Assembly: GCF_002208115.1 (NCBI RefSeq) | Contig: NZ_CP020946.1 | Location: 3,286,001-3,350,000, forward strand | Source of the DNA: Bdellovibrio bacteriovorus | GTDB taxonomy: Bacteria > Bdellovibrionota > Bdellovibrionia > Bdellovibrionales > Bdellovibrionaceae | Direction of reading: 5' to 3' | Length of the DNA: 64,000 bases | Shown: piece after piece, positions 1-64,000 of the stretch | Numbering within the stretch: the first letter of the stretch is position 1 | Layout: each line of letters begins with the position of its first letter | Made by a program: the position numbers and the translations under genes | The notes under the pieces: generated by a model | Told to the model about the DNA's origin: nothing | The model's database searches: none | The model's input: the letters and a program-made list of their open reading frames with translations, nothing else

Positions 1-176
1 GCAAAAACGAAAGACAGGTTTTTCACAAACGACCTCCGTTTAGAAATTTATCCAAACGGAGGCACCAAATCACGAAGTCAGTGATTATCCCTCACTTCGT
101 CCAGTCGCCTACGCCGGCAGAGCTTTCGCGACAGCGGCAGAGCTGTATCCACGACCGTCGATACAGCTGAAGCAGC
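1..176. other. Gene-free left edge with three hairpins
   Basis: No coding frame is supported here. Three inverted repeats are visible: a 9-bp stem at 33-41/54-62 with a 12-nt loop, a 7-bp stem formed by ACGAAGT near 72 and ACTTCGT near 94, and a 9-bp stem at 141-149/160-168. The last belongs to a dispersed repeat that also occurs near 1281-1321 and 27743-27785. The first hairpin could end transcription of a gene lying left of the window, but that gene is not visible. Confidence 0.5.
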
Positions 177-178
177 TT
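141..178 (+). repeat. Dispersed hairpin repeat, copy A
   Basis: A 9-bp stem (AGCTGTATC / GATACAGCT) is followed by GAAGCAGCTT and runs into the stop codon of the preceding minus-strand gene. The same layout appears inverted at 1281-1321 with a different but compensated stem (AGCTGTGGC / GCCACAGCT). A partial copy is at 27743-27785. Conserved flanks with covarying stem bases point to a mobile or selected structured element. Confidence 0.55.
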
Positions 179-596
179 ATTTCATCTTCTTCAACAGACG
201 CGAGTAAGCATCGGCATCCGCAGGCCTCGCCCAGTCGTGACCGACTTTAAGCAGATCCTCGTCGGTCACTTCAAGCCCCAGCCACTGAATGAAGTTTTCA
301 TCACAGATGAAGAAGTCTTTCTGGTATGGCAACAGATAGCCGCCATCCGATTCCAGATGGGCCCGGGCCTCGTCATAAGACGCATACCAGACTTTCCAGT
401 AAGCGCTGTGACCCTTCTTGCAGAAGTCCACCTGGTTTTCCAGCGTGGCTTTCAGATCATTCCACGAGGCAAAACCCGCAGTCTTGGCAATCAGGGCAAA
501 AGCATCCTTTAACTGAAAATCCTGACCGGCTTTCTGTTTGGCTTTTTGCAAAAGTTTGGCTTTGATTCGATACGATTCAAGGCGTGATACAGACAT
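177..596 (-). CDS. Hypothetical protein with N-terminal helical motif seen in glyoxalase-superfamily-like proteins
   Basis: 139-aa cytosolic protein of unknown function. The ATG at 596 is preferred over an in-frame ATG at 641 because AAGGAT lies 7-8 nt upstream, and the longer version would add a Gly/Asp-rich stretch unlike the rest. Residues 10-50 carry a Gln-Leu-Lys-Asp-Ala-Phe...Ala-Gly-Phe-Ala-Ser-Trp-Asn-Asp-Leu pattern. I associate that pattern with the N-terminal segment of many small proteobacterial proteins annotated loosely as glyoxalase-related. The C-terminal half is acidic and aromatic with no recognisable active site. No signal peptide or membrane segment. The stop codon touches a structured repeat (141-178). 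Function is not assigned. Confidence 0.7.
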   Translation of the reverse strand: MSVSRLESYRIKAKLLQKAKQKAGQDFQLKDAFALIAKTAGFASWNDLKATLENQVDFCKKGHSAYWKVWYASYDEARAHLESDGGYLLPYQKDFFICDENFIQWLGLEVTDEDLLKVGHDWARPADADAYSRLLKKMK

Positions 597-823
597 AGAA
601 CATCCTTTGGTCTTGTCGCCGTCCCCGCCCATGGCAACCAAAAGAATTAATTTTGATTTTTTGAAGACACGATTTAGATCGCATCACGAAATGAGATTCT
701 CTTTTGCGGGTGCAGGCTTTTTCGCGAAGCCTTGAACCCAATATAATCGAAAACCGGAATTCCCGAAAGAGGAAATCTTAAACCCCGCTTCCAAGAGAGA
801 AAAACCAAAATCAAATCAGCACC

Positions 824-1174
824 TTAAAGCTTATCCAGAACTTCCTTCAGAACGATCGCATGGTTAGTTTTTTCGTCCCGGGCGGCATACAGCAAAGTCA
901 CATTCCCATCCTGAGCCCGCTCGGCCAGCTCCGCCAGTTTATCGTGGGCTTCGGCGGATTTAAGTTCCTTTTTGTATTCTGTGCGAAACTCCCCGAACTT
1001 TTCGGGCTTGTGTCCGAACTCTTTGCGCAGCTCCGTGCTGGGACAGATTTCTTTCGGCCATTCACTGAATTTCAAATCTTCTTTTTTAATTCCCCGAGGC
1101 CACAGACGATCCACCAACACACGATAACCATCATCCTTACTGGGCTTTTCATACACACGCTTGATCTTGATCAT
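824..1174 (-). CDS. DUF488 family (YeaO-like) protein
   Basis: 116-aa soluble protein. The N-terminal half has the DUF488 signature YRVLVDRLWPRGI (about residues 17-29) followed by W-P-K-E and S-x-E-L-R-x-x-F, as in E. coli YeaO. The C-terminal part ends in the family's V-T-L-L-Y-A-A-R-D-E sequence. Length is normal for the family. The biochemical role of DUF488 is not established, so no reaction is assigned. There is no clear ribosome-binding site before the ATG. The gene lies downstream of recA on the same strand, separated by the recA terminator, and is probably transcribed alone. Confidence 0.85.
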   Translation of the reverse strand: MIKIKRVYEKPSKDDGYRVLVDRLWPRGIKKEDLKFSEWPKEICPSTELRKEFGHKPEKFGEFRTEYKKELKSAEAHDKLAELAERAQDGNVTLLYAARDEKTNHAIVLKEVLDKL

Positions 1175-1194
1175 AGTATAAGAATTTTACGCAA

Positions 1195-1224
1195 CGCTTC
1201 TGCAAAAGTAAGCAGGTACCTTTT
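1195..1224. repeat. Single arm of a REP-like palindrome
   Basis: These 30 bases are identical to 43592-43621, the right arm of the palindrome that abuts the RAYT-like gene. Here only one arm is present, without its partner, between recA and the DUF488 gene. A perfect 30-base match across 42 kb is not expected by chance. Confidence 0.75.
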
Positions 1225-1240
1225 GGGGATGGGAAAAAAC

Positions 1241-1270
1241 AAAAGCCCCGTCCTTTTGGAACGGGGCTTT
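1241..1270 (-). terminator. recA terminator
   Basis: AAAGCCCCGT pairs with ACGGGGCTTT around a short T-rich loop. On the minus strand the stem is followed by TTTTGTTTTTT, the run expected of an intrinsic terminator. It lies about 60 nt beyond the recA stop codon, after a structured repeat. Confidence 0.85.
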
Positions 1271-1280
1271 GAGATTTAAA

Positions 1281-1321
1281 AAGCTGCTTCAGCTGTGGCC
1301 AAGCCACAGCTCTGCCGGCAG
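1281..1321 (-). repeat. Dispersed hairpin repeat, copy B
   Basis: Inverted relative to copy A. It contains AAGCTGCTTC, a 9-bp stem AGCTGTGGC / GCCACAGCT with a 3-nt loop, then the 10-bp palindrome CTGCCGGCAG. It sits in the recA 3' region between stop codon and terminator, so it would be part of the recA transcript. Confidence 0.6.
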
Positions 1322-1328
1322 GGCCGAA

Positions 1329-2375
1329 CTAGTGCTTGCCCTTTTTACCTTTTTTCGGAGCAGCATCTTCCGCTTCGATTTCAGTTGGCTCTGTGCCTTC
1401 GTGGTCTTCACCGTTGTTGCCGTTAGTATCAACCAAAAGTTTGCCGATACCGTTTGCCGCAAGGATCTTCTTACGAAGTTCAGTCATGTATTCCGGGTGC
1501 TCTTTCAGGAAGGTTTTCGCAGCATCACGGCCTTGGCCCATGCGCTCACCATTGATAGAGAACCATGCGCCGGATTTTTCAACCATGCCCGCAGTCACTG
1601 CCAGATCCAGAAGGTCACCCTCTTCAGAGATACCTTCACCGTACATCAAATCGAATTCAACTTTGGTGAATGGAGGCGCCATTTTATTCTTAACAACTTT
1701 CACCGCAGTACGGTTACCCGTCACGTCTTCACCGTTTTTGATCGCGCCCACACGGCGTACATCCAAACGAACAGAAGAAACAAGCGTGTTGGAACGGTTG
1801 ATCGCCGCAGTCAATTTACGAAGAGCCTGGGACATCAAACGAGCCTGCAAACCAACGTGGGAATCACCCATGTCACCTTCGATCTCTGCACGAGGAACCA
1901 AGGCTGCTACGGAGTCGACAACCAATACGTCGATCGCGCCGGAGCGAACAAGAGTTTCAGTGATTTCCAAAGCCTGTTCACCAGTGTCTGGCTGGGAGAT
2001 CAGAAGATCTTCCGTGTTTACACCCAGTTTACGAGCGTAGTTTACGTCCAACGCGTGCTCCGCATCGACGAAGGCAACAACGCCGCCTTTTTTCTGAGCT
2101 TGAGCGATAACAGACAAGCACAGAGTTGTTTTACCAGAAGACTCTGGTCCGTAGATTTCAACGATACGACCTTTTGGAAGACCGCCGATACCCAAAGCGA
2201 TATCCAGGCTCAATGCACCGGTGCTGATCGCTTCAACGTCTTTAACCAAAGAATCGTTCGCGCCCAAACGCATGATGGAGCCTTTACCGAATTGCTTTTC
2301 GATAGTCGAAACAGCCAATTCAAGGGCTTTGATTTTTTCTGAGTTTGCTTTGTTGTCTACAGTAGCGTTTGCCAT
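1329..2375 (-). CDS. recA: Recombinase RecA
   Basis: 348 aa, typical RecA length. It forms ATP-dependent filaments on single-stranded DNA, promotes strand exchange and triggers LexA-type autocleavage. Walker A is GPESSGKT at residues 76-83. The FVDAEHALD segment, the [11 protein letters not shown] Walker B region and the L2 region ([17 protein letters not shown]) are all intact. The tail is lysine-rich (KKGKKGKH), which differs from the acidic E. coli tail. The gene is last in the pgpA-pncC-recA order and ends at a strong terminator. The 103-nt gap before recA could hold its own promoter, but no clear LexA box was recognised. recX is not adjacent; it lies at 10.2 kb on the other strand. Confidence 0.99.
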
Positions 2376-2478
2376 CTGTTATTCCCTCTCTCTCGTGACT
2401 ATCGCCACGACGCTTTTTTACACTCCGACTCTGCCGGAGTACAAATTATTGTTTAAAAATCAGGCCGGGGGCCTTTTA

Positions 2479-2964
2479 CTATTTCTTGTCGAGAACTTCT
2501 TTCAGCCAAGCCACTGCGTAGTCTACCGAAGTCATCTGGATGGATTTGCGATCGCCTGAAAAGAGTTCTTTTCGGGAATCTTCAAAACCCGGTCCAGCGA
2601 TGGCAAAGCATACAGTGCCCACTGGCTTTGACGGTGTTCCACCTGTCGGACCAGCGATACCTGTGATTGCCACAGACCAATCAGTTTTAAGCTGACGACG
2701 CACTCCGTGCGCCATTTGACGAGCGACTGTCTCGCTCACCGCACCCTCTTGCATGAGAGTGTCTCGACGAACCCCCAGAAGATCCACCTTCGCCTCGTTA
2801 GAGTAAGAAACCACAGAGCCTAGAAATATGTCGGACACGCCTGGTTGCTCTGTTACAAAAGCCGAAAGTGCACCTCCAGTACAACTTTCCGCAAAACCCA
2901 CTGTGAGTTTTTGGTCGCGAAGGGATCGAATGAGTTCTTGAAGCTTCTGATCGTTTGGCATCAT
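2479..2964 (-). CDS. pncC: Nicotinamide-nucleotide amidase (CinA C-terminal domain, PncC)
   Basis: 161 aa, matching stand-alone PncC. It deamidates nicotinamide mononucleotide to nicotinate mononucleotide, recycling the NAD by-product of DNA ligase. Signature segments are AESCTGG near residue 26, GSVVSYSNEAK, GAVSE, and AITGIAGPTGG...PVGTV. The N-terminal MoaB-like domain of full CinA is absent. The ATG at 2964 overlaps the upstream pgpA stop (TGA inside ATGATG), implying translational coupling; a second ATG follows at 2961. The pncC-recA neighbourhood is also found in E. coli and many other bacteria. Confidence 0.93.
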   Translation of the reverse strand: MMPNDQKLQELIRSLRDQKLTVGFAESCTGGALSAFVTEQPGVSDIFLGSVVSYSNEAKVDLLGVRRDTLMQEGAVSETVARQMAHGVRRQLKTDWSVAITGIAGPTGGTPSKPVGTVCFAIAGPGFEDSRKELFSGDRKSIQMTSVDYAVAWLKEVLDKK

Positions 2965-3449
2965 TGACTGATCACCACGATCTGAGAGCCCAACCAATTG
3001 GTTTGAGTGTAGATCACTTGCATGATGAGGCTCGCAATTATCCCCGCGGCCACGTCATCGATCATCACTCCAAGTCCTCCTTGGATCTTCTTATCTAAAT
3101 ATCCTATGAATAAAGGCTTTGTGATGTCCAGCAATCTGAACAGGGCAAAACCGATTAAAATGGCCTGCCATGTCATAGGCATCCAAACCATGGTGATCAG
3201 AAAACCCAAAACCTCATCAATTACGATCTCTTTGTGATCATGACCGCCCTTGGAACGTTCGTAAGCCTCGCAGGCCGCAATTCCGACTGGGAGCAGCAAA
3301 ATCACCGCCCCCATGTAAACCAAAGGACCCAATTTGCTTAAAAGAATGACAATTGGAATGGTCGCCAGGGTGCCCACAGTGCCCGGCCCTTTAGGAAAAC
3401 GGCCCACACCAAACAGAGTCGCAAGTTGTATCAGAAAGTTTGTCACCAT
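2961..3449 (-). CDS. pgpA: Phosphatidylglycerophosphatase A
   Basis: 162-aa integral inner-membrane enzyme that removes the phosphate of phosphatidylglycerophosphate in phosphatidylglycerol synthesis. The family N-terminus is present (G-x-G-R-x-P-K-G-P-G-T-V-G-T near residues 14-27), as are the I-V-I-D-E-V-L-G metal-binding motif near residue 75 and the D-I-x-K-P and V-M-I-D-D-V-x-A-G motifs. About four hydrophobic helices are visible. First gene of the pgpA-pncC-recA unit, with its stop overlapping the pncC start. Confidence 0.93.
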   Translation of the reverse strand: MVTNFLIQLATLFGVGRFPKGPGTVGTLATIPIVILLSKLGPLVYMGAVILLLPVGIAACEAYERSKGGHDHKEIVIDEVLGFLITMVWMPMTWQAILIGFALFRLLDITKPLFIGYLDKKIQGGLGVMIDDVAAGIIASLIMQVIYTQTNWLGSQIVVISQ

Positions 3450-3500
3450 ACCGATGAGGTACGCCGGACCCCGAGGCCTTGCAATGCAGAATGAGAAGCG

Positions 3501-4136
3501 TCAGAGCATTAAAGAAGGTTCAGAAACCGGCCCCGATTCCCGGACTGAAGCCGCCCACAGTTTCCCCGGTTTTGCCGAATACTTGGCGAAGAAATTATCA
3601 CGACGACAGACCATCACGGCCGACGCACGTTCGGGCATTTCAACAATCCCCTGCATTTCAAAACACGTTTCTTCGGCATAGCGAAGGACCTTGCGGTTGC
3701 GGATGTCGGGCTCGCCAAAAATGCGCTGGGTGCGGGTTTCCTCGAACTGGAATTTTAAGAACGCGGCGATCAGCGACGGCGTGTAAGTGCGCCCCAGATA
3801 AGCGGTTTCTCCGATCAAAAAATGCAAACCCTGATCAAACGGACGGCTGTCGACGTACTTCCCCAGGATGTCGTCCTGAAGCCAGTAACGCTCCCAATAG
3901 CTGACCGGGCGGCCATCAATAAAACCGATGAAAAGATCCTGATGTTTGTCGGAAAGTTCGCTGATCAGATGGGCTTCAAGCTCGGTCCGGGTTTTCGCCA
4001 GATTCCACCACTGCGAAACATACTTCTGATGCATCCACTTGTAGTACACATCAAAATCACGCTCGATGGAAAAAGGGCGAAACGCATAGTAGCACCCGTT
4101 CTGACTGTTATAGATCTCAGCGCCTTGAGAGTTCAT
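3501..4136 (-). CDS. GNAT acetyltransferase of the IucB/RhbD siderophore type
   Basis: 211 aa. The family acetylates N-hydroxylysine-like substrates with acetyl-CoA during hydroxamate siderophore synthesis. The pattern matches that subfamily: an H-x-K-Y-V-S-Q-W-W segment near residue 40, G-R-P-V-S-Y-W-E, a G-x-T-Y-T-P-S-L region, and the closing GEPDIRNRKV motif. No siderophore synthetase or hydroxylase lies in the window, so the substrate is unknown and it may serve another acylation. The last 25 residues are Ser/Pro-rich and unlike the fold. The start codon has only a weak ribosome-binding site. Confidence 0.75.
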   Translation of the reverse strand: MNSQGAEIYNSQNGCYYAFRPFSIERDFDVYYKWMHQKYVSQWWNLAKTRTELEAHLISELSDKHQDLFIGFIDGRPVSYWERYWLQDDILGKYVDSRPFDQGLHFLIGETAYLGRTYTPSLIAAFLKFQFEETRTQRIFGEPDIRNRKVLRYAEETCFEMQGIVEMPERASAVMVCRRDNFFAKYSAKPGKLWAASVRESGPVSEPSLML

Positions 4137-4346
4137 ACCCGAAGACTAAAGCCCTCCGACCCCAACCCAGGCAAGATCAAAGCCAAGAACTTCCTGAACT
4201 CGAAATAAACAACGAACCACTATCCATTTGGTTTTCAGGTTGGACGCAAGGATCTATGTCTCAGTGCGAAAAACTTATGGGTTCCATCAAAATTAGCGAT
4301 TCGACTTATGCAAGCCCTTTTCGCATACTGCCTTCACGGAGGCCCC

Positions 4347-4418
4347 ATGATTCGTTGGATGATTCTGCTGGCTAGCTTGCTCTACTTCGTAGACACCCTG
4401 GTAGCCATTCAGTTGTAG
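4347..4418 (+). CDS. Possible 23-aa membrane peptide
   Basis: Short frame in an otherwise empty 395-base gap. ATG is preceded by GGAGG with a 4-nt spacer. The product is almost wholly hydrophobic (MIRWMILLASLLYF followed by VDTLVAIQL), like a single membrane helix. Such an ORF can arise by chance, and there is no homology evidence. The rest of the gap (4137-4346 and 4419-4519) shows nothing recognisable. Confidence 0.3.
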   Translation: MIRWMILLASLLYFVDTLVAIQL

Positions 4419-4519
4419 ATCAAACGCCGGAAACTAAAATGTTTGGTTTCACCTCTAAGACTCTCGGGGCCGACCTATTTTCTTGCCAGATCTCAGTTCC
4501 CAGCCACTCCTGTTAATGC

Positions 4520-4531
4520 TATAGATTTTTT
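4520..4531 (+). promoter_or_regulatory. -10 box placed for a leaderless trpS transcript
   Basis: TATAGA at 4520-4525 ends 6 nt before the trpS ATG, so transcription would begin at or next to the start codon. No Shine-Dalgarno sequence precedes the ATG. The -35 region at normal spacing (TTCCCA, 4497-4502) is weak. dsbD shows exactly the same arrangement. Confidence 0.4.
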
Positions 4532-5527
4532 ATGAAACCAATCATTCTTACGGGCGACCGCCCAACAGGTCCCCTCCATCTTGGTCATTACGTTGGATCT
4601 CTTAAAAACCGCGTGGATCTTCAGGATTCCCACGATCAATACATCATCATCGCTGACGTTCAGGCTTTGACCGACAACTATGATGATACAACTAAGGTTC
4701 GCGACAACATCTTGCAAGTGACGTTGGACTATCTGGCGGCCGGCATTGATCCAGCAAAAAGCACCATCTTTGTTCAATCCGAATTGCCGGAACTGTTTGA
4801 GATGACCACTTACTTCATGAATCTGGTGACCGTGGCACGTCTGGAAAGAAATCCAACCGTGAAAACCGAAATCCAGCAGAAGAATCTGGAAAAATCCTTG
4901 CCTGCAGGTTTCCTGACTTACCCAGTAAGCCAGGCCGCTGACATTCTGGGCTTCAAGGCGAACCTGGTTCCAGCCGGTGAAGATCAAAACCCGATGATCG
5001 AGCAGACCAACGAAATCGCCCAGCGTTTCAACCACATCTACAAAACGGATTTCTTCAAGCCGGTCAAAGGCATGCCGGGTGTGGCGGGTCGCCTTCCAGG
5101 TATCGACGGCAAAGCGAAGATGAGTAAATCCTTGGGGAATGCCATCTATCTTTCCGACGATGCAGACACCATCAAAAAGAAAGTTCAGAAGATGTACACC
5201 GATCCAGGTCACATCCGCATTGAAGATCCGGGCAAAGTCGAAGGCAACGTCGTCTTCAGTTTCCTGGATGTCTTCGACCCAAGAAAAGATGAAGTCGCAG
5301 CTTTGAAAGAACACTATCAGCGCGGCGGTTTGGGTGATGGCACTTTGAAAGTGCGCCTGACTGAAGTTCTGAACACGATCATCGCACCCATGCGTGAACG
5401 TCGTGCCCAGTACGCTCAGGACCCGCAAGCGGTTCTGAAAATCTGCAAAGAGGGTTCCCTGAAAGCTCAGGAAAAAACCCGTCAGACTTTAAAAGAAATG
5501 AAAGCGATCATGGGAGTGGGGATCTAA
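4532..5527 (+). CDS. trpS: Tryptophanyl-tRNA synthetase
   Basis: 331-aa class I aminoacyl-tRNA synthetase charging tRNA-Trp. The HIGH-type motif is GPLHLGHYVGS (residues 13-23) and the KMSKS loop is intact in GKAKMSKSLGNAI. The family's G-E-D-Q motif is present as PAGEDQNPMIEQ. Length is typical of bacterial TrpRS. Monocistronic on the plus strand between minus-strand genes. A -10-like TATAGA sits immediately upstream with no ribosome-binding site, suggesting leaderless translation. Confidence 0.97.
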   Translation: MKPIILTGDRPTGPLHLGHYVGSLKNRVDLQDSHDQYIIIADVQALTDNYDDTTKVRDNILQVTLDYLAAGIDPAKSTIFVQSELPELFEMTTYFMNLVTVARLERNPTVKTEIQQKNLEKSLPAGFLTYPVSQAADILGFKANLVPAGEDQNPMIEQTNEIAQRFNHIYKTDFFKPVKGMPGVAGRLPGIDGKAKMSKSLGNAIYLSDDADTIKKKVQKMYTDPGHIRIEDPGKVEGNVVFSFLDVFDPRKDEVAALKEHYQRGGLGDGTLKVRLTEVLNTIIAPMRERRAQYAQDPQAVLKICKEGSLKAQEKTRQTLKEMKAIMGVGI

Positions 5528-5538
5528 CCCCCCCACCT

Positions 5539-6333
5539 TTAAAGCGCCGGAGTTCTGCCGCCATCCACAGGAAGATTGATTCCGGTGATGTAAGCGGCGG
5601 CGGGACTGGCCAAAAAGGCAATCGCTTCAGCCATCTCCTGAGGCTCTCCGATTCTTCCTGCCGGAATGGTTTTCTTCCAGGCCTCTTCCACTTCATCAAC
5701 ACTGGCATTTGTACTTTTCGCCGAAGCATCCACCAGACCTCTGAAACGGTCGGTGCGAATATATCCCGGCAGCACGTTGTTCACCGTCACACCAAAGCCC
5801 GCAAGTTCACCGGCCAAAGTTTTTGACCAGCTCGCCATCGCACCACGAACGGTGTTGGAGACGCCCAGATTCGGGATCGGAGTTTTTACGGAAGTGGAAA
5901 TCACATTGATGATGCGACCATAGTGATTCTTCTGCATGGACGGCAAAACCGCCTGCACCAGCAGATGAGCGGCTTTCAAATGCGCACGCAAAGGCTGATC
6001 AAATTCCTCAACAGACGCCTTATGCAAAGGCCCGCCCTTGGGACCACCGGTGTTGTTCAAAAGAATGTGCACAGTTTCCGATGCCAAAGGAGCAAGGACA
6101 TTGGTTTTTAAGGATTCCGTGTCCCCCAAATCCGCCAGCAGATAACGGTGACCAGAGCCTGCCAGAGATGACATCAGGCCTTTCAATTTCTCTTCATTGC
6201 GAGCCACCGCAATAATGCGTGCCCCGCGCTGCGCGAGCAGTATGGCAGCAGCTTCGCCAATGCCACCGGAAGCTCCGCAGACGACGGCGGTTTTTCCATT
6301 TAAATCCAAAGAGGAATATGCGGATAAGTTCAT
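5539..6333 (-). CDS. SDR-family oxidoreductase with altered catalytic dyad
   Basis: 264 aa with a Rossmann fold. The cofactor motif GASGGIG is at residues 20-26, NNTGG replaces NNAG, and the catalytic-serine strand is INVISTSV. At the usual Y-x-x-x-K position the sequence reads S-N-T-V-R, so both catalytic Tyr and Lys are replaced. I recall a subgroup of 3-oxoacyl-ACP-reductase-like SDRs carrying S-N-x-x-R here, so this is a lineage feature rather than an isolated mutation. The C-terminus G-I-N-L-P-V-D-G-G is normal. Substrate unknown. The start has GGAG 8 nt upstream. A short palindrome overlapping a likely -10 box suggests a repressor site. Confidence 0.85.
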   Translation of the reverse strand: MNLSAYSSLDLNGKTAVVCGASGGIGEAAAILLAQRGARIIAVARNEEKLKGLMSSLAGSGHRYLLADLGDTESLKTNVLAPLASETVHILLNNTGGPKGGPLHKASVEEFDQPLRAHLKAAHLLVQAVLPSMQKNHYGRIINVISTSVKTPIPNLGVSNTVRGAMASWSKTLAGELAGFGVTVNNVLPGYIRTDRFRGLVDASAKSTNASVDEVEEAWKKTIPAGRIGEPQEMAEAIAFLASPAAAYITGINLPVDGGRTPAL

Positions 6334-6346
6334 TGGGGTTCTCCAG

Positions 6347-6383
6347 TTAACTTGAGTTAATACGAGAACCCCTTCAGGGGCAA
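6347..6383 (-). promoter_or_regulatory. Putative SDR promoter with operator-like palindrome
   Basis: On the minus strand TTGCCC (6378-6383) and TATTAA (6357-6362) are 15 bp apart, a tight but possible promoter. The -10 overlaps the inverted repeat TTAACT-TG-AGTTAA (6347-6360), placed where a repressor would block RNA polymerase. A small CCCC-TTCA-GGGG hairpin at 6369-6380 lies between the boxes and may instead end the upstream gene. Confidence 0.35.
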
Positions 6384-6384
6384 C

Positions 6385-7179
6385 CTAAAGGTCTTTATAA
6401 TAGACCATATCTTCAGCGGAAGTGTATTTTGCGACAATCCTGCGAAGGGTGCCGTCTTTTCTCATGTCACTGATGGCTTTTCTTATTTGCTCTGCTTCGG
6501 ACTTCGAAATTCTTCTTAATGAAAGATAAATTCCCCCCTGCATCTCGTACTCAGGATCCGGAACCGCCACCACATTCTGATTAAAATCAGGAATCACTTT
6601 TTGATAGTAGTTGTACACTGCTGGCGAAGTGAACATCGCCTGAACGCGTCCCGAAACAACCTGACGATAGCCGGTTGCCGGGCTTGGATATTCGACAATT
6701 CGGCCCGCTCCGATAAGCAGATCTTTTTCGGCAAGCTTCAAAAAGAATCTTGTCCCGATCTGATCACCGAACTTGATCCGCCCGTCCTTGATATAGTCCG
6801 CGATACTGCGTGCAGGATCATAGAAGGCTTTGTTCACCAACAGCTTGCGAACTGTTGAATACACCGGAACATATTCGCCGGAAGAACGAAATTTTTCAGA
6901 AGGAATCACCAAACCCACGATGTCAGCGCGCCAGTTTTTAAAATCATCGTGCATGCGCGGGGCATCCATTGGGGCCTGAGAAACAATGCAGCCCAGACGA
7001 ACTGACAGTTCATTCATAAATTCAAATGTCAGCCCATGAACATGACCTTCATTGTTCACATCAAATAGCGGAGCATAGTTGTTGACGATAATTCGGAAGC
7101 GGCGACCGCAGTCTTTTGCTGACGCCACCGCAGAGAAGCAGAAAATGATAATTGGCAGTATGAGTAACCGTGTTTTCAC
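6385..7179 (-). CDS. Periplasmic solute-binding protein, family 3
   Basis: About 264 aa. A signal peptide (hydrophobic LLILPIIIFCFSAVASA) precedes a mature part with the family 3 pattern: F-R-I-I-V-N-N-Y-A-P-L-F, H-G-L-T-F-E-F-M-N-E-L near residue 55, and a final helix with M-R-K-D-G-T-L-R-R-I-V. Such proteins bind amino acids or similar small molecules. No permease or ATPase gene is nearby, so it may work with a distant transporter or as a sensor. No ATG exists in the N-terminal region. The GTG at 7179 gives a normal signal peptide, and a TTG at 7206 is the alternative. Confidence 0.85.
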   Translation of the reverse strand: MKTRLLILPIIIFCFSAVASAKDCGRRFRIIVNNYAPLFDVNNEGHVHGLTFEFMNELSVRLGCIVSQAPMDAPRMHDDFKNWRADIVGLVIPSEKFRSSGEYVPVYSTVRKLLVNKAFYDPARSIADYIKDGRIKFGDQIGTRFFLKLAEKDLLIGAGRIVEYPSPATGYRQVVSGRVQAMFTSPAVYNYYQKVIPDFNQNVVAVPDPEYEMQGGIYLSLRRISKSEAEQIRKAISDMRKDGTLRRIVAKYTSAEDMVYYKDL

Positions 7180-7255
7180 ACAGTAATCATAACAGCGATT
7201 CAACAAAGAACGAACAAGAAGGCCTCACCCTTTCAGTCTTGTAACAAGACTAAAC

Positions 7256-8944
7256 TCAAGGCAGTTCTTGCGCCCACGTGTCAGGGATGACGATCTTGGC
7301 ATCCTCTTCCCAGAACTCATAAGGGGCTTTTTCTCCACTTTTCCTTTTTTCGCGCTCCAGATTTACCAAATCCGAACGGAGCACTTCGCCGGAAGTGTTC
7401 TTGGGAATTTCCATGAACTCCACACGGCGTATACGTTTAAATGGAGACAGACGCATGCGTGCAAAGTTCATAATATCCAACGCCAGCTCTTTGCTGGGTT
7501 CGACGCCTTTGCTGACAGTGATCAAGGCCTTCGGCACGTTTTCACGAATGGGGTCCGGGCTGGGAATGACCACCGCTTCTCGAATGGCAGGAAATTCTTT
7601 CAAGACAAACTCAATCTCGAACGGACTGATGCGATAGTCTGAGGATTTAAACAAACCGTCGATACGATCGCAGTAGGTAAAGTTCCCCATATTGTCCAAA
7701 TACGCGGAATCCCCGGTGTGATAATACTTTTGTGAAGAATCCAGACCCGACATCAAACCCCAGGGACTGTCAGAGATATCCACACAGATTTCCCCGCTGT
7801 CGGTCTCTTCACCCTTGTCGTTAAGCAACGCGATTTTGAAACCAGGCAAGGCTTTCCCGGAAGTGCCGAAGCTGTCCTTTTCTTCCGGGGGCACGCCAAT
7901 CAGGGTCGCGGACTCGGTCTGACCATAGCCGTCGCGGATGAACAAACCCCACGCATGATGGACTTTTGAAATCAGATCCGCAGTCAAGGGCTCACCGGTG
8001 CTGAGGGCTTCGCGCAAGTGCACGTCATACGAACCCAGGTCCTCTTGGCACAGCATGCGCCACACCGTTGGTGGCGCGCAGAAGGTGGTGATCGGGTATT
8101 CATCCAGCACATCCAGAATCAGACTGGCATTAAATCGTTTTTCCTTAAACACAAAAACCGTGGCCTCGGCGTTCCATGGCGCAATGAATGAGTTCCAGTC
8201 ATGCATGGCCCAGCCAGCAGAATTGATTCCGAGATGCACATCCCCCGGATGCAATCCCATCCAATACATTGTCGAAAGATGACCCACCGTAAAGCCCGCG
8301 TGGCTATGCTCGACGATTTTTGGTTTCACCGTGTTCGATGAAGTAAAATACCGGAACAGAGGATCGGTGGCCTTCGTGCGTTCGCTGACCTCGAATTCCG
8401 CGCTTTCTTTGTACACTTCCGGATAAAAAATCCAGCCGTCCACTTCCGCATCCACAACCACTGAAATCACCCCTGAGGATGTCACATCAAACTTTTCCGT
8501 ATGCGCTTTCGTGGTGGCGATCATTTTGATTTTTTCGCGATTGAGCCGTTCTTTCAGCTCCTGTTGGGATAACAGTGGGTTGTTCGGAACAATCACCGCG
8601 CCGATTTTCATGGCGGCCAGCATGATTTCCCAAAGGGCCGCATCATCTTCAATCAAAAGAAAGACCGAATCCCCTTTTTGCAGTCCTTTGGCTCGCATAA
8701 AGTTCGCGGCTTGATTGGAGCGTTTTGAAATTTCGCTGAAACTGAACTTCTTTTCATGTCCGACTTCATCCACCAGCCAAAGACCGATCTTGGTATTGCC
8801 TTCAGCCATCGGGTCGAAGTAATCCAGGGCCCAGTTGAAATCATCAAAGCGGGGCCAGCGGAACTGGCTGTAAGCATGTTTATAGTCTGAACGGTGCAGA
8901 ATCAGAAAGTCCCTCGCCTGCTCAAATTCATTACGAAAACTCAT
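7256..8944 (-). CDS. AMP-forming acyl-CoA synthetase
   Basis: 562 aa of the ANL superfamily: carboxylate plus ATP plus CoA gives acyl-CoA, AMP and PPi. The phosphate-binding loop is the variant FTSSNTVKPK instead of T-S-G-T-T-G-x-P-K. The adenylation motif DGYGQTE and Y-H-T-G-D-S-A are present. The usual A10 lysine region reads I-P-K-N-T-S-G-E-V-L-R, in which the catalytic lysine position appears to be Val or Leu. The nearest family type is acetyl- or medium-chain acyl-CoA synthetase; the substrate is not predicted. Start supported by GGGAGG 5 nt upstream. Confidence 0.88.
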   Translation of the reverse strand: MSFRNEFEQARDFLILHRSDYKHAYSQFRWPRFDDFNWALDYFDPMAEGNTKIGLWLVDEVGHEKKFSFSEISKRSNQAANFMRAKGLQKGDSVFLLIEDDAALWEIMLAAMKIGAVIVPNNPLLSQQELKERLNREKIKMIATTKAHTEKFDVTSSGVISVVVDAEVDGWIFYPEVYKESAEFEVSERTKATDPLFRYFTSSNTVKPKIVEHSHAGFTVGHLSTMYWMGLHPGDVHLGINSAGWAMHDWNSFIAPWNAEATVFVFKEKRFNASLILDVLDEYPITTFCAPPTVWRMLCQEDLGSYDVHLREALSTGEPLTADLISKVHHAWGLFIRDGYGQTESATLIGVPPEEKDSFGTSGKALPGFKIALLNDKGEETDSGEICVDISDSPWGLMSGLDSSQKYYHTGDSAYLDNMGNFTYCDRIDGLFKSSDYRISPFEIEFVLKEFPAIREAVVIPSPDPIRENVPKALITVSKGVEPSKELALDIMNFARMRLSPFKRIRRVEFMEIPKNTSGEVLRSDLVNLEREKRKSGEKAPYEFWEEDAKIVIPDTWAQELP

Positions 8945-9035
8945 ACAAACCTCCCGCGATTTTCCAAGATTATCATTTGTTCCTCGACTCGCCGATCTGT
9001 GTTTCTACATTGGACTGTGCAAGAACAGGGCAGTT

Positions 9036-10196
9036 GTGATAAAAAAATCCATGGGAATTTTTCGTACAGTTGCCAGCACTCTTATTCTTGCGATCTTTGT
9101 CTATGTCTCTCACCAGTTGACCCGCTTTACAGACTTTTCGTGGCAGGAAACAACTTTGGTTGTGAGCCTTCTCGCGTTCTTGTTCGCTTTGGTGATTGGA
9201 ACTTTCCTCTTCTTCTGGAAAGAAAAAAAGCTGGACGTCAATCCATGGCGGGACCGTCTTTTGAATGGCTCCCTGACCGTCATGGCCTATATCAATTTTC
9301 TGATCACTCTGGTGATTCTGCGCGATCTGCTGGCCTTTGCTGACAAGATCAGCGGCTCGTGGATTTCCCTGGACACCCTTTACAGCTCCCAGGCCACCGC
9401 CGCCTTGATGGGACTGCCGGTGGCGATGATCGCCCTGGGAAATGCCATCGTCCGCCGCGGGGCCCGCGCCAAAGTCATGCCGATTTCTTTTGCCAACCTT
9501 CCCTCTGAACTGGAACGCCTGCGCATCGTGCACATCACGGATTTGCATATCAGCCCCAGTCTGCCACTGCGTCTGGTGCAAAAACTGGTTGATCAGGTCA
9601 ACGCCATGAAGCCGGACCTGGTTGTCTTCACCGGCGACATTCTGGACAGTTTCATTGAAAAACATCAGGCCGAGTTTGAAATCCTGAAAGACATGCGCGC
9701 CACCCACGGAATCTATTATGTTCCCGGCAACCACGAATATTACTGGGATGCCCCGAAGGGACTTCAGGCCTTCCGGTCGCTGGGATTCCATGTGCTGATC
9801 AATCAGGCCACCACCCTGAACTTCGGCAAGGCCCAATTGCAGATTGCGGGCATTCCCGACCCGGCCGCCCTGCACTTTCGCCAAGAGGGGCCGGAGCTTG
9901 AAAAGGTCGCCCACCAACTGCGCCCGGGAACCTTTAAAATTCTTCTGTCCCACCAGCCGTCCCTGGCCCCGCATATTGAAAAACTGGGGGTGGACTTACA
10001 GCTTTCCGGCCACACCCACGGCGGACAGTTCTTCCCGTGGAACTGGCTGATCGTGTTCTTTGAACGCTATGCCAAGGGGCTTTATCAGGTCGGAGCTATG
10101 CAGCTCTATGTCAATCAGGGAACGGGTTACTGGGGACCGCAACTGCGTCTGGGAACTTATTGCGAACTGACTGAAATTATCCTTCGCAAGGCTTAA
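9036..10196 (+). CDS. Membrane-anchored calcineurin-like metallophosphoesterase
   Basis: 386 aa. The first 150 residues hold about four hydrophobic helices, then a cytosolic or periplasmic phosphoesterase domain begins. The domain's metal ligands are in order: D-L-H (HITDLHIS), G-D (VVFTGDILD), G-N-H-E (VPGNHEYYW), a later H (LLSHQP), and G-H-T-H-G-G. This resembles the YaeI/YkuE group, some of which act on UDP-sugar lipids. The substrate here is unknown. The GTG at 9036 with AGGG upstream is preferred to the ATG at 9051, which lacks a ribosome-binding site. Confidence 0.88.
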   Translation: MIKKSMGIFRTVASTLILAIFVYVSHQLTRFTDFSWQETTLVVSLLAFLFALVIGTFLFFWKEKKLDVNPWRDRLLNGSLTVMAYINFLITLVILRDLLAFADKISGSWISLDTLYSSQATAALMGLPVAMIALGNAIVRRGARAKVMPISFANLPSELERLRIVHITDLHISPSLPLRLVQKLVDQVNAMKPDLVVFTGDILDSFIEKHQAEFEILKDMRATHGIYYVPGNHEYYWDAPKGLQAFRSLGFHVLINQATTLNFGKAQLQIAGIPDPAALHFRQEGPELEKVAHQLRPGTFKILLSHQPSLAPHIEKLGVDLQLSGHTHGGQFFPWNWLIVFFERYAKGLYQVGAMQLYVNQGTGYWGPQLRLGTYCELTEIILRKA

Positions 10197-10219
10197 AAAA
10201 CGGGGTATTAATTTCCCCT

Positions 10220-10684
10220 ATGTCCCGAGAGAAAGATCCCCTGAAAACCCGACAAGCCGCCAAGAAAAAGGTCATGGACATGATCGCGCGCCGGGACCAT
10301 TCCGAAAAAGAACTTCGCACCAAATTGAAAGAGAAGTTCTCAGACGAAGAGGACGTGGGGGATATCATCGATGAAGCCATCGAGTTTGCCAAAGACAACC
10401 GCTGGCTGGGCGACCCCGTCGACCTGGCCCATCGTTTGGCCGACATGCTTCATCGCCGTAACAAGGGCATCTATTACATCAACAACTACCTGAAGGAAAA
10501 AGGTCTTCCCGCTGTTGAGACAGATCGCGCTTTGGAGCTTGAAAAGGCGCTGGCGATTGTCAAAAATAAGTACGACGAAGACCACAATTTTTCCCGAGAG
10601 GAAAAAGCCCGAGTGGGCCGGTTGCTGGCTTCCCGTGGATTCGATTCTGAGACCGTAAGAAAGGTTATTTATGAAAAGCTCTGA
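10220..10684 (+). CDS. recX: RecA regulatory protein RecX
   Basis: 154-aa all-helical protein of three-helix repeats. It binds RecA filaments and in most species limits their growth. RecX hallmarks are the R-R-D-H-S-E-K-E-L-R-x-K-L segment near residue 25, D-N-R-W-L-G-D near 56, and the closing R-L-L-A-S-R-G-F. The frame overlaps alaS by 14 bases. recX-alaS adjacency is familiar, but here the pair is separated from recA by about 8 kb and lies on the opposite strand. TATTAA 8 nt before the ATG and the absence of a Shine-Dalgarno suggest a very short leader. Confidence 0.88.
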   Translation: MSREKDPLKTRQAAKKKVMDMIARRDHSEKELRTKLKEKFSDEEDVGDIIDEAIEFAKDNRWLGDPVDLAHRLADMLHRRNKGIYYINNYLKEKGLPAVETDRALELEKALAIVKNKYDEDHNFSREEKARVGRLLASRGFDSETVRKVIYEKL

Positions 10685-13394
10685 GATCAGAAACGCCTTT
10701 ATCAAATACTTCGAAAAGAACGGACACAAAGTGGTTCCGTCCTCTTCCCTGATTCCTGAAAATGATCCCACGTTGCTTTTCGCCAACGCCGGAATGAATC
10801 AGTTCAAGAACACTTTCCTGGGTCTTGAAAAGCGTGACTATTCCCGCGCCGTGACCGCACAAAAGTGCGTGCGCGCCGGCGGTAAGCACAATGACCTGGA
10901 AAACGTGGGCTTCACGGCCCGTCACCACACGTTCTTTGAGATGGTGGGGAATTTTTCTTTCGGTGACTATTTCAAAAAAGACGCCATTCATTTTGCCTGG
11001 GAATTCCTGACTAAGGAACTGGCGATTCCAAAAGAAAAGCTTTATGTGACCGTGCACATCTCTGACGATGAAGCGGCCGACATCTGGCACAACCAGGAAG
11101 GCGTGCCACGCGAGCGCATCTTCCGCTTTGACAAAGACAACTTCTGGAAAATGGGCGACACCGGTCCGTGCGGTCCTTGCACCGAGATCTTCTATGATCA
11201 CGGGCCTAAAGCCGGGACTATTTCTGATCCATTCAAAGGCATCGAAGCCGGTGAAGACCGTTTCGTTGAAATCTGGAATCTGGTGTTCATGCAGTACTTC
11301 GAAAACCCTCCGGGCACATTGACTCCTCTGCCAAAGCCGTCTGTTGACACCGGTGGTGGTCTTGAGCGTATGTCTGCAGCCATGCAGGGCGTGTTCAACA
11401 ATTACGACACCGACCTGTTCCAGCCAATGATTCAGTTGGCGTGCAAGATCGGGAACATCGAATACATCTCTGACAAAGAAGTGCTGGCGAAAAACCCGGC
11501 AGCGGCTGAAACCACCGCCGCTTTGCGCGTTCTAGCCGATCACTGCCGCTCCACTTCCTTCCTGATTGCGGACGGCGCTTTGCCATCCAATGAAGGCCGT
11601 GGTTACGTTCTTCGCCGTATCATGAGACGTGCGATCCGTTACGGTCGCAAGCTTTCTGCCGACAAATCCTTCCTGCCAGGCATGGCGGAAGCTTTGATTG
11701 AAAGCATGGGCGCGGTTTATCCGGAACTTAAGACCCGCCGCGATCACATCCTGAACACCATCCGTGACGAAGAAGACCGCTTCATCGCCACTTTGGACAA
11801 AGGCACCGCGATCCTTGAGGACGAACTGAAAAAAGCCAAATCCAAAGGCATCAAAGAGCTTTCCGGCGAAGTGGTCTTCCGCATGTATGACACTTACGGC
11901 TTCCCGGCGGATTTGACCCGCGTGATCGCCAACGAACAAGGCATCGAAGTGAACGAAGCCGCGTTTGAAAAGGAAATGGAAGACAACCGCGCAAAATCCA
12001 AAGCCAGCTGGAAAGGCAAATCCATGGGCGCTGATGAGGCGCACATGATCAAGTTTGCCAAAGACTATCTTCAATCCGGCAAATCCGTGACGTTCCTGGG
12101 TTATGAAGGCACGATCGGCGACGGCAAAGTCATGGGCCTTTCCAACGGTCAGGCCGAAGTTCAGGAACTAAAAACCGGCGACACCGGTCTGATGATTCTG
12201 AATGCGACCACTTTCTATGGTGAAGGTGGCGGTCAGGCTGGTGATGTGGGTTACATCATGAACGACACCAACCGTGCCCGCGTGATCAACACCACGAAGA
12301 TCGACGATATCGTTCTTCACCACGTTGAAATCGAACACGGCTCCTTCAAAGTGGGCACTGCGGTCGTCACCGGGGTGGATCCGGTTGAAAGACGCAACAC
12401 GGCTGCGAACCACTCGGCAACTCACTTGTTGCACGCGGCTTTGCGCAAGGTTCTGGGCACTCACGTGACTCAGGCCGGATCTTTGGTTGATTCCCAGAAA
12501 ACCCGTTTTGACTTCACTCACAACAAACCGGTTTCTTCTGAAGAAATCAAAAAGATCGAAGATCTGGTCAATGAACAGATCGCCCGCTGCAATCCGGTGC
12601 AGACCGAGATGATGTCCCACAAGGCAGCCCTTGAAAAAGGTGCGATGGCTTTGTTCGGTGAAAAGTATGCGAGCGACGTGCGCGTTCTGACCATGGGTGA
12701 TTTCTCGTGCGAGCTTTGCGGTGGTACTCACGTGAAGAACACTTCTGAGATCCGTCTGTTCAAAATCGTTTCAGAAGCAGGTGTCAGCTCGGGTGTTCGC
12801 CGTATTGAGGCGATCACGGCTGATAATGCTGTTCAGTACATGATGAGTGCTGTGACCCATCTGGATGATGCTTTGGCGGCGGCCGGCTTCCAAAAAAGCC
12901 CGCACTACATCAAGCATCTGGAAACCACCGGCGAAACTGCCACTTTGGCAAATCGTGTGGAGTCCCTGAAAGATCAGGTGAAACAGCTTGAAAAAGAAAT
13001 GAAGAAGCTTCAGGGCGGTCAGGTGAACGTGGATGACCTGGCAGCAAATGCGCTGACCTTCAAAACCAAAGCAGGTGCTTCGGCGAAACTGGTTCTGGCG
13101 GATGTTCCTTTGGATGACCGTCAGGTTCTGGCAGAAGTCACTGATCACCTAAAAAACAAAATCCAGTCCGGCATCGTCGTTGTCGTCGGTCAGGGTGATG
13201 GCAGTCATCCGATCATCGTCAGCGTATCGAAAGAAATTTCCGGCGAAACCAAAGCCGGTGATCTTCTGAAAGAGGTCGCGGGTGTGATGGGTGGTAAAGG
13301 TGGCGGTCGTCCGGACTTCGCTCAAGGGGCTGCACCGAACCGTGCGCAACTGAACGAAGCCTTCGGCAAAGTGAAATCCATGTTGGGTCTTTAA
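10671..13394 (+). CDS. alaS: Alanyl-tRNA synthetase
   Basis: 907-aa class II synthetase charging tRNA-Ala, with an editing domain that clears Ser- and Gly-tRNA-Ala. The N-terminal core starts with the E-I-R-x-x-F-I-K-Y-F segment and has NAGMNQFK and the TAQKCVRAGGKHNDLENVG block. The editing site zinc ligands are HSATHLLH (near residue 583) and C-E-L-C-G-G-T-H-V. The C-Ala domain ends with GGKGGGRPDFAQG. All expected parts are present. Translation is likely coupled to recX; AAAGG precedes the ATG. It ends at a strong bidirectional terminator. Confidence 0.98.
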   Translation: MKSSEIRNAFIKYFEKNGHKVVPSSSLIPENDPTLLFANAGMNQFKNTFLGLEKRDYSRAVTAQKCVRAGGKHNDLENVGFTARHHTFFEMVGNFSFGDYFKKDAIHFAWEFLTKELAIPKEKLYVTVHISDDEAADIWHNQEGVPRERIFRFDKDNFWKMGDTGPCGPCTEIFYDHGPKAGTISDPFKGIEAGEDRFVEIWNLVFMQYFENPPGTLTPLPKPSVDTGGGLERMSAAMQGVFNNYDTDLFQPMIQLACKIGNIEYISDKEVLAKNPAAAETTAALRVLADHCRSTSFLIADGALPSNEGRGYVLRRIMRRAIRYGRKLSADKSFLPGMAEALIESMGAVYPELKTRRDHILNTIRDEEDRFIATLDKGTAILEDELKKAKSKGIKELSGEVVFRMYDTYGFPADLTRVIANEQGIEVNEAAFEKEMEDNRAKSKASWKGKSMGADEAHMIKFAKDYLQSGKSVTFLGYEGTIGDGKVMGLSNGQAEVQELKTGDTGLMILNATTFYGEGGGQAGDVGYIMNDTNRARVINTTKIDDIVLHHVEIEHGSFKVGTAVVTGVDPVERRNTAANHSATHLLHAALRKVLGTHVTQAGSLVDSQKTRFDFTHNKPVSSEEIKKIEDLVNEQIARCNPVQTEMMSHKAALEKGAMALFGEKYASDVRVLTMGDFSCELCGGTHVKNTSEIRLFKIVSEAGVSSGVRRIEAITADNAVQYMMSAVTHLDDALAAAGFQKSPHYIKHLETTGETATLANRVESLKDQVKQLEKEMKKLQGGQVNVDDLAANALTFKTKAGASAKLVLADVPLDDRQVLAEVTDHLKNKIQSGIVVVVGQGDGSHPIIVSVSKEISGETKAGDLLKEVAGVMGGKGGGRPDFAQGAAPNRAQLNEAFGKVKSMLGL

Positions 13395-13398
13395 GACC

Positions 13399-13432
13399 AA
13401 AAAAAAAGGGCCTTCGGGCCCTTTTTCTTTTT
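13399..13432. terminator. Bidirectional terminator alaS / lipoprotein gene
   Basis: AAAGGGCC-TTCG-GGCCCTTT (13405-13424) is flanked by an A-run and a T-run, so it works for alaS on plus and the converging lipoprotein gene on minus. Confidence 0.9.
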
Positions 13433-13436
13433 CTGC

Positions 13437-14024
13437 TTACTCGCAGTTCATCGCTGTCCAGTTGTTACGAACGTGGGAAACATAGGCTTGGAACACATCG
13501 GCCAGGCCTCCACAAAGATCTTTCAGACCTGTCCCGCAGGAATCCTTTTCTTCCCCCAGATTCACACGCGTTTCATTGGCGTACAAAGACGCATAGGCCG
13601 GTTTGTATCTCATCGCGCACATGTCAGCGGATTTCACCGGGGCTGCGCACACGGAAGAACCGCTCAGGATTGTTTTCAGTTCCGACAGACTGCCCGCAGA
13701 CAGACAGCGTTCCTGAATAACCGTGTTCACTTCATCCACCAGTTGAATGCGGCCTGAATCAGTCGCAATCACCAGTCGATACTGACCCAGCTCGCTGGCT
13801 TTGGCAGCGACGCCTTCAACCACGGTGTCAGACACATTGGGAATTTCAACATAAGTGACTTTGGCGGGAGTGCTTGCGGAATCACCACCACCGGAGGGAG
13901 GAAGTGCCACAGAAACATCATTCAATGATGCCATTTCAGATGTCTGAAGCGAGTTCTGACTGCAGTTCTGGAATCCAAGAATGAGACACACAGTCCCGGT
14001 CAGCAGTGCCAAACGTTTAGTCAT
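13437..14024 (-). CDS. Lipoprotein of unknown function with FQNC lipobox
   Basis: 195 aa. The signal peptide has hydrophobic LALLTGTVCLILGF followed by F-Q-N-C (Cys21), an unusual lipobox shared with the lipoprotein at 31178. The mature protein begins with a Ser/Gly/Pro-rich spacer. The rest contains several Cys (C108, C126, C137 region and three near the end), suggesting disulfides in the periplasm. No domain recognised. GGGGG lies 6 nt before the ATG. Likely monocistronic. Confidence 0.75.
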   Translation of the reverse strand: MTKRLALLTGTVCLILGFQNCSQNSLQTSEMASLNDVSVALPPSGGGDSASTPAKVTYVEIPNVSDTVVEGVAAKASELGQYRLVIATDSGRIQLVDEVNTVIQERCLSAGSLSELKTILSGSSVCAAPVKSADMCAMRYKPAYASLYANETRVNLGEEKDSCGTGLKDLCGGLADVFQAYVSHVRNNWTAMNCE

Positions 14025-14127
14025 GAATTCCCCCTGTTTGCCCGTTTCAATATGAATAGAGGCAAGATCCGTTCCGCGGTCGGACCTTCGTAATATCGGG
14101 ATAAGCTGTTAGAAACTTAACGCTGTC

Positions 14128-16428
14128 TTAAGAGTTTGCAGGGGCTGTTTCGATGTCTTCTGCACAGTATTTTTGAACGATTTCCAGAACGGTCTGCTTG
14201 CGCACGGGTTTGCCACAGTGCTGGTCCGCCCCGGCCATCAGGCTTTTTTCAATATCTTCGGTGAAACTGTTGGCGGAAATCACCACCACAGGTGTGCGGC
14301 GCAGGCCGCGGGCCCGCTCGATCTCGCGCAGCTTTCGGATGGTGTCCAGACCCGACATCTTCGGCATCTGCACATCCATAAAGATCATGTCGTAATGACC
14401 CCGCTCCCACATCTCCAGACATTCATATCCGTTGTAGGCCGAATCCGTGGTCACATAATCCAGGCGCTTGATATAGGCTTTCAGCAGGGTGTGGTTTTCT
14501 TCCATGTCATCAACAATCAGAATGCCCTTTCGCCCCGTCTCGGACCCTGGTTGCACCACCTGGGGCGGCGGAGCCAGTTCCAGATTAAATCGCGTGCTCC
14601 AAAGCTCTGCCCGTCGTGATGTCACCTGAATCGAAAAATGGAAACGGGATCCCACAAACTGACGGCTTTCACAGTAAAGCTCGCCCCCCATCAGATGCAC
14701 AATCTTCTGAGAAATACTTAAACCCAGGCCCGTGCCCCCGAAACGACGGGTGACGGAAGAATCCTCCTGCCCGAATTCATCAAAGACTTTTTTCAGGTTT
14801 TCTTTGGCGATACCAATGCCGGTGTCCTTGACCTCAAAGAAGATGACTTCTTTACCCGGCTCTTTTCCCGGATACGGCTGCACCGTCAGTTCAATTGCAC
14901 CACGGTCGGTGAACTTCACCGCATTTCCCAGCAGATTCATCAGAACCTGTTTCAAACGCAGGGAATCCCCCACAATCAAGCGGTCATGTTCCGGCGGATG
15001 GAAAGTGAACTGCAGATTTTTACGCAGGATCGAAGTGCTGATCAGCGCCTGAACCTCACGCACCAGATCGCTTAACAGGAATTCCCGACTTTCGAGCTGC
15101 ATGCGGCCTGATTCAAACTTTGAAAAATCCAGGATATTATTCAGCATGCTGAGCAGCGTATCCCCGGCACTTTGCAACGAGATCAAAAGCTCTTTTTGCT
15201 CGAAATTCAGATGCGTTTCATTCAACAGCTCTGCCGACCCCAGCATCGCATTTAATGGCGTGCGGATCTCGTGGCTCATGGTTGAAAGGAACAGGGATTT
15301 TGCACGGGTTGCGGCTTCCGCACGATCGCGGGAATCCTGCAAGCGGGCCAAAGCCTCTTTGTCCTGCGCGATCACGTACTTTCCGGTCATCCACACCATC
15401 AGGGTGAAAACGACATAAGCCACCAGGGCCACAAAACCAAAGAAGAACAAACGGAAGTACAATCCGGAATAAGCCTCTGTCTTTTCCTGATAGATCACCA
15501 GATGCCATGGCTTTCCTTTAATCGGACGGGAATAGGTCAGATAGGTTTTGCCATCCGCCCCGGGAAATTCCTGAAGCTGGCGCTGGTTCTGTATATTAAA
15601 AACTTTTTGCGAAAGCTTGGGCATCGCCTTGAATTCATCCTGATTCAAAGCCCGCAGATATTTAAAGCCCAGCACCGGCGTGTCCTTGGCAATCAAAGGC
15701 AGCACCGGACGACCGTGTTCATCCACGATCAAGGCACCCCCGGTTTCACCCAGCTTAAAGACCCCCAGGCGGTGTGCGATGTCCCCGGCCAAAGTATCAA
15801 TCCCCACCACGGCTTCAAGCTTTCCGCCATTGCTGAAGATCCCGGTGGAGGTGCTGAACATGATTTTTTCCATGTAGCCCTTGTCGAAATAGAAATCCGA
15901 ATAATTCACTCCGGAATTCTTTTCATTCATCCACCACCACTGAACATCGGGATCCTTGTCGTAACCGGGTTCCGCAAAGACTTCCGCCACAAAGGTGGAT
16001 GGGTCATTGTATTTGGGATTGGCAAACAGGGAATAATCGCGGTGAACGACATAAACGTAGGCCTCACGCCCCATGTATTCCCGCGCCAGACGCGGCCCCA
16101 AAGCGACCCAAGCATTAAACTGAGTGCTGTGGCTGGCAATTGTGGCCGAGGCAAACTGGCGGAACTTTTCAACTCGAGTGCCCTTGGGCATCACATCGAA
16201 AAGTTCGACCATGCTTTTCAGCCGCTGAACATTGGCTTCCAGCGTGGCAAAATCATTATTGATGCGGTCGACTTCCCGGGCGGAAGCCGGTTCCATGCGT
16301 TCGCGGATGGCCCGCTGTTCTTGAATGAAAAGATGCGTGCCATACACCCCCAGCACTGTCAAAAGCACCAGGGTTGTCACCAGCTGATTCAGCAGGAATA
16401 AATGGACAAAGGTCAGCTTCTTTTTCAT
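14128..16428 (-). CDS. Hybrid sensor histidine kinase with periplasmic sensor and receiver
   Basis: 766 aa. TM1 at about 10-33, a periplasmic sensor at about 35-320 that looks like a double-Cache domain, TM2 at about 323-346, HisKA with phospho-accepting H386 in SHEIRTPLN, then HATPase (N502 in GNAVKF, DTGIGI, GGTGLGL). A C-terminal receiver spans about 635-755 with phospho-Asp685 in FMDVQMPKMSG. No DNA-binding regulator is adjacent, so the signal may pass to an Hpt protein elsewhere. It follows the 614-aa exported protein by 10 bases, so the two are probably one operon and the exported protein may be its periplasmic or outer-membrane partner. Confidence 0.95.
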   Translation of the reverse strand: MKKKLTFVHLFLLNQLVTTLVLLTVLGVYGTHLFIQEQRAIRERMEPASAREVDRINNDFATLEANVQRLKSMVELFDVMPKGTRVEKFRQFASATIASHSTQFNAWVALGPRLAREYMGREAYVYVVHRDYSLFANPKYNDPSTFVAEVFAEPGYDKDPDVQWWWMNEKNSGVNYSDFYFDKGYMEKIMFSTSTGIFSNGGKLEAVVGIDTLAGDIAHRLGVFKLGETGGALIVDEHGRPVLPLIAKDTPVLGFKYLRALNQDEFKAMPKLSQKVFNIQNQRQLQEFPGADGKTYLTYSRPIKGKPWHLVIYQEKTEAYSGLYFRLFFFGFVALVAYVVFTLMVWMTGKYVIAQDKEALARLQDSRDRAEAATRAKSLFLSTMSHEIRTPLNAMLGSAELLNETHLNFEQKELLISLQSAGDTLLSMLNNILDFSKFESGRMQLESREFLLSDLVREVQALISTSILRKNLQFTFHPPEHDRLIVGDSLRLKQVLMNLLGNAVKFTDRGAIELTVQPYPGKEPGKEVIFFEVKDTGIGIAKENLKKVFDEFGQEDSSVTRRFGGTGLGLSISQKIVHLMGGELYCESRQFVGSRFHFSIQVTSRRAELWSTRFNLELAPPPQVVQPGSETGRKGILIVDDMEENHTLLKAYIKRLDYVTTDSAYNGYECLEMWERGHYDMIFMDVQMPKMSGLDTIRKLREIERARGLRRTPVVVISANSFTEDIEKSLMAGADQHCGKPVRKQTVLEIVQKYCAEDIETAPANS

Positions 16429-16438
16429 TCGCCCCGTA

Positions 16439-18283
16439 TTAGAAGTTCACACCCAATCCAACAGTGCCATAGAAAGTGGTCAACTTCGCGCCGGAACCGT
16501 CAGAGTTCTTTTCGTAATAATAGTTCTTCAAACCAAACCCGGCTTCACCGAAGAAGCGCGGAGTCCATAAAACCTTCCCGTGGAAGTTCAGCACATAGTC
16601 ATCACCCAGAGTGATGTCGCTGTCGGTGGACGAGAGGTATTTGATAAATTCCATGTCCACCCATTTTGGATAGTTCATGAACGGAATCTTGGAAAACCAG
16701 TAATCAATCGCACGCGGCATGGAACGGGCCCAGAACAAACCTGCGCCGATCTTCGGCACATTGCTGTCTCCCAACGTCATCGCCTCGTAAGCCACGATCA
16801 ATCCCAGAGTTTCATCTTTTTCCCACAGACCCGGAGTAAAACGATAGCGCAAATCCGCATCCATCACCGCCAGCTTTACGTCTTCAGAATTGCCGCCCGC
16901 TGTGGAAGCCGGCAGATTCGTCAGGGACGTGAAATACTTCGCACTGACTCCCCAGCGCTGTTTGGACAACCAGTAGTTCTGCCAGCCAAACAGATCATTG
17001 AACCACCACGAAACGTGGCCTTCACCCAGAACCACATAATCAGAATCACTGGTCACAACACCCGTCAGACGCAAGCTGGCCTCGCCTGCACCGGCACGAT
17101 AGATTTCCAGGTAAGATTTGTGCGTGGCCTTTTCGCCCGGCACATCCAAAGTCGCCGTGTTCATGGCAAACTTCTGAGGAGTTTCAAAGTTCCAGACGGT
17201 GACGTTGTCTTCCATGTCACGCACGGGCATCTGATCCTTGGAAAGATAAGTGCCTTTCAAAGCGCGGGTGGAAATAAAGCGGCGGTCCTTTTGACGGGGC
17301 GGTTCGGTGATTTCCAAATTATAGACAAACACCCCGCCGGATTTACCCGGCAAAACCAGACGGGCATTTTTCTGGTTCACATCCGCCTGCCACATGTCAG
17401 CGCGGGCGCCAATCGTGCTTTCAAAACCCAGCATCTTGGTCACTGCACCATAGTCTTCACCAACGATATTTTCAGACTCCAGCTTCAAGGGTCTTGGCAT
17501 ATCACCAGTCAGAGTCACGTCACCGGCTTTCTTTTCAGATTCGATCATGTCCCGAATCACCGGAGCCACTGGCTCAGAGACGAATTCATAAGTCGCATCA
17601 GAGTCCAGGGTCGCCAGGAACTGCACCGGTGTTCCCACGGCCACTTCCTCAGCCCCTTGCAATTTCTTTTCTTCATTCTGGAAGATCACACGCGGGCTGG
17701 CTTCAGACTTGGTTACCCCGATCTGGACGTTGCCGTCTTTGATCTCAACACCGTACCACTGGGAGCAAATGCTGGAATAGCCTTTGCCGGCTTCCGCACG
17801 CAGACAGAAACGGAAACGCTCGCCGTCCTTCCACTGAGGACCTTTGCTTTCATTGATCGCTGCAGAGGACCAGGTGCCCGTGCCTTTCACGGGTTGCTTC
17901 CACAGCTCTTTCCCCTGCTGACTGATCACAGACACTTCACCGCCGGGAACCAGTTCATGATTCCACGTCAGATTCAAAGTGTTGTTTTCAACTTTGGCCG
18001 CCAAAGACTGACTGTCAAACACCAGCCCGCCGATATCGAGCTGCTTGCCTTTGGATTTTTTCAAGTCGTATTCGACCACGGGATTTTTGATCTTCAGCTC
18101 TTGATCCACAACAGAGAAGAACAGAGGTCTTGTGAACTCAGTTTCTTTTTTCTCGGGTTTTTCCGTGGTCTCGGCAGAAGCCGCCACGGGCGCTGTTTCT
18201 GGAGGGGTGGGTTTTGCTGCCTCTTGTGCAATAGCAGTTTGGCAACCTAAGATGACGACCAAAGATGAAATCAAGCTCTTCAC
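16439..18283 (-). CDS. Exported 614-aa protein with C-terminal barrel-like region
   Basis: Not recognised. The signal peptide is ISSLVVILGCQTAIAQ followed by a Pro/Ala/Glu/Lys-rich spacer to about residue 50. The middle (about 60-370) looks like beta-sandwich material with repeated short strands. The last 200 residues have alternating aromatic/Gly strands and end GTVGLGVNF, typical of an outer-membrane strand with terminal Phe. The start is GTG with AAGGAA 6 nt upstream. It is the first gene of a pair with the hybrid kinase (10-base gap). A role as surface or periplasmic sensor is inference from context only. Confidence 0.7.
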   Translation of the reverse strand: MKSLISSLVVILGCQTAIAQEAAKPTPPETAPVAASAETTEKPEKKETEFTRPLFFSVVDQELKIKNPVVEYDLKKSKGKQLDIGGLVFDSQSLAAKVENNTLNLTWNHELVPGGEVSVISQQGKELWKQPVKGTGTWSSAAINESKGPQWKDGERFRFCLRAEAGKGYSSICSQWYGVEIKDGNVQIGVTKSEASPRVIFQNEEKKLQGAEEVAVGTPVQFLATLDSDATYEFVSEPVAPVIRDMIESEKKAGDVTLTGDMPRPLKLESENIVGEDYGAVTKMLGFESTIGARADMWQADVNQKNARLVLPGKSGGVFVYNLEITEPPRQKDRRFISTRALKGTYLSKDQMPVRDMEDNVTVWNFETPQKFAMNTATLDVPGEKATHKSYLEIYRAGAGEASLRLTGVVTSDSDYVVLGEGHVSWWFNDLFGWQNYWLSKQRWGVSAKYFTSLTNLPASTAGGNSEDVKLAVMDADLRYRFTPGLWEKDETLGLIVAYEAMTLGDSNVPKIGAGLFWARSMPRAIDYWFSKIPFMNYPKWVDMEFIKYLSSTDSDITLGDDYVLNFHGKVLWTPRFFGEAGFGLKNYYYEKNSDGSGAKLTTFYGTVGLGVNF

Positions 18284-18469
18284 AGATGTTCCTTACGCAA
18301 AATTTCGTTAACACTAAGAATAATCTAATAAACATGAATAAGTCCTTTAAATCAGAGCACTTAAGACTTAGTACTAGGACCAGCTTTGCGTCCAATGTGG
18401 AACATTGCGTGAGAGCCTAGACAAATAGTGCGATGCATTTGCATTGCATGGTCCAGCACACTGAAATAG

Positions 18470-18494
18470 CCTCCCTGCGTTTACCTATAGGAGG
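18470..18494 (+). promoter_or_regulatory. Possible Shine-Dalgarno-masking pair
   Basis: CCTCC at 18470-18474 can pair with the GGAGG at 18490-18494 that serves the next gene. The stem is only 5 bp with a 15-nt loop, so the effect would be modest and it may be coincidental. Confidence 0.2.
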
Positions 18495-18501
18495 GTATTA
18501 A

Positions 18502-18891
18502 ATGAAAAAGCTACTTATGGCTGCTTTGGTTCTTTTCGGTTCTTCTGCTATGGCAGACACAAGAATCATGACTTGCGTAGTTCCTTCTGAAACTAACGCT
18601 GTAACTTTGGCGATTGACCTTGCTGATGACCAGTCCGCTGACTTCGTGATGGTGAACCTGATCGAGCGCTCCAGCAACATGATGTTCTTCTCTCAGATGG
18701 ACAAAGGCACTATCGCTCAGCAGCTTCAAAACGGTTTCCTGAACATCCTGGCTTTGACTGAAAAGTCTTCTCAAGTTGACGGCGTTATCAAAAACACCGG
18801 CTTCCTGGGCTTGAGCCTTGAGTCTGATGGTACTTTCGGTGGCTTCCTGGCTGCTAACGGCAACATCTACCCATTGTCTTGCACGAAGTAA
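18502..18891 (+). CDS. Small secreted protein
   Basis: 129 aa, function unknown. Signal peptide MKKLLMAALVLFGSSAMA, then a 110-residue mature domain with two Cys (about C26 and C127), likely one disulfide joining the ends. The composition suggests a compact beta-rich fold. A strong ribosome-binding site (TAGGAGGG) lies upstream and a strong terminator follows, so it is a well-expressed single gene. Confidence 0.75.
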   Translation: MKKLLMAALVLFGSSAMADTRIMTCVVPSETNAVTLAIDLADDQSADFVMVNLIERSSNMMFFSQMDKGTIAQQLQNGFLNILALTEKSSQVDGVIKNTGFLGLSLESDGTFGGFLAANGNIYPLSCTK

Positions 18892-18922
18892 TCTGTTCTT
18901 AACAGAGCTTTCAAGATGAAAT

Positions 18923-18953
18923 GAAAAACGCCTCGAAAGAGGCGTTTTTTTTA
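18923..18953. terminator. Bidirectional terminator
   Basis: AACGCCTC-GAAA-GAGGCGTT with T-runs on both strands. It serves the small secreted gene on plus and overlaps the stop codon of the minus-strand gene at 18951. Confidence 0.9.
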
Positions 18954-19211
18954 TCGTCCAATGACGGCACCCGCGTTGGATTTCAGGCACTTGACCTGGC
19001 AACTTTCATACACGGTCACCTTCGTGCCCGGCACACAAGTCAGATACAGCGGTCGAATCATGGACAGCGCCTCTTCATAGCTGATCTTTTTTTTACATTC
19101 CTTTTCAATGACTTCCTGAATGGATTCCACCTTGCCGGCATATGCGGACGTGGGCCCCAGCACCACGGTTATCGTCATAAATACTGATAAGAAAATCATA
19201 ACCCCATCCAT
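18951..19211 (-). CDS. Small exported protein coupled to porin-like gene
   Basis: 86 aa. The ATG at 19211 overlaps the porin gene's stop (TAATG), which indicates coupled translation. The longer in-frame reading is discarded because it would lie inside the porin gene. Signal peptide MIFLSVFMTITVVLGPTSAYA; the mature part of about 60 residues has three or four Cys. Function unknown; possibly a periplasmic partner of the barrel. Confidence 0.65.
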   Translation of the reverse strand: MDGVMIFLSVFMTITVVLGPTSAYAGKVESIQEVIEKECKKKISYEEALSMIRPLYLTCVPGTKVTVYESCQVKCLKSNAGAVIGR

Positions 19212-20542
19212 TAGAAATCCGTTCTTAGACTGAGGTAATAAGTTTTCAAAACACGATCCGTGCTTTGCACGGGTCCAAACCCAATGGGAGTGGCTGAATA
19301 ATTCTGCTGGCGATAGCCTGCCCGCAAAGTCACCAGACTCATCCACTTGGTCGTGACATACAAATGCTCACTGTTACCAGGTGTTGAATAAAACCGGGTC
19401 AGATCCTCGGGCGCAGCAGAGAAATAAAACGGCACACCCGAACTGGTCAGCCATTCCAAACCCAGCGCCCAGTTCTGAAAACGGTAGCGCGTTGAAAGCA
19501 AGGTCAGACTGCCATAGTTGGTCCCGTAATCCTGATCCGTCCCAAACCCCAGCCCCGGAGCCAGCAGCCCATCACTGATCGTGTTGGTGTAAGTATGACT
19601 GAGCGATACATCCAAAGCCGTCTGCGCGATGCTGTTCAGCTCAAGCAATGCTGTCAGACCATCACCCTGCAGATTCAGGTCTGAAGTCCCCGCCCCCGTT
19701 GAAAACGGCAAACGTCCACTTTTATAGTACTGAAGAATGGCACCCAGCTCATCCGTCCACGACTGATTCTTCAACGTGTAATCAAGCTGTACCGAACCCA
19801 TATTGATCAGTGTTTCAGTGTCATCACCAACCTGAACACCAGCATTGGTGTCATCAGTCGGCGGACGCAAAAACTTTCTGTTTCCACCCCACACCACATC
19901 GGTGAAAGGAGTGTAAAGCACGCGCACCGCCAGTTCATGATTCAATGGCAGATGTGAATCCGCGCGGAAGGTGACCGCGACTCCGTCCAACGGAGCATCA
20001 AAGGTCAGCAGCGGATAAGTTCCCTGTCTGGGCAGCATATCCCAGAAATGTTCCGGGCTGCCATTCACCGTCGGCAGTCGTCCCACCGACAGGGTCCAAA
20101 TGGATTCAGGGCAGGAAAGATCCACATAGGCTTTTTCCAGGTAAATCAAAGAACCCGAATTCGAATACACCCCTTCAACATCATGAATGTAGGTGGGATC
20201 ACCACCTTGCGAACGCCAGTTGTTCATGAACTTCGTCGCTGTCAAACGGGTGTAGACGCGAATTTGCGGATTGATCTCGGCATCCGCATTCAAAGAAAGA
20301 CGCAAACGCAGGTACTGCAGATCCGGATTATCAAAAGTTTCAGGGACATTTTCTTCAGCCGAGATGTGATCGTAAGTGGAAATCAAAAAGCCTGAAAGAT
20401 TGAAGTAACGAAGGTTCTGATTGGCTTCCAGCTCTGCAAGACGTTCTTCGACGGTTTTGGGAGTTGTCACATACATGGAAGCCTGATGGGCCTGCACCAC
20501 AGATCCCAAGAACAACAGCAATAAGCCAACAGCATTCTTCAT
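19211..20542 (-). CDS. Porin-like outer-membrane protein (DUF3373-like)
   Basis: 443 aa. Signal peptide to about residue 18 (QAHQ). A short coiled-coil-like stretch ERLAELEANQNL follows, then a long beta-rich domain of alternating strands closing with YYLSLRTDF, a terminal-Phe barrel strand. The order short coiled coil plus barrel is like DUF3373 and OprB-type porins. Start has GGGGGAGG 6 nt upstream. Cotranscribed with the small exported protein downstream. Confidence 0.75.
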   Translation of the reverse strand: MKNAVGLLLLFLGSVVQAHQASMYVTTPKTVEERLAELEANQNLRYFNLSGFLISTYDHISAEENVPETFDNPDLQYLRLRLSLNADAEINPQIRVYTRLTATKFMNNWRSQGGDPTYIHDVEGVYSNSGSLIYLEKAYVDLSCPESIWTLSVGRLPTVNGSPEHFWDMLPRQGTYPLLTFDAPLDGVAVTFRADSHLPLNHELAVRVLYTPFTDVVWGGNRKFLRPPTDDTNAGVQVGDDTETLINMGSVQLDYTLKNQSWTDELGAILQYYKSGRLPFSTGAGTSDLNLQGDGLTALLELNSIAQTALDVSLSHTYTNTISDGLLAPGLGFGTDQDYGTNYGSLTLLSTRYRFQNWALGLEWLTSSGVPFYFSAAPEDLTRFYSTPGNSEHLYVTTKWMSLVTLRAGYRQQNYSATPIGFGPVQSTDRVLKTYYLSLRTDF

Positions 20543-20679
20543 GCAGCGCCTCCCCCATATAGAGGACTAGCACCCGCATGACAGCCTTGCAATGAGAGTA
20601 AAATTACAATTCCAGGGGAATTATAAACAATAATATGTATGCAGAAAAATTGAGAGCTTTAAAGACAGGGATTTTGGAT

Positions 20680-20714
20680 AAAAAAAAAGGGAGCTCGAAA
20701 GCTCCCTTTTTTCT
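20680..20714 (-). terminator. rplM-rpsI terminator
   Basis: AAAAGGGAGC-TCGAAA-GCTCCCTTTT (20685-20710). On the minus strand it is followed by a T-run, about 40 nt after the rpsI stop. Confidence 0.9.
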
Positions 20715-20751
20715 TCCATTCGCAATTCTCGAAAGAATGCGTCCGAGCAAA

Positions 20752-21150
20752 TTAACGCTTGGAGTATTGGAATCTACGGCGTGCACCTGCTTTACCGTAT
20801 TTTTTACGCTCAACCATACGAGGATCACGTGTAACGAATCCAGCTTTCTTCAAGATCCCTTTGAATTCAGGATTGAAAGCGATCAAAGCACGAGTGATAC
20901 CCAAACGGATCGCACCAGCTTGTCCAGACTCACCACCACCTGCAACAGTGATTTTAGCGTCGAATTTGCCGATTTGGTTCAAAAGATCAAGAGGCTGTAC
21001 GATCACCATGCGGGATTGCATACGAGTCAAATAATCTTCAGATTTTTTACCGTTGATTGTGATAGTGCCTTTACCAGGCTTCAAGAAAACGCGCGCGGAG
21101 CTTGTTTTTCTTCTTCCAGTTGCATAGTAGAATTTATCTGCTGCTGCCAT
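20752..21150 (-). CDS. rpsI: Ribosomal protein uS9
   Basis: 132 aa, small-subunit protein whose C-terminal tail reaches the P-site tRNA. It begins with [13 protein letters not shown] and ends [16 protein letters not shown], the diagnostic tail. It follows rplM by 13 bases in the universal rplM-rpsI operon. Start has GGAGAT upstream. Confidence 0.99.
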
Positions 21151-21163
21151 GTTCTATCTCCGA

Positions 21164-21604
21164 TTATTTCTTAGAAGGAAGGGTGTAAAGAGCCGGCTTT
21201 TGAGCAGCATGAGGATGCTCAGCACCAGTGTAAGCCTTCATTTTCATGATAACGTGACGGGATAGCTTGTTTGTTGGAAGCATACCGCGAACAGCTTCGT
21301 GAATGATGAAAGTAGAATCTTTCTCTTTCGCTTGAGCTGCTGTCATCTCTTTCAAAGAACCGAAGAAGCGAGTGTGAGAGTAGTACTTCTTGTCCTGCCA
21401 CTTAGTTCCAGAAAGCTCCATCTTGTCCGTGTTGATAACAACTACGAAGTCGCCAGTATCAACGTTAGGAGTGTAGATAGCTTTGTTTTTACCACGAAGG
21501 ATAGTCGCTACGTGAGTTGCTACACGACCAACTTTTTGGCCAGCAGCATCGACGATCCACCATTTTCTTTCAACTTCTTCTGCTTTTGCATTGAAAGTCT
21601 TCAT
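21164..21604 (-). CDS. rplM: Ribosomal protein uL13
   Basis: 146 aa, large-subunit assembly protein. Characteristic segments are W-W-I-V-D-A-A-G-Q-K-V-G-R near residue 15, GDFVVVINTDK, K-Y-Y-S-H-T, and AVRGMLPTNKLSR. First gene of the pair with rpsI. GGAG lies 8 nt before the ATG. Confidence 0.99.
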   Translation of the reverse strand: MKTFNAKAEEVERKWWIVDAAGQKVGRVATHVATILRGKNKAIYTPNVDTGDFVVVINTDKMELSGTKWQDKKYYSHTRFFGSLKEMTAAQAKEKDSTFIIHEAVRGMLPTNKLSRHVIMKMKAYTGAEHPHAAQKPALYTLPSKK

Positions 21605-21715
21605 TTAGAGTCTCCAGTTTCATTGTGAACAGTCAGTTTTACCGTCTGCCTGTTCGGCAAAAATATGTTTGAGTTTAACAACGGGCTCTTACACTATTTT
21701 GCGGGAAGGGATGTT

Positions 21716-22504
21716 TTAAAGTTCTAGGCACCTATTGTCAAGGTCCTGAGGATAATAAACCTTCATCAGGTACAGGCCCTGTGCGGGCGCCGGAGGACCG
21801 GCTTTCATGCGGTCTTGAGCCGCAATAATCTCCTGCATTTTTGAAGGCTCCAGGCCTTTGCGTTCCAAAAACATTGAGGTCCCCACAATATTTCGGACCA
21901 TCTGCTTTAAAAAGCCGCTGCCGGTGATCGTGAACTGCAATACACCGGGTTTACGCCATTCCCAGTCCGCCTTATAAATCTCACGAACCGTGTCCGGGAC
22001 CGGGGTTCCGACGGATTGGAAGCTTTTAAAGTCTTGATTTCCCAAGAGATATTTCGAACTTTCCTGCAAATGTTCGATATTGATCGGCAGGCGCACCCAG
22101 TCCGCATATCTATTTAAATGAGCGCTGGGACGGGGTTTGTTCACTATAAGATAGCGATAGGTTTTATGAGTCGCCGACAAGGTCGCATGGAAGTCATCCG
22201 GTGCAATCCAGGCTTTCTTGGCCACAATTGACGGAGGCAGATGGGAGTTCAAGGCCCAGCACAGGTCCCATTTCTTGCTTGGATCAATCTTGCGATGCGT
22301 AGAAAAGTGGCAAACCTGGTTCAGGGCATGAACCCCGGCATCGGTTCGGCCGGAGGCAAACAGGGTGATTTTTTCATTGAAGACCTTGGACAGGGCCTCT
22401 TCGATCACCTGAGCGACCGAAATCTGGTCCTCGGGTTTTTGTTTCTGCCAGCCGCAGAATCCTGTTCCGTCATAAGCAACGGTAAAGCGCACTTTAGTAG
22501 TCAT
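21716..22504 (-). CDS. truA: tRNA pseudouridine(38-40) synthase TruA
   Basis: 262 aa. Converts U38, U39 and U40 of the anticodon arm to pseudouridine. The opening V-A-Y-D-G-T-x-F-C-G-W-Q and the active-site segment ASGRTDAGVHALNQVCHF (catalytic Asp in RTDAGVHA near residue 54) are intact. V-R-N-I-V-G-T is in the C-terminal domain. A GGGAACCT-ATC-AGGTTCCC hairpin ends 4 bases before the ATG, with the only purine-rich ribosome-binding candidate at its edge. Confidence 0.97.
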   Translation of the reverse strand: MTTKVRFTVAYDGTGFCGWQKQKPEDQISVAQVIEEALSKVFNEKITLFASGRTDAGVHALNQVCHFSTHRKIDPSKKWDLCWALNSHLPPSIVAKKAWIAPDDFHATLSATHKTYRYLIVNKPRPSAHLNRYADWVRLPINIEHLQESSKYLLGNQDFKSFQSVGTPVPDTVREIYKADWEWRKPGVLQFTITGSGFLKQMVRNIVGTSMFLERKGLEPSKMQEIIAAQDRMKAGPPAPAQGLYLMKVYYPQDLDNRCLEL

Positions 22505-22508
22505 GCGC

Positions 22509-22527
22509 GGGAACCTATCAGGTTCCC
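22509..22527 (-). promoter_or_regulatory. Hairpin immediately before truA start
   Basis: A perfect 8-bp stem with a 3-nt loop sits in the would-be ribosome-binding region. The gene just upstream (start 23642) has a similar GGGAAC/GTTCCC hairpin whose loop holds its Shine-Dalgarno. There is no T-run, so it is not a terminator. A translation-control role is inference. Confidence 0.35.
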
Positions 22528-22562
22528 CTTAAGGCCGCAAGATGGCGGGAACTTTTAACAGC

Positions 22563-23642
22563 CTAGAACAAAGCTCCCTGACAGGTGACGATCTTGCCGC
22601 CGAAGTGGGCATAGTTTCTCAAGGCCGAGATGATATTGTCTTTAAATCCTTTCAAAGCCGGCAGCGACGCCTTCAACCCCTCCATACGGAAAAGATAGTA
22701 TCTGGTCGCATGATCCTGATACACGAGGAAAATACCAATACCCGGAGGCATCGACATCCCGGTGGAAGCCGCCCAACCAAACTGATTCGGCCCTTGGCGG
22801 AAGACTCCCGTCGCCCCACCGTACATCGTTGTATTTTTCTGATGCGTGAAAGCCCCGTCACGTTTTTCAAACACAAGACCATAAGTGCCTGCCGCAGAAA
22901 TCTCTGCCACACCGGTCAGGGTTTTCTTCAGGCGCTCAACATCCATGAAAATCTCAAAGACCATTTTTGATTTGCCGTCAGATCCCACCTGGCGCGAAAC
23001 ACCTGCACCCAGTCCCAGCATATAAAAGAACCCGCCGGATTCAGGAATGAACCGGCCAATGCTTCTGCCACGCAGAGCCTCCATCACCTTTTGCGGCAGC
23101 GCCAGCCCCGCCCCGATGGAAACCATCATCGTTCCGCCCTTCACATTACTGCGGGAAACGACATGGGAACTTTCATAAAAACGATTGTTCAGTTCATTCA
23201 AAGCCTTGTTGATCTTACCCGGCTTCACACGGAAGAACGACAGCACACGCGCGAACTTACCCAGAAACGCTGACTTCTTGGCCAGGAACTTGGCGATGTC
23301 GGCATCAGAAAGTTCCAGCAGTTTTTCCAGCTCCGCTTCGCTGCGCGGGCCTTCGAATTCATACAGTTTGTCTGTGGGAATATCGGCTGTCATCGCCGCG
23401 CGGGCTCTTGCAATAAAGGCCTTGCGGTTGAAGTCTTTCTCGCCCTCCACCACTTCAGACAAATCCAGCTTTATCACCGCCTCATCCGCGATGTCGGTGC
23501 GCGGAGCTTTCTGGTTTTCTGTTTGAAGGGGTGTGGATTCAAAAAGCAGGAGATTGGCGTCGTCTTCAGCAATGGCGTGAACGCCGGTCAAAGAAACGGC
23601 AGCGATCAAAAGCAGGCTTTTGAAAAGGGTGCGAATGGCCAT
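22563..23642 (-). CDS. Exported protein of unknown function
   Basis: 359 aa. The ATG at 23642 is chosen over 23684 because AGGAG precedes it at 6 nt and it gives a clean signal peptide (FKSLLLIAAVSLTGVHAIA). The mature N-terminus is acidic. Residues of about 75-150 are helical and charged. The C-terminal half (about 170-359) is Gly-rich with strand-like repeats (G-A-G-L-A-L, L-G-L-G-A-G-V-S, G-G-A-T-G-V-F), suggesting a beta-rich, possibly membrane-associated, domain. Not recognised. truA follows after 58 bases and may be cotranscribed. Confidence 0.65.
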   Translation of the reverse strand: MAIRTLFKSLLLIAAVSLTGVHAIAEDDANLLLFESTPLQTENQKAPRTDIADEAVIKLDLSEVVEGEKDFNRKAFIARARAAMTADIPTDKLYEFEGPRSEAELEKLLELSDADIAKFLAKKSAFLGKFARVLSFFRVKPGKINKALNELNNRFYESSHVVSRSNVKGGTMMVSIGAGLALPQKVMEALRGRSIGRFIPESGGFFYMLGLGAGVSRQVGSDGKSKMVFEIFMDVERLKKTLTGVAEISAAGTYGLVFEKRDGAFTHQKNTTMYGGATGVFRQGPNQFGWAASTGMSMPPGIGIFLVYQDHATRYYLFRMEGLKASLPALKGFKDNIISALRNYAHFGGKIVTCQGALF

Positions 23643-23658
23643 GGGAACTCCTGTTCCC
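23643..23658 (-). promoter_or_regulatory. Hairpin enclosing a Shine-Dalgarno
   Basis: GGGAAC-AGGA-GTTCCC on the minus strand directly abuts the ATG at 23642. The tetraloop is the Shine-Dalgarno core, so the hairpin presents or hides the ribosome site. Confidence 0.35.
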
Positions 23659-23807
23659 GCTAAAAAGAGCAATGGGCATACCAACCGGCAAATAAGAGAA
23701 AAGCCCTAAAAATCCCCTTATCTCTGCTAAATTGCTTATAAGACCAGAACCACCCCCGGCCCCAGTCAGCCCTGTGACAGGAAACCGAAAATAGGCACTT
23801 CCGGCGC

Positions 23808-24572
23808 CTAGCGGAAGTTTTCCAAAGGGACATCCTTACCCAGCCAGCGCTGCATGATGCGGGCATAGTCCGGCGAGGTTTTCAGCTTTCTTAAACCCCG
23901 ATCCAGCTTTTCACGCAGCTCACGGCTTTGCGGATGGGAGCGGGAAAAATGGACATAGATGGGCTCATTGCTCAGCTCTAAAACCGTGCTCACTTTGCCG
24001 CGAAACTGGGGGTTTCTTTGCAGGTAATAGTACAAAACCATTTCGTCGATGGCGGCGTAGTTTATCCGGCCGGTCACCACCAGCTTCAATGAAGTCATGT
24101 CATTGGCGGTGAAGTGCTTCAGGATCTTTTTGTTATCGTCGAATTCCTTCCCAAATGGAAAACCGCTGGGTAGTGCCACCGTCTCCCCTTCAAGGTCACG
24201 GACGACACGGATGGATTTGGTCTTTTTTACATGGCGATTGGTGACAATCAATCCGCGGCTGCGGAACAGGTGCTCATCCGGGAAGATGTATTTTTCAACC
24301 AGCTCCTGATTTTTTGCCGAGTTAAAGCAGCCTGGCTCTTTCCCGATGGCGGTCAAAGCCAAACAGCGCAGGTATGGAACTTCCAAAAGCTCGACTTCTG
24401 CTGATTCCAGTTCAAGTGCGGCTTGCACCAGATCCACGGACACGCCCTGCAGCCGGCCTTTCTCCACATAGGAAAATGGCGGCCAGTTGTCCTCGGCAAG
24501 GACACGATAGCTTTTGGCCTGCGCACACACGCAAGCAAGCAGGACTGGCAGAATCCAATACAGACGGGTCAC
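23808..24572 (-). CDS. Periplasmic solute-binding protein, family 3
   Basis: 254 aa. Signal peptide (LPVLLACVCAQA), then Y-R-V-L-A-E-D-N-W-P-P-F-S-Y and G-R-L-Q-G-V-S-V-D-L-V, the typical beginning of amino-acid-binding family 3 proteins. The second lobe has L-P-S-G-F-P-F-G and a terminal helix M-Q-R-W-L-G. The start is GTG with GAGGAG 7 nt upstream. No transporter genes are adjacent. It is the second orphan of this family in the window (the other ends at 6385), but the two are only distantly similar. Confidence 0.85.
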   Translation of the reverse strand: MTRLYWILPVLLACVCAQAKSYRVLAEDNWPPFSYVEKGRLQGVSVDLVQAALELESAEVELLEVPYLRCLALTAIGKEPGCFNSAKNQELVEKYIFPDEHLFRSRGLIVTNRHVKKTKSIRVVRDLEGETVALPSGFPFGKEFDDNKKILKHFTANDMTSLKLVVTGRINYAAIDEMVLYYYLQRNPQFRGKVSTVLELSNEPIYVHFSRSHPQSRELREKLDRGLRKLKTSPDYARIMQRWLGKDVPLENFR

Positions 24573-24735
24573 TTAAAACTCCTCAATTCAAAGAAGTAAA
24601 TACAAAAGAGTTTTGAAATCCCCTAATTACTTGTTGGAAATCAAAGCAGAGCGGGACCATCTGTGTTCCGCCAGTTTTCTGTTGGCAACGCCCGAAACTT
24701 GGTAATTACCCTTTTTTCACAACATTTACTGGGAA

Positions 24736-24764
24736 TTGACCGGCACCGGCGAAAGGCGTATTTC
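24736..24764 (+). promoter_or_regulatory. Candidate sigma-70-type promoter
   Basis: TTGACC (24736-24741), a 17-bp spacer and TATTTC (24759-24764) lie 42 bases before the ATG of the small secreted gene. The -35 is near consensus and the -10 is weak. Confidence 0.4.
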
Positions 24765-24805
24765 CTGTCCCACTTTTTTAAATTAATAAAATAAGGAGTT
24801 ATTCC

Positions 24806-25060
24806 ATGAAAACATTGTTCGCAGTATTGATGCTTGTTTCCGGTTCCGCGGTTGCTTCTGACGTTAACTACTCTCGTATTACTGACGAGTACTATGTAGA
24901 CTTCATCAGCTGGTGCGATTCCAACAACGTAATGGGCCAGGACAGCCAAGGTCAAACTTACGTAAAATACAACTGCTCTGAGTACGCTCAAACTTGCCGC
25001 CAGACAGTTACTCACCGTCACAACAGAACTCTTTACTTCGCAGCTTGCTCTGACAAATAG
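24806..25060 (+). CDS. Small secreted Cys-rich protein
   Basis: 84 aa. Signal peptide MKTLFAVLMLVSGSAVA, mature part of about 67 residues with four Cys (in SWCDS, YNCSE, QTCRQ and AACSD) that could form two disulfides. Rich in Tyr and polar residues. AAGGAG lies upstream and a strong terminator follows. Function unknown; such small exported proteins recur through the window. Confidence 0.7.
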   Translation: MKTLFAVLMLVSGSAVASDVNYSRITDEYYVDFISWCDSNNVMGQDSQGQTYVKYNCSEYAQTCRQTVTHRHNRTLYFAACSDK

Positions 25061-25083
25061 TTCTGATTCTTCAAAATTGAAGA

Positions 25084-25123
25084 CAAAAAAAGGCGCTCTC
25101 TGAAAGAGGCGCCTTTTTTTATT
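25084..25123 (+). terminator. Terminator of the small secreted gene
   Basis: An A-run, GGCGC...GCGCC stem with an extra CTC/GAG pair, and a T7 run. It is 25 nt after the stop codon. Confidence 0.88.
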
Positions 25124-25144
25124 TTACCGCATACCGAAAGCCAA

Positions 25145-25231
25145 AGGCTGGTCAAAAGGGTTCAGATGCACAAAATGCCTCTGGCATTTTGAGGCGAAGC
25201 CCACGCGGAGGTGGGCCCTTTTCACCAGCCT
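25145..25231. repeat. Cloverleaf-like structured element
   Basis: The outer arms 25145-25160 and 25216-25231 are 16-bp inverted repeats with one mismatch. They enclose two perfect hairpins: AAAATGCC-TCT-GGCATTTT (25172-25190) and GCCCAC-GCGGAG-GTGGGC (25199-25216). The right arm overlaps the stop codon of the minus-strand barrel gene. No similar copy was spotted elsewhere in the window. Confidence 0.65.
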
Positions 25232-26300
25232 AGTAGTCGACCGTGACGCCCGCGCCGATAATCCCGCCTGAAAAATCGACATCTTCACTGAACGTCTGCA
25301 ACTGGCGGTATTCCAATGACAGCCACAGGTTGTTGATGCCGTATTCAGAGCTCAGGGTGAAGGCCGTGTCGTCACTCATCGCAGCGATATTAAACAGCAA
25401 ACCACCCGCCCCATACACACCCGGCGTACCCACCACGGACGGCGACTTGCCATCGTCACGGATTTCAACCACACCGATATACGTGCCCCCGGCAGATACA
25501 TACGGTGCAATCCACTGACGATCACTCCACTCCAGACGATACACCCCACCCACATTAAGCGGAACCGCCAGGAAGGAATATTCCTCTTTTGCCTCTTGAT
25601 TCGGGAACTGCGGATCAGGAGTGATAAATCTTCCCTGACCTGTGGCATACAGCAACCCAAGTCCTGCCTGGATGCCCAAACTGCCATAGCCATTAAACGG
25701 CTTCCATTCATAGTCAAACATGAACATCGCCTGGGACGAGCTACCGTACATGGAATCATAGTTGGTCACGCCGTCAGCAGAATCAATCTTCGGAGGGTCC
25801 ATCATCCCGACACGGAAGGTGCCGGACTCTTTCGAAGCCGAAGGCGGCTTTACACGATAAACGTAGGCGCCATCTTTCGTGATGGTCATCAGGCCTTTAG
25901 CGGCCTGCGGGTGCTGGATGTACTCCACACCACCGCTCTTGGAACGACGAACCACTTCGACCTGCGGTGTTTTCTTCACCGGAGCCACTTGCTGAGGAGG
26001 CTCTTCAGGAATTACCACCGGAGCCGTCTCTTCAACCACAGCCGGAGTTTCCTCCTCCAGCATCAGATCTTCTTCGATTTTGGAATCACTGGGCGTCTGC
26101 TCATTCAGGTTCACGGTGCCGGACTCTTTACCGGGAGCCGCACTTTGAATCTCGTCCTCGATTTGCAGGTCCTCACCTTCGAATTCGGTTTCTTCCTGAA
26201 CGAATGGAGGCTCTTGCGGCGGACCCTGTTCCTGAGCCTGGACGGCGTGGAAGGAAACAACGGCCAGCAGAACTACAAAATACTTATGCCAGGCATTCAC
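25230..26300 (-). CDS. Exported protein with acidic linker and C-terminal barrel
   Basis: 356 aa. Signal peptide (FVVLLAVVSFHAVQA), then a Glu/Pro/Gln-rich linker to about residue 115. A short V-E-V-V-R-R-S-K-S-G-G-V-E-Y-I module follows, and from about 165 an eight-strand-type barrel with aromatic girdle (FDYEWKPFNGYGSLGIQ ... GAGVTVDY, terminal Tyr). The linker may cross the periplasm. The GTG start overlaps the stop of the upstream CFI-box gene (GTGA), so the two are translationally coupled and probably work together. Function unknown. Confidence 0.75.
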   Translation of the reverse strand: MNAWHKYFVVLLAVVSFHAVQAQEQGPPQEPPFVQEETEFEGEDLQIEDEIQSAAPGKESGTVNLNEQTPSDSKIEEDLMLEEETPAVVEETAPVVIPEEPPQQVAPVKKTPQVEVVRRSKSGGVEYIQHPQAAKGLMTITKDGAYVYRVKPPSASKESGTFRVGMMDPPKIDSADGVTNYDSMYGSSSQAMFMFDYEWKPFNGYGSLGIQAGLGLLYATGQGRFITPDPQFPNQEAKEEYSFLAVPLNVGGVYRLEWSDRQWIAPYVSAGGTYIGVVEIRDDGKSPSVVGTPGVYGAGGLLFNIAAMSDDTAFTLSSEYGINNLWLSLEYRQLQTFSEDVDFSGGIIGAGVTVDY

Positions 26301-27670
26301 GCTTCACCCCGCGTTCTGCGACCGGCGACAAAACGACGGTACATTTCATAAACGGACACACCTGCCAAAGCCGCAAACAGCAAGGTCACCCACAGACCAA
26401 AAGTCACGCTCATGCGGGCAAAGAACAGCAGAGGCCACAAAGCCGTGCGCACTGCCGCTTTCGCAACTTCATTTTCAGCGATCAGATTCGCATAGAAAGG
26501 ACTGTGCTTATAATAAAGCTTCACCAATTTCGTCCCGATGCTGTTGCTAAGAAGGTACTTGTTACGGAAGTCACGGAAGCTTTGAACTTCCGGAGCCATG
26601 TCACTGCCAAAGGCCGCCGTGGCGATAAAGCAGCTTTTGTCATCCAGAAGGCCGACGACTTTCGAAGGTGTCGCGCACAGGCTGATGGCATCGACCCCGC
26701 CAGAAGTCCCCGGCAGTGGAGAATAATAAGAAACAATACCGGTCTTGTCCTGATTGGCCATGACCATGCAATAGCGGACGTCATTATCCAGTCCGTCGAT
26801 GCGGTTGTCTCTTTCAGGGTCCACCAGTTGGATATAACTGGAGGCATTTGAAATGCGCGCAATAGTGGTGTTGTCATCCTCGCCATCCAGTTGCTTTTCA
26901 TAGAAAAACACGGGACCAGCGTATTCAATGCCTGGTGCCGTGCTGGCAGGATAATCATCCGCTCGCGCCAGTTGGTCGGCATAAATCTTTTCATCCCCAC
27001 GATAGGCACTGAAATAACAGTAACCCGAGCCTGCAGGAATTGTGATGTCATCGGTCGGACAGTTGGTATAGACCCAGTCGGAGCCGTCGGTTTTTGCCAC
27101 ACGCCCCATCACCTTGAATGTCATCAAATCGTTGGTGGTTGTGGAATCCGTTGTGGTTTTAAAGCCCACAGAAAGTTCACCGCTGAAGTCCGCCACGCAT
27201 CCACCGCTTTGCCCCAGCTTCTGGCACAGCTCACCCCAGGTGACCTGCACATTCAAAATACCATCCGCCAAAGTCGGATTGATGGAAGGGGTCAGCGTGT
27301 CTTCACCCACTTTAATGATGGCATCAGCCAAGACAGCCGACGTGTTGCTGGATTGAACACGGATCGTGATACGAAGGTTGTTATAGGCATTTTTCTTATT
27401 GCACGGCCACAGTTTGGAACTGGAAACCGTTTCGCCACTGCAACTGTCGCAAGTCGCAGTGGAATTCGCATCCGCCGTGCAAGTTCCGGCAAAGCCCGCA
27501 TACAGCGTGGTTTTGGTTTCCGTTGTTGCCAGATCAATGCGAGAAGCCCCATCCACAGAAACAAGTGTGATCGTGGCCAGAGCCGGAGCAGAAAGCAGCA
27601 GTCCCCCCAGCAAGGTGGAAAGTGCAAACGTTCTAAGGTGATGCTGATATCCCGTCCATGGAAGTCTCAT
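26297..27670 (-). CDS. CFI-box-CTERM membrane-anchored surface protein
   Basis: 457 aa. Signal peptide (LSTLLGGLLLSAPALA), then a Cys- and Thr-rich beta domain (12 or more Cys before residue 335). The tripartite C-terminus is a CFI box (CFIATAAFGS, residues 347-356) with its following R-D-F-R...Y-Y-x-x-S-P motif, a transmembrane helix at about 424-441, and an Arg-rich tail. CFI-box-CTERM proteins are thought to be processed or retained at the envelope; the processing enzyme is not established. Operon with the barrel protein downstream. Confidence 0.8.
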   Translation of the reverse strand: MRLPWTGYQHHLRTFALSTLLGGLLLSAPALATITLVSVDGASRIDLATTETKTTLYAGFAGTCTADANSTATCDSCSGETVSSSKLWPCNKKNAYNNLRITIRVQSSNTSAVLADAIIKVGEDTLTPSINPTLADGILNVQVTWGELCQKLGQSGGCVADFSGELSVGFKTTTDSTTTNDLMTFKVMGRVAKTDGSDWVYTNCPTDDITIPAGSGYCYFSAYRGDEKIYADQLARADDYPASTAPGIEYAGPVFFYEKQLDGEDDNTTIARISNASSYIQLVDPERDNRIDGLDNDVRYCMVMANQDKTGIVSYYSPLPGTSGGVDAISLCATPSKVVGLLDDKSCFIATAAFGSDMAPEVQSFRDFRNKYLLSNSIGTKLVKLYYKHSPFYANLIAENEVAKAAVRTALWPLLFFARMSVTFGLWVTLLFAALAGVSVYEMYRRFVAGRRTRGEA

Positions 27671-27720
27671 CCTTTAATCGAACCATGCTAAGGTCCGGAA
27701 GTCAAAAAATGCCCCCCGCC

Positions 27721-27734
27721 CCGACCTAGGTCGG
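27721..27734. promoter_or_regulatory. 14-bp perfect palindrome
   Basis: CCGACCTAGGTCGG lies 51 bases upstream of the CFI-box gene start on the minus strand. It could be a dimeric regulator site; no promoter boxes are clear around it. Confidence 0.3.
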
Positions 27735-27742
27735 CACCGCCC

Positions 27743-27785
27743 GGCAGTGCTGGAGCGCCGGCAGGCGCGCAAGCTGAAGCAGCTT
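27743..27785 (+). repeat. Dispersed hairpin repeat, copy C (degenerate)
   Basis: Shares CGGCAG and the terminal GCTGAAGCAGCTT (27773-27785) with copies A and B, but the central stem is replaced by GCGCC-GGCA-GGCGC. It lies just beyond the asd terminator. Confidence 0.4.
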
Positions 27786-27791
27786 CAAATT

Positions 27792-27819
27792 AAAAAGGCC
27801 ATCGTCAGATGGCCTTTTT
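27792..27819 (-). terminator. asd terminator
   Basis: AAAAAGGCCATC-GTCA-GATGGCCTTTTT is a perfect 12-bp stem, directly adjacent to the asd stop codon. Confidence 0.9.
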
Positions 27820-27820
27820 A

Positions 27821-28828
27821 TCAGCTGAAGAAGATCTTTTCCGCGATCTGGATGCCGTTCAGGGCGGCTCCTTTGCGGATGTTGTCGGAAACAACCCACA
27901 TCAGCCACATCTTTGGATTTTCCGGGTCGCGGTGAACACGGCCCACATAGACCGGGTCTTTGCCAGAAACATCGCGGGCCAAGGGATAAACGCTTTTCTT
28001 GGGTTCATCCTGAACTACGATGCCTTCCTGCCCCTGAAGGGCCGCCATGACTTCGTCACGGCTGACGGATTTGTTCAAAGTCACCCACACGGATTCACTG
28101 TGAGCATTCAAAGCCGGGATACGCACGGTGAATGCGGACACCTTTAGATCTTTTTGACCCAAAATCTTGCGGGTCTCTTTCATGATCTTCACTTCTTCGC
28201 TGCAGTAACCTTCATCGTTGAAGGAACCAATCTGGGGAATGCAGTTGAACAAAATAGTGTGCGGGAATGTTTTTGGATCTGTCGGTTTCTGATGGTTGGA
28301 GGTCTGTTCGATCAATTCGTCATGACCGCCCTGACCAGCTCCGCTCACCGCCTGGTATGTGCTGACACGCACTTCTTCCAGACCGAATTTTTCAAGCAAC
28401 GGTTTCAACGCCACCACCAACTGAATGGTGGAGCAGTTTGGATTGGCGATGATCTGAGGTTTGGAATCCTTGTTCACCAGATCGCCGTTCACTTCCGGAA
28501 CGATCAACACGGTGTTGGGATCCATGCGGAAGGCAGCCGAGTTGTCCACGGCAAAAGCCCCTGCCGCCACAGCCTTCGGGGCCCATTCAGCAGAGATGTC
28601 GTCTCCGGAAGAGAAGAAAACCAGATCCAGCCCGTCAAAGCAGCCGTCCTTCAAAACCTGACAAGGCCATTGCTGGCCTTGCAGTTCAATTTTCTTACCC
28701 AGAGAGTTTTCAGAAGCAAAGGGGCGCAGTTCTGCAATTGGGAAGCTGCGCTCTGACAGGATGTTCATGAAGGTTTGGCCGACCATTCCGGTCGCGCCAA
28801 CCACACCGACTTTAAGTTTTCTTTTCAT
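27821..28828 (-). CDS. asd: Aspartate-semialdehyde dehydrogenase
   Basis: 335 aa. Makes aspartate semialdehyde from aspartyl phosphate with NADPH, leading to lysine, diaminopimelate, threonine and methionine. NADP motif GATGMVGQ near residue 10, catalytic Cys in NPNCSTIQ, and the substrate region G-A-G-Q-G-G plus R-I-P-A-L-N-A-H-S-E. The ATG at 28828 (with AGAGG upstream) overlaps the end of pssA by 17 bases; the longer reading from 28942 is the pssA shadow. It is second in a pssA-asd unit. Confidence 0.95.
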   Translation of the reverse strand: MKRKLKVGVVGATGMVGQTFMNILSERSFPIAELRPFASENSLGKKIELQGQQWPCQVLKDGCFDGLDLVFFSSGDDISAEWAPKAVAAGAFAVDNSAAFRMDPNTVLIVPEVNGDLVNKDSKPQIIANPNCSTIQLVVALKPLLEKFGLEEVRVSTYQAVSGAGQGGHDELIEQTSNHQKPTDPKTFPHTILFNCIPQIGSFNDEGYCSEEVKIMKETRKILGQKDLKVSAFTVRIPALNAHSESVWVTLNKSVSRDEVMAALQGQEGIVVQDEPKKSVYPLARDVSGKDPVYVGRVHRDPENPKMWLMWVVSDNIRKGAALNGIQIAEKIFFS

Positions 28829-29669
28829 CTTTCTTCGCCTCTTCTTCCTCTTCTTCGAGGACCAGATCGCTTTCATGCACAGATGCAGGAGCGTACACAC
28901 TTGGCTTGATCTTACGGATGTTTTTTCCAAGTTTGAAGACACCGAAAACAGCGCCCAAAACCGCGTAAGCCATGAAGAGAACGAACAGCATTACTTCCGG
29001 ACGAAGTGCCACGACAACCAGAACACCGACACCCAGAATCAGGTAACGGAACGGCAGACGCTCTTTCAAATCCAGATCTTTAAAGCTGCGGAAGCGGAAG
29101 TTGGATACCATCACCAACGCCAGCAAAATAGTCATCACCAGCAAACCATAGTTGCCCAGCGGTTCCAATTCCAGATCCTGGAATGCCAGAACGGAAGACG
29201 CCACGATCCCCGCCGCCATTGGGATCGGCAGACCCTGGAAGTAGTTCTTTTCAACCACGTTCGCCTGAACATTGAAACGCGCCAAACGAAGCGCACCGCA
29301 AGCCACGAACAGGAAACACGCCACCCAGCCCAAGCGACCAAACGGCTGCAAAGCCCACAAGAACAACAGCGTGCCCGGAGCCATACCGAAACTGACCAGG
29401 TCACACAAAGAATCGTATTCCGCACCGAATTTGCTGGTGGAACGGGTCAAACGCGCCAAGCGGCCGTCCAACTGGTCAAACACCGCCGCGACAACAATCG
29501 CGTAAGCTGCGTAAAGATAGTTACCTTTGATGGATTGGATGACGGCAAAGAAACCAGAGAACAAATTCCCTGTGGTCATCAAATTTGGAAGAATATAAAT
29601 GTACATCGCCAAGCGCTGAGCTTTGGCATCGTCAGAATCAATTTTATCAAGATGAGTATCAGTAGCCAT
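28812..29669 (-). CDS. pssA: CDP-diacylglycerol-serine O-phosphatidyltransferase
   Basis: 285-aa inner-membrane enzyme making phosphatidylserine, the precursor of phosphatidylethanolamine. The CDP-alcohol phosphotransferase motif D-G-x2-A-R-x8-G-x3-D-x3-D is complete (DQLDGRLARL...EYDSLCDLVSFG, near residues 65-95). Six to eight hydrophobic segments follow. The last 30 residues are highly charged (Glu run then Lys), an unusual soluble tail, and its coding sequence overlaps the asd start. Confidence 0.93.
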   Translation of the reverse strand: MATDTHLDKIDSDDAKAQRLAMYIYILPNLMTTGNLFSGFFAVIQSIKGNYLYAAYAIVVAAVFDQLDGRLARLTRSTSKFGAEYDSLCDLVSFGMAPGTLLFLWALQPFGRLGWVACFLFVACGALRLARFNVQANVVEKNYFQGLPIPMAAGIVASSVLAFQDLELEPLGNYGLLVMTILLALVMVSNFRFRSFKDLDLKERLPFRYLILGVGVLVVVALRPEVMLFVLFMAYAVLGAVFGVFKLGKNIRKIKPSVYAPASVHESDLVLEEEEEEAKKDEKKT

Positions 29670-29742
29670 TTTTCGTCCACCTAAGCTAGAAAATGTATGC
29701 GGTTGGAGTGGCGGAAAAGACCCGTCTCCAACCTCAACGACA

Positions 29743-30408
29743 TTAGCTTACGGCTGCGAAAAATCCAAAGAAATAAAACAGGATAGTCAATCCGACAGCG
29801 CTCATCAGAGGCAAAGTCAGATTGTCATCAAGCTTGGCAACAGGAATCAATTCAGCAAAAGCTCCCACCAAACCGGCAAACAAGCTGACCACAATCAGAC
29901 GATCCATCAGATAATTATGGTAGATCAGATAAATGAACGTGACAGCCGCGCAAACAAAGAACGCCGCCATGAATCCTTGAATGGATTTATGACCAAAGAT
30001 CTTGTCCTTGCCGTAAAGAATCCCAAAGTAGCTCGCGATCGGATCGGCAAAAGCCAGGAACAACAGCGTCAACGCCACGATCGGACGAGGGAAAAGGATA
30101 TTAACAATCAAAACACCGCTGAGCAGGAAGGTTGTCCCCGCCAGTTTTTTCACTTCGCTTTGACGCATGATGGGCTTAAAGGCGTGCATCGCCCAGTCAT
30201 TCAAAGCAGGGTATTTCAAACGAAGAAAATCAAAAGGAACAAACAGACTCCACGCGACGATCAGCACGGTCATGGAAACAGCCGGTGGCATGTACACATA
30301 AGCCAGGAACATCGCGAAGACTCCAGACATATGCCAGATCTTTCGAGCATAATGAATGTCCGAACGTTTTTTTAGATCCACAGGTTGGGTCAATCCTTCA
30401 ATGAGCAT
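29743..30408 (-). CDS. SEC59/DGK1/VTE5-type membrane lipid kinase
   Basis: 221 aa with six or seven membrane helices. The family uses CTP or ATP to phosphorylate dolichol, diacylglycerol or phytol. The pattern fits: H-Y-A-R-K-I-W-H near residue 20, A-F-A-D-P-I-A-S near 125, G-K-D-K-I-F-G-H-K-S-I-Q-G-F-M, and E-L-I-P-V-A-K-L-D-D-N near the end. Alternative annotations are 'phosphatidate cytidylyltransferase family' and 'diacylglycerol kinase'. It precedes pssA by 73 bases on the same strand, which supports a role in phospholipid supply or lipid recycling. Confidence 0.75.
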   Translation of the reverse strand: MLIEGLTQPVDLKKRSDIHYARKIWHMSGVFAMFLAYVYMPPAVSMTVLIVAWSLFVPFDFLRLKYPALNDWAMHAFKPIMRQSEVKKLAGTTFLLSGVLIVNILFPRPIVALTLLFLAFADPIASYFGILYGKDKIFGHKSIQGFMAAFFVCAAVTFIYLIYHNYLMDRLIVVSLFAGLVGAFAELIPVAKLDDNLTLPLMSAVGLTILFYFFGFFAAVS

Positions 30409-30477
30409 CAGTATAAATCCACTTATTGTCCGCGCTTCAACGCAGGGACGGTGGCTAACTTAAAGGCAGAGTAACTG

Positions 30478-30498
30478 AAGATCAATTTAATTGATCTT
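30478..30498. promoter_or_regulatory. AT-rich perfect inverted repeat
   Basis: AAGATCAATT-T-AATTGATCTT lies between the anchored protein ending at 30537 and the lipid kinase starting at 30408. It may be an operator for the lipid-kinase gene or a weak terminator for the upstream one. Confidence 0.3.
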
Positions 30499-30536
30499 AC
30501 TCTAGCTGGACGCATTAAGATGTTGATTTTAAAGGA

Positions 30537-31052
30537 TTAAATCTGACTGGAGCGAACCAAAAGGACTTCTTCAACAGCCTTGCCGGAACGTTCACGATAG
30601 CGAATCGTGATTTCGTTATCGCCCTTTTTAAGCTGAATCAGATCCGTTTGATATTTGTCAGTGCCACGCAGGAAAATGGAAGCCGTGTAGCCATTGCTCT
30701 TATTAATGATCTCCACGTCGCCTTCTTTAAAGCCACGCAGACAATTTTTACCCTCAAACTGGACATAGCCGCTGTCCACGCTCAACGGGCTCAGGGCTTT
30801 TTTTGCACAGCTCAAATCAAACTGCGTCAGACGGCTGACCGCCGCGACCTTCGCACTCGGAATGCTGGCGGGCTCACGACCCCCGGCAAGTGCAGGTGCT
30901 TGCGCCGACTCAAACACTTCCTCTTCAGCCACGACATACGAATCTTCCGTCAAATTCATGAACGTCGGAATTCCCAAAAGGAGAACCAACACGAAAGTGA
31001 CAATAATGAACTGAGTGTCTGAAGGTTGTGCTTTAAACATACCTTTTATCAT
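30537..31052 (-). CDS. Membrane-anchored periplasmic protein of unknown function
   Basis: 171 aa. The ATG at 31052 is preferred because AGGGA lies 6 nt upstream; ATG 31085 and GTG 31097 have none. One N-terminal transmembrane helix (FIIVTFVLVLLLGIPTF) is followed by a linker and a C-terminal domain of about 90 residues with two Cys and beta strands (E-G-D-V-E-I-I-N...E-I-T-I-R-Y-R-E-R). That domain resembles a small Ig-like or carbohydrate-binding sandwich, but I cannot name it. Confidence 0.65.
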   Translation of the reverse strand: MIKGMFKAQPSDTQFIIVTFVLVLLLGIPTFMNLTEDSYVVAEEEVFESAQAPALAGGREPASIPSAKVAAVSRLTQFDLSCAKKALSPLSVDSGYVQFEGKNCLRGFKEGDVEIINKSNGYTASIFLRGTDKYQTDLIQLKKGDNEITIRYRERSGKAVEEVLLVRSSQI

Positions 31053-31177
31053 CGGAATCCCTGCGCAGGACTTTAGCTGTGTCATTTTGAGATCCACCGA
31101 TCAAAAAACAGCCATTTTGCTTTAGTTTTTCCACATTTCTTCCGTATTAAAGTCCAGGTACTTGGGGGAAAGTAACT

Positions 31178-32227
31178 ATGAATGGCCGTATTCTTCGGAA
31201 AATTCGGAATTTTCGCGTCCTTTCGGCGTTGATCATCGCTTCCCTTACTATTGTCAGCTTTCAAAACTGTGCTCCACAAAATTCATTCTGCAGTGGTGAC
31301 TGCGCTGAAGAGGGTTCCACCACGGAAGCTTCCAAAGGCAGCGGCAGCAGCTCGGGCGGTCGTACCGACATCTGGGGTTCCCGTCCTGGGGGCACTGGCG
31401 GCGTGAACATGGGTGGAGGTTCCAATTCTTCAGGTTCGGGCTCGTCCACGGGCGGCGGCGGTGGCGCGGTCATCATTGGTGGCGGCGGCAGCAGCGGGGG
31501 TTCTTCCGGGGGTATCAGCACTGGTGGCGGCAGCTCTTCCGGAGGCGGTTCTTCAGACGGAACTTTCCGCATCACCAATCAGCCCACGGGTGTCAGTGTT
31601 CAGGAAAACGGCGACTTCCAGTTGGACGTGGCCGTGACCGGCGGAACCCAGCCTTACACTTATCAGTGGTATGTGAACAGCAAGGCTATTACAGGCGGCT
31701 TCGGCAACTATGCGTTCCTGGCCGGGCGTGCTGACAGTTGGAAAAACGAGGGCACTTACTATGTAGTTATCAAAGACAACAAAGGTCAAAGTCTGCAAAG
31801 CACGATGGCGCGCGTGACGATTCTGGAGCCCACTGTGGGATGCACCGCTGGCAAGTACTTCACTTACACCAATGCCACCTACGATCAGGGCTACAACTAT
31901 TTCACCGAATACTTTGATGGTCCGCGCGGAAAATTCCTGCTGCACCAAAGCTATGACATCTACAACATGCTGTTCCCGTATCCGAGCTACAGCCAGTTGA
32001 CTTACTTCAATGTGCCTGCGAATTTGAACTATCTGGACAAGACGTGGATCAGTTGCCGCTCAACCATTCCGCGCATTCATTCTCCGGCGGTGAATCCCAA
32101 CTATTATGATTATGGCGACCGTTACGACGACACCTCCGAATGGAAGTACGACGGCAACGTTGCCTTTGAGTGCCGGAACAAAAAACTGAAATTGATTTCA
32201 AACACCTGCAAATGGGTGCGAAGATAA
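31178..32227 (+). CDS. Lipoprotein with Ser/Gly-rich linker and Ig-like domain
   Basis: 349 aa. The signal peptide ends S-F-Q-N-C, so Cys31 is the likely lipidated residue. A Gly/Ser low-complexity linker runs to about residue 127. An Ig-like domain follows (TNQPTGVSVQENGDFQL, then Y-T-Y-Q-W-Y-V-N...N-E-G-T-Y-Y-V-V-I-K-D-N), common in surface proteins. The Tyr-rich C-terminal domain (about 215-349) has four Cys. The linker would let the Ig domain extend from the outer membrane, so an adhesive role is plausible but unproven. Start has GGGGGAAAG upstream; a terminator follows. Confidence 0.78.
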   Translation: MNGRILRKIRNFRVLSALIIASLTIVSFQNCAPQNSFCSGDCAEEGSTTEASKGSGSSSGGRTDIWGSRPGGTGGVNMGGGSNSSGSGSSTGGGGGAVIIGGGGSSGGSSGGISTGGGSSSGGGSSDGTFRITNQPTGVSVQENGDFQLDVAVTGGTQPYTYQWYVNSKAITGGFGNYAFLAGRADSWKNEGTYYVVIKDNKGQSLQSTMARVTILEPTVGCTAGKYFTYTNATYDQGYNYFTEYFDGPRGKFLLHQSYDIYNMLFPYPSYSQLTYFNVPANLNYLDKTWISCRSTIPRIHSPAVNPNYYDYGDRYDDTSEWKYDGNVAFECRNKKLKLISNTCKWVRR

Positions 32228-32252
32228 AAAAAGGGCGAAGAGCCCTTTTTTA
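32226..32252. terminator. Bidirectional terminator
   Basis: AAGGGC-GAAGA-GCCCTT flanked by A and T runs, between the lipoprotein gene (plus) and exbD (minus). Confidence 0.85.
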
Positions 32253-32255
32253 TTT

Positions 32256-32660
32256 CTATTTTTTATCGATACTGATCGCGAACTTCTTAACCCCGGAACC
32301 TTTGACGATATCCAGAAGTCCCACCACTTTCCCGTGAGGCACATCTTTGTCCGCCGAGATGATGGCCTGAACATCCGCGTTCTTGCCCACTTCTTCAGTA
32401 GCTTTGGCGCGAACGTCCTCTTCCGTCACGAAGGATCCATTCAGGTTGATGCGTCCGTCAGCAGTCAAAGCAATATTCAGCTTGCTCGGAGCTGTCTGAT
32501 CACCGCTGGCTGCTTTGGGCAGATTCACGTTGATCGTGGGCTTCATAAACATGGGTGCTGTCACCATGAAGATGATCAGAACCACAAGAATGATGTCCAC
32601 GAGCGGAACGACGTTAATGTCCGCTATGGCTTCATTATTGTCGCTGTTATTAAATGCCAT
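32256..32660 (-). CDS. exbD: Biopolymer transport protein ExbD/TolR
   Basis: 134 aa. One N-terminal helix (VDIILVVLIIFMVTAPMF) carries the essential proton-path Asp near residue 22. A periplasmic domain (I-N-V-N-L-P-K-A...A-L-T-A-D-G-R-I) of the ExbD/TolR fold follows. It works with the ExbB/TolQ channel upstream (2-base gap) to couple proton flow to TonB or TolA. No tonB or tolA is in the window, so which system it powers is open. AAGGTG precedes the ATG. Confidence 0.9.
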   Translation of the reverse strand: MAFNNSDNNEAIADINVVPLVDIILVVLIIFMVTAPMFMKPTINVNLPKAASGDQTAPSKLNIALTADGRINLNGSFVTEEDVRAKATEEVGKNADVQAIISADKDVPHGKVVGLLDIVKGSGVKKFAISIDKK

Positions 32661-32662
32661 TT

Positions 32663-33292
32663 TTAAACACCTTTTTTCTTAGCGTAAGCCAGGCACAACT
32701 CTTTCACGCTTTCCAGATTCTGGAACACACCACGAACCTGTTTGCTGTAATAGTTGTACGCTGCCACCGCCGGGATCGCCACGAACAGACCCGCTGCCGT
32801 TGCCACAAGGGCCATAGAGATACCCGCCATCACCGTCTGCTGACCCGCCTCCGGAGCTGTCGCCAGATCGTTAAAGGCTTTCATGATACCCAAAACCGTA
32901 CCGAACAAGCCGATATACGGAGCATTGGAGCCAACTGTTGCCAGGAAACCCAGGAACTTTTCCAGCTCTGGACGCTCGGTCAATGCAAAGGTGTTGAAGA
33001 TTTCAGAAAGACCTTTGCTGCCCGCGTCTCTCATATGTTTCAAAGCGTAACCTGCTGCACGGCCCTCGATGGAATTAGGATCTTTCGCAAGATCTTCCAC
33101 GTCTTCCAGGCTGTTGCTCTGAAGTGCCAGCTTGATGCGAGCGCGCACTCGTTGCGACTCAGCGGAAACTTTCTTCAGGGCAAAATACCGCTCCAGAATC
33201 ATGCCGATGCTCAATACGCTGAGAACAAGCAAGATCCACAAAACAACCTGATCCGCCAAGTGAGCAATAGTAAATATCTTTTCCGTGAGCAT
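32663..33292 (-). CDS. exbB: MotA/TolQ/ExbB proton channel protein
   Basis: 209 aa. The ATG at 33292 has GGAGG 8 nt upstream; earlier starts at 33337 and 33352 have none. Three transmembrane helices: near residues 12-32, then two in the conserved C-terminal block (F-L-A-T-V-G-S-N-A-P-Y-I-G-L-F-G-T-V-L-G-I and A-G-L-F-V-A-I-P-A-V-A-A-Y-N-Y). This is the conserved ExbB/TolQ core. First gene of the exbB-exbD pair. Confidence 0.92.
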   Translation of the reverse strand: MLTEKIFTIAHLADQVVLWILLVLSVLSIGMILERYFALKKVSAESQRVRARIKLALQSNSLEDVEDLAKDPNSIEGRAAGYALKHMRDAGSKGLSEIFNTFALTERPELEKFLGFLATVGSNAPYIGLFGTVLGIMKAFNDLATAPEAGQQTVMAGISMALVATAAGLFVAIPAVAAYNYYSKQVRGVFQNLESVKELCLAYAKKKGV

Positions 33293-33368
33293 GGGTGATT
33301 CCTCCAAATCTTTGACTGCGCTGTCTAATTGATCCATTATCACTAAAACCATTACATACGGTCAAGGT

Positions 33369-35180
33369 ATGCGGAAAATCATTTTAACTCTCACACTCAT
33401 CCTTCTGAGTTTGGTCCAGCTCTCCTGCCAAACAAAAGACAGGAACTCTATATTGATCATCGCGGTGGACGAATTGACCATCAGCGACGTCAACTGCAGT
33501 CAGGATCCTTCCGAGAGGTCTGGTTTTCAATTGCTTTGCAGTGAATCGGTGCGATTCACCCACGCCTTTTCCCCTTCACCCTTATCCGTTCCTGCATTGG
33601 CCTCCCTGCTGACGGGGCTTTATCCTTATCAACACAAGGTTCGCCACAATGGAGGTCCGGGACTGACGGCGGAAGTCGAGCTGGCTTCCGAGGTGGCACT
33701 GGATCAGGACTACCGCACGAGCTTCTTTTCCGGAGGCGCCCCCGTCTTTCGTCGGAGCGGGTTGAATCAAGGCTTCGAACTATTCGACGACAATATAGTT
33801 CCGACCTTCCGCAGCCTGATTCGTCCCTTTAAACAAAATGCCGATGCTTTTCGACAATGGGTTCACCAGGATGTCGGTGGCATGTCTTTCTTCAGTGTGA
33901 TCTATGTTCCGGATCTGCTGTTCACGAACACTGAGACCCTGACGGATCTGGGCGAAGCCCGAAACTTGAGTTTTGAAAGTCAGCGTGAAGAACTGGATGA
34001 AAGCCTTTTTGAACTTTTCCAAGAGCTGAAATCCACCGGTCATTGGGACAGCACCACCATCTTTTTGGTGGGACTGAACGGGCACACCGGGAACGATCGT
34101 CCGAAAGAACTCAGCTCCATGAACCTGCACGGTGAAAACACCCAGGTGGCGTTATTCATCAAACCTTCTCAAAAGAAAAAACGGGATGAAGCGATTCATT
34201 GGAAGATCGATCAAAACGTCAGCCTGGTGGATGTCGGGCGCACGCTTTTCCATCTTTTGGGCGAAAGCATCGTGGATCAAGGACCTCAGTCCTTCCCGGC
34301 TCAGTCTCTGACCGAGGTGATGAAAAGCGCCACGGCGACATGGCCGGAAGACCGTCCGCTGTTGCTGGAGTCCGGCTGGGCCCTGTGGCGCAAAGCCGGT
34401 CCGCTGAAAACGGCCGCGATCTCCAATCATGTTCTATATATCAATGACGAAAAGCCCCGCTTGTACAACACTCTGGTGGACCGCTTTGAAACCAACCCTT
34501 TGCCGTTGCTGCAGGAAAGTATTCTGCCAACCACGCAAAAGCTGCAAAACCTGCTTTATCGAAATCAGTTTGTTTCCTTCCCTCCCCTGCTTTCTGAATG
34601 GACCACGAAACTAAGCCTGCCTTACTCCCGCTGGATGCGCGTGGACCAAGAGGATCTGCTGTTGAAGGACCTGAAACGGCTGCAGGCGCAGCAGCCCGGC
34701 AGTTTGGACCTGCTAAACTGGACAGCTCAAATCGCTTTGAACCGCAAAGACTGGGACACTTTAAAGCAACTGGGTCAGAAAAATAAGATTTCAACCTGGC
34801 AGTTCGTGGCGGAAAAGAACCTCAATGTGAAGACCGCCAAAGTGACTGATCCGTGCTTTGACCTGGTGACCGTAAAAACCATTGGCACGGACAACCTGAA
34901 AAACTGCAATGATGGTCTGTTCCTGGAGTGGATTGACTGGATTCGCGCGGATGCCCGCGGCCTTTCGCGCGAAACCCAGCGCAAACGCTTTGAAAGATCC
35001 TTCCGCAATTACATGCTGGATCAGCAAATTCAGCGCAATAACATTGCCGCAGGTCTGATCTGGGATACGTCACGTGACAATATCTTTGCTCCGTCACGAG
35101 TGGAACTGGCACTGGCGTTGCCAGAGTTTTCCAAACTGCGCAATCAGGTTTATAAGTCCCTGACGATCGAAGAGCTTTAG
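33369..35180 (+). CDS. Sulfatase-fold lipoprotein with degenerate active site
   Basis: 603 aa. Lipobox L-V-Q-L-S-C gives lipidation at about Cys20. A sulfatase/alkaline-phosphatase-superfamily domain starts with ILIIAVDEL near residue 28 and S-V-P-A-L-A-S-L-L-T-G-L-Y-P near residue 78. In active sulfatases that site is C/S-x-P-S-R-A-S-L-L-T-G; here Ser replaces Cys and Leu replaces the Arg needed for formylglycine maturation. A later H-x-G-N-D motif (NGHTGNDRPKE) is present. The last 200 residues are helical and not sulfatase-like. It may be a non-catalytic binder or use the Ser as in phosphatases. Confidence 0.7.
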   Translation: MRKIILTLTLILLSLVQLSCQTKDRNSILIIAVDELTISDVNCSQDPSERSGFQLLCSESVRFTHAFSPSPLSVPALASLLTGLYPYQHKVRHNGGPGLTAEVELASEVALDQDYRTSFFSGGAPVFRRSGLNQGFELFDDNIVPTFRSLIRPFKQNADAFRQWVHQDVGGMSFFSVIYVPDLLFTNTETLTDLGEARNLSFESQREELDESLFELFQELKSTGHWDSTTIFLVGLNGHTGNDRPKELSSMNLHGENTQVALFIKPSQKKKRDEAIHWKIDQNVSLVDVGRTLFHLLGESIVDQGPQSFPAQSLTEVMKSATATWPEDRPLLLESGWALWRKAGPLKTAAISNHVLYINDEKPRLYNTLVDRFETNPLPLLQESILPTTQKLQNLLYRNQFVSFPPLLSEWTTKLSLPYSRWMRVDQEDLLLKDLKRLQAQQPGSLDLLNWTAQIALNRKDWDTLKQLGQKNKISTWQFVAEKNLNVKTAKVTDPCFDLVTVKTIGTDNLKNCNDGLFLEWIDWIRADARGLSRETQRKRFERSFRNYMLDQQIQRNNIAAGLIWDTSRDNIFAPSRVELALALPEFSKLRNQVYKSLTIEEL

Positions 35181-35189
35181 TTTTTTCGG

Positions 35190-35876
35190 TTATTCGGCGG
35201 AAACGTCGATCAGACCCAGCCAGAATGGCGAATCCGGGTCTTCCTGAATCATGCCCGTGGTGACGGAACCCAAATCCAGCGAATCCCCTTCCCGAGTCCA
35301 CAGTGTCGTCGCCACGCTGGAACTTGCCAGCAGCACCAGACGGTCGCCTTCGCTGACATAAGTATGCCCGCACTGAATATAGCAAGTCGGATCCAGCCCC
35401 AACAATTGCGACGGCAACGGCGGCAGCGCCTGTGGTCTTGGCAGTTCACTGGACAGATCCTGTCCGATGGAAAGCGGCTGCAGTCTTTGATTTCTTCTTT
35501 GAATGAACAAACTCGGACAACCCACATGGGCCCACGCCACTTGCGGACCGCGTTTGAAAATCGCCATCAGCTCAACACCGGAAAAATATTCGGCGCGGTT
35601 TTCACCGCGATAAAGCAGATCATTGGCAATCAGAATCCCGGTACGCACATAGTTCACTTCGTCCGACAGACAGGTCAGAAACTCAAACGGAGAGGTCACT
35701 TCAACGTCGGCCTTGGCGGCGCTGACGTACTTTACCACCTCGTCCATAGCACGCTGGGCGTGCTCGGGCTGTCCCCAGGACGTGGCAATCACAATCAAAC
35801 TGCCGTCGTCCTCGCGATGAATGAGCGGCTTGGGGCGAAGAATCTTGGTGCTGTACGAGCGCTCCTGCAGTTTCAC
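35190..35876 (-). CDS. Degenerate PP2C-like protein (predicted pseudophosphatase)
   Basis: 228 aa, soluble. The strand order of PP2C Ser/Thr phosphatases can be followed: S-L-I-V-I-A-T-S-W-G-Q where active enzymes have x-A-D-G-M-G-G, then G-V-E-L-M-A-I-F, V-A-W-A-H-V-G (normally G-D-S), and G-D-R-L-V-L-L-A-S-S-S-V-A where S-D-G is expected. The metal-binding Asp residues are therefore missing and catalysis is unlikely. The fold call is by pattern only. GTG start one base after the stop of the upstream FHA gene, so it closes the FHA operon. It may bind phosphoproteins or regulate a kinase. Confidence 0.55.
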   Translation of the reverse strand: MKLQERSYSTKILRPKPLIHREDDGSLIVIATSWGQPEHAQRAMDEVVKYVSAAKADVEVTSPFEFLTCLSDEVNYVRTGILIANDLLYRGENRAEYFSGVELMAIFKRGPQVAWAHVGCPSLFIQRRNQRLQPLSIGQDLSSELPRPQALPPLPSQLLGLDPTCYIQCGHTYVSEGDRLVLLASSSVATTLWTREGDSLDLGSVTTGMIQEDPDSPFWLGLIDVSAE

Positions 35877-35877
35877 T

Positions 35878-37902
35878 TTACAATGCTCCGTATTTTTTCA
35901 ACTTGATGTAGGCCTTTTTGTAGTACTCACCATCCGGAATATCCAGCTCCAGGATTTTTTTCCACTTGTCCTTGGCGCCCGCCTTGGACTCGCCACCATC
36001 GACGTTACCAAAGCTTTCCTCCAGGATGCCTTCCTGATACAGCGTCATCATCTGCTTGCGCAGTTCAGTGGTATAACGCTCGATACGATCCGGAAGCTCA
36101 TCATTTGTCGGATCCAGACTGCGCGCCTTGCGCAAAGCCAGAATAGCCCCTTTCAGGTTCTGCGCCTGATAGTTCTTTTCCGCCTCAGACTGCAGGCTGG
36201 CCGTTTTCGAATTCATCATCTGACGAATAGAGGCAATATTGCGTTTTGCCTGACCTTTATAGCCGCTTGGATCCGGCAATTTTGATTCCAGAACCTTTTC
36301 ATAAGCAGCAATGGCATCCAGAGGTTTGCCTTTTTTGTGCACCCCTTCCGCCCAGCCGTAAAGACCACGCATCTTCGCCACCAGCGACTGGTAAGCGGCT
36401 CTTTCAGCCTCTTTGGCCTCGCGCTGGGCATTCAGCATATCGACCTGCGATTTCAGATCCAGAATACGCGGGTGTTCCGGGTTGAACTGCAGAACCGGGC
36501 TAAGACAGTCCTCCATCTCGGCGGCCGTGATGGTAGGATTGATTTTTTTCTGACATTCCACCACCTGCTTCTGGATTTTTTCCTCAGCTTCGGCTTTGGC
36601 TTTTTCAATTTCGTCCTGACGGCGCTGCTGTTCCTGAATGAAGATGGCCTCTTTGGACAGACGCTCGATTTCGCGGATATCCTCATAGTCCGGGATGATC
36701 TCCTGAATCTTCACGATTTCATCCTGGGCCAGTTGGTATTTACCCTGCATATAAAGATTCTTCGCATCTTTATAGCGCTGACGAACCAGAGCCTGTTGCT
36801 CCGGCTTCAGTTTCGAGAACAGTTCCTGTGGCGACCCCGGAGCCATCACCTGACCCGGCTGTGCAGGAGGAGCGGTCTTGTCACCACCGCTGAACAAATA
36901 AGCCACGGCCAAAAGAACCACCGCGCCCACAATCAGTTTTGGACGATGCTTCTGGAAATCAAATTTGCCCGAAGCCTGTGGCATCGGGCCCGGCATCGGT
37001 GCGCCCATACCCGGATACTGCATCGGCTGCTGATACGGCATTGGCGGCATGGCCCCCTGATACGGCATCATTTCGTGGGACTGCTGCTGATATTCCATCG
37101 GCACATTGTCATAGCTGGTCGGCACCAAAGGACTTGGTGGTGCCACGTTCACCAGCTCCAGACGGCTTTGGAAGCTCGCATCGTGCAATTCGAAGTACAA
37201 ATAATTTTCCAGCACACTGATCGCGTCCCCGGATTTGATCGGAGTCATGTCGGTGGAGGAAATCGGATTGCCGTTTAAAAGCGTCCCATTCACGCTGCCC
37301 AGATCCAGAATCACAAACTGGGATCCGGCACGACGGATTTCAAACTGACGACGGCTGACCCGCTGATCGCGGATCTGAATATGACAGGTGGAATCCCGTC
37401 CCGCAATCCAGGCATCGCCCGCATCCAGACGGATCATTTCCTTGGTTTCATTCTGAGCATCCACAATCTTGATGAAGGCCGCCGTCGGCGCCACACCAAT
37501 CATGGTTTTTTCATCGCTGCCATCGAAGGAATCCGGTGCAGAACCCATCACGGCCGGCAGGTTTTCCCCACCGCTCATGGCGGGAGCTTCCTGATACGCC
37601 GGGGCTTCCGCCACCGTGTTCAGGAAATCAAATTCGTAAGGAGGCACGGTGAACATCGCCCCGTGCTCCAGTTGGAACTGCTGAACTTGTTCACCGTTAT
37701 GAATCACTTCACCATAACGGGATACAACTTCCACGTTCCAACTGCCATTGAAGGAAACTTTGAAGTGCTCGCGGGAAATGCCTTTTTCAGGCTGCAACAC
37801 GATATCACAGTCTTCCTTACGGCCGGCCACGTAAGAGCGGTCCTCCGTCAGGTTCACTTCACAGACTGTTTTGCCACGCAGGCGCACACGCAGAAGAGCC
37901 AT
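35878..37902 (-). CDS. Double-FHA membrane protein with TPR-like C-terminus
   Basis: 674 aa. FHA1 at about 20-95 (AGRKEDCDIVL, GISREHF), FHA2 at about 160-240 (AGRDSTCHIQI, VSRRQFEI, L-G-S-V-N-G-T-L-L-N-G with all phosphothreonine-binding residues). A Met/Pro/Gln-rich linker reaches about 335, one transmembrane helix lies at about 343-358 (LIVGAVVLLAVAYLF), then about 300 residues of TPR-like helices and coiled coil. The FHA part is cytosolic and the repeats would be periplasmic. The ATG overlaps the upstream stop (TAATG). Likely a phosphopeptide-controlled scaffold. Confidence 0.85.
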   Translation of the reverse strand: MALLRVRLRGKTVCEVNLTEDRSYVAGRKEDCDIVLQPEKGISREHFKVSFNGSWNVEVVSRYGEVIHNGEQVQQFQLEHGAMFTVPPYEFDFLNTVAEAPAYQEAPAMSGGENLPAVMGSAPDSFDGSDEKTMIGVAPTAAFIKIVDAQNETKEMIRLDAGDAWIAGRDSTCHIQIRDQRVSRRQFEIRRAGSQFVILDLGSVNGTLLNGNPISSTDMTPIKSGDAISVLENYLYFELHDASFQSRLELVNVAPPSPLVPTSYDNVPMEYQQQSHEMMPYQGAMPPMPYQQPMQYPGMGAPMPGPMPQASGKFDFQKHRPKLIVGAVVLLAVAYLFSGGDKTAPPAQPGQVMAPGSPQELFSKLKPEQQALVRQRYKDAKNLYMQGKYQLAQDEIVKIQEIIPDYEDIREIERLSKEAIFIQEQQRRQDEIEKAKAEAEEKIQKQVVECQKKINPTITAAEMEDCLSPVLQFNPEHPRILDLKSQVDMLNAQREAKEAERAAYQSLVAKMRGLYGWAEGVHKKGKPLDAIAAYEKVLESKLPDPSGYKGQAKRNIASIRQMMNSKTASLQSEAEKNYQAQNLKGAILALRKARSLDPTNDELPDRIERYTTELRKQMMTLYQEGILEESFGNVDGGESKAGAKDKWKKILELDIPDGEYYKKAYIKLKKYGAL

Positions 37903-39062
37903 TAGAACCTGCCCTCCAGATTCAGCGTGCACTCTTCATAGAACTGCTTGGCTTCCTTGAATGAAGGATCGTCCTTGCGGTGCTGAAGCATGGTCATCAC
38001 GTTGGAATAATTCGACTGGCACATTCTCCAGTTCTTTTTCTCGCGGTATCGGTTGCCTTGAATCATGTTGAATTTCACCAGCTCGTCAAACTTGATCTTC
38101 GAAAGATGGAAATACCGTTTTGCCAGCTCGTTGTCCGGATCCAGATTCAAAACAACCTGGAACGCCTCGCGCGCACGGGCATACTGGCCCTGCTGGAAGT
38201 CGCGGAAGCCCTTGATGAAGTTTTCCTGAGCCCGGCGGTATTGAACCGAGTCATATTTTTCCTTCTTGATGGTCAAAAGCTCCTGGGAACGCTTCTCGGC
38301 TTCGGCCACGTCCGCCATGGACAGCGCTGAAGTTCTGAAAGCATTCGGATCTTTTTTGTTCTTGTTGCCGGAATCCGACAGGAAGAACCACGCCGCCAGG
38401 CCCACGATCGCGATGATTCCATAGAATCTTGCCTTCGGATTGGAAAGCAGTCCCCCGCCACCGGATGGCCCACCCATCGACGCCCCCATATTGGGCATGC
38501 CGTGATTCGGAGGCGGAGTGTAACCGCCATAAGCCATCGGCTGCGCCGGAGGCATCGAAGGGTTCGGCATCGCCGGCATCGGACGAGGCTGTTGATAAGC
38601 CGGCGTCTGCGCCTGTGGGAACGGATTGCTGACCGGCATCTGCTGCGGACGCGGCGGAGTCGGAGCCGGGAACGGATTCGGCGTCAAAAGCGGAGACGGC
38701 GTCGCCGCTGGAGTTGGTGGAGGTGCCTGCACCACCGGCATGTCGACCTTGAACAGAATTTCTGTCTCACCAATCTGAATCACCGAATCGTTCGCAAGAA
38801 CTTCGGATTGAATGCTCTGGCCATTGACCATCACAAAGTTTTTCTGACTCAGATTGACCAGCACAAATTCATTGCCGCGCTGTTTGATTTCAGCGTGCTG
38901 ACGACTGACTCGTGGATCCTGGGAAAGGACAATGTCGTTTTCCGGACCACGGCCCATGGATACAGAAGCCTTTTCAAAAGTAAGCTTCTGACCAATATGC
39001 GGGCCTTTGATGATCTCGATGTCAAACTTCATGGAATCCTTCACCTGAGGGGCTGCGCTCAT
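37902..39062 (-). CDS. FHA-domain membrane protein with TPR-like C-terminus
   Basis: 386 aa. FHA domain at about 15-95 (MGRGPENDIVL, VSRQHAEI, then a less typical N-L-S-Q-K-N-F-V-M-V-N-G). A Pro/Gln/Met-rich linker runs to about 205, one transmembrane helix (FYGIIAIVGLAAWFFL) lies at about 215, then TPR-like helices (QQGQYARAREAFQVVLNLDP). It is a shorter version of the downstream double-FHA protein, and the two are probably paralogues. The start is the ATG at 39062 or GTG at 39065, both overlapping the upstream stop TGA. Confidence 0.83.
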   Translation of the reverse strand: MSAAPQVKDSMKFDIEIIKGPHIGQKLTFEKASVSMGRGPENDIVLSQDPRVSRQHAEIKQRGNEFVLVNLSQKNFVMVNGQSIQSEVLANDSVIQIGETEILFKVDMPVVQAPPPTPAATPSPLLTPNPFPAPTPPRPQQMPVSNPFPQAQTPAYQQPRPMPAMPNPSMPPAQPMAYGGYTPPPNHGMPNMGASMGGPSGGGGLLSNPKARFYGIIAIVGLAAWFFLSDSGNKNKKDPNAFRTSALSMADVAEAEKRSQELLTIKKEKYDSVQYRRAQENFIKGFRDFQQGQYARAREAFQVVLNLDPDNELAKRYFHLSKIKFDELVKFNMIQGNRYREKKNWRMCQSNYSNVMTMLQHRKDDPSFKEAKQFYEECTLNLEGRF

Positions 39063-40735
39063 CACGAGCCTCCTTCAGTTGGTGATACAGTGATCACATA
39101 ATAGTCCACTTCCTGACCTGTGCAGAATGCCTGACAGCTCAGAATGCAAAGATGTCCGCTGAATTCCAGTTGGTCCGTATGGATGCCGCGTGGATTTTCA
39201 CGGGAACGCACCACCAGACCCTCGATGTTCTGCTGCAAAGCCACATCCGGAATGGCTTTATACATTTGCCCCTGAAGCTGCGCCATTTCCGCACGAGCCA
39301 CCTGCAGGAACGAAGGGTTGCAGGAAATAATCCGGCCTTCCTTCGCAATCGCCACACACGGGTAACCAATCATCTGCATCAGATTTTCAGCCTCGCCGTC
39401 CTTGTTCACAAATCCGGCGGCCCCACCGCCCTTGTCGGTGTCACCATTGATATATCTTGTCAGCAGACTGTTGATATTGCCAATCAGGGCCTGCAGTGGC
39501 GGGAACTGGAAGTCCACCACCGTGTTATCAGTCTTTTCACGCATGGCTGTATCCAACTGTGCATTCAACGTAACCAGCGGATATTCAATCAGCTTGTACA
39601 TGAAGAAGAACAACAACAGACCAATCAAAGATGCAATCACCAGAGTCTGCATGAACAGACTGATCGCCCGTCCGTCATCAAAGGCCAGACTGCCGATATC
39701 ATAAAGCACAATGGCGTGAGCCTTCACCGACTGCTCCCCCGTGTTCGGGTCAAACAGACCAATCGGGAAGCTGGCCCCGATAGTGGATGAGTCCACTTCC
39801 ACGGACTGCGGGCGCATTTCCCGGCGGGCCGAGTGCACAAATGGCAGATCCGGCGTGGTCCCCGCGCGCGAAGCCGGCGCCAGGATCATACCATCAGATT
39901 GCTGCACGATCAGAACCTGCTTCACACCGTCCTCGGATTCCGCCGCGTTGGTGCTTAAAGAAGAGTAACTGTTTTGCAAAAGCGCCGCTTGATTTAAAGT
40001 TGCCACCGTGCGGGCAATCGACGCCGCCCGACGTTTACTTTCATTGGTGATGCTGGCGCGGGTGATCTGCACCATCGGAATCATGGAAAGCAGGGTCGTG
40101 GAGAAGATGAACAACACCACAAAGCCCAGCAGAACCATTTTCATTTCCACAAACTGCGGCAGCTTGTAAACCCCGGGCAAAGCCACGCGGTCCATATATT
40201 CATTGAATTTATCCACCAGGCCTTTAAAGCCACCCTGCTGGAAAGCCGGAGCTGGCGCGGGTGCAGGGCCTGCGCCCGGCATTCCCATGCCCGCCATCGG
40301 TTGCGGCATTCCCTGAGGCATGCCCATGTTTTGCTGAGGCATACCCATATGCATAGGCTGCGGCATCTGTGGAGCGGCCCCGCCGCCATAATAAGGCATT
40401 GGCGCCTGCGGGCTTGGTTGTCCTTGCGGACGCTGCGCCCGGGATTCCTGCGCCGGGATCACATCGGCAATCACGTCGTGAATGCCCAGCTTGTCTCCAA
40501 GGCGCATCACACCGCTTTGCACGCGGACACCGTTCAAATAAGTTCCGTTGCTGGAACGAAGATCCGTCACAACAATTTTATCTTTAAATACAGCAATCTC
40601 GGTGTGTTCCTTGGAAACACCGGCACTGATAAGTTTTATGTCACACTGAGGAGCCCGTCCAATGAGGTTTTTCCCCATCTTCAGCTCCAGCACTGAACCC
40701 GCCTGCGGGCCGGTCAAGATTCTAAGCGCCCACAT
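39062..40735 (-). CDS. FHA-domain transmembrane sensor with PAS-like domain
   Basis: 557 aa. FHA at about 20-95 (IGRAPQCDIKL, VSKEHTEI, RSSNGTYLNG, canonical). A Met/Pro/Gln linker follows to about 190. TM1 is near 208-230, a periplasmic region of about 130 residues is next, and TM2 is near 365-388 (LVIASLIGLLLFFFMYKLI). A HAMP-like helix pair and a C-terminal PAS-like domain (P-C-V-A-I-A-K-E-G-R-I-I-S-C-N-P-S-F) close it. No kinase or cyclase output is present. The ATG at 40735 is chosen because GGGAG lies upstream; it overlaps the DUF192 gene by 14 bases. Confidence 0.83.
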   Translation of the reverse strand: MWALRILTGPQAGSVLELKMGKNLIGRAPQCDIKLISAGVSKEHTEIAVFKDKIVVTDLRSSNGTYLNGVRVQSGVMRLGDKLGIHDVIADVIPAQESRAQRPQGQPSPQAPMPYYGGGAAPQMPQPMHMGMPQQNMGMPQGMPQPMAGMGMPGAGPAPAPAPAFQQGGFKGLVDKFNEYMDRVALPGVYKLPQFVEMKMVLLGFVVLFIFSTTLLSMIPMVQITRASITNESKRRAASIARTVATLNQAALLQNSYSSLSTNAAESEDGVKQVLIVQQSDGMILAPASRAGTTPDLPFVHSARREMRPQSVEVDSSTIGASFPIGLFDPNTGEQSVKAHAIVLYDIGSLAFDDGRAISLFMQTLVIASLIGLLLFFFMYKLIEYPLVTLNAQLDTAMREKTDNTVVDFQFPPLQALIGNINSLLTRYINGDTDKGGGAAGFVNKDGEAENLMQMIGYPCVAIAKEGRIISCNPSFLQVARAEMAQLQGQMYKAIPDVALQQNIEGLVVRSRENPRGIHTDQLEFSGHLCILSCQAFCTGQEVDYYVITVSPTEGGS

Positions 40736-41069
40736 AAAGTTGATCTCCCACGCTGACATTCCCGTTGCTGACTGTCCCTGATGCCATCTCTATCACCGAA
40801 GCGGCTCCCCATACCGGGAGCACCAGTCTCCAGGGCCGCACATCCCTGCGGATCGCGCGCACCTTCAAATTTTTATCCACAAACACACAATCAATCGCAA
40901 ACTTCATAAAGAAAGTATGGATGCTGTTGCAGTGATGAATCCACAACGCCTTTTCAGCCGGCAGACTTTCGCGGCCCAAAAGACCTTTGCCACGGCTCAG
41001 GAAAGTGGAGGCCACTTCCAGATCCGCAATCAAAGTTTGGTTGTTGGTTGTGTTCATCAACTTAGCCAT
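40722..41069 (-). CDS. DUF192 family protein
   Basis: 115 aa. The DUF192 pattern is clear: A-x-T-F-L-S-R-G-K-G-L-L-G-R, W-I-H-H-C-N-S-I-H-T-F-F-M-K-F-A-I-D-C-V-F-V-D, and V-I-E-M-A-S-G-T. The family is often found beside Tad pilus and secretion genes, and its biochemical function is unknown. There is no signal peptide, so this version is cytosolic. It sits between the TadC-like gene (5-base gap from the chosen ATG) and the FHA sensor (14-base overlap), inside one tightly packed operon. Confidence 0.88.
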   Translation of the reverse strand: MAKLMNTTNNQTLIADLEVASTFLSRGKGLLGRESLPAEKALWIHHCNSIHTFFMKFAIDCVFVDKNLKVRAIRRDVRPWRLVLPVWGAASVIEMASGTVSNGNVSVGDQLYVGA

Positions 41070-41074
41070 CACTT

Positions 41075-41983
41075 CTACTTCCCACCATACATGAACGAAA
41101 CCGCCACCGGACCGAAGACGATGATGAAAACCGCCGGCAGAATAAACAGCATCAGCGGGATCAGCATGGTCTGGGAGGCTTGCGCACCGGCTTTCTCGGC
41201 ACGGACGAATCTTTCAAGACGCATCTGCACCGACTGGTCCTTAAGAACCTGCGAGATACTGGCACCGGTAGCCTCTGCATCCACCAGAACCGCCACAAAA
41301 CTTGTGATCTCGTTCATATCCAGGCGCTCCGCCATTTCCTTCAAAGCCTGAGCCTTGGAGGAACCGATTTTGATATCTTTCAGCACAATTGAAAACTCTT
41401 CGGCCAGCACACTGTCCGTGCCACTGGCTTTATCCACGATCTTCTGAATCGCCGAGAAGAAGTCCAGACCGGCTTCCACCGACAGCGCCAGCAGATCGAT
41501 GAAGAACGGCAGATCCGCACGCACAGAAAGCTCGCGGCGCTTCTTTTCCCCGCGCGCATGAATCTGCGGCAGATAGAAACCAATCAGCCCCATGCCCACC
41601 ACCACCAGCGGGGACAAACCCAACTGCAGTGAGAAGTTCATGATCAACAAGAAGATCGGGAACATGATCCCCCACAGGAACTGCAACCCGATGAATTCAT
41701 CCTCGTTCAGCTCTGAAGACAGGCCCGAGGTTTTGATGTATTTACGAACTTTTTTGCGATAGGACTCGCTGCGAATCTTCATCGCATGCTGCAAGGTGAA
41801 CTGATGCACCAAGGGACGCGAGAAATTGATCACCGGATTTTTGGATTTCACCGGCTCATCATTGTTCGCCCATGAAAGCTGCTGCTTGTCCGTGTTACTT
41901 GCAAAGATGGAACTGACAAAAAGGAAGACCGCCACTCCTGCGAGCAGCAATCCCAGAATCAGCATTAACTCTGCACTTCCCAT
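41075..41983 (-). CDS. TadC/GspF-type inner-membrane platform protein
   Basis: 302 aa. N-terminal helix (AELMLILGLLLAGVAVFLF), a cytosolic part, two central helices near 100-150, then the T2SS-F domain (D-L-P-F-F-I-D-L-L-A-L-S-V-E-A-G-L-D-F, then V-D-A-E-A-T-G-A-S-I-S-Q-V-L), and two final helices. This is the TadC version of the GspF fold, which anchors the assembly ATPase of Tad pili. No tadA, tadB or pilin gene is present. The ATG at 41983 with GAGG upstream is preferred to the long reading through maf. First gene of the FHA operon. Confidence 0.87.
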   Translation of the reverse strand: MGSAELMLILGLLLAGVAVFLFVSSIFASNTDKQQLSWANNDEPVKSKNPVINFSRPLVHQFTLQHAMKIRSESYRKKVRKYIKTSGLSSELNEDEFIGLQFLWGIMFPIFLLIMNFSLQLGLSPLVVVGMGLIGFYLPQIHARGEKKRRELSVRADLPFFIDLLALSVEAGLDFFSAIQKIVDKASGTDSVLAEEFSIVLKDIKIGSSKAQALKEMAERLDMNEITSFVAVLVDAEATGASISQVLKDQSVQMRLERFVRAEKAGAQASQTMLIPLMLFILPAVFIIVFGPVAVSFMYGGK

Positions 41984-42011
41984 TTTCGCCTCTTCGTGTT
42001 CAAGTATCCTC

Positions 42012-42590
42012 ATGAAACCAGCATTGATCTTGGCCTCAGAGTCACCGCGCCGAAAACAGCTTCTTAGCGAAGCGGGTTTTTCATTCGACGTGGTTCCAGT
42101 TAAAGTATCGGAAATTCCTAACAAAAACCTGAATGTAAACGATCAGATTTTAGATATCGCCAGACGAAAAGCGAGTGCCGCTTTGCCCCTGCTAAAGTCC
42201 AGCCGTACAGACGCGTTTATCGTGCTTTGCGCGGACACGGAGGTGATTTTCGACGGGGCCCCCCTGGGGAAGCCCGCCGATCGTCAGGATGCCTACCGCA
42301 TTCTTAAACTTTTGTCGGGTAAATATCATGAGGTGATCACGGCGGTGTGCCTGGTCGAGTCCAGCACGGGCAAGGAAGTGTCTCAGACTGAGACCACCAA
42401 AATTTATTTCCGGGAGCTGACTGACGATGAAATCTGGACCTACATAGACACCGGCGAACCGATGGACAAAGCCGGCGCTTATGGAATTCAAGGCCAGGGC
42501 GGGAAATTCGTTGATCACTTCGAAGGGCCCTTCGACAACGTAGTGGGACTTCCCGTCGAGCTGGTGAAAAATCTACTGTCCAAATTTTAA
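42012..42590 (+). CDS. maf: Maf-family nucleotide pyrophosphatase
   Basis: 192 aa. Maf proteins hydrolyse non-canonical or canonical nucleoside triphosphates to monophosphates and can delay septation. A-S-E-S-P-R-R-K-Q-L-L near residue 8, C-A-D-T-E-V-I-F-D-G near 73, S-G-K-Y-H-E-V-I-T-A-V and D-K-A-G-A-Y-G-I-Q-G are the family motifs. The start (ATG 42012) is only 28 bases from the divergent TadC-like start and has no ribosome-binding site. Longer in-frame starts lie inside the opposing gene and are rejected. Confidence 0.92.
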   Translation: MKPALILASESPRRKQLLSEAGFSFDVVPVKVSEIPNKNLNVNDQILDIARRKASAALPLLKSSRTDAFIVLCADTEVIFDGAPLGKPADRQDAYRILKLLSGKYHEVITAVCLVESSTGKEVSQTETTKIYFRELTDDEIWTYIDTGEPMDKAGAYGIQGQGGKFVDHFEGPFDNVVGLPVELVKNLLSKF

Positions 42591-42669
42591 ACAGCGAAAG
42601 ATCTCTGGGGCCTTCAGCGCACCTTCTGTTATGGTGCGCCTTTCAGCTCTTAACCGGAGGTCTTGATTC

Positions 42670-43542
42670 ATGAAACGTCCTATTTCTTTGGCTTTGTCTG
42701 CGCTGACTTTTACGGCTGCCCTGGCTCACGCACAGGAAGAAGTTCTGCCTCAGGCGCCTTCCAACGAAAAATTGATTGAACTGCAGACGACTCAGGGTAT
42801 GAAACGGGCGGTGGAGAAAGTCCTGAACCTCGATACTGAATGGGGCATCTTCGACAAATTCAAACCGAACCGCTGCAAGTACGCCATTCAGATTCCTGAC
42901 TCTGTCACTCGCGGCACCATCGCCCTGACTTTCGATGACGGACCAAATCCTGAAACGACGCCAGTGATTTTGGATGTGCTAAAAGCGCATGGCGCCAAGG
43001 CGACTTTCTTTATTTTGGGAAGCAAAATCAAAGGCAACGAATCCATCCTGCGCCGTATGGTCGCCGAAGGTCATCAACTGGCGAATCACTCTTACAGCCA
43101 TCCGAACTTCCATGAACTGAGTTCTTCACGCATGAATTCAGAAATCTCGCAAACCGACCGTCTGCTTCGCACTGTGGGCACGCCGCGCTTCTTCCGTTAT
43201 CCCTACGGAAACTCCACATGCTCCAGCAACGAACTGGTCAGCTCTTTGGGTTATGTGAATGTAGGCTGGGATATCGACACCTGTGACTGGGCTTTTGCTG
43301 ATGGCCAAGTAAGCGACAAAGAAAACGCCACCTGCCAGGCTCCACAGCACCTGCGCCGCGATTACGCGGGCTACGTCGCCAACGTGGTGGCCCAAACCCA
43401 AGGCGGCGTTCTGCTGATGCACGACATTCACAAAAACACCGCGCACAGCCTGGATCGCCTGATGACGATGCTGGAACAAGACGGCTACCGTTTCGTCTCC
43501 CTCACCGACCGCAACATCTTCCCCAAACTAAACCGCCGCTAA
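42670..43542 (+). CDS. Secreted NodB-type polysaccharide deacetylase
   Basis: 290 aa. Signal peptide (LALSALTFTAALAHAQ). NodB domain motifs: L-T-F-D-D-G-P-N (metal and catalytic Asp), A-N-H-S-Y-S-H-P (metal His pair), R-Y-P-Y-G-N, D-I-D-T-C-D-W and L-M-H-D-I-H. All catalytic groups are present. Predators use such enzymes to deacetylate prey peptidoglycan GlcNAc, marking the wall for later lysis. Two were described in B. bacteriovorus (Bd0468 and Bd3279 by my recollection), and this position fits the first. GGAGG lies 9 nt before the ATG. Confidence 0.92.
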   Translation: MKRPISLALSALTFTAALAHAQEEVLPQAPSNEKLIELQTTQGMKRAVEKVLNLDTEWGIFDKFKPNRCKYAIQIPDSVTRGTIALTFDDGPNPETTPVILDVLKAHGAKATFFILGSKIKGNESILRRMVAEGHQLANHSYSHPNFHELSSSRMNSEISQTDRLLRTVGTPRFFRYPYGNSTCSSNELVSSLGYVNVGWDIDTCDWAFADGQVSDKENATCQAPQHLRRDYAGYVANVVAQTQGGVLLMHDIHKNTAHSLDRLMTMLEQDGYRFVSLTDRNIFPKLNRR

Positions 43543-43546
43543 CCCC

Positions 43547-43621
43547 AAAAGGTATCTGCTTACTTTTTCCGAAGCCCTGCACAAAACGCGGCGCTTCTGC
43601 AAAAGTAAGCAGGTACCTTTT
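43547..43621. repeat. REP-like imperfect palindrome beside RAYT-like gene
   Basis: The left arm 43547-43575 and right arm 43593-43621 are 29-base inverted repeats with 3 mismatches and a 17-nt loop. The right arm ends inside the stop codon of the RAYT-like gene. Its 30-base core recurs at 1195-1224. It lies 5 bases after the deacetylase stop, so it may also terminate both converging transcripts. Confidence 0.75.
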
Positions 43622-44150
43622 AGATTCTTAGAGGATAGGGCTGGGATTGCAGTCCTATTTTTTTTAAATGTTCTAGTATTTCGCGGTCGGCGATGATGGA
43701 ATAGCCGCGAATTTCTTCCAAGACCCGTGTCCACGGGCGCTGATCCCAGAATTTCTTTTTCAATTTTCGTGTTTTAGCTGCCCCGGTGATCATCAGGGCC
43801 AACATTCCGCTGACGGCGCGAATGAAGGGCGCAAAGGTGCGCCGTTTGCGCAGGCGAATCAGCACATGCAGGCTTTCGCCGGAGCAGACGATTTCCCTGA
43901 GGGAAATACCGTATTTTCTTGCCTGAGTCTTTAAAACTGAATCGATGATTTTTCTGTTCTTTGATTTTTCAAAAGCCCATTCGCCCCGGGCTGATTCTGA
44001 CGACAACACAACATGCATCATGTTTTTCAAAGAAAGCGGTCGCGCCGTTTTGGCGTGGCTGTTCTTTAAAAGCTGACCCCCGAACTGCTTCGTAAGTTGC
44101 AGACGGGGGTTATCTATACGGGTTGTGGCTCTTCGGGAGGAGCGTCTCAT
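43620..44150 (-). CDS. RAYT-like (REP-associated Y1 transposase) protein with degenerate HUH
   Basis: 176 aa. The opening R-P-L-S-x-K-x-M-M-H-V-V-L-S-S (residues 37-51), the R-K-I-I-D-S-V-L-K-T-Q-A-R-K-Y-G helix and S-G-E-S-L-H-V-L-I-R follow the small transposase family that moves REP sequences. In active members the last motif is N-H-x-H (HUH); here it is E-S-L-H, so one metal His is lost. F-W-D-Q-R-P-W-T-R-V-L and a single Tyr in the R-G-Y-S-I-I helix resemble the catalytic-Tyr region. The ATG at 44150 gives the family length; longer frames run into the yggS promoter region. It may be inactive or domesticated. Confidence 0.6.
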   Translation of the reverse strand: MRRSSRRATTRIDNPRLQLTKQFGGQLLKNSHAKTARPLSLKNMMHVVLSSESARGEWAFEKSKNRKIIDSVLKTQARKYGISLREIVCSGESLHVLIRLRKRRTFAPFIRAVSGMLALMITGAAKTRKLKKKFWDQRPWTRVLEEIRGYSIIADREILEHLKKIGLQSQPYPLRI

Positions 44151-44247
44151 GAACCATGTTCTACCATCATTTCCGATGTCGTCAACAAAAAAGTAGCGAT
44201 GGTATTTTTCTGGACATTTTTGCGAAGAGGATGATAGTTTTCCGGTC

Positions 44248-44907
44248 ATGGCATTAAAAGAGATCATAGAAAAAGCAAAACCCGCGAAGATCCTGGCCGT
44301 TTCCAAACTTCAACCGGCAAAAAAGGTGCGTATCCTGTACGCCGAGGGTCAGCGCCTGTTTGGTGAAAATTACGTTCAGGAAGCCCTTGAAAAACAAAGT
44401 GTGCTTTCTGACCTTCCTGATATTCAGTGGCATCTGATTGGACACCTTCAAAAGAACAAAGCAAAAATGGTGGTTGGAAAATTCCACCTCATCCATTCGG
44501 TGGACTCTCTGGAACTAGCCCAGGTGATCAGCCGGCAGTGCGAACAAAAAGGCGTCAGACAAAATATCCTGATCCAGGTGAATCTGGCGGGCGAAGCCAG
44601 CAAAGAGGGCTTTTCCACTGAAACCCTGGAAAGCCAGTGGGCGGACCTGACAAAACTGCCGCATCTTCATATTTATGGCCTGATGACCATGCCCCCATTA
44701 ACCGAAACCGGGGCCGAAGTACGTCCTTACTTTGCAGAGCTGCGCCGACTGCGCGACCGACTGAAAGCGGCCACGGACACGACAGTTCACCCACTGAATG
44801 AGCTGTCAATGGGCACGAGTCACGATTATCCGGTCGCGGTCGAAGAAGGCGCCACAATCGTGCGGCTTGGGACTATTTTATTTGGCGAACGTCCCGCCAA
44901 AGGGTAG
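44248..44907 (+). CDS. yggS: Pyridoxal-phosphate homeostasis protein YggS
   Basis: 219 aa, slightly shorter than usual at the N-terminus. It binds PLP and balances B6 vitamers and amino-acid pools. The PLP lysine is in L-A-V-S-K near residue 19. F-G-E-N-Y-V-Q-E, W-H-L-I-G-H-L-Q-x-N-K, G-L-M-T-M and L-S-M-G-T-S-H-D-Y-x-x-A-V are all present. It precedes proC by 9 bases, the common yggS-proC arrangement. No Shine-Dalgarno is seen. Confidence 0.95.
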   Translation: MALKEIIEKAKPAKILAVSKLQPAKKVRILYAEGQRLFGENYVQEALEKQSVLSDLPDIQWHLIGHLQKNKAKMVVGKFHLIHSVDSLELAQVISRQCEQKGVRQNILIQVNLAGEASKEGFSTETLESQWADLTKLPHLHIYGLMTMPPLTETGAEVRPYFAELRRLRDRLKAATDTTVHPLNELSMGTSHDYPVAVEEGATIVRLGTILFGERPAKG

Positions 44908-44916
44908 GATCACTAT

Positions 44917-45744
44917 ATGAATCCCTTGTTGAAATCGCAAAAAATCGGCTTTCTGGGTGCAGGGAATATGGCGCAAGCCATGATCAAAGGTCTCGTCGAA
45001 GGAGGCTTTCCTGCCAAAAACATCTTCGCTTCCAACCGCTCCGAAGGAAAACTTCACAAGCTCGCTGAAACTTTCAAAATAAATCCGGTCTTCAGCAATG
45101 ACGAGCTGGTCGACACTTGCGACATCATCATTCTGGCCATCAAGCCTCAGGATCTTCTGCAGGCTCTGGAGCCTGTGACCCGCAGCTTTGACGAACACAA
45201 GATCGTCATCAGTGTCGCTGCCGGCATCCGCATGGAGAAACTGGAACGCTACATTCAGGGCGCCCGACTTGCCCGAGTTATGCCCAACACCCCGTCCCTG
45301 ATCGGTCGCGGTGTCATCGGTTATCTTTTGAATGATGAAGACGACGGCGGACTGGATAGCACAGTGGAAGATCTTTTCCAGCCACTGGGTCGCGTGATTC
45401 AGGTGCACGACGAGGATCAGTTTGAAGCTTTGATGGTTTCCTGCTCCAGCGGAACCGGATTTGTCTTTGAAATGATGATGTACTGGCAGGACTGGATCGA
45501 AGAGCACGGCTTCTCTGTTGAAGAGGCGCGCATGATGACGATTGAAACTTTTGTCGGCGCTTCATTGCTGGCGGCGCAAGCCCGCGAAGGGGTTGAAGAC
45601 CTGCAGGCCCGCGTCACCTCCAAGAAAGGTGTCACGGCGGCTGGACTTCAGTCCATGAGAGAGCTTGAGATTGAACGCGCTCTTCGCATCAGCTTTGAAA
45701 AAGCAGCGATGAGAAACAAAGAAATGGCCCGGGAAATCAAATAA
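44917..45744 (+). CDS. proC: Pyrroline-5-carboxylate reductase
   Basis: 275 aa. Last step of proline synthesis, NADPH-dependent. I-G-F-L-G-A-G-N-M-A-Q-A-M near residue 11 is the cofactor loop, and A-R-V-M-P-N-T-P and V-T-S-K-K-G-V-T-A-A-G-L are the substrate motifs (the last usually reads S-P-G-G-T-T; here K-K-G-V-T). Second gene after yggS. AGGAT precedes the ATG. Confidence 0.95.
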   Translation: MNPLLKSQKIGFLGAGNMAQAMIKGLVEGGFPAKNIFASNRSEGKLHKLAETFKINPVFSNDELVDTCDIIILAIKPQDLLQALEPVTRSFDEHKIVISVAAGIRMEKLERYIQGARLARVMPNTPSLIGRGVIGYLLNDEDDGGLDSTVEDLFQPLGRVIQVHDEDQFEALMVSCSSGTGFVFEMMMYWQDWIEEHGFSVEEARMMTIETFVGASLLAAQAREGVEDLQARVTSKKGVTAAGLQSMRELEIERALRISFEKAAMRNKEMAREIK

Positions 45745-45746
45745 CC

Positions 45747-45776
45747 TTGCCCAGGCACAGACTCGGCCTTTATCCT
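45747..45776 (+). promoter_or_regulatory. Candidate divIVA promoter
   Basis: TTGCCC (45747-45752), an 18-bp spacer and TATCCT (45771-45776) lie 27 bases before the divIVA ATG. Confidence 0.35.
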
Positions 45777-45803
45777 TAATCATGTTGTTCAAGGAGGAAC
45801 AAA

Positions 45804-46357
45804 ATGAGAATTACTCCTATCGATATCGCTCACAAATCTTTTGGTAAAAAGATGATGGGTCTTGATGCTGACGAGGTTATGGATTTCCTTCAGCAGATCG
45901 CCGCTCAGATGGAGTCTTTAATTCAGGAACGAAACACATTCAGGAACGAAACACCCTGAAAGAAGCCATCCGCGAAAAAGAACTTTCTTTGATGGAATAC
46001 AAAGAGCGCGATCAGGTTTTGAAAGAAACCATCGCCACAGCAACCCAGATGGCAGACCGCCTTCGCCAGGATGCCGACCGTGAAGCGAAACTGATCATCG
46101 CCGATGCTCAGCAAAAGGCTGAAATCATCACCCGTGATTCCCGTGACTCTTTGAAGAAAATGTACCAGGAAGTGACAGAACTGAAGCGTGCGCGCATGCA
46201 GTTTGAAGCCAACCTGAAAGCTCTGGCCCAGGCGCATTTGTCCCTGCTGGAACAAGGTGAAAAGTACATGCCGCAAGCGCAACTTCCAAATCACAATATC
46301 GTGAATGGAAATGGCTCTGGCCGCACCACCAACGTGTCCCCGCTTTCTGCCGAATAA
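45804..46357 (+). pseudogene. divIVA: divIVA interrupted by a 17-bp tandem duplication
   Basis: DivIVA proteins mark poles and septa and organise growth and division. The start is excellent (AAGGAGGAAC before ATG 45804) and the N-terminus M-R-I-T-P-I-D-I-A-H-K-S-F with G-L-D-A-D-E-V-M-D-F-L is the lipid-binding DivIVA motif. After residue 45 a perfect 17-bp repeat (45921-45937, 45938-45954) shifts the frame and a TGA at 45957 ends a 51-aa product. Removing one copy gives an uninterrupted 178-aa protein whose second half is coiled coil. The distal part (ATG 45989) has no ribosome-binding site. No -1 slippery heptamer is visible. Could be a strain mutation, a reversible switch or an assembly error. 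Confidence 0.85.
45921..45954 (+). repeat. Perfect 17-bp tandem duplication inside divIVA
   Basis: ATTCAGGAACGAAACAC occurs twice head to tail with no differences. Its length is not a multiple of three, so it breaks the frame. Identity of the copies suggests a recent event. Confidence 0.97.
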
Positions 46358-46374
46358 GCAGCGCAAAAGACACC

Positions 46375-46665
46375 ATGATTGAATCAACAAAAGGTGGAGT
46401 TCGACTCCACCTTTTTATTCAGCCCAAGTCATCCAAGAACGAAGTTGTCGGTCCCCACAACGGCGAACTCAAGATCAAACTGACCGCCCCGCCTGTCGAC
46501 GGAAAAGCCAACGAATGCCTGATCGAGTTTCTGTCGGATCTTTTTGATATTCCCAAGCGCGATGTACATCTGATCAAAGGCGAAACCGGGCGCCACAAAG
46601 TGGTGGAACTGTCCGGCCTTGATGCCGAAAAAACAAGGGAAGCACTGAGGCTTCCCAAAAACTAA
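46375..46665 (+). CDS. yggU: DUF167 family protein (YggU-like)
   Basis: 96 aa. The family pattern is V-R-L-H-L-F-I-Q-P-K-S-S-K-N-E-V-V-G near residue 9, then A-P-P-V-D-G-K-A-N-E-C-L-I-E-F-L-S and G-E-T-G-R-H-K-V-V. Function unknown, but yggU often travels with yggS, proC and yggT or divIVA, as here. Its end overlaps the converging barrel gene by 4 bases. There is no Shine-Dalgarno, so translation may depend on read-through from divIVA, which the frameshift could disturb. Confidence 0.92.
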   Translation: MIESTKGGVRLHLFIQPKSSKNEVVGPHNGELKIKLTAPPVDGKANECLIEFLSDLFDIPKRDVHLIKGETGRHKVVELSGLDAEKTREALRLPKN

Positions 46666-47810
46666 CGACGTTTCTTTTTGTTGGATTTCAGCTCGATCTG
46701 GAATTCCGTATCATCGAGCTGCTGTTGCAGTTCATCATCAACACGCGGGCGCTTTTTCGGCTGCGTCGGACGTGGCTTGAACAGATTCTGATCCACTCCG
46801 TCGCTGGTTTGCTCTTTGAAGCGGCGAACTTTCTTTTCAGAACTCAGGTCGCTTTCCTCATACATGTTGGAGCGATAGTTCGGCACCGGGTTTTCAACCG
46901 GCGGAGCGTATTCAGGCTCGGAATAACCTTCACTCATATCGAAGCTGTAGCGGATGAAACCACCCACGTGGAATCCGGCTGCCGAGTTAGAACCGGTCAA
47001 AGTCATGCCTCCGTTGGCCTGCACACTCAGCTTCGGACTGATCAACCAGGTGGCGTACAACTGGCTGTCCATCAGATTCGGCTTCACAGAATAGAACTTC
47101 ATGGAACCGGCATTGACGCTGTTGATATAGGATGTTCTTAAAGCTTCCGTCACATCCGTCGTGTCATCAGATACACTTTGATAACCAAAAAGCTCAGCCC
47201 CCAAACGCAGGCGCTGCATTTTCATTTGCGCCCCCACACCCCAAGGCATCAGGAACGAACGACCACTGCCACGATAGTTAAACCCCAGCCAGCCATAACC
47301 GCGCAAGGTGCCGAAATCTTTTTGCGCGATCAAACGGGAGCGAACCTCAAAAACCCCTTCAGAATTCAATACGGTATCCGAAGCAGGGTTCACCTCTTCA
47401 AAAGGCATGACCGCGATGACTTCCGGAATCAACTGAAACAGGTCGGAATACATTAAGAAATCAAAGCCCACGGCCGCTTCACTGATGGAGCTGTTGGAAC
47501 GGCTTGCAACCGAATCCTTGCTTTCAGCGTTGCTAATCGTTCCCCAACCAAAAATGGACCAGTTCTTTTTCGGAACATAGCGGGTTCCAAATGAAGTGTC
47601 GATCAACGAGTAGCTGTTGCCACTCACCAGGCTCTGACTGCCGCCCCCTGAAGCCGGGTAATTGGCCTCAGAATAGAAATAGTTGGCATTCACCTCGAAA
47701 TCCCAGTGATCCCGGCGAAACTCCTTGTAGTTATCCACAGCCAGAGCCGGCAATGAAATCGAAAAAATAGACAGAGCGACACACGCCCAACGCGGAAGAT
47801 TATTTGCCAT
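46662..47810 (-). CDS. Exported outer-membrane-type protein
   Basis: About 382 aa. The ATG at 47810 is preferred to 47816 because AGGAAG is 8 nt from it and only 2 nt from the other. Signal peptide (CVALSIFSISLPALA), then about 270 residues of alternating strands with aromatic girdle (FEVNANYFYSEANY, F-G-W-G-T-I, R-G-Y-G-W-L-G-F) ending in F-I-R-Y-S-F. A basic, Pro-rich C-terminal tail of about 80 residues follows (PTQPKKRPR ... SNKKKRR). A barrel with a long cationic tail is unusual. Function unknown. Confidence 0.7.
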   Translation of the reverse strand: MANNLPRWACVALSIFSISLPALAVDNYKEFRRDHWDFEVNANYFYSEANYPASGGGSQSLVSGNSYSLIDTSFGTRYVPKKNWSIFGWGTISNAESKDSVASRSNSSISEAAVGFDFLMYSDLFQLIPEVIAVMPFEEVNPASDTVLNSEGVFEVRSRLIAQKDFGTLRGYGWLGFNYRGSGRSFLMPWGVGAQMKMQRLRLGAELFGYQSVSDDTTDVTEALRTSYINSVNAGSMKFYSVKPNLMDSQLYATWLISPKLSVQANGGMTLTGSNSAAGFHVGGFIRYSFDMSEGYSEPEYAPPVENPVPNYRSNMYEESDLSSEKKVRRFKEQTSDGVDQNLFKPRPTQPKKRPRVDDELQQQLDDTEFQIELKSNKKKRR

Positions 47811-47839
47811 TTTCATAACTTCCTAATATTAACAACCCT

Positions 47840-49057
47840 ATGACTGCGACATCAAACAAATCACAGCTTGCCATCATCTTTTTCACTGTTTTCCTGTATT
47901 TAGTGGGCTTTGGTGTGGTTATCCCGATCCTCCCCATCCTAAGTCGCAACTTCGGCGCGACCGCTCTTGAAACCGGCCTGCTGCTTTCCGTTTACTCCCT
48001 GATGCAGTTCCTGTTCGCACCGTTCTGGGGCCGCCTCAGCGACCGACTGGGTCGCCGTCCGATTTTACTGTTCTGTCTGGTGGGCGAAACTCTTTCTTAC
48101 ATCATGTTTGCCTGGGCAAGGTCTTTAGAGTGGCTCTTTGTTGCGCGTATTCTGGCGGGTTTCTTTGGTGCAAGTCTTTCCACAGCCTCGGCTTATATTT
48201 CAGACATCACTCCGAAACATGAGCGCTCCAAGGGCATGGCCCTGATTGGCGCCGCATTCGGTTTGGGCTTTGTTGTCGGCCCGGCTCTGGGGGGCGGTCT
48301 TGCGGTTTGGGGTCAGCACATCAATCCGGCCCCGCACTTTGACACTTCGTTTGCGTCTTACTGGGTGGCGGCGTTGTGCTTTGCTAACTTCCTGTTCGGC
48401 GTGAAGTTCCTGAAAGAATCCTTAAGCGAGAAAAGCGAATCCGCCGCAAAAAGAAAGCGCTTCTCGATCATGTGGCAGTATCTGAACAAAAAAACTGTCG
48501 GCCCCCTGATGACTGTGTTCTTGCTGTCCTCCTTGGCAATGTCATCGATGGAGGCCACACTGATTTTGTTCATGGGCGAAAAGTACCAATGGGACGTTAA
48601 GCAGGTCAGCTTTGGCTTCGCGTATATCGGAGTCATCATCATCTTCACTCAGGGTTTTTTGGTGCGCCGACTGCTGCCAAAATGGGGCGAGCGCAAAGTG
48701 CTTCGCCTGGGCATCTTGCTTTTGGCAGTGGGTTTAACCGGGATCGCCGTTGCTGACTCTATCACCGGCATGGCCATCACCATGACTTTGCTGTCACTGG
48801 GCAACGGTTTGGCCAATCCGTCGACCTTGGGAAGTATCAGTCTGTTGTCTGAGGCCAACGAACAAGGGGCTGCGATGGGAGTCACACAAAGCATGGCTTC
48901 CTTGGGGCGCATTTTGGGTCCAGCCTTGGGAGGCGCACTTTACGGAACGGTGGCCATCACGGCTCCCTTCTGGGCATCAGGTTTGATGGCGTTCCTTGGG
49001 CTTGCCATCGTTATTATCATTTATAAATTCATCCCCGAACACGGGCGTGTAGGATAG
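47840..49057 (+). CDS. Major facilitator superfamily exporter
   Basis: 405 aa with twelve membrane helices. The loop 2-3 signature G-R-L-S-D-R-L-G-R-R-P is intact, as is the motif C-like G-x-x-x-G-P-A-L-G-G in helix 5, which marks drug/proton antiporters of the TetA/Bcr group. The substrate is unknown. It diverges from the barrel gene (start-to-start 29 bases) and is followed closely by a small rhodanese-like gene (3-base gap), so those two are probably cotranscribed. Confidence 0.9.
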   Translation: MTATSNKSQLAIIFFTVFLYLVGFGVVIPILPILSRNFGATALETGLLLSVYSLMQFLFAPFWGRLSDRLGRRPILLFCLVGETLSYIMFAWARSLEWLFVARILAGFFGASLSTASAYISDITPKHERSKGMALIGAAFGLGFVVGPALGGGLAVWGQHINPAPHFDTSFASYWVAALCFANFLFGVKFLKESLSEKSESAAKRKRFSIMWQYLNKKTVGPLMTVFLLSSLAMSSMEATLILFMGEKYQWDVKQVSFGFAYIGVIIIFTQGFLVRRLLPKWGERKVLRLGILLLAVGLTGIAVADSITGMAITMTLLSLGNGLANPSTLGSISLLSEANEQGAAMGVTQSMASLGRILGPALGGALYGTVAITAPFWASGLMAFLGLAIVIIIYKFIPEHGRVG

Positions 49058-49060
49058 ATC

Positions 49061-49396
49061 ATGGACTTTAATTCAATCGGCTTTTTCCAATTCGACAATC
49101 TGATTCAAACCCGCACGCCGTTTCTTTTGGTGATCCTGGACAATGTGGATCTGAATGACTGGTACAAAAGCGTGACCAAAATGCACCTGGATAACATCAG
49201 TCTGCCATCCACCCCCGAGGGGGCGTTGGAGGCGGTTAAAGGCAAGAGCCTGCCTCCGCACTTTGCCGTGGTGGTTCTGGATCGCGATGAAAAGTCGGCC
49301 CCCCAGGTTGCGGCCATGTTGGAGCAAGCCGGATTCATCAACAGTTTCTATGTTAAAGGTGGTTTTGAAGGCCTCCTGATCGAACGCCAACAATAA
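49061..49396 (+). CDS. Small rhodanese-like protein without catalytic Cys
   Basis: 111 aa. The layout of a rhodanese half is visible: a D-N-I-S-L-P segment, V-V-V-L-D-R-D-E-K-S-A-P-Q-V-A-A-M-L where active enzymes have a Cys loop, then Q-A-G-F-I-N-S-F-Y-V-K-G-G-F-E-G-L, the typical end. The expected loop Cys is replaced by Asp/Arg, so sulfur transfer is unlikely. AGGAT precedes the ATG within the MFS stop region. Likely cotranscribed with the exporter; the role is unknown. Confidence 0.6.
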   Translation: MDFNSIGFFQFDNLIQTRTPFLLVILDNVDLNDWYKSVTKMHLDNISLPSTPEGALEAVKGKSLPPHFAVVVLDRDEKSAPQVAAMLEQAGFINSFYVKGGFEGLLIERQQ

Positions 49397-49397
49397 T

Positions 49398-49426
49398 TTG
49401 ACACAGAACCAACACAAAAATTTAAA
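49398..49426 (+). promoter_or_regulatory. Promoter of the porin gene
   Basis: Consensus TTGACA (49398-49403), a 17-bp spacer, and TTTAAA (49421-49426). It lies 75 bases before the ATG, consistent with strong expression of an abundant barrel. Confidence 0.55.
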
Positions 49427-49500
49427 GCATTGTTGTTGAAGGCAAGACTTTATACCATACTAGCAACATCAAAACTTAGAACTTTAAACAAGGAAGTAAC

Positions 49501-50550
49501 ATGAAAAAGTTTTTGATTGCAGCTCTTGCTACAACAACGATGACTTCTGCAGCTCAGGCCGGAACTTTGAATTTGGACCTGCGTGCAGACTACAACTCAA
49601 CCACTTATGACGAGTCTTCTCAACCGGACGTCTCTAAGTTCTACTTCAAGACAGGTCGCTTGGATTATATGGGCAAAGCCACGGAAGATCTTTCTTTCCG
49701 CGTTCGCTTGGCTTTCAATAAATCAGCAACTCAGCTTGTGGACAGCGCTCAAACTGCGGTTGAATACGCGTTCCTGACTCACAAGATGTCTGATATGTTC
49801 GCGTTGTCCGTAGGTCGCTTCAACACTGAATTCGGTGGTTTCGAAGGTGCTACGAGCGGTGCAGACTTGTACCTGACTTCCCAATTCTACACAGGCCGTG
49901 GACCTGATGGAGCTCTGGGTGGCGCAAACCTGGGTACTTCTGATCTTCTATACATGACTGGTGCTAAAGGGACTTTCACTTTCGGTGGCCACAATGTTTA
50001 CGTAATGGCGACAAACGAAGCTGACAACGCAACGGCTGTTGGACCTGCCGCAACTCAGAATACAATGATGATGGGTGCTGTTTGGAGAGGCGCTTGGACA
50101 GAGGACAAAGCTTTGATGACAAACCTTTCTTACCACACATTGAACGGCCCTTCTGACGGTGACAAACACCAGTTCATGACTGCAGGTGTGATGTGGAATG
50201 CAAAACCAGCTATGGTTTCTGTAGACTACTTGATGTCTGAAGCAAAATTGGATGCTGGCGAGAAAGACACCGTAACTTCCATCGTGGCGAAATTCGCTTA
50301 CACTGGTTGGGAACAGTGGACCCCGCGTCTTGAGTTCCAGACTTCTGAAGAAAAACTGGAAATCGGCGGCGAAGCTACCAACAAATTCATCGGTTACGGT
50401 GCAGTTCTTGAGTACAAACCATACGCTGACACCAACTTCCGCTACCACCTTGCTTACGCAAATGTGAAGGAAGAACCAGAAGCTGGCGACGACATCACAA
50501 GCCAGGAAATCGTTTTGGGTGCCCGCTTGATGGCGGACTTCCTAAAATAA
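49501..50550 (+). CDS. Porin-like outer-membrane barrel protein
   Basis: 349 aa. Signal peptide (MKKFLIAALATTTMTSAAQA), then about 16 predicted strands with short turns, for example TLNLDLRADYNSTTY and FRYHLAYANVKEEPE, ending L-G-A-R-L-M-A-D-F-L-K. Codon choice is biased to a small set and the spacing of promoter, ribosome site (AAGGAAG) and terminator is compact, all signs of high expression. It resembles general or substrate-selective porins; the substrate is not predictable. Confidence 0.82.
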   Translation: MKKFLIAALATTTMTSAAQAGTLNLDLRADYNSTTYDESSQPDVSKFYFKTGRLDYMGKATEDLSFRVRLAFNKSATQLVDSAQTAVEYAFLTHKMSDMFALSVGRFNTEFGGFEGATSGADLYLTSQFYTGRGPDGALGGANLGTSDLLYMTGAKGTFTFGGHNVYVMATNEADNATAVGPAATQNTMMMGAVWRGAWTEDKALMTNLSYHTLNGPSDGDKHQFMTAGVMWNAKPAMVSVDYLMSEAKLDAGEKDTVTSIVAKFAYTGWEQWTPRLEFQTSEEKLEIGGEATNKFIGYGAVLEYKPYADTNFRYHLAYANVKEEPEAGDDITSQEIVLGARLMADFLK

Positions 50551-50583
50551 CGAAAATAAGCACTGTTCATACAGACTTAGATC

Positions 50584-50612
50584 AAGGGAGGCCGAAAGCC
50601 TCCCTTTTTTAT
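50584..50612 (+). terminator. Porin gene terminator
   Basis: AAGGGAGGC-CGAAA-GCCTCCCTT followed by T-rich sequence. Confidence 0.9.
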
Positions 50613-50705
50613 TTCGCACCGCTCCCCATCCCCACACCTTCCCTCGTCTATTTTCACCTGAACTTCTGCCGATTTGGCCTATCCCAAAGTGCTTGAATTT
50701 GTTAG

Positions 50706-50756
50706 CCTCTAGGGGTTAAAAACTTAAGAATTTCATATCCTTAAAACCTTTAGAGG
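50706..50756 (+). promoter_or_regulatory. Leader hairpin that can mask the valS ribosome site
   Basis: CCTCTA (50706-50711) pairs with TAGAGG (50751-50756), extended after a 2-nt mismatch by GGTT/AACC. The right arm contains the GAGG Shine-Dalgarno of valS. This could tune translation. No T-box specifier or antiterminator sequence was recognised. Confidence 0.35.
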
Positions 50757-50765
50757 TCGTTGAAA

Positions 50766-53444
50766 ATGTCAGAACAGTTATCAGATCGTTATAATCCCGC
50801 AGATGTTGAATCGCGCACGTATGAATGGTGGGAAAAGAACGGGTACTTCAAAGCCCAGGATCAATCCACAAAACCTCCATTCTCTATCATCCTTCCTCCG
50901 CCGAACGTCACGGGATTCCTGCACATGGGTCACGCTTTGGATCACACAATCCAGGACATGATGATCCGCTGGAAAAGAATGAACGGCTACAACACCATGT
51001 GGTTGCCGGGTACAGATCACGCCGGTATCGCGACTCAATCCGTGGTCGAGCGTGAATTGAAAAAAGACGGTGTCACTCGTCACGATCTGGGTCGTGAAAA
51101 ATTCGTGGAGAAAGTTTGGGACTGGAAACACCAGTACGGAAACCGCATCTATGGACAAATGCGCCGCTTGGGTGATTCCTGCGACTGGGATCGCGCTGTG
51201 TTCACTTTGGACGAAGGCGTTTCCAAAGCCGTTCGCAAAGTGTTCGTATCCCTTCACAAAAAAGGTCTGATCTATCGTGGTCAGCGTCTGGTGAACTGGT
51301 CCGGTCCTCTGGAAACAGCGATCTCTGACCTGGAAGTTGAACACAAGCAGATCAAAGGTTCTTTGTATCACGTGAAATATCCTTTGGAAGACGGTTCCGG
51401 CTTCCTGATTGTGGCGACGACTCGTCCAGAAACCATGCTGGGTGACTCTGCCGTTTGCGTGCATCCAGAAGATGAGCGCTACAAGCACCTGATTGGCAAA
51501 AACGTTCTGCTGCCTCTGACCAACAGAAAAATCAAGATCATCGCTGACACTTACGTGGATAAAGAATTCGGTTCTGGCGTGGTAAAAATCACTCCGGCGC
51601 ACGACTTCAATGACTACAAGATCGGGAAGTCCCACAATCTTGAGTTCATTAACATCCTGACGAAGAAAGCCGAGATCAACGAAAACGGTGGCGTTTACGC
51701 CGGCTTGAAAGTTCAAGAGGCGCGCAAGCGCATCCTGGAAGACCTGAAAGCTCAGGATCTTCTGGAAAAAGAAGAACCCCACGTTCATTCCGTAGGTCAC
51801 TGTTCCCGCTCGGGTGCGGTGGTAGAGCCTTACCTGTCTGAACAGTGGTTCGTGAAAATGGAAGCTTTGGCTGTTCCGGCAAAACGTGTTGCTGAAAACG
51901 GCACCATCCGCTTTGAACCGGAATCTTGGACAAAAGTTTACCTGCACTGGCTGAACAACATCGAAGACTGGTGTATTTCCCGTCAATTGTGGTGGGGTCA
52001 CCGCATTCCGGTTTGGTACTGTGAAGACTGCAACCATCAGACAGTGGCTGAAACAGATGTCACGGCATGCGAAAAGTGCGGCAGTACAAAACTTCACCAG
52101 GACGACGACGTTCTGGATACATGGTTCAGTTCCGCTTTGTGGCCGTTCTCAACAATGGGCTGGCCAAATGAAACGGAAACCCTGAAAACATTCTACCCAA
52201 CCAGTTATCTGGTGACCGGTCACGATATCATCTTCTTCTGGGTGGCTCGTATGATCATGATGGGTCTTGAGTTCCAAAGAGACGTTCCATTCCGTACGGT
52301 TTACATCCACGGCCTGGTGCGCGACTCTCAAGGGCGCAAGATGTCCAAGTCTTTGGGCAACTCCATTGACCCGGTGGAAATGATTGAAAAACACGGTGCC
52401 GATGCTTTGCGTTTCACGTTTGCGGCGCACTTGTATTCAGGCAAAGACTTCAAGTTCAGCGAACAGCGTCTTGAAGGCTACCGCAACTTCATGAACAAAG
52501 TCTGGAACGCGGCTCGTTTCGCGCTTTCCAATCTTGCTGACTTCAAGGCTCCGGCGGAAGGTGTAAAAGCTTTGCCGAACAAAGCCCATATCAGCGTCTT
52601 TGACCAGTGGATCATCTCCAAACTTGAGGAAGTGACCAAAACTGTTGAAGAAGCGATGGAACAGGAAAGATTCTCTGATGCCTCCACAGCTCTGTACCAG
52701 TTCATCTGGAATCAGTTCTGTGACTGGTATATCGAGTTCACCAAACCGATCCTGAACGGCAACAATGCGGAAGAAAAAGCCGCCACCCAACTGGTGATTG
52801 CTCAGGTTCTGAACCGTATCATGCGCCTGCTGCACCCGTTTGCTCCATTTATCTCTGAAGAGATTTACCAGAAGCTTCCGATCAAAGGCACCGCATGTAT
52901 CGTGGATCAGTACCCGAATGCCCGTAACGACAAAGAATTCCTAAGCCTGGGTTCTGCCCAAGCCGCTTTGGAAATCGACATCGTGAAAGAAGTGATCACC
53001 GCGATCCGCAATATCCGTGGTGAAAACCGCATCAGCCCGGCGGTCAAACTGAACGTGCGCCTGGGTGTGACCAACGATCAGACACAAAAGATCCTTGGCA
53101 ACAACCGCACGGCTTTGATGACCATGGGTCGTCTGGAAAACATGGAAATCGGACCGGAAGGCAACATGATGAAGTGTGCCGTGGCTCCGGTGGTGGTGAA
53201 AGATGCCAGCGTAAAGGTGATCATCCCGCTTGAAGGCCTGGTCGATTTCGACGAGGAAGTAAAACGTATCAACAAGTCGATCGAAAAACTGACTCGTGAT
53301 ATCGGCATGCTTTCCGGCAAACTTTCCAACGAAAAGTTTGTCGCCAACGCCGACGAAGAGGTTGTAGCGGCGGACCGTGCCTTGCTGGCGCAGTCCAAGG
53401 TTCAACTGGATTCATTGCGTGATGCTTTGACCCGCTTCCAGTAA
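50766..53444 (+). CDS. valS: Valyl-tRNA synthetase
   Basis: 892 aa from ATG 50766 (GAGG 9 nt upstream; the TTG two codons earlier is too close). Charges tRNA-Val and edits Thr-tRNA-Val. P-P-P-N-V-T-G-F-L-H-M-G-H is the HIGH-type motif, the editing domain has T-T-R-P-E-T-M-L-G-D, and K-M-S-K-S-L-G-N is intact. The C-terminal coiled coil that enters tRNA is present in the last 70 residues. Normal length. Confidence 0.98.
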   Translation: MSEQLSDRYNPADVESRTYEWWEKNGYFKAQDQSTKPPFSIILPPPNVTGFLHMGHALDHTIQDMMIRWKRMNGYNTMWLPGTDHAGIATQSVVERELKKDGVTRHDLGREKFVEKVWDWKHQYGNRIYGQMRRLGDSCDWDRAVFTLDEGVSKAVRKVFVSLHKKGLIYRGQRLVNWSGPLETAISDLEVEHKQIKGSLYHVKYPLEDGSGFLIVATTRPETMLGDSAVCVHPEDERYKHLIGKNVLLPLTNRKIKIIADTYVDKEFGSGVVKITPAHDFNDYKIGKSHNLEFINILTKKAEINENGGVYAGLKVQEARKRILEDLKAQDLLEKEEPHVHSVGHCSRSGAVVEPYLSEQWFVKMEALAVPAKRVAENGTIRFEPESWTKVYLHWLNNIEDWCISRQLWWGHRIPVWYCEDCNHQTVAETDVTACEKCGSTKLHQDDDVLDTWFSSALWPFSTMGWPNETETLKTFYPTSYLVTGHDIIFFWVARMIMMGLEFQRDVPFRTVYIHGLVRDSQGRKMSKSLGNSIDPVEMIEKHGADALRFTFAAHLYSGKDFKFSEQRLEGYRNFMNKVWNAARFALSNLADFKAPAEGVKALPNKAHISVFDQWIISKLEEVTKTVEEAMEQERFSDASTALYQFIWNQFCDWYIEFTKPILNGNNAEEKAATQLVIAQVLNRIMRLLHPFAPFISEEIYQKLPIKGTACIVDQYPNARNDKEFLSLGSAQAALEIDIVKEVITAIRNIRGENRISPAVKLNVRLGVTNDQTQKILGNNRTALMTMGRLENMEIGPEGNMMKCAVAPVVVKDASVKVIIPLEGLVDFDEEVKRINKSIEKLTRDIGMLSGKLSNEKFVANADEEVVAADRALLAQSKVQLDSLRDALTRFQ

Positions 53445-53455
53445 GCTGAAAACTC

Positions 53456-53491
53456 AAAAGCCTCCGTGGTGACTATCACGGAGGCTTTTTT
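53456..53491. terminator. valS terminator
   Basis: A 13-bp stem AAAAGCCTCCGTG / CACGGAGGCTTTT with an 8-nt loop and T-run. It also lies at the end of the converging Arg-rich gene. Confidence 0.9.
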
Positions 53492-53502
53492 TATGTCCGA
53501 AA

Positions 53503-54069
53503 CTAATACCCCGCACGATGGCGCGGATGACGCCGAGGGCGTCGTAAAGGCCGCTCTTCACGACTGTCGAAATCAATATCATCACTGCCATAACGATAGT
53601 CAAAATGCCGGTCATAGTGGCGATCCAGTTCCGGATGGCGCGCTTCATAAGAATTGCGATAGCCGTTGCGAATGCGTTCGGCTTCGTAGGAATCCCGCGG
53701 CGTCCAGTCCGATTGACCGTAAGCCCGCTCATCAGGATAGCGTTCACGGTGAGGCTCGTAATCCCGATAGTCCATTTCGGTGCCGCGCTCATAGTCCCGA
53801 TTCATTTCGAAATCTCGATTGTCAGAATTATCCCGGCGGCGCAGACGATACTCGCGCTCTTCGCGGTACTCCCGGCTGTCCCCCCGACTGCGGCTGCGAT
53901 AGTCCACATAATCATCCGGCGCCTGGGATTCACGACGATAACGGGCCGTTTCATCTGTGGCCTGAGGAGGCGGCTGATACCGGTCGTATTCATCAATAAA
54001 TTCACTGTAATCAGGTTCCCGCTCTGGACGCCGGCGGTATTCATCCTGTCTGAATCGATTTCTTTCCAT
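53503..54069 (-). CDS. Arg/Tyr/Asp/Glu-rich disordered protein
   Basis: 188 aa of extreme composition: mostly Arg, Asp, Glu and Tyr in mixed-charge runs such as YREEREYRLRRRD and R-N-G-Y-R-N-S-Y, ending in an Arg/His/Pro cluster. There is no Cys, no signal peptide and almost no hydrophobic residue other than Tyr, so it should be intrinsically disordered and cytosolic. A strong ribosome site (GGAGG, 5 nt) argues it is a real gene. Sequences like this can bind RNA or form condensates, but no function is known. Confidence 0.7.
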   Translation of the reverse strand: MERNRFRQDEYRRRPEREPDYSEFIDEYDRYQPPPQATDETARYRRESQAPDDYVDYRSRSRGDSREYREEREYRLRRRDNSDNRDFEMNRDYERGTEMDYRDYEPHRERYPDERAYGQSDWTPRDSYEAERIRNGYRNSYEARHPELDRHYDRHFDYRYGSDDIDFDSREERPLRRPRRHPRHRAGY

Positions 54070-54130
54070 GAAATCCTCCTTGTGGTGAACGACTTATTTT
54101 AAGTTCAGCCCCATTCACCCTCAAGAAAGC

Positions 54131-54162
54131 AAAAGGCCCTTTGCCAAAGCAAAGAGCCTTTC
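54131..54162 (-). terminator. Terminator after the VOC gene
   Basis: AAAGGC-CTTTGC and GCAAAG-GCCTTT pair with one internal mismatch and a CAAA loop. Located 26 nt beyond the VOC stop codon on minus. Confidence 0.7.
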
Positions 54163-54187
54163 GTGCACTTCAACATGTCTCTGTCAT

Positions 54188-54616
54188 TTAGAAGGTGATC
54201 TTCACCGAGTCCGCAGATTTTTTTGCGGGACCATGGAAGACCGCTTCAATATTATTTCCATCCGGATCCAGCACAAAGGCCGCATAATATCCGGGATGAT
54301 AAGGACGTTCCCCCGGGGCTCCGTTATCCTGGCCACCGGACTTCAAAGCCACTTCGTAAAACTTCTTCACCATATCGCGGTCTTTAGCCTGAAATGCCAG
54401 GTGCGTTCGCCCCGTCAATTTTCCCGCGCTGGCCGGACTGTCGACTGCCGAAATAAACAGTTCATCACACCAGAAAAAGCCCGGTCCTTCCCCACCCATC
54501 GGAACACCCAAAGATTCAAAAACTGCGGAATAAAACTTTTTGGTTTTTTCCAGGTCTTTCACTACCAGTTGCAAGTGATCAATCAGACGCCCGCGGTGCA
54601 ATTCATTCGTTTCCAT
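54188..54616 (-). CDS. VOC (glyoxalase/dioxygenase) superfamily protein
   Basis: 142 aa, one beta-alpha-beta-beta-beta pair. H-L-Q-L-V-V-K-D-L-E-K-T-K-K-F-Y near residue 13 and the closing F-V-L-D-P-D-G-N-N-I-E-A-V-F-H are the usual metal-binding ends (His14 and Glu about 127). G-R-T-H-L-A-F-Q-A starts the second half. Substrate unknown; such proteins range from glyoxalase I to antibiotic-binding proteins. Start ATG 54616 has AGGAG at a better distance than ATG 54619. Confidence 0.88.
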   Translation of the reverse strand: METNELHRGRLIDHLQLVVKDLEKTKKFYSAVFESLGVPMGGEGPGFFWCDELFISAVDSPASAGKLTGRTHLAFQAKDRDMVKKFYEVALKSGGQDNGAPGERPYHPGYYAAFVLDPDGNNIEAVFHGPAKKSADSVKITF

Positions 54617-54625
54617 CATTTTCTC

Positions 54626-55405
54626 CTAAGGGTTGTTGCGACACTGACATTGGAATGACGAGGCCTTGTCGGCTCCGCTGCAGCGGAAGGTCGCCCCGTC
54701 ATGAGTCAGCTCAAATGAAAATATTCTGCCATTTTTTTCGACCAGCAAAAGATCATCACCATTTTGATAGTAAATGCGGCGGGAAATCGATCGACTGACA
54801 ACCTCCCCGTCCGCCTCCAGACTGGCCACCAGGGCATCAGAAGGATTCGACATCTGCTCTTTGGAAAGTGGCAAGGCTTTGGCGGTGCCATCGGCAGAAA
54901 AGGCCTCGTACTTCAAGGTGCGCGAAGACCCCGCCTCGATGCTGGGTGCATTTTCAATGTAAATACGACGTAGCTCGCCGCCTTTGGTGCGGATGTCGGT
55001 TGCAGTCCATTCCTCGGTCTGTGTGACAATATCACCCAGATCCGGATTGATCACCTGATTGAAAGTGTCAAAGTTGATCTCCACATTGGGATCCAGGGTG
55101 TTCATCTGCATGTTAAGACAGACGGCCATCTCTTTTAGTTTTTGCTGGTAAGCTGCAAACTTGCCGGGATCTTCCATCTCAGTCGGCAAAAAGCCCGCAG
55201 ACGGTGGAGCCGCACTGACGTCCACCGGTGGCGGTTCTGCCTTCACGGGCGGAGCCACGCTTTCAGCAGGGACACCTGTGGTTTCCTGAACCGCAAGCGT
55301 TTCATCAGCGGTCTCATCAGGAGAACCGCCATAGAAATGGCAGAAAGTAAAAATCAAAAGGACAGCGGCAACAAGGGATAGAATCAAAGCTGATTTCTTG
55401 CTCAT
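54626..55405 (-). CDS. Membrane-anchored exported protein
   Basis: 259 aa, unknown. N-terminal hydrophobic segment (ALILSLVAAVLLIFTFCHF) as anchor or signal, then a Pro/Ala/Glu/Val-rich linker to about residue 75. A folded region with two or three Cys near the end (FRCSG, FQCQCRNNP) follows. It precedes the VOC gene by 9 bases and follows the 159-aa exported gene by 7 bases, all on minus, so it may share an operon with them. Confidence 0.65.
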   Translation of the reverse strand: MSKKSALILSLVAAVLLIFTFCHFYGGSPDETADETLAVQETTGVPAESVAPPVKAEPPPVDVSAAPPSAGFLPTEMEDPGKFAAYQQKLKEMAVCLNMQMNTLDPNVEINFDTFNQVINPDLGDIVTQTEEWTATDIRTKGGELRRIYIENAPSIEAGSSRTLKYEAFSADGTAKALPLSKEQMSNPSDALVASLEADGEVVSRSISRRIYYQNGDDLLLVEKNGRIFSFELTHDGATFRCSGADKASSFQCQCRNNP

Positions 55406-55412
55406 CCCTTAT

Positions 55413-55892
55413 TTATCGACTGATATCAACAGCGACGTCAATGGGTACAAACTGCGGCAGGGAAATTCCTTTGAAGTTGAAACGAACCTGCATAATATCA
55501 AATTTCTTGGCCACTTCTTCACATCCGGGGCCTTTCATTCCGACATACATAAGATAGTTTGGCAAACCGGGTTCGTATTCCAGATACCACTGATCCACCA
55601 GGCAGTATCCGCGCACAGTCGAGCCCTGATTGGTTTCAAAATCAACCTCACTGGCCGAAGCAAAAGAAATGGATTTATTCACCAGAAATGCATCCGCGGC
55701 ATTCAGCACCAGACCGATGCGCAACATCGCTGTTTCACTGAGCGGATTCCAGATCGCCGAATAGTCATAGCCTTTGCCGCCCAAGGGCTGAATGCGGAAG
55801 CTCATACGATTGGCTTCCATCGTCTGCATTGCCTGGCCATACGCCGACCACAGAACCGTCAGGACCATCACCACTAACATCAAATATCGCAT
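55413..55892 (-). CDS. Exported protein of unknown function
   Basis: 159 aa. Signal peptide (YLMLVVMVLTVLWSAYGQA). The mature region of about 140 residues has strand-like patterns (M-S-F-R-I-Q-P-L-G-G-K-G-Y-D-Y, V-D-F-E-T-N-Q-G-S-T-V-R-G-Y-C) and two Cys. Not recognised. Start supported by AGGGGG 5 nt upstream. First gene of a likely three-gene unit with the 259-aa and VOC genes. Confidence 0.65.
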   Translation of the reverse strand: MRYLMLVVMVLTVLWSAYGQAMQTMEANRMSFRIQPLGGKGYDYSAIWNPLSETAMLRIGLVLNAADAFLVNKSISFASASEVDFETNQGSTVRGYCLVDQWYLEYEPGLPNYLMYVGMKGPGCEEVAKKFDIMQVRFNFKGISLPQFVPIDVAVDISR

Positions 55893-55953
55893 GATTCCCC
55901 CTCATGTGAAATTCGCAGGTGACTTTGTTCTAGTGGCCGTGGGGCCCAAAACG

Positions 55954-55985
55954 CAAGAAAGGGATCCACGTGGATCCCTTTCTTG
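55954..55985. terminator. Perfect 32-bp palindrome, probable terminator
   Basis: Bases 55954-55985 form a perfect palindrome centred on CCACGTGG with no loop. It lies 33 bases after the stop of the oxygenase gene on minus. The flanking T-run is only TTTCTT, so it may be a terminator, or a DNA site in which two recognition halves meet. Confidence 0.5.
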
Positions 55986-56017
55986 AAGTCATTTCAACTG
56001 TGGTGACAAGTTTGGGC

Positions 56018-57001
56018 TTACTTTAACAGACCAATCTCGCGCAGTCGCTGCATCAAGAAATCCTGTCCAGTAATATCAGCGTACTTGGCGCCTGTCCCTT
56101 TACAAGATGGCAAGCAGCTCAGCATAGCATCCGGGTGCGGGTGCATGAAGAACGGCATGGAATAACGACTTTGATTTGTACCATCCTGTGGATTGATCAC
56201 ACGGTGAGTAGTGCTTGGCAGAACGTCATTCGTCAGACGAGCCAGCATGTCGCCCACGTCCACGATCAAAGTGTCTGGTTCAGAGTCGATATCCAACCAA
56301 GTGCCGTCACGATCTTTCAATTGCAGACCGGAAGCGGTTGCAGCTGGAAGAATTGTAATGAAGTTGATGTCCTCATGGGCCGCCGCGCGAACACAACGAG
56401 GATCCACACCCTCAGGAATTGGTGGGTAGTGCAAAAGTCTCAGGATGGAGTTTCCATCTTTGGTCATCTTGGCAAAGAAGTCTTTTTCAACTTCCAAAGG
56501 CATCGTCAACGCTTCCAGCATCACATCGCCCGCTTCTTCCAAAGCTGCATACAACTTGGAGAAATGGGACTGGAATTCCGGCAGTTCAGACGGCCATACG
56601 TTTGCAGGGTAAACAGCTTTCAAAGGGTTGCCTTCAGAAAGCTCACGGCCCACGTGCCAGAACTCTTTCAAGTCCATCACCGGAGAATCTTTGGCGTGTT
56701 CCTGACCGAATGGAGTGTAACCGCGCTGGAAGCCGGCTTTTGGAGAAATATAGGATTTTTTAACTTCGGTCGGAAGTGCGTAGAAGTTTTTAAGGATGTC
56801 GTAAGCTTTGTGCAGATCTGCAGCCTGGACGTTGTGATCTTTAAGAATGATGAAACCATATTCTTTCAGACCAGTGAAAAGTTTGTCGATGAACTCTGAG
56901 CGTTCGGCGCCAGTTCCTTTGGTGTAACTTGCAAGGCTCAATGTTGGCACTTTACGAAGAGTGCTGTTTTCAGAATGAGAAGCAGTTTCCAGTGTTCTCA
57001 C
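56018..57001 (-). CDS. 2-oxoglutarate/Fe(II)-dependent oxygenase, isopenicillin-N-synthase-like
   Basis: 327 aa from a GTG at 57001, chosen because GGGAGG lies 4 nt upstream; the ATG eight codons earlier has no ribosome site. N-terminal DIOX_N-type segment with F-I-D-K-L-F-T-G-L-K-E-Y-G-F-I-I-L-K-D-H, then the jelly-roll. Iron ligands H-x-D (A-A-H-E-D-I-N-F) and distal His (T-T-H-R-V-I-N), and the 2-oxoglutarate R-x-S (S-R-Y-S-M-P-F-F), are all present. Substrates of this group range from amino acids to ethylene pathway compounds; this one is unknown. Confidence 0.88.
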   Translation of the reverse strand: MRTLETASHSENSTLRKVPTLSLASYTKGTGAERSEFIDKLFTGLKEYGFIILKDHNVQAADLHKAYDILKNFYALPTEVKKSYISPKAGFQRGYTPFGQEHAKDSPVMDLKEFWHVGRELSEGNPLKAVYPANVWPSELPEFQSHFSKLYAALEEAGDVMLEALTMPLEVEKDFFAKMTKDGNSILRLLHYPPIPEGVDPRCVRAAAHEDINFITILPAATASGLQLKDRDGTWLDIDSEPDTLIVDVGDMLARLTNDVLPSTTHRVINPQDGTNQSRYSMPFFMHPHPDAMLSCLPSCKGTGAKYADITGQDFLMQRLREIGLLK

Positions 57002-57065
57002 GAATCCTCCCTTGTATTGGTTCATCCGGAGAGTAGCCTGCTGCGCAATTAAAAGGCAACTGCAA

Positions 57066-57773
57066 CTAATTATGCATAAAAAGAATATCGAATACGCGCA
57101 CCTGGGTGGGGCTTTCAAATTTGAAATGGACATCCACGTCGTACAGACGGACTGCATGCGAGCTTCTATAGGGGGAATCGCCCTCTTCAAAACCACGATA
57201 AACGACAGGACGCGGGTCCTGTTTCAGAGTTTCTTCAATCACTTCGCGCAGAGCTTTATCGGGATTTCGCATCTGCCACTCTTGTAAAAGTTGCTCGGCC
57301 TTGTCGTCGAACGTCACTGCAATTGGGTTCTTGGCGATCTCAGCCGGCCATCCCGTGCGGGCCGTGGGAATGGCTTCGACCTCAGGAAGGTAAGGTTTGA
57401 TATCCAAAATCGGAGTGCCATCCACCAGATCTGCTCCGGCGACCACGATGCCGTCTTTTTCCACGCGCACCAGTTCCACCAAAGACAGCCCGATCGGATT
57501 CGGACGATGAGGAGTGCGGGTCGCAAACAACCCCATACTTTCCCCACCCAAACGTGGCGGATGCACTTTCGCATGGAAGCGCGCCACTTTGTTTTGATGG
57601 AAGACCCAAATCAGCCACACATGACTGAAGCCCTCAAGGCCCTGCAAAGATTCTTCAGGCTGAAGATCCGCGCGGATTTTCAGACGTGCTTCGGCCCGCT
57701 TAACAAGCCCGGGCTGTCGCGGCGTTCCAAATTTATCTTTAAAGCAAGACTCCAAGTAGCCAATAGGTTCCAT
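57066..57773 (-). CDS. trmO: tRNA (N6-threonylcarbamoyladenosine37-N6)-methyltransferase
   Basis: 235 aa. The TsaA/TrmO fold uses SAM to methylate t6A37 in certain threonine tRNAs. I-G-Y-L-E-S-C-F-K-D-K-F-G-T-P-R-Q-P-G near residue 4, L-I-W-V-F-H, F-A-T-R-T-P-H-R-P-N-P-I-G-L-S and L-D-I-K-P-Y are the family motifs. The C-terminal extension with D-P-R-P-V-Y-R is also typical. No Shine-Dalgarno is visible. Confidence 0.92.
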   Translation of the reverse strand: MEPIGYLESCFKDKFGTPRQPGLVKRAEARLKIRADLQPEESLQGLEGFSHVWLIWVFHQNKVARFHAKVHPPRLGGESMGLFATRTPHRPNPIGLSLVELVRVEKDGIVVAGADLVDGTPILDIKPYLPEVEAIPTARTGWPAEIAKNPIAVTFDDKAEQLLQEWQMRNPDKALREVIEETLKQDPRPVVYRGFEEGDSPYRSSHAVRLYDVDVHFKFESPTQVRVFDILFMHN

Positions 57774-57899
57774 AAGCTAGCCCGTACCGCTCGCGGTCTT
57801 CCTGCGTCAAGGACTTTCGAATAACAAGGCTTTTTCAGATGACATGAGCCCCTGAAAGCATAAAACGGAGGCAAATTAACAGCCATTTAGGAGGCATTG

Positions 57900-58295
57900 A
57901 TGAAACACCTTATTTTGGTAGCAGCTCTTGTGTTGGGCTCAGGCTCTGCATTTGCGGGCGAACTTGATAACGAGTCTTCCGTAACCAATCAGTCCATGAA
58001 CGGCACTGTGGTGATCCGTGTTGATAACCGCAACAACCAAACAGCGGTACTGGCAACTGAACAAGCCGTGACCAGCGACGCTCAGGCGCAGGTTCTGGCA
58101 AAAACAGGATCCTTCGACCAATCTGCAAACGTTCGCAACGAACTTGATCAGGATGGTGGAGCTTCCAGCTGGTACTTCTACAGCGGTTACAACTACTACA
58201 GCTACGTCTACTGGTACGGCAACTGGTACACACCATGCTACACGTATAACTACGGGTACTATTCTTACTACTACTACTCGAACTACTATTGGTAG
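57900..58295 (+). CDS. Secreted protein with Tyr-rich tail
   Basis: 131 aa. Signal peptide (HLILVAALVLGSGSAFA), a polar Asn/Gln/Thr/Val middle, then from about residue 92 a tail in which roughly half of the residues are Tyr, with Trp and Asn and one Cys (Y-F-Y-S-G-Y-N-Y-Y-S-Y-V-Y-W). Such tails may bind carbohydrate or cross-link by dityrosine; this is inference. ATG at 57900 with AGGAGG 6 nt upstream (a TTG at 57897 is the alternative). Followed by a large structured inverted repeat. Confidence 0.75.
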   Translation: MKHLILVAALVLGSGSAFAGELDNESSVTNQSMNGTVVIRVDNRNNQTAVLATEQAVTSDAQAQVLAKTGSFDQSANVRNELDQDGGASSWYFYSGYNYYSYVYWYGNWYTPCYTYNYGYYSYYYYSNYYW

Positions 58296-58321
58296 TTTCC
58301 GGACGGCGGCTCTTGCTAGCC

Positions 58322-58444
58322 GCCCTTAGGAGGAGATTTAAGCTTGCGTCGACTCGGGCTCCTGCCCTCGCCGGTCTGTCCGCTTCGCGGCCAACGCATC
58401 CGCTGACCGGAGGTCGACTCCAGCTTAAATCTCCTCCTAAGGGC
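58322..58444. repeat. Inverted-repeat element with 23-bp perfect arms
   Basis: The arms 58322-58344 and 58422-58444 are perfect complements. After a 3-nt internal loop, GTCGAC pairs again; CCGGTC (58371-58376) pairs with GACCGG (58405-58410), and a CCGC-TTC-GCGG hairpin sits at the tip. The whole is a long branched structure of about 123 bases between a secreted-protein gene and a protease gene. The right arm ends 48 bases before the protease start. Confidence 0.7.
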
Positions 58445-58491
58445 TCAACCAAACTCGTGTTGAATACCTTTTGTATTTTGAGGAGTGATGT

Positions 58492-60069
58492 ATGAAAGCA
58501 TTCGTTTTTCTCGCTTTAACTTTTGGTCTGACCTCTGCCTTTGCGTCTCCATTCACTAATACGGATTCTTTGAAAAATTCATTGGGGTTTACGCCGTATT
58601 ATTCTTCGCAGAATCCTGGGCGCAAGTTGAAGGTTGCGGTTTTGGATAAAGGTTTCTTTGGGTACGAGAAAGAAATCGGGCGTACTTTGCCTGCGGGGAC
58701 TCGTTATGTAGCCGGGCCGGTGGCGAATCCTGAGAATATGAAGGTCGTGCATGGGTTGAAGATGGCGCAGATTCTGACGGCCATGATGACCAATGATATG
58801 CGTGCTTCTCAGTGGATGCCCGAGCTGACTTTGTACAATGCTTTTGGGTATTCCAATTTCAAGGCGGCTATTGATGATGTGATTGCTCGTCAATATGATC
58901 TGGTTCTTTATTCTGAGGTCTGGGAATACGGCGGCAATGGGGACGGTGGTGGCTTTATCAATGCTGAGGTCAACCGCGCCACTCGTGCGGGCGTGATCTG
59001 GGTGAATGCGGCTGGTAACTTTGCTTTGACCACTTACAATGGGCCGTTGACGACGGTTCAGGACAATTGGATTTTGTTGCCGGATCAGAACAATGCTCTG
59101 GCTTTGCGCTGTCAGGCGGCGGCAGGCAAAAAATGTTCGGCAAAGATTGTTCTTTCCTGGAATGACTTCAAAGATGATGTTGAAGAAGGCACCACCAAGG
59201 ATCTGGATCTGGCTCTGACTGATGACATGCTGAATGTGATTCAGAACAGTGCTTTGAAACAATCGGACAACCGCAATGAAGGTCGTCCCGGGTTTTCAAA
59301 GTATCCGCGTGAAATCATTTCCGCAGAACTTTCACCGGGGCTTTATTTCCTGCGTGTGAAAAACAGATCCAACAATTTCACCAACCGCGATCAATTGCGT
59401 ATCACGGCCGACGGTGATGGTTTGGTGATGCCTTCCCATTCCCGTGGCGAAAGTATCTTGAATCCTGCTGACAACCCGACGGTGATCACGGTGGGTGCAA
59501 GTGATTCGGACCGTTCTTCGACTTCGTTCTTTAAAGACAAACCCGATCTGCTGGCGCCTTCTTCCATAAAGCTTTCTGATGGCACTGAGTATCGTGGCAG
59601 TTCCAACTCGGCGGCAATCGTGGCTGCCGGTTTGGGAATTTTGAAATCCCGTGAACCGCGCATGACTCGCAAAGATCTTTTGGATGCAGTCAGCTCCAAA
59701 CACAACTGGGAACAGCGTGGATTGTCTTTGAACTTGTTGGGCTTTGGTCCAACAGGTCCCAACTGTTTTGTTGATGTGGCCTTCAATCCGATCCCGGAAC
59801 AAATCCGTGATGTCGTTGCTCGTGGGGGTGTGCCCGTGCAAACGACGGCAGCCATTCGTGTGATGGTGGCATTTGATCCCATCTTGCTGACTCCGGGACT
59901 GAGCCGTCAGCTTTTGAATGACATGATTGTGGCTTTGCCTCAGGGCGGATACGGCATTTTCAATCGTCGTGCGATGATTCCTCCGGGTGCGGTGGAAGTC
60001 TTCCAGCGTCCGTTGGAGGCAGGTCTTTGCCGTCCGACTCCGGTCAACGGCAAGAACTTCCGTCTGTAA
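58492..60069 (+). CDS. Secreted S8 (subtilisin-like) serine protease
   Basis: 525 aa. Signal peptide (FVFLALTFGLTSAFA). Triad by position: Asp52 in V-A-V-L-D-K-G, His87 in V-V-H-G-L-K, Ser371 in R-G-S-S-N-S-A-A-I-V-A-A-G. Oxyanion Asn176 is in V-N-A-A-G-N. The Ser motif lacks the usual Pro and the His motif lacks the Thr of H-G-T, so the enzyme is divergent. A jelly-roll insert (about 205-320) with W-N-D-F-K-D-D and Y-F-L-R-V-K looks like a P/pre-peptidase module. Predators secrete many such proteases; the target is unknown. AGGAG precedes the ATG. Confidence 0.85.
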   Translation: MKAFVFLALTFGLTSAFASPFTNTDSLKNSLGFTPYYSSQNPGRKLKVAVLDKGFFGYEKEIGRTLPAGTRYVAGPVANPENMKVVHGLKMAQILTAMMTNDMRASQWMPELTLYNAFGYSNFKAAIDDVIARQYDLVLYSEVWEYGGNGDGGGFINAEVNRATRAGVIWVNAAGNFALTTYNGPLTTVQDNWILLPDQNNALALRCQAAAGKKCSAKIVLSWNDFKDDVEEGTTKDLDLALTDDMLNVIQNSALKQSDNRNEGRPGFSKYPREIISAELSPGLYFLRVKNRSNNFTNRDQLRITADGDGLVMPSHSRGESILNPADNPTVITVGASDSDRSSTSFFKDKPDLLAPSSIKLSDGTEYRGSSNSAAIVAAGLGILKSREPRMTRKDLLDAVSSKHNWEQRGLSLNLLGFGPTGPNCFVDVAFNPIPEQIRDVVARGGVPVQTTAAIRVMVAFDPILLTPGLSRQLLNDMIVALPQGGYGIFNRRAMIPPGAVEVFQRPLEAGLCRPTPVNGKNFRL

Positions 60070-60120
60070 TTGCTGTTCGCCACCATACGATGCAGACCTA
60101 AGCACTTATGTTTTTAATTT

Positions 60121-60147
60121 CCCGGATTTTTTCCATATAATCCGGGA
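60121..60147 (+). promoter_or_regulatory. Consensus -10 inside a hairpin before dsbD
   Basis: A perfect TATAAT (60136-60141) ends 6 nt before the ATG, so the transcript would begin at the start codon. The same bases form CCCGGATT / AATCCGGG (60121-60128, 60139-60146). The -35 (TTTAAT, 60113-60118) is weak. Same geometry as trpS. Confidence 0.45.
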
Positions 60148-62166
60148 ATGACATTTCTGATGGGCTTTCTTCTTTTGATCTGCATCGGAGTCTCCCCTGC
60201 GTTCGCAGCGGGCTCTTCTTCATTTAATTTTCCGCAAGGCACAGTGGACCTTATCAGCTCGCACCCGGGCTGGAAGTCCCAGCAGAAGAATTCTTTAGGT
60301 CTGCATTTCAAAATGAAAGAGCACTGGCATATCTACTGGAAGAACTCCGGCGACTCGGGGGCTGCCCCCAAATGGAAGTGGACCGTTGAAAATGCCAGGC
60401 TGACTGGTGAACAATGGCCCCTGCCAGAGCGAATCCATGTCGAAGGGCTGACCAACCTGGGCTATTCCCACGAAAGTCTTTTTATCTTTGATCTTGAGCC
60501 ACAAGACCCGGCGAAACCCGTCAGTGTGGTTTTGAATCTGGAGTTCCTGATCTGCAAAGTCGAATGCATTCCCTATTTTACAGAACTTCGAAAGGAAATT
60601 CCCTTCTCGGCCCAAACGGGGCCGCCGGCGGCGATCTTTTCAAAATTTATTTACCCCGAAAAAGCCCCTTCTTCATTCCGCTGGTCCGTGGATGGTCGCA
60701 CCGACCAGATTCTGAAAACCACCCTGTCCTTGCCTGTAAATCTGAATCTTAAGAATCTCGAAGTCTTCCCCGAAGATGGCGAGACATTCAAAAGCAGCGT
60801 TCCTGCCTTGGAACCTCAAGGGTCGCAATATCTGATTCAACTTCCGCTGCAGGATACTTCCAAAACTGATTTTACCGGATCACGCTTTTTACTGGTCACG
60901 GAAGACACTGCCGGCAACAAAAAAGGCTACGAGATGGAGCTTACCGCGGCGGCTCCTGCGGCTTTGGCAACGATTCTGATCTGGGCTTTGCTGGGCGGGT
61001 TCATTCTGAACTTTATGCCGTGTGTGTTCCCGGTGCTTTCCATCAAAGTCTTAAGCTTTCTGGGACCGGATCAGGACAAACACAAGCTTCGCATCTCGGG
61101 CCTTTACTACACCATGGGTGTGATGTGTTCATTTCTTGCTTTGGGCGGACTGCTTTTGGCTTTGCGCGCAGGGGGCGAGCAGATCGGCTGGGGCTTTCAG
61201 TTGCAGTCGCCGTTGATCGCAGCAGGTATCGCGCTTTTATTCGTCTGGCTGGGCCTGAATTTCCTGGGCACTTTTGAAATAGGCCAGTCGTTAAGCTATT
61301 TGGGCGCAAAGAAAACTTCGCAGTCCCTGTGGGGCTCATTCATGACCGGCGTACTGGCCACCGTGGTGGCCACCCCATGCACGGCACCCTTCATGGGGGC
61401 CGCTTTGGGGGCTTCTTTGGCTCTGCCGGCGATGAACACGCTGATGGTGTTTGCAGGCCTGGGCTTGGGCATGGCCCTGCCATTCTTGATTTTGTCCTAT
61501 ACACCTCAGGCCTTGAAGTTTCTGCCCAAGCCCGGAATGTGGATGCAAACCCTGAAAGAGTTTTTGGCGTTCCCTCTTTTTGCCACTGTGCTCTGGCTGC
61601 TGTGGGTGCTGTCTCATCAGATTGCGGTGGATTCCATAATTTATTTACTGGGCGTATTTCTGCTGGTCGCGCTGTGGGTGTGGTTTACCCACACGGTCCG
61701 CCATGAAAAAGCCCGTCAACTGACACTGCTTGCCGGATTTATTTTGTCGTTTGTGCTGCTGGCAGCCCTTCCGCAAGAATCCATATCTGTTTCTGCCGCA
61801 AACACGGCTGCCGCGGAAGTATGGAAACCCTTCACGGCCGAGCAAGTCCAACAAGATCTGGAACAAGGAAAGTCCGTGTTCATCGACTTCACCGCCGCTT
61901 GGTGCATCACCTGTCAGGTGAATAAAAAGCTGGTCTTGCATACGACCGAAATTCAAAAGGCCTTCACTGAAAACAATGTGCAGCTTTACAAAGCGGACTG
62001 GACTGACAAGGATCCCAAAATCACGGAGGCTTTGGCTCAGTATGGTCGCAATTCACTGCCTCTGTATGTCTTCTACCCATCAGGCAGTCGCAAGGCCCTG
62101 CTGCTGCCTGAAATACTAACCAAAGGCATCGTGCTCGATTTATTTAACAAGGAGAAAGAACCATGA
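60148..62166 (+). CDS. dsbD: Thiol:disulfide interchange protein DsbD/ScsB-like
   Basis: 672 aa. Signal peptide, N-terminal periplasmic domain (K-E-H-W-H-I-Y-W-K-N-S-G-D-S-G near residue 52; C-K-V-E-C near 133), then an eight-helix core at about 275-560 with the electron-carrying N-F-M-P-C-V-F-P and T-P-C-T-A-P-F-M. The C-terminal thioredoxin domain has C-I-T-C in A-A-W-C-I-T-C-Q-V. It moves electrons from cytosolic thioredoxin to the periplasm. The DsbD/ScsB group is clear; the exact client is not. Ends overlapping the next gene (ATGA). Confidence 0.9.
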   Translation: MTFLMGFLLLICIGVSPAFAAGSSSFNFPQGTVDLISSHPGWKSQQKNSLGLHFKMKEHWHIYWKNSGDSGAAPKWKWTVENARLTGEQWPLPERIHVEGLTNLGYSHESLFIFDLEPQDPAKPVSVVLNLEFLICKVECIPYFTELRKEIPFSAQTGPPAAIFSKFIYPEKAPSSFRWSVDGRTDQILKTTLSLPVNLNLKNLEVFPEDGETFKSSVPALEPQGSQYLIQLPLQDTSKTDFTGSRFLLVTEDTAGNKKGYEMELTAAAPAALATILIWALLGGFILNFMPCVFPVLSIKVLSFLGPDQDKHKLRISGLYYTMGVMCSFLALGGLLLALRAGGEQIGWGFQLQSPLIAAGIALLFVWLGLNFLGTFEIGQSLSYLGAKKTSQSLWGSFMTGVLATVVATPCTAPFMGAALGASLALPAMNTLMVFAGLGLGMALPFLILSYTPQALKFLPKPGMWMQTLKEFLAFPLFATVLWLLWVLSHQIAVDSIIYLLGVFLLVALWVWFTHTVRHEKARQLTLLAGFILSFVLLAALPQESISVSAANTAAAEVWKPFTAEQVQQDLEQGKSVFIDFTAAWCITCQVNKKLVLHTTEIQKAFTENNVQLYKADWTDKDPKITEALAQYGRNSLPLYVFYPSGSRKALLLPEILTKGIVLDLFNKEKEP

Positions 62167-62759
62167 AAAAACTGATATTTGCACTGGCTTTGACCTTTAC
62201 CTCAACACTGGCCTTCGCTGATGCGAAGGTCGGCGCACCAGCTCCGGACTTCAATGTGACTGATGCCAACGGCAAAACCCACAAACTTTCTGACTACAAG
62301 GGAAAATACGTGGTGCTAGAGTGGTACAACAAGGACTGTCCGTATGTGCGCAAACACTATGACAGCAAGAACATGCAAAACATCCAGTCGGAAATGACGG
62401 GCAAAGGCATCGTGTGGCTGTCGGTGATCTCTTCCGCCAAGGGCAAACAAGGCCATATGCCCGCGGCGGATGTGGTGAAAAACGGAACCAAAGAAGCTTC
62501 GAAAGCCACCGCCATTCTGGTCGACGAAAACGGTAAAATGGGCAAAGCCTACGGCGCCAAAACGACTCCGCACATGTACCTGATTGATCCCCAGGGTGTG
62601 CTTCGCTACAACGGGGCGATTGACAGCAACGATTCCGCGGATCCCGCGACGATTGCTTCAGCCGAAAACTACATCATCCGCGCCGTCGCCAGCGCAGAAA
62701 AAGGTGAAAAGATCGCCAAAGAAACCAGCAAGCCCTACGGCTGCAGCGTGAAGTACTAA
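62163..62759 (+). CDS. Periplasmic AhpC/TSA thioredoxin-fold protein
   Basis: 198 aa. Signal peptide (KLIFALALTFTSTLAFA), A-P-D-F-N-V-T-D-A-N-G-K-T-H-K-L-S-D-Y-K-G-K-Y near residue 28, peroxidatic-type Cys in W-Y-N-K-D-C-P-Y-V-R, and T-P-H-M-Y-L-I-D-P-Q-G, the cis-Pro loop. There is only one active-site Cys, plus a Cys near the C-terminus. It overlaps dsbD by 4 bases, so it is probably reduced by it, acting as a peroxiredoxin or disulfide reductase in the periplasm. Confidence 0.87.
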   Translation: MKKLIFALALTFTSTLAFADAKVGAPAPDFNVTDANGKTHKLSDYKGKYVVLEWYNKDCPYVRKHYDSKNMQNIQSEMTGKGIVWLSVISSAKGKQGHMPAADVVKNGTKEASKATAILVDENGKMGKAYGAKTTPHMYLIDPQGVLRYNGAIDSNDSADPATIASAENYIIRAVASAEKGEKIAKETSKPYGCSVKY

Positions 62760-62792
62760 ACACCTGCTCACTTACAATTTGAGCCCGCACGG

Positions 62793-62828
62793 AAAGCCCC
62801 GTACCCTTAGCGGTATGGGGTTTTTCTT
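62793..62828 (+). terminator. Terminator after the dsbD operon
   Basis: AAAGCCCCGTACC pairs imperfectly with GGTATGGGGTTTT and is followed by TTTTTCTTTT. Its end meets the start codon of the next gene. Confidence 0.7.
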
Positions 62829-62829
62829 T

Positions 62830-64000
62830 TTGATTAAAAAATTCATACCCATTCCCGTCGTTCTTGCTTACCTAGGGTGCGCTTCGCTCCCACCCAATAC
62901 AAATCGTTCTTATTCTGAAGCCCTGCCTCCTGATCCAAAGACTCAACTGGCCCAGGCGACAGAAGAACAGCTCAAAAAACATCCGGGTCTGTCAGGCTTC
63001 TATCCCCTGGCGTCCGGTCTGGAGGCATTGGTCGCCCGTATGGCGGCGGTCGCCGTTTCTGATCGCAGCATCGATCTGCAATACTATATCTGGGAAAATG
63101 ACCTGACCGGCCGAATGCTGATGCATGAAGTTCTGCTGGCAGCCGATCGGGGCGTGCGCGTGCGTGTTCTGCTGGATGATCTTAACCAGGGACGCTATGA
63201 GCGAGGCCTTGCCATTCTGGATTCACACCCGAACATCGAAGTGCGCATGGCCAATCCTTTCGCCGGAAGAAGCTGGCGCATTCTGGATGCGATGAGATTT
63301 TCCACCGTCAACCGTCGCATGCACAACAAGGTCTTTGTGGTCGACAATCAAACGGCGATTGTGGGTGGACGCAACATTGGCAATGAATACTTCTGGGCCA
63401 GCGAAGAAATGAACTTTGGTGACTTCGATCTGTGGGCCATCGGCCCGGTGGTTCAGGATCTTTCGCGGGAATTTGATTCTTATTGGAACAGCGAAATCGC
63501 CTATCCTATTTCTGTCTTGGTCAATGGATTCAAGCCCACCGCCGAGGACCTGCAAAAACTGAAAGCCGATGCCGCAGCCGCCATCGAGGAAGCCGAAAAA
63601 ACCCAGTATGCCGCCGCCCTCAAAGAAACCCCGATGGTGAAAAAGTTCACCCGCGAGCCGTTAAAACTTTATTGGGGAAAGGCCGAAGTCGTGATTGATC
63701 CGCCGGAAAAATTCCGCCAGCATTCAAAGGAACAGACCGACAACCTTGCCCATCAGCTTTATCCTCTGATCGAAAAGACCCAGAAAGAACTGATTCTGGT
63801 TTCCCCTTACTTTATTCCCGGCAAAAAAGGAGTGCAGTTTTTTAAGAGTCTAAATAACCGTGGTGTTGCCTCTCTGGTTCTGACCAATTCCCTTGCTTCC
63901 AGTGATGTGGCCACCGTGTTTTCAGGCTACAAGGGTTACCGCAAGGATCTTCTTGAACAGGGGGTTCAGCTTTATGAGCTAAAACCCACCCCGCAAAAAA
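62830..64000 (+). CDS. Phospholipase-D-family lipoprotein (cardiolipin-synthase-like), partial
   Basis: At least 390 codons, cut by the window end. No ATG suits; a TTG at 62830 gives a clean lipoprotein signal (IPIPVVLAYLGC, lipobox L-G-C near residue 17). The domain begins at about 60 with I-D-L-Q-Y-Y-I-W. The first HKD motif is complete (M-H-N-K-V-F-V-V-D-N-Q-T-A-I-V-G-G-R-N); the second should lie beyond the edge. Resembles periplasmic PLD lipoproteins of the cardiolipin synthase C group. The start overlaps the preceding terminator, so its promoter is not obvious. Confidence 0.85.
   Translation, partial: MIKKFIPIPVVLAYLGCASLPPNTNRSYSEALPPDPKTQLAQATEEQLKKHPGLSGFYPLASGLEALVARMAAVAVSDRSIDLQYYIWENDLTGRMLMHEVLLAADRGVRVRVLLDDLNQGRYERGLAILDSHPNIEVRMANPFAGRSWRILDAMRFSTVNRRMHNKVFVVDNQTAIVGGRNIGNEYFWASEEMNFGDFDLWAIGPVVQDLSREFDSYWNSEIAYPISVLVNGFKPTAEDLQKLKADAAAAIEEAEKTQYAAALKETPMVKKFTREPLKLYWGKAEVVIDPPEKFRQHSKEQTDNLAHQLYPLIEKTQKELILVSPYFIPGKKGVQFFKSLNNRGVASLVLTNSLASSDVATVFSGYKGYRKDLLEQGVQLYELKPTPQK

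Follow-up and report, generated by a model that had tools for sequence, protein, structure and literature searches.

We found that the Bdellovibrio gene at 43620-44150 (minus strand, 176 aa) is a catalytically dead relative of the Y1 (IS200/RAYT-like) transposases. We consider it most probable that this single-copy gene was exapted as a nucleic-acid-binding regulator, and that the palindrome at its 3' end is a separate element, a pair of repeats belonging to another gene, RAYT-A (probability of this reading about 0.62). The window, by which we mean the whole stretch of DNA analysed (64,000 bases), corresponds to G000:C1:3286001-3350000 in a genome of 3,769,537 bases, whose sequence was inspected in the stretches surrounding repeats and genes. 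In a survey of the family, Y1 (HuH-Y) proteins without the motifs of a complete active site were set aside as probably non-functional (PMC6006769); here, purifying selection has maintained one such protein at a fixed locus although its Tyr and His pair are gone, together with an invariant cis element common to its mobile-looking relatives. It provides a small and testable candidate case of a single-strand DNA transposase becoming a host protein.

A Y1 fold without the catalytic residues

The earlier note had recognized the pattern of a small Y1 protein in the translation of the gene, and this fold is supported by the family profile, the predicted structure, and structure matches. The family profile matched the solved structures of the ISDra2 and ISHp608 TnpA proteins (E 2e-5 and 1e-4, respectively). 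Structure prediction, which the note had proposed as a check, recovered a Y1 fold with a Z score of 10.8 to ISHp608 TnpA vs 7.4 to the best unrelated chain, albeit from a modest model (mean pLDDT 59.7, built from three sequences, both termini poor), so that only the core of the model was used. Profile searches were less favorable to the note's expectations. The Y1 match was present but weak (Y1_Tnp, 21.3 bits), falling just below the curated cut-off of 23 that two of the orthologues exceed (28.8 and 25.5 bits), and the anticipated RAYT match failed (NCBIfam REP_Tyr_transpos, 17.4 bits against a cut-off of 80).

Homologues were detected by protein search in 62 of 100 relatives. Members of the family share an N-terminal stretch, [FYH]GG...RPxS...MHxVLRS, and the intact ones carry GNHLHL and DYVxxN. 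Among 33 aligned family sequences (24 intact members and nine orthologues of the window gene), the two His, the Tyr, and the Asn were all kept in 24/24 intact members; the Tyr was retained in 0/9 orthologues and both His together in 0/9. Counting codons from the ATG at 44150 on the minus strand, the window protein has Ser93 (43872-43874) where every intact relative has the first HUH His, the second HUH His is retained as His95 (43866-43868; Gln in five of the nine orthologues), and the column of the catalytic Tyr holds Arg156 (43683-43685). The reduction of the HUH motif to E-S-L-H, described in the earlier note, is thus confirmed, and the catalytic Tyr is likewise gone. ESLH also occurs in G006 and G002, with QDLH in G016 and DHLQ, DHIQ, or DQLQ in the other orthologues, and about 50 columns are invariant across all nine. 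A catalytically intact family member is encoded elsewhere in the same genome, outside the window (G000:C1:2827539-2827781, L032; GNHIH and KYIERN). A second family member in G012 (G012:C1:2893227-2893640, L111) reads GNHLQ, having lost the second His, and keeps the Tyr in KNYVSL.

By both sequence profile and structure, the best matches of the window gene were to IS200/IS605 TnpA proteins (ISDra2, ISHp608), from which it differs in its missing catalytic residues, single copy, and fixed locus. A possible affinity is to class 3 of the HuH-Y proteins (Quentin et al. 2018, PMC6006769). Members of this rare class of Y1 proteins share conservation at the N terminus, and 5 of the 10 first members were noted to lack conserved HuH or Y motifs. 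The class 3 signature is Y----Q (PMC6006769), whereas the window-gene family has Y---N followed by Q, H, F, or other residues, with Gln in some members only. The Y1 fold and small size are shared with RAYT/TnpA-REP proteins (PMC2817692, PMC6006769), and PDB 4er8 was among the fold matches, but the window protein lacks the Tyr, a complete HUH, and a flanking inverted-repeat pair, and its intact family shows Y---N without the P of the RAYT Y---NP. The Y1 family of the window gene is separate from the RAYTs.

Conserved locus, descent, and purifying selection

All nine orthologues, one per Bdellovibrio species, adjoin yggS, a divergent plus-strand yggS-like gene in the window (44248-44907, named from its translation) that marks the conserved locus. 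On the other side lies a polysaccharide-deacetylase-like gene (42670-43542, plus strand, also named from its translation), a neighbor outside the system that is convergent with the window gene in G000, G006, G002, and G016. The orthologues form one clade in the family tree (support 99/96) and split into two groups of the genus tree. Their distribution would fit either ancestral presence with losses or transfer. On the simplest account, the Tyr would have been lost first, in a common ancestor of both groups; next, one lineage would have lost the first HUH His, and in the other lineage all members would have lost the second His and one of them also the first. The resulting protein should be unable to nick and rejoin single-stranded DNA by the known mechanism.

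Among G000, G006, and G002, all of which share the losses, the dN/dS of the window gene was 0.15-0.21, and the protein was therefore still selected after its active site was lost. The excess of silent changes was significant (P 2e-6 to 9e-11). The two neighbors gave somewhat lower values: 0.08-0.13 in yggS and 0.05-0.08 in the deacetylase-like gene. Domestication had been raised as one possibility in the earlier note, and with its HUH motif broken the protein does look domesticated: it occupies a fixed locus, has descended without copies, is under purifying selection, and has lost its active site.

The palindrome is part of a dispersed repeat family

The 75-bp imperfect palindrome previously noted at the 3' end of the gene was recovered at 43547-43621, with 29-base arms at 43547-43575 (minus strand) and 43593-43621 (plus strand) and 3 mismatches. 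Each arm is an outward unit of a repeat family, REP-A, and the pair lies between two convergent 3' ends. The palindrome does end within the stop codon of the minus-strand gene: the TAA occupies 43620-43622, so two of its three bases come from the repeat. The arm CGCTTCTGCAAAAGTAAGCAGGTACCTTTT (43592-43621) is found again, exactly, at 1195-1224 (plus strand), where it forms a single unit, the window's second copy of REP-A.

A 23-base core of the arm gave 3 matches in the window at up to 3 mismatches vs 0 in 100 dinucleotide shuffles, and a 20-base core gave 30 matches genome-wide at up to 2 mismatches vs 0 for the reversed control. Counting the arm across the genome and checking it for intergenic bias and paired orientation, as the earlier note had suggested, bore out the idea of a repeat family. 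The arm is not unique (about 31 copies at 23 genome sites), 21 of the 23 sites lie between predicted ORFs (chosen by length alone), and at 8 of the 23 the units form an outward pair, with a length of exactly 75 bp in six cases. As a multi-copy, intergenic family with outward pairs, REP-A is therefore REPIN-like. The pairs are what it has in common with REPINs as outlined in PMC3116915, from which it differs in its outer end, AAAAGGTACC instead of GTAG/GTGG, and in its low copy number (~31 units). The unit consensus, from a listing of units, is ACGCNNNGCTTC[TG]G[CA]AAAAGTAAGCAGGTACCTTTT, with a variant TTTATGCA; given this outer end and the absence of a GT[AG]G head, REP-A is TIR-like in the sense of PMC3733652. 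An Rfam search of the window returned no match. Many copies of cousins of the REP-A core (AAAGTAACCAGGTACC and AAAGGAAGCAGGTACC) were seen in G078 and G079, which belong to other families of the order, and many of those listed are outward pairs.

As RNA, the palindrome folded far more strongly than shuffles on both strands (z -6.3 and -10.0), and it ends in TTTT on both strands, features that would suit a bidirectional terminator placed between the convergent genes. REP-A adjoins the window gene in three of the nine carrier species (G000, G006, and G002), at the 3' end only and as one REPIN; five of the nine carriers have 0 copies of REP-A, and a sixth lacks the repeat at this locus. The orthologous gap between the two convergent genes in G016 holds no repeat, and the presence of the repeat in the other three is therefore explained most simply by one arrival in their ancestor. 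A REPIN-like pair of RAYT-A's repeats would thereby have settled between two convergent genes and come to form part of a stop codon.

An upstream block and a possible regulatory role

All nine orthologues have in common an upstream arrangement of AAATACCATCGCTACTTTTTT, a TTGAC box, 16-17 bases, TA[GT]AAC, and an ATG 7 bases further on. In the window, the corresponding minus-strand features are an 18-base block, AATACCATCGCTACTTTT (44189-44206), a -35-like TTGACG (44180-44185; TTGAC in 9/9), which is absent from the listing of a generic promoter scan, and a -10-like TAGAAC (44158-44163; TA[GT]AAC in 9/9). With the ATG only 7 nt past the -10 box, the mRNA is probably leaderless.

The 18-base block occurs exactly, and once per genome, in 9/9 genomes of the genus with the gene and in 0/15 congeners without it, where two-mismatch matches were no commoner than in the control. 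It also lies upstream of intact, non-syntenic family members (e.g., L041 and L175), and a slightly looser motif precedes 21 of 55 intact members vs a low background (rough binomial P 5e-35, the paralogues not being independent). In G090, the sequence common to four intact copies starts at or shortly before the block and stops near the stop codon. Because the block is shared with intact relatives and stands at the edge of this unit, we take it to be the family's left-end element, still carried by the dead gene. Two other identities for the block were rejected. As a fossil REP-A end it shows some similarity (P ~0.002-0.003), which was picked post hoc, and a family-wide left end fits better; as the yggS promoter it was discarded because it is missing where yggS stands without the gene. 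G073 (L176-L182) and G090 (L183-L189) each hold several diverged copies of the intact family, and these have little in common besides a short unit that starts at the ACC[AT]TCG block or slightly upstream of it and runs approximately to the stop codon.

Under our preferred reading of exaptation, the rest of the fold with its many invariant basic residues, the promoter, and the ancestral left-end element have outlasted the catalytic site. The candidate nucleic-acid-binding protein would still recognize the left-end element ahead of its own promoter and yggS, acting as an autoregulator or local regulator. Since the block is single in each genome, there is no visible regulon, and the block could alternatively be part of the promoter and not a binding site. 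A more specific proposal, which we regard as possible rather than probable, is that a Y1 transposase, having lost its active site in both halves, became a transcription regulator that uses its own former transposon left end as operator, with this end unchanged across a genus of predatory bacteria. The intact family would then be a minimal mobile element with a left-end signal and hardly anything else besides one short gene. TldR, which has lost its nuclease, offers a parallel. In the outline given in PMC13418256, it is a TnpB-derived RNA-guided transcription factor, and hence also a transposon protein turned regulator, but it derives from a different protein of the element, and regulation by the window gene is putative.

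Alternatively, the dead protein might bind the hairpins of REP-A, or other hairpins, without cutting them, as a repressor of RAYT-A or a REPIN cap. Its retained Y1 fold and basic core, the restriction of REP-A to one lineage of carriers, and the weak, post hoc resemblance of the block to REP-A ends would all suit such a role. However, the gene was retained in the five species without REP-A, so REP-A binding is not its general role, and the block is better accounted for as the family's own left end, which leaves this alternative unlikely. We also considered that selection acts on the DNA or RNA of the region (e.g., a regulatory RNA or the yggS promoter) and not on the protein, for which the 5' tnpA RNA of IS200 in Salmonella, as sketched in PMC12594629, would be an analogue. 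Nucleotide conservation is strong upstream and in the first codons, yet silent sites of the coding sequence vary freely with the amino acids held, and the block is absent where yggS lies without the gene; we find this account quite improbable. Very little credence attaches to gradual decay of the gene as a mobile-element pseudogene: although the catalytic residues are gone, the protein ends are divergent, and dN/dS is somewhat above that of the neighbors, the frame is open in nine species, the post-loss dN/dS is low at P down to 9e-11, and the promoter, the upstream block, and the ~50 conserved columns have not varied.

RAYT-A is the partner of the repeat

Exaptation of the window gene is accompanied, in our reading, by a separate origin of the palindrome. 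The genome yielded five Y1 genes. One of these, RAYT-A (genome positions 1943378-1944013), is an intact canonical RAYT with NHFH and Y---NP that stands between two REP-A copies pointing outwards, at 1943265 and 1944047. The partner of REP-A is RAYT-A, a gene other than the window gene. RAYT-A itself reached just 60.3 bits against NCBIfam REP_Tyr_transpos (cut-off 80), and the model is therefore strict for this group. The earlier note had paired the window gene, as a RAYT, with the palindrome; this pairing was rejected in favor of RAYT-A, which REP-A flanks, the window-gene family not being so flanked. Terminal inverted repeats around that family were also sought, and the matches, at 7 of 50 loci, were mutually unrelated and only one was long. 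As a caution, a RAYT-like gene should not be paired with the nearest repeat by default.

High REP-A copy numbers (31, 23, 29, and 27) coincide exactly with the four genomes of the sub-lineage to which the window gene belongs. Because these genomes group together in the genus tree (support 86/99), the coincidence counts as one event. G002 lacks RAYT-A at the syntenic site, and a close copy of it was not found in G016, although both genomes are rich in REP-A. It is highly improbable that the window gene is nevertheless the RAYT of REP-A, binding and mobilizing it with an odd active site that is a working variant: REP-A is in contact with the gene in three species (the chance of a given gene flanking one of the 23 sites is ~1.3%, a rough figure that ignores a preference for convergent ends) and two of the four REP-A-rich genomes carry the dead gene without RAYT-A, but its Tyr and His pair are lost, repeats do not stand on both sides of it, terminal inverted repeats are missing from its family, the classic flanked layout is that of RAYT-A, and five carriers have no REP-A.

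Two further RAYTs have repeats of their own. The flanks of RAYT-B (genome positions 3207297-3207881) carry a second repeat family, AAA[GA]TCACCAGGCACC, with about 19 copies, found on both sides of the gene (G000:C1:3207158-3207930, L114; outside the window), and RAYT-C (genome positions 603333-603938, L115; outside the window) has its own AGGTTCCCGGTTCT ends. RAYT-A, -B, and -C fit the description of TIRYTs and TIRtrons (PMC3733652), having terminal inverted repeats without a GTAG tag, and the repeats of RAYT-A and RAYT-B additionally form dispersed families; the fit is to the partner of the palindrome, not to the window gene. RAYT/repeat pairs whose ends are of the GGTRCC type occur several times in Bdellovibrio, and in the library searched, titles and abstracts on Bdellovibrio with RAYT or repetitive extragenic palindromes contained no description of these repeats. 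Across the order, terminal inverted repeats were present at 27 of 34 canonical RAYT loci (two loci counted twice), mostly starting AAGGTRCC. Most canonical RAYTs sampled around Bdellovibrio (L066-L095) had terminal repeats of this AAGGTRCC type, not GTAG-tagged REPs.

Follow-up and report, generated by a model that had tools for sequence, protein, structure and literature searches.

A perfect 17-bp duplication that breaks divIVA in the Bdellovibrio bacteriovorus SSB218315 chromosome is probably an assembly artefact

Introduction

The deposited chromosome of Bdellovibrio bacteriovorus SSB218315 contains a divIVA gene whose reading frame is broken by a tandem duplication, and the question raised by this locus is whether the strain has lost the protein or whether the duplication arose when the sequence was assembled. 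A sequence-only reading of the window (the whole 64,000-nucleotide stretch analysed) had taken the duplication for a recent event or an on/off switch, and had listed a host-independent or morphology mutant and an assembly artefact as alternatives. The artefact was rightly listed but ranked too low, as it is the best-supported explanation, with like lesions at eight or nine other compared sites and untrimmed joins elsewhere. The duplication as a feature of the organism is probably not real. An error of contig joining in the assembly is very likely its origin, because several duplications of this kind occur in the same genome, which also shows clear evidence of faulty joins between sequence pieces. 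Papers are cited by PMC number.

A perfect 17-bp duplication breaks the divIVA frame

The unit ATTCAGGAACGAAACAC is present twice, head to tail, at 45921-45954, and the copies are identical at 17/17 positions, as had been read from the sequence. This duplication has the top score among the 14 Tandem Repeats Finder rows for the window (68; next 46), and a perfect tandem unit of at least 17 bp is expected about 1e-5 times in 64 kb of random sequence. The 17-mer has no other occurrence in its own genome at up to two mismatches, and the microhomology at the unit ends is 0 bp. The frame opened by the ATG at 45804 ends after 51 residues, again as first noticed, and the DivIVA frame resumes in the sequence read from 45938 and runs to 46357 (Table 1). 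Between 45938 and 46357, the codons differ from those of HD100 by 24 synonymous and 4 nonsynonymous changes (dN 0.012, dS 0.36), and the remainder of divIVA is under strong constraint and free of a second lesion.

Rescue of the frame by a slippery -1 frameshift was rejected, as inspection by eye found no canonical slippery heptamer upstream of the stop. A downstream restart was likewise set aside: an ORF from the TTG at 45989 exists, a clear ribosome-binding site was not seen by eye, and the N-terminal domain would be missing. DNA folding of 45870-46010 gave an unremarkable z of 0.43, and a hairpin was dropped as the cause of the duplication.

Table 1. Features of the divIVA region and genes hit by like duplications. 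Positions refer to the window unless marked as genome positions.
Feature	Position	Strand	Unit and effect	Basis
yggS (Ala_racemase_N), first operon gene	44248..44907	+		Pfam; order in PMC7186360
proC (pyrroline-5-carboxylate reductase)	44917..45744	+		Pfam; PMC7186360
divIVA locus (orthologue of Bd0464), frame broken in deposited sequence	45804..46357	+	17-bp unit, out of frame	frame translation, alignment of relatives, Pfam match of HD100 orthologue
17-bp unit, copy 1	45921..45937	+		sequence, Tandem Repeats Finder
17-bp unit, copy 2	45938..45954	+		sequence, Tandem Repeats Finder
premature TGA, after 51 codons	45955..45957	+		translation
yggU (DUF167)	46375..46665	+		Pfam; PMC7186360
small protein, last residues (putatively outer-membrane-like, by eye)	1125737 (genome)		19-bp unit, out of frame; tail altered and lengthened, not truncated	
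chromate transporter	2055606 (genome)		13-bp unit, out of frame	
FtsX/MacB-type permease	2743888 (genome)		13-bp unit, out of frame	
PAS-containing sensor histidine kinase	2823306 (genome)		16-bp unit, out of frame	
HAD hydrolase	2876319 (genome)		10-bp unit, out of frame	

Related genomes carry a single copy

The HD100 orthologue of the gene matches Pfam PF05103 DivIVA over residues 3-133 (E 9e-39; the HD100 protein was the one scanned), and the earlier identification of the gene as divIVA, Bd0464, agrees with PMC7186360. The four-gene operon order yggS-proC-divIVA-yggU reported around Bd0464 in HD100 (PMC7186360) is also found in the window, with Pfam matches for the three neighbours, and the residues are near-identical to those of HD100 outside the lesion. 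In contrast, HD100 has one 17-bp copy and an open 178-aa frame. The same holds for the aligned related loci (23 of the same genus and one of the same family, each another species-level genome), where 24/24 have the 17-bp unit once, in a frame that is open for 176-189 aa; this count leaves out the more distant matches L026-L030 and rows without a locus, and 6/39 searched genomes gave no match. A second set from a contig scan, with some loci from the same genomes as the aligned set, has an open frame of 161-196 aa in 26/26 loci. Among the loci examined, the duplication is therefore confined to the SSB218315 sequence, and the alignment with other strains proposed by the sequence-only reading gives a single copy and an open frame in HD100 and in every aligned relative. 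CALQIT020000030.1, a record titled Streptomyces griseus MAG, holds a DivIVA gene with 71% identity to the Bdellovibrio one and is therefore probably mislabelled or contaminated.

Repeat-based phase-variable (contingency) loci are a familiar class, and divIVA resembles them in that the unit length is indivisible by three and the unit lies inside a coding frame. In a switch of this type, divIVA would go off and on with growth and shrinkage of the repeat by its 17-bp unit. The perfect copies would agree with this, and gain or loss of one unit would toggle the frame because 17 is not a multiple of three. However, SSB218315 has two copies only and all 24 aligned relatives have one, so that the copy-number variation among strains that marks a phase-variable locus is missing (each relative being another species-level genome). 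The unit-end microhomology that marks a slippage-generated duplication is also absent at divIVA, and the same class of lesion is found in intergenic DNA and unrelated genes. The on/off switch suggested from the sequence is thus very improbable.

Loss of divIVA is compatible with predation

If the duplication were real and recent and had inactivated divIVA in the lineage or the culture that was sequenced, the product would consist of the first ~45 DivIVA residues and a short out-of-frame tail. Such a loss is made conceivable by the deletion of divIVA in predatory HD100 (PMC7186360) and in a second study (PMC11025332). The two papers conflict over the effect of divIVA loss on the shape of B. bacteriovorus: the HD100 deletion mutant had shorter and wider cells in the former (PMC7186360), and length, width, curvature and prey killing were unchanged in the latter (PMC11025332). 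The loss could drift through a culture, since the deletion is viable and caused no shape or killing defect in the second study; it would also be tolerable because, besides that viability, SSB218315 is described as plaque-forming and comma-shaped. The isolate is described as forming plaques, being motile and having a comma shape in AFM (PMC5221441), which speaks against a host-independent or morphology mutant in which divIVA loss is part of that state. The broken divIVA frame, and nothing else, points to such a mutant, and predatory growth is compatible with divIVA loss (PMC7186360, PMC11025332); this part of the sequence-only reading is hardly credible. In a literature search on Bdellovibrio with tandem duplication or frameshift, the divIVA lesion was unnamed in the titles and abstract beginnings of the matches listed.

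Like duplications are frequent in the SSB218315 assembly

Five 200-kb blocks of SSB218315 were compared with the syntenic blocks of HD100. The SSB218315 blocks contain 19 perfect tandem duplications with a unit of at least 10 bp. In 10/19, all with units of 10-19 bp, HD100 lacks the duplication, the alignment gap being exactly one unit long. Of the other nine, HD100 matches four short ones partly or not at all and has no match for the two of 77 bp; one is a low-complexity site (gap 4 of 15), and two are common to both strains. The HD100 blocks contain four duplications of at least 10 bp; three show no length difference in SSB218315 and one is unmatched, so no HD100-only duplication of this size is shown. 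A stricter whole-block alignment (738 kb aligned) gave 9 SSB218315-only vs 0 HD100-only, the lost site being 2091321, where the sequence is poorly conserved and the gap is split (sign tests, p 0.002 for 10 vs 0 and p 0.004 for 9 vs 0). Duplication of this kind is not special to divIVA, and the excess of perfect tandem copies over a relative is what a contig-join artefact would be expected to produce.

Perfect units of 10-20 bp number 18 in 1.4 Mb of SSB218315 (37% of the chromosome) vs 4 in 1.0 Mb of HD100, with 1 in 200 kb of Tiberius and none in the 100 kb counted from either kdesi or G021. SSB218315 has no surplus of units of 8-9 bp (36 in 1.4 Mb vs 34 in 1.0 Mb of HD100); below 10 bp, two units of 9 bp and one of 6 bp are SSB218315-only, and three of 6-8 bp are HD100-only. 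The stricter alignment has 75 non-tandem insertions of at least 4 bp in one direction and 88 in the other.

These counts argue against a real knockout, which would require nine or ten like events in the compared blocks, in one lineage, and none in HD100. Together with the lack of microhomology at divIVA and the join errors elsewhere in the same chromosome, they make it an unlikely explanation. SSB218315 might instead truly carry dozens of fresh perfect duplications of 10-19 bp without microhomology (a number extrapolated from the sampled blocks). A strain-specific process would then have made them and hit divIVA among other sites, for example Ku-dependent end joining after fill-in of staggered breaks. 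Ku is encoded in 5/5 genomes tested (SSB218315 and four relatives) and therefore would not by itself explain why HD100 lacks the duplications; such a process is, in our estimate, quite improbable.

The duplications are unevenly placed: 14/16 of the SSB218315 duplications of 10-19 bp unmatched in HD100 fall in three of seven blocks (1.0-1.2, 2.0-2.2 and 2.7-2.9 Mb) and 2/16 in the other 800 kb sampled (p 0.0003, for a grouping picked after seeing the data). The 16 include sites with no or partial match, one in a block uncompared with HD100 and one of low complexity (2809710). The GC skew reverses between 1.2 and 2.0 Mb, and a link of the clusters to the terminus was dropped, as the third block does not lie clearly closer to the terminus than the empty blocks do. 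A census of split genes with stop-to-stop ORFs was also discarded as too noisy, antisense and upstream extensions being scored as splits both ways.

Sequence context of the ten sites

Six of the ten sites lie in genes, all six with the unit out of frame (Table 1), and four are intergenic (3/9 in the stricter set). Against an assumed intergenic share of 8-12%, 4/10 gives p 0.006-0.024 and 3/9 gives p 0.03-0.08. This share leans towards real events, as an excess of intergenic sites is what purifying selection would leave, though AT-rich coverage dips would also give it. An unsystematic look at the six hit genes found no known essential gene among them, which leans the same way.

Matching flanks beyond the two full copies measure 0-2 bp at the ten sites (mean 1.1; random ends 0.67; P 0.11). 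These lengths are not clearly above random, which does not favour replication slippage on microhomology. The GC content within 50 bp of the ten sites is 0.43 vs 0.504 (P 0.0001). AT-rich intergenic sites contribute to this low value; taken by themselves, the six coding sites give 0.455 (P 0.018), and the divIVA site gives 0.44. The sites are thus AT-rich, as expected of coverage dips.

Exact 77-bp duplications point to untrimmed joins

Untrimmed joins of overlapping contigs are a familiar error of short-read assemblies. At genome positions 2719636-2720004, a 77-bp segment X occurs twice, followed by a 61-bp middle segment and a 77-bp segment Y that also occurs twice (X X mid Y Y), all copies being exact. 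At the paralogous locus, from 617843 down to 617690, X abuts Y and the 61-bp segment is missing, and in the HD100 counterpart, ~85% identical, X, mid and Y follow one another unduplicated. A shared contig X-mid-Y with 77-bp overlaps would have been placed end to end with its neighbouring contigs at one locus and omitted at the other, and a join error inside this large repetitive gene (2719636-2720004 / 617690-617843) is very probable from the arrangement of the segments. Because X X mid Y Y stands at one locus and X Y at its paralogue, the deposited chromosome very probably holds untrimmed contig overlaps, an independent sign of the kind expected of a contig-join artefact. A search of 1.4 Mb of SSB218315 for perfect units of up to 300 bp found none of 20-76 bp and only two longer ones, both exactly 77 bp. 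SPAdes is commonly run with a k of 77, and its smallest usual k is 21. The 77-bp overlap length is at odds with the stated 75-nt reads of SSB218315.

The chromosome of 3,769,537 bp was obtained from NextSeq 2x75 paired Illumina reads with SPAdes 3.10, scaffolding by MeDuSa and improvement by IMAGE (PMC5941755), which makes it a software-closed short-read assembly. The IMAGE paper reports that 78 of the gaps closed in one genome had a negative length; it calls these artificial, the contigs being directly joinable (PMC2884544). In the available part of that paper the words duplicat- and tandem are absent (PMC2884544), and among the matches listed in a literature search on contig ends, assembly and gap closing, false tandem duplication is unmentioned.

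A contig join would account for the divIVA lesion

In the explanation we consider very likely, two short-read contigs would have ended inside divIVA, sharing 17 bp, an overlap that, like the other duplications of 10-19 bp, falls below the smallest usual SPAdes k-mer. The ends would have been caused by a coverage gap and not by a repeat, as the 17-mer is unique in the genome. If the contigs were set end to end with the overlap untrimmed, the common 17 bp would be written twice, which would break the divIVA frame, and the living strain would have an ordinary intact gene. We therefore regard divIVA as probably intact in the strain. The lesion resembles untrimmed overlap joins in that perfect head-to-tail copies recur at many sites and are confined to one assembly, and the chromosome shares with such joins the exact 77-bp duplications around a shared segment. 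It differs in that the divIVA overlap is 17 bp, not a standard k-mer length, and in that its contig ends are postulated. Besides the intergenic excess and the absence of known essential genes among those hit, the lack of a clear excess below 9 bp, which a plain short-overlap model predicts, leans against a join, the 77-bp overlaps do not fit 75-nt reads, and sequenced PCR products agreed with IMAGE closures in all but one of 71 (PMC2884544).

Consequences for genome comparisons

If the duplications were real, they would represent an unusual mutation process in a predator and the natural loss of a polar hub protein. If they are artefacts, the SSB218315 chromosome needs to be re-sequenced before its pseudogenes or missing genes enter comparisons. 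For the sister isolate SKB1291214 a chromosome record exists, NZ_CP106855. The genome paper lists 3579 CDS, 3536 of them coding, for SSB218315, and six exclusively absent genes in this strain vs one each in HD100, Tiberius and 109J (PMC5941755); part of these absent-gene and noncoding-CDS counts may come from such joins.
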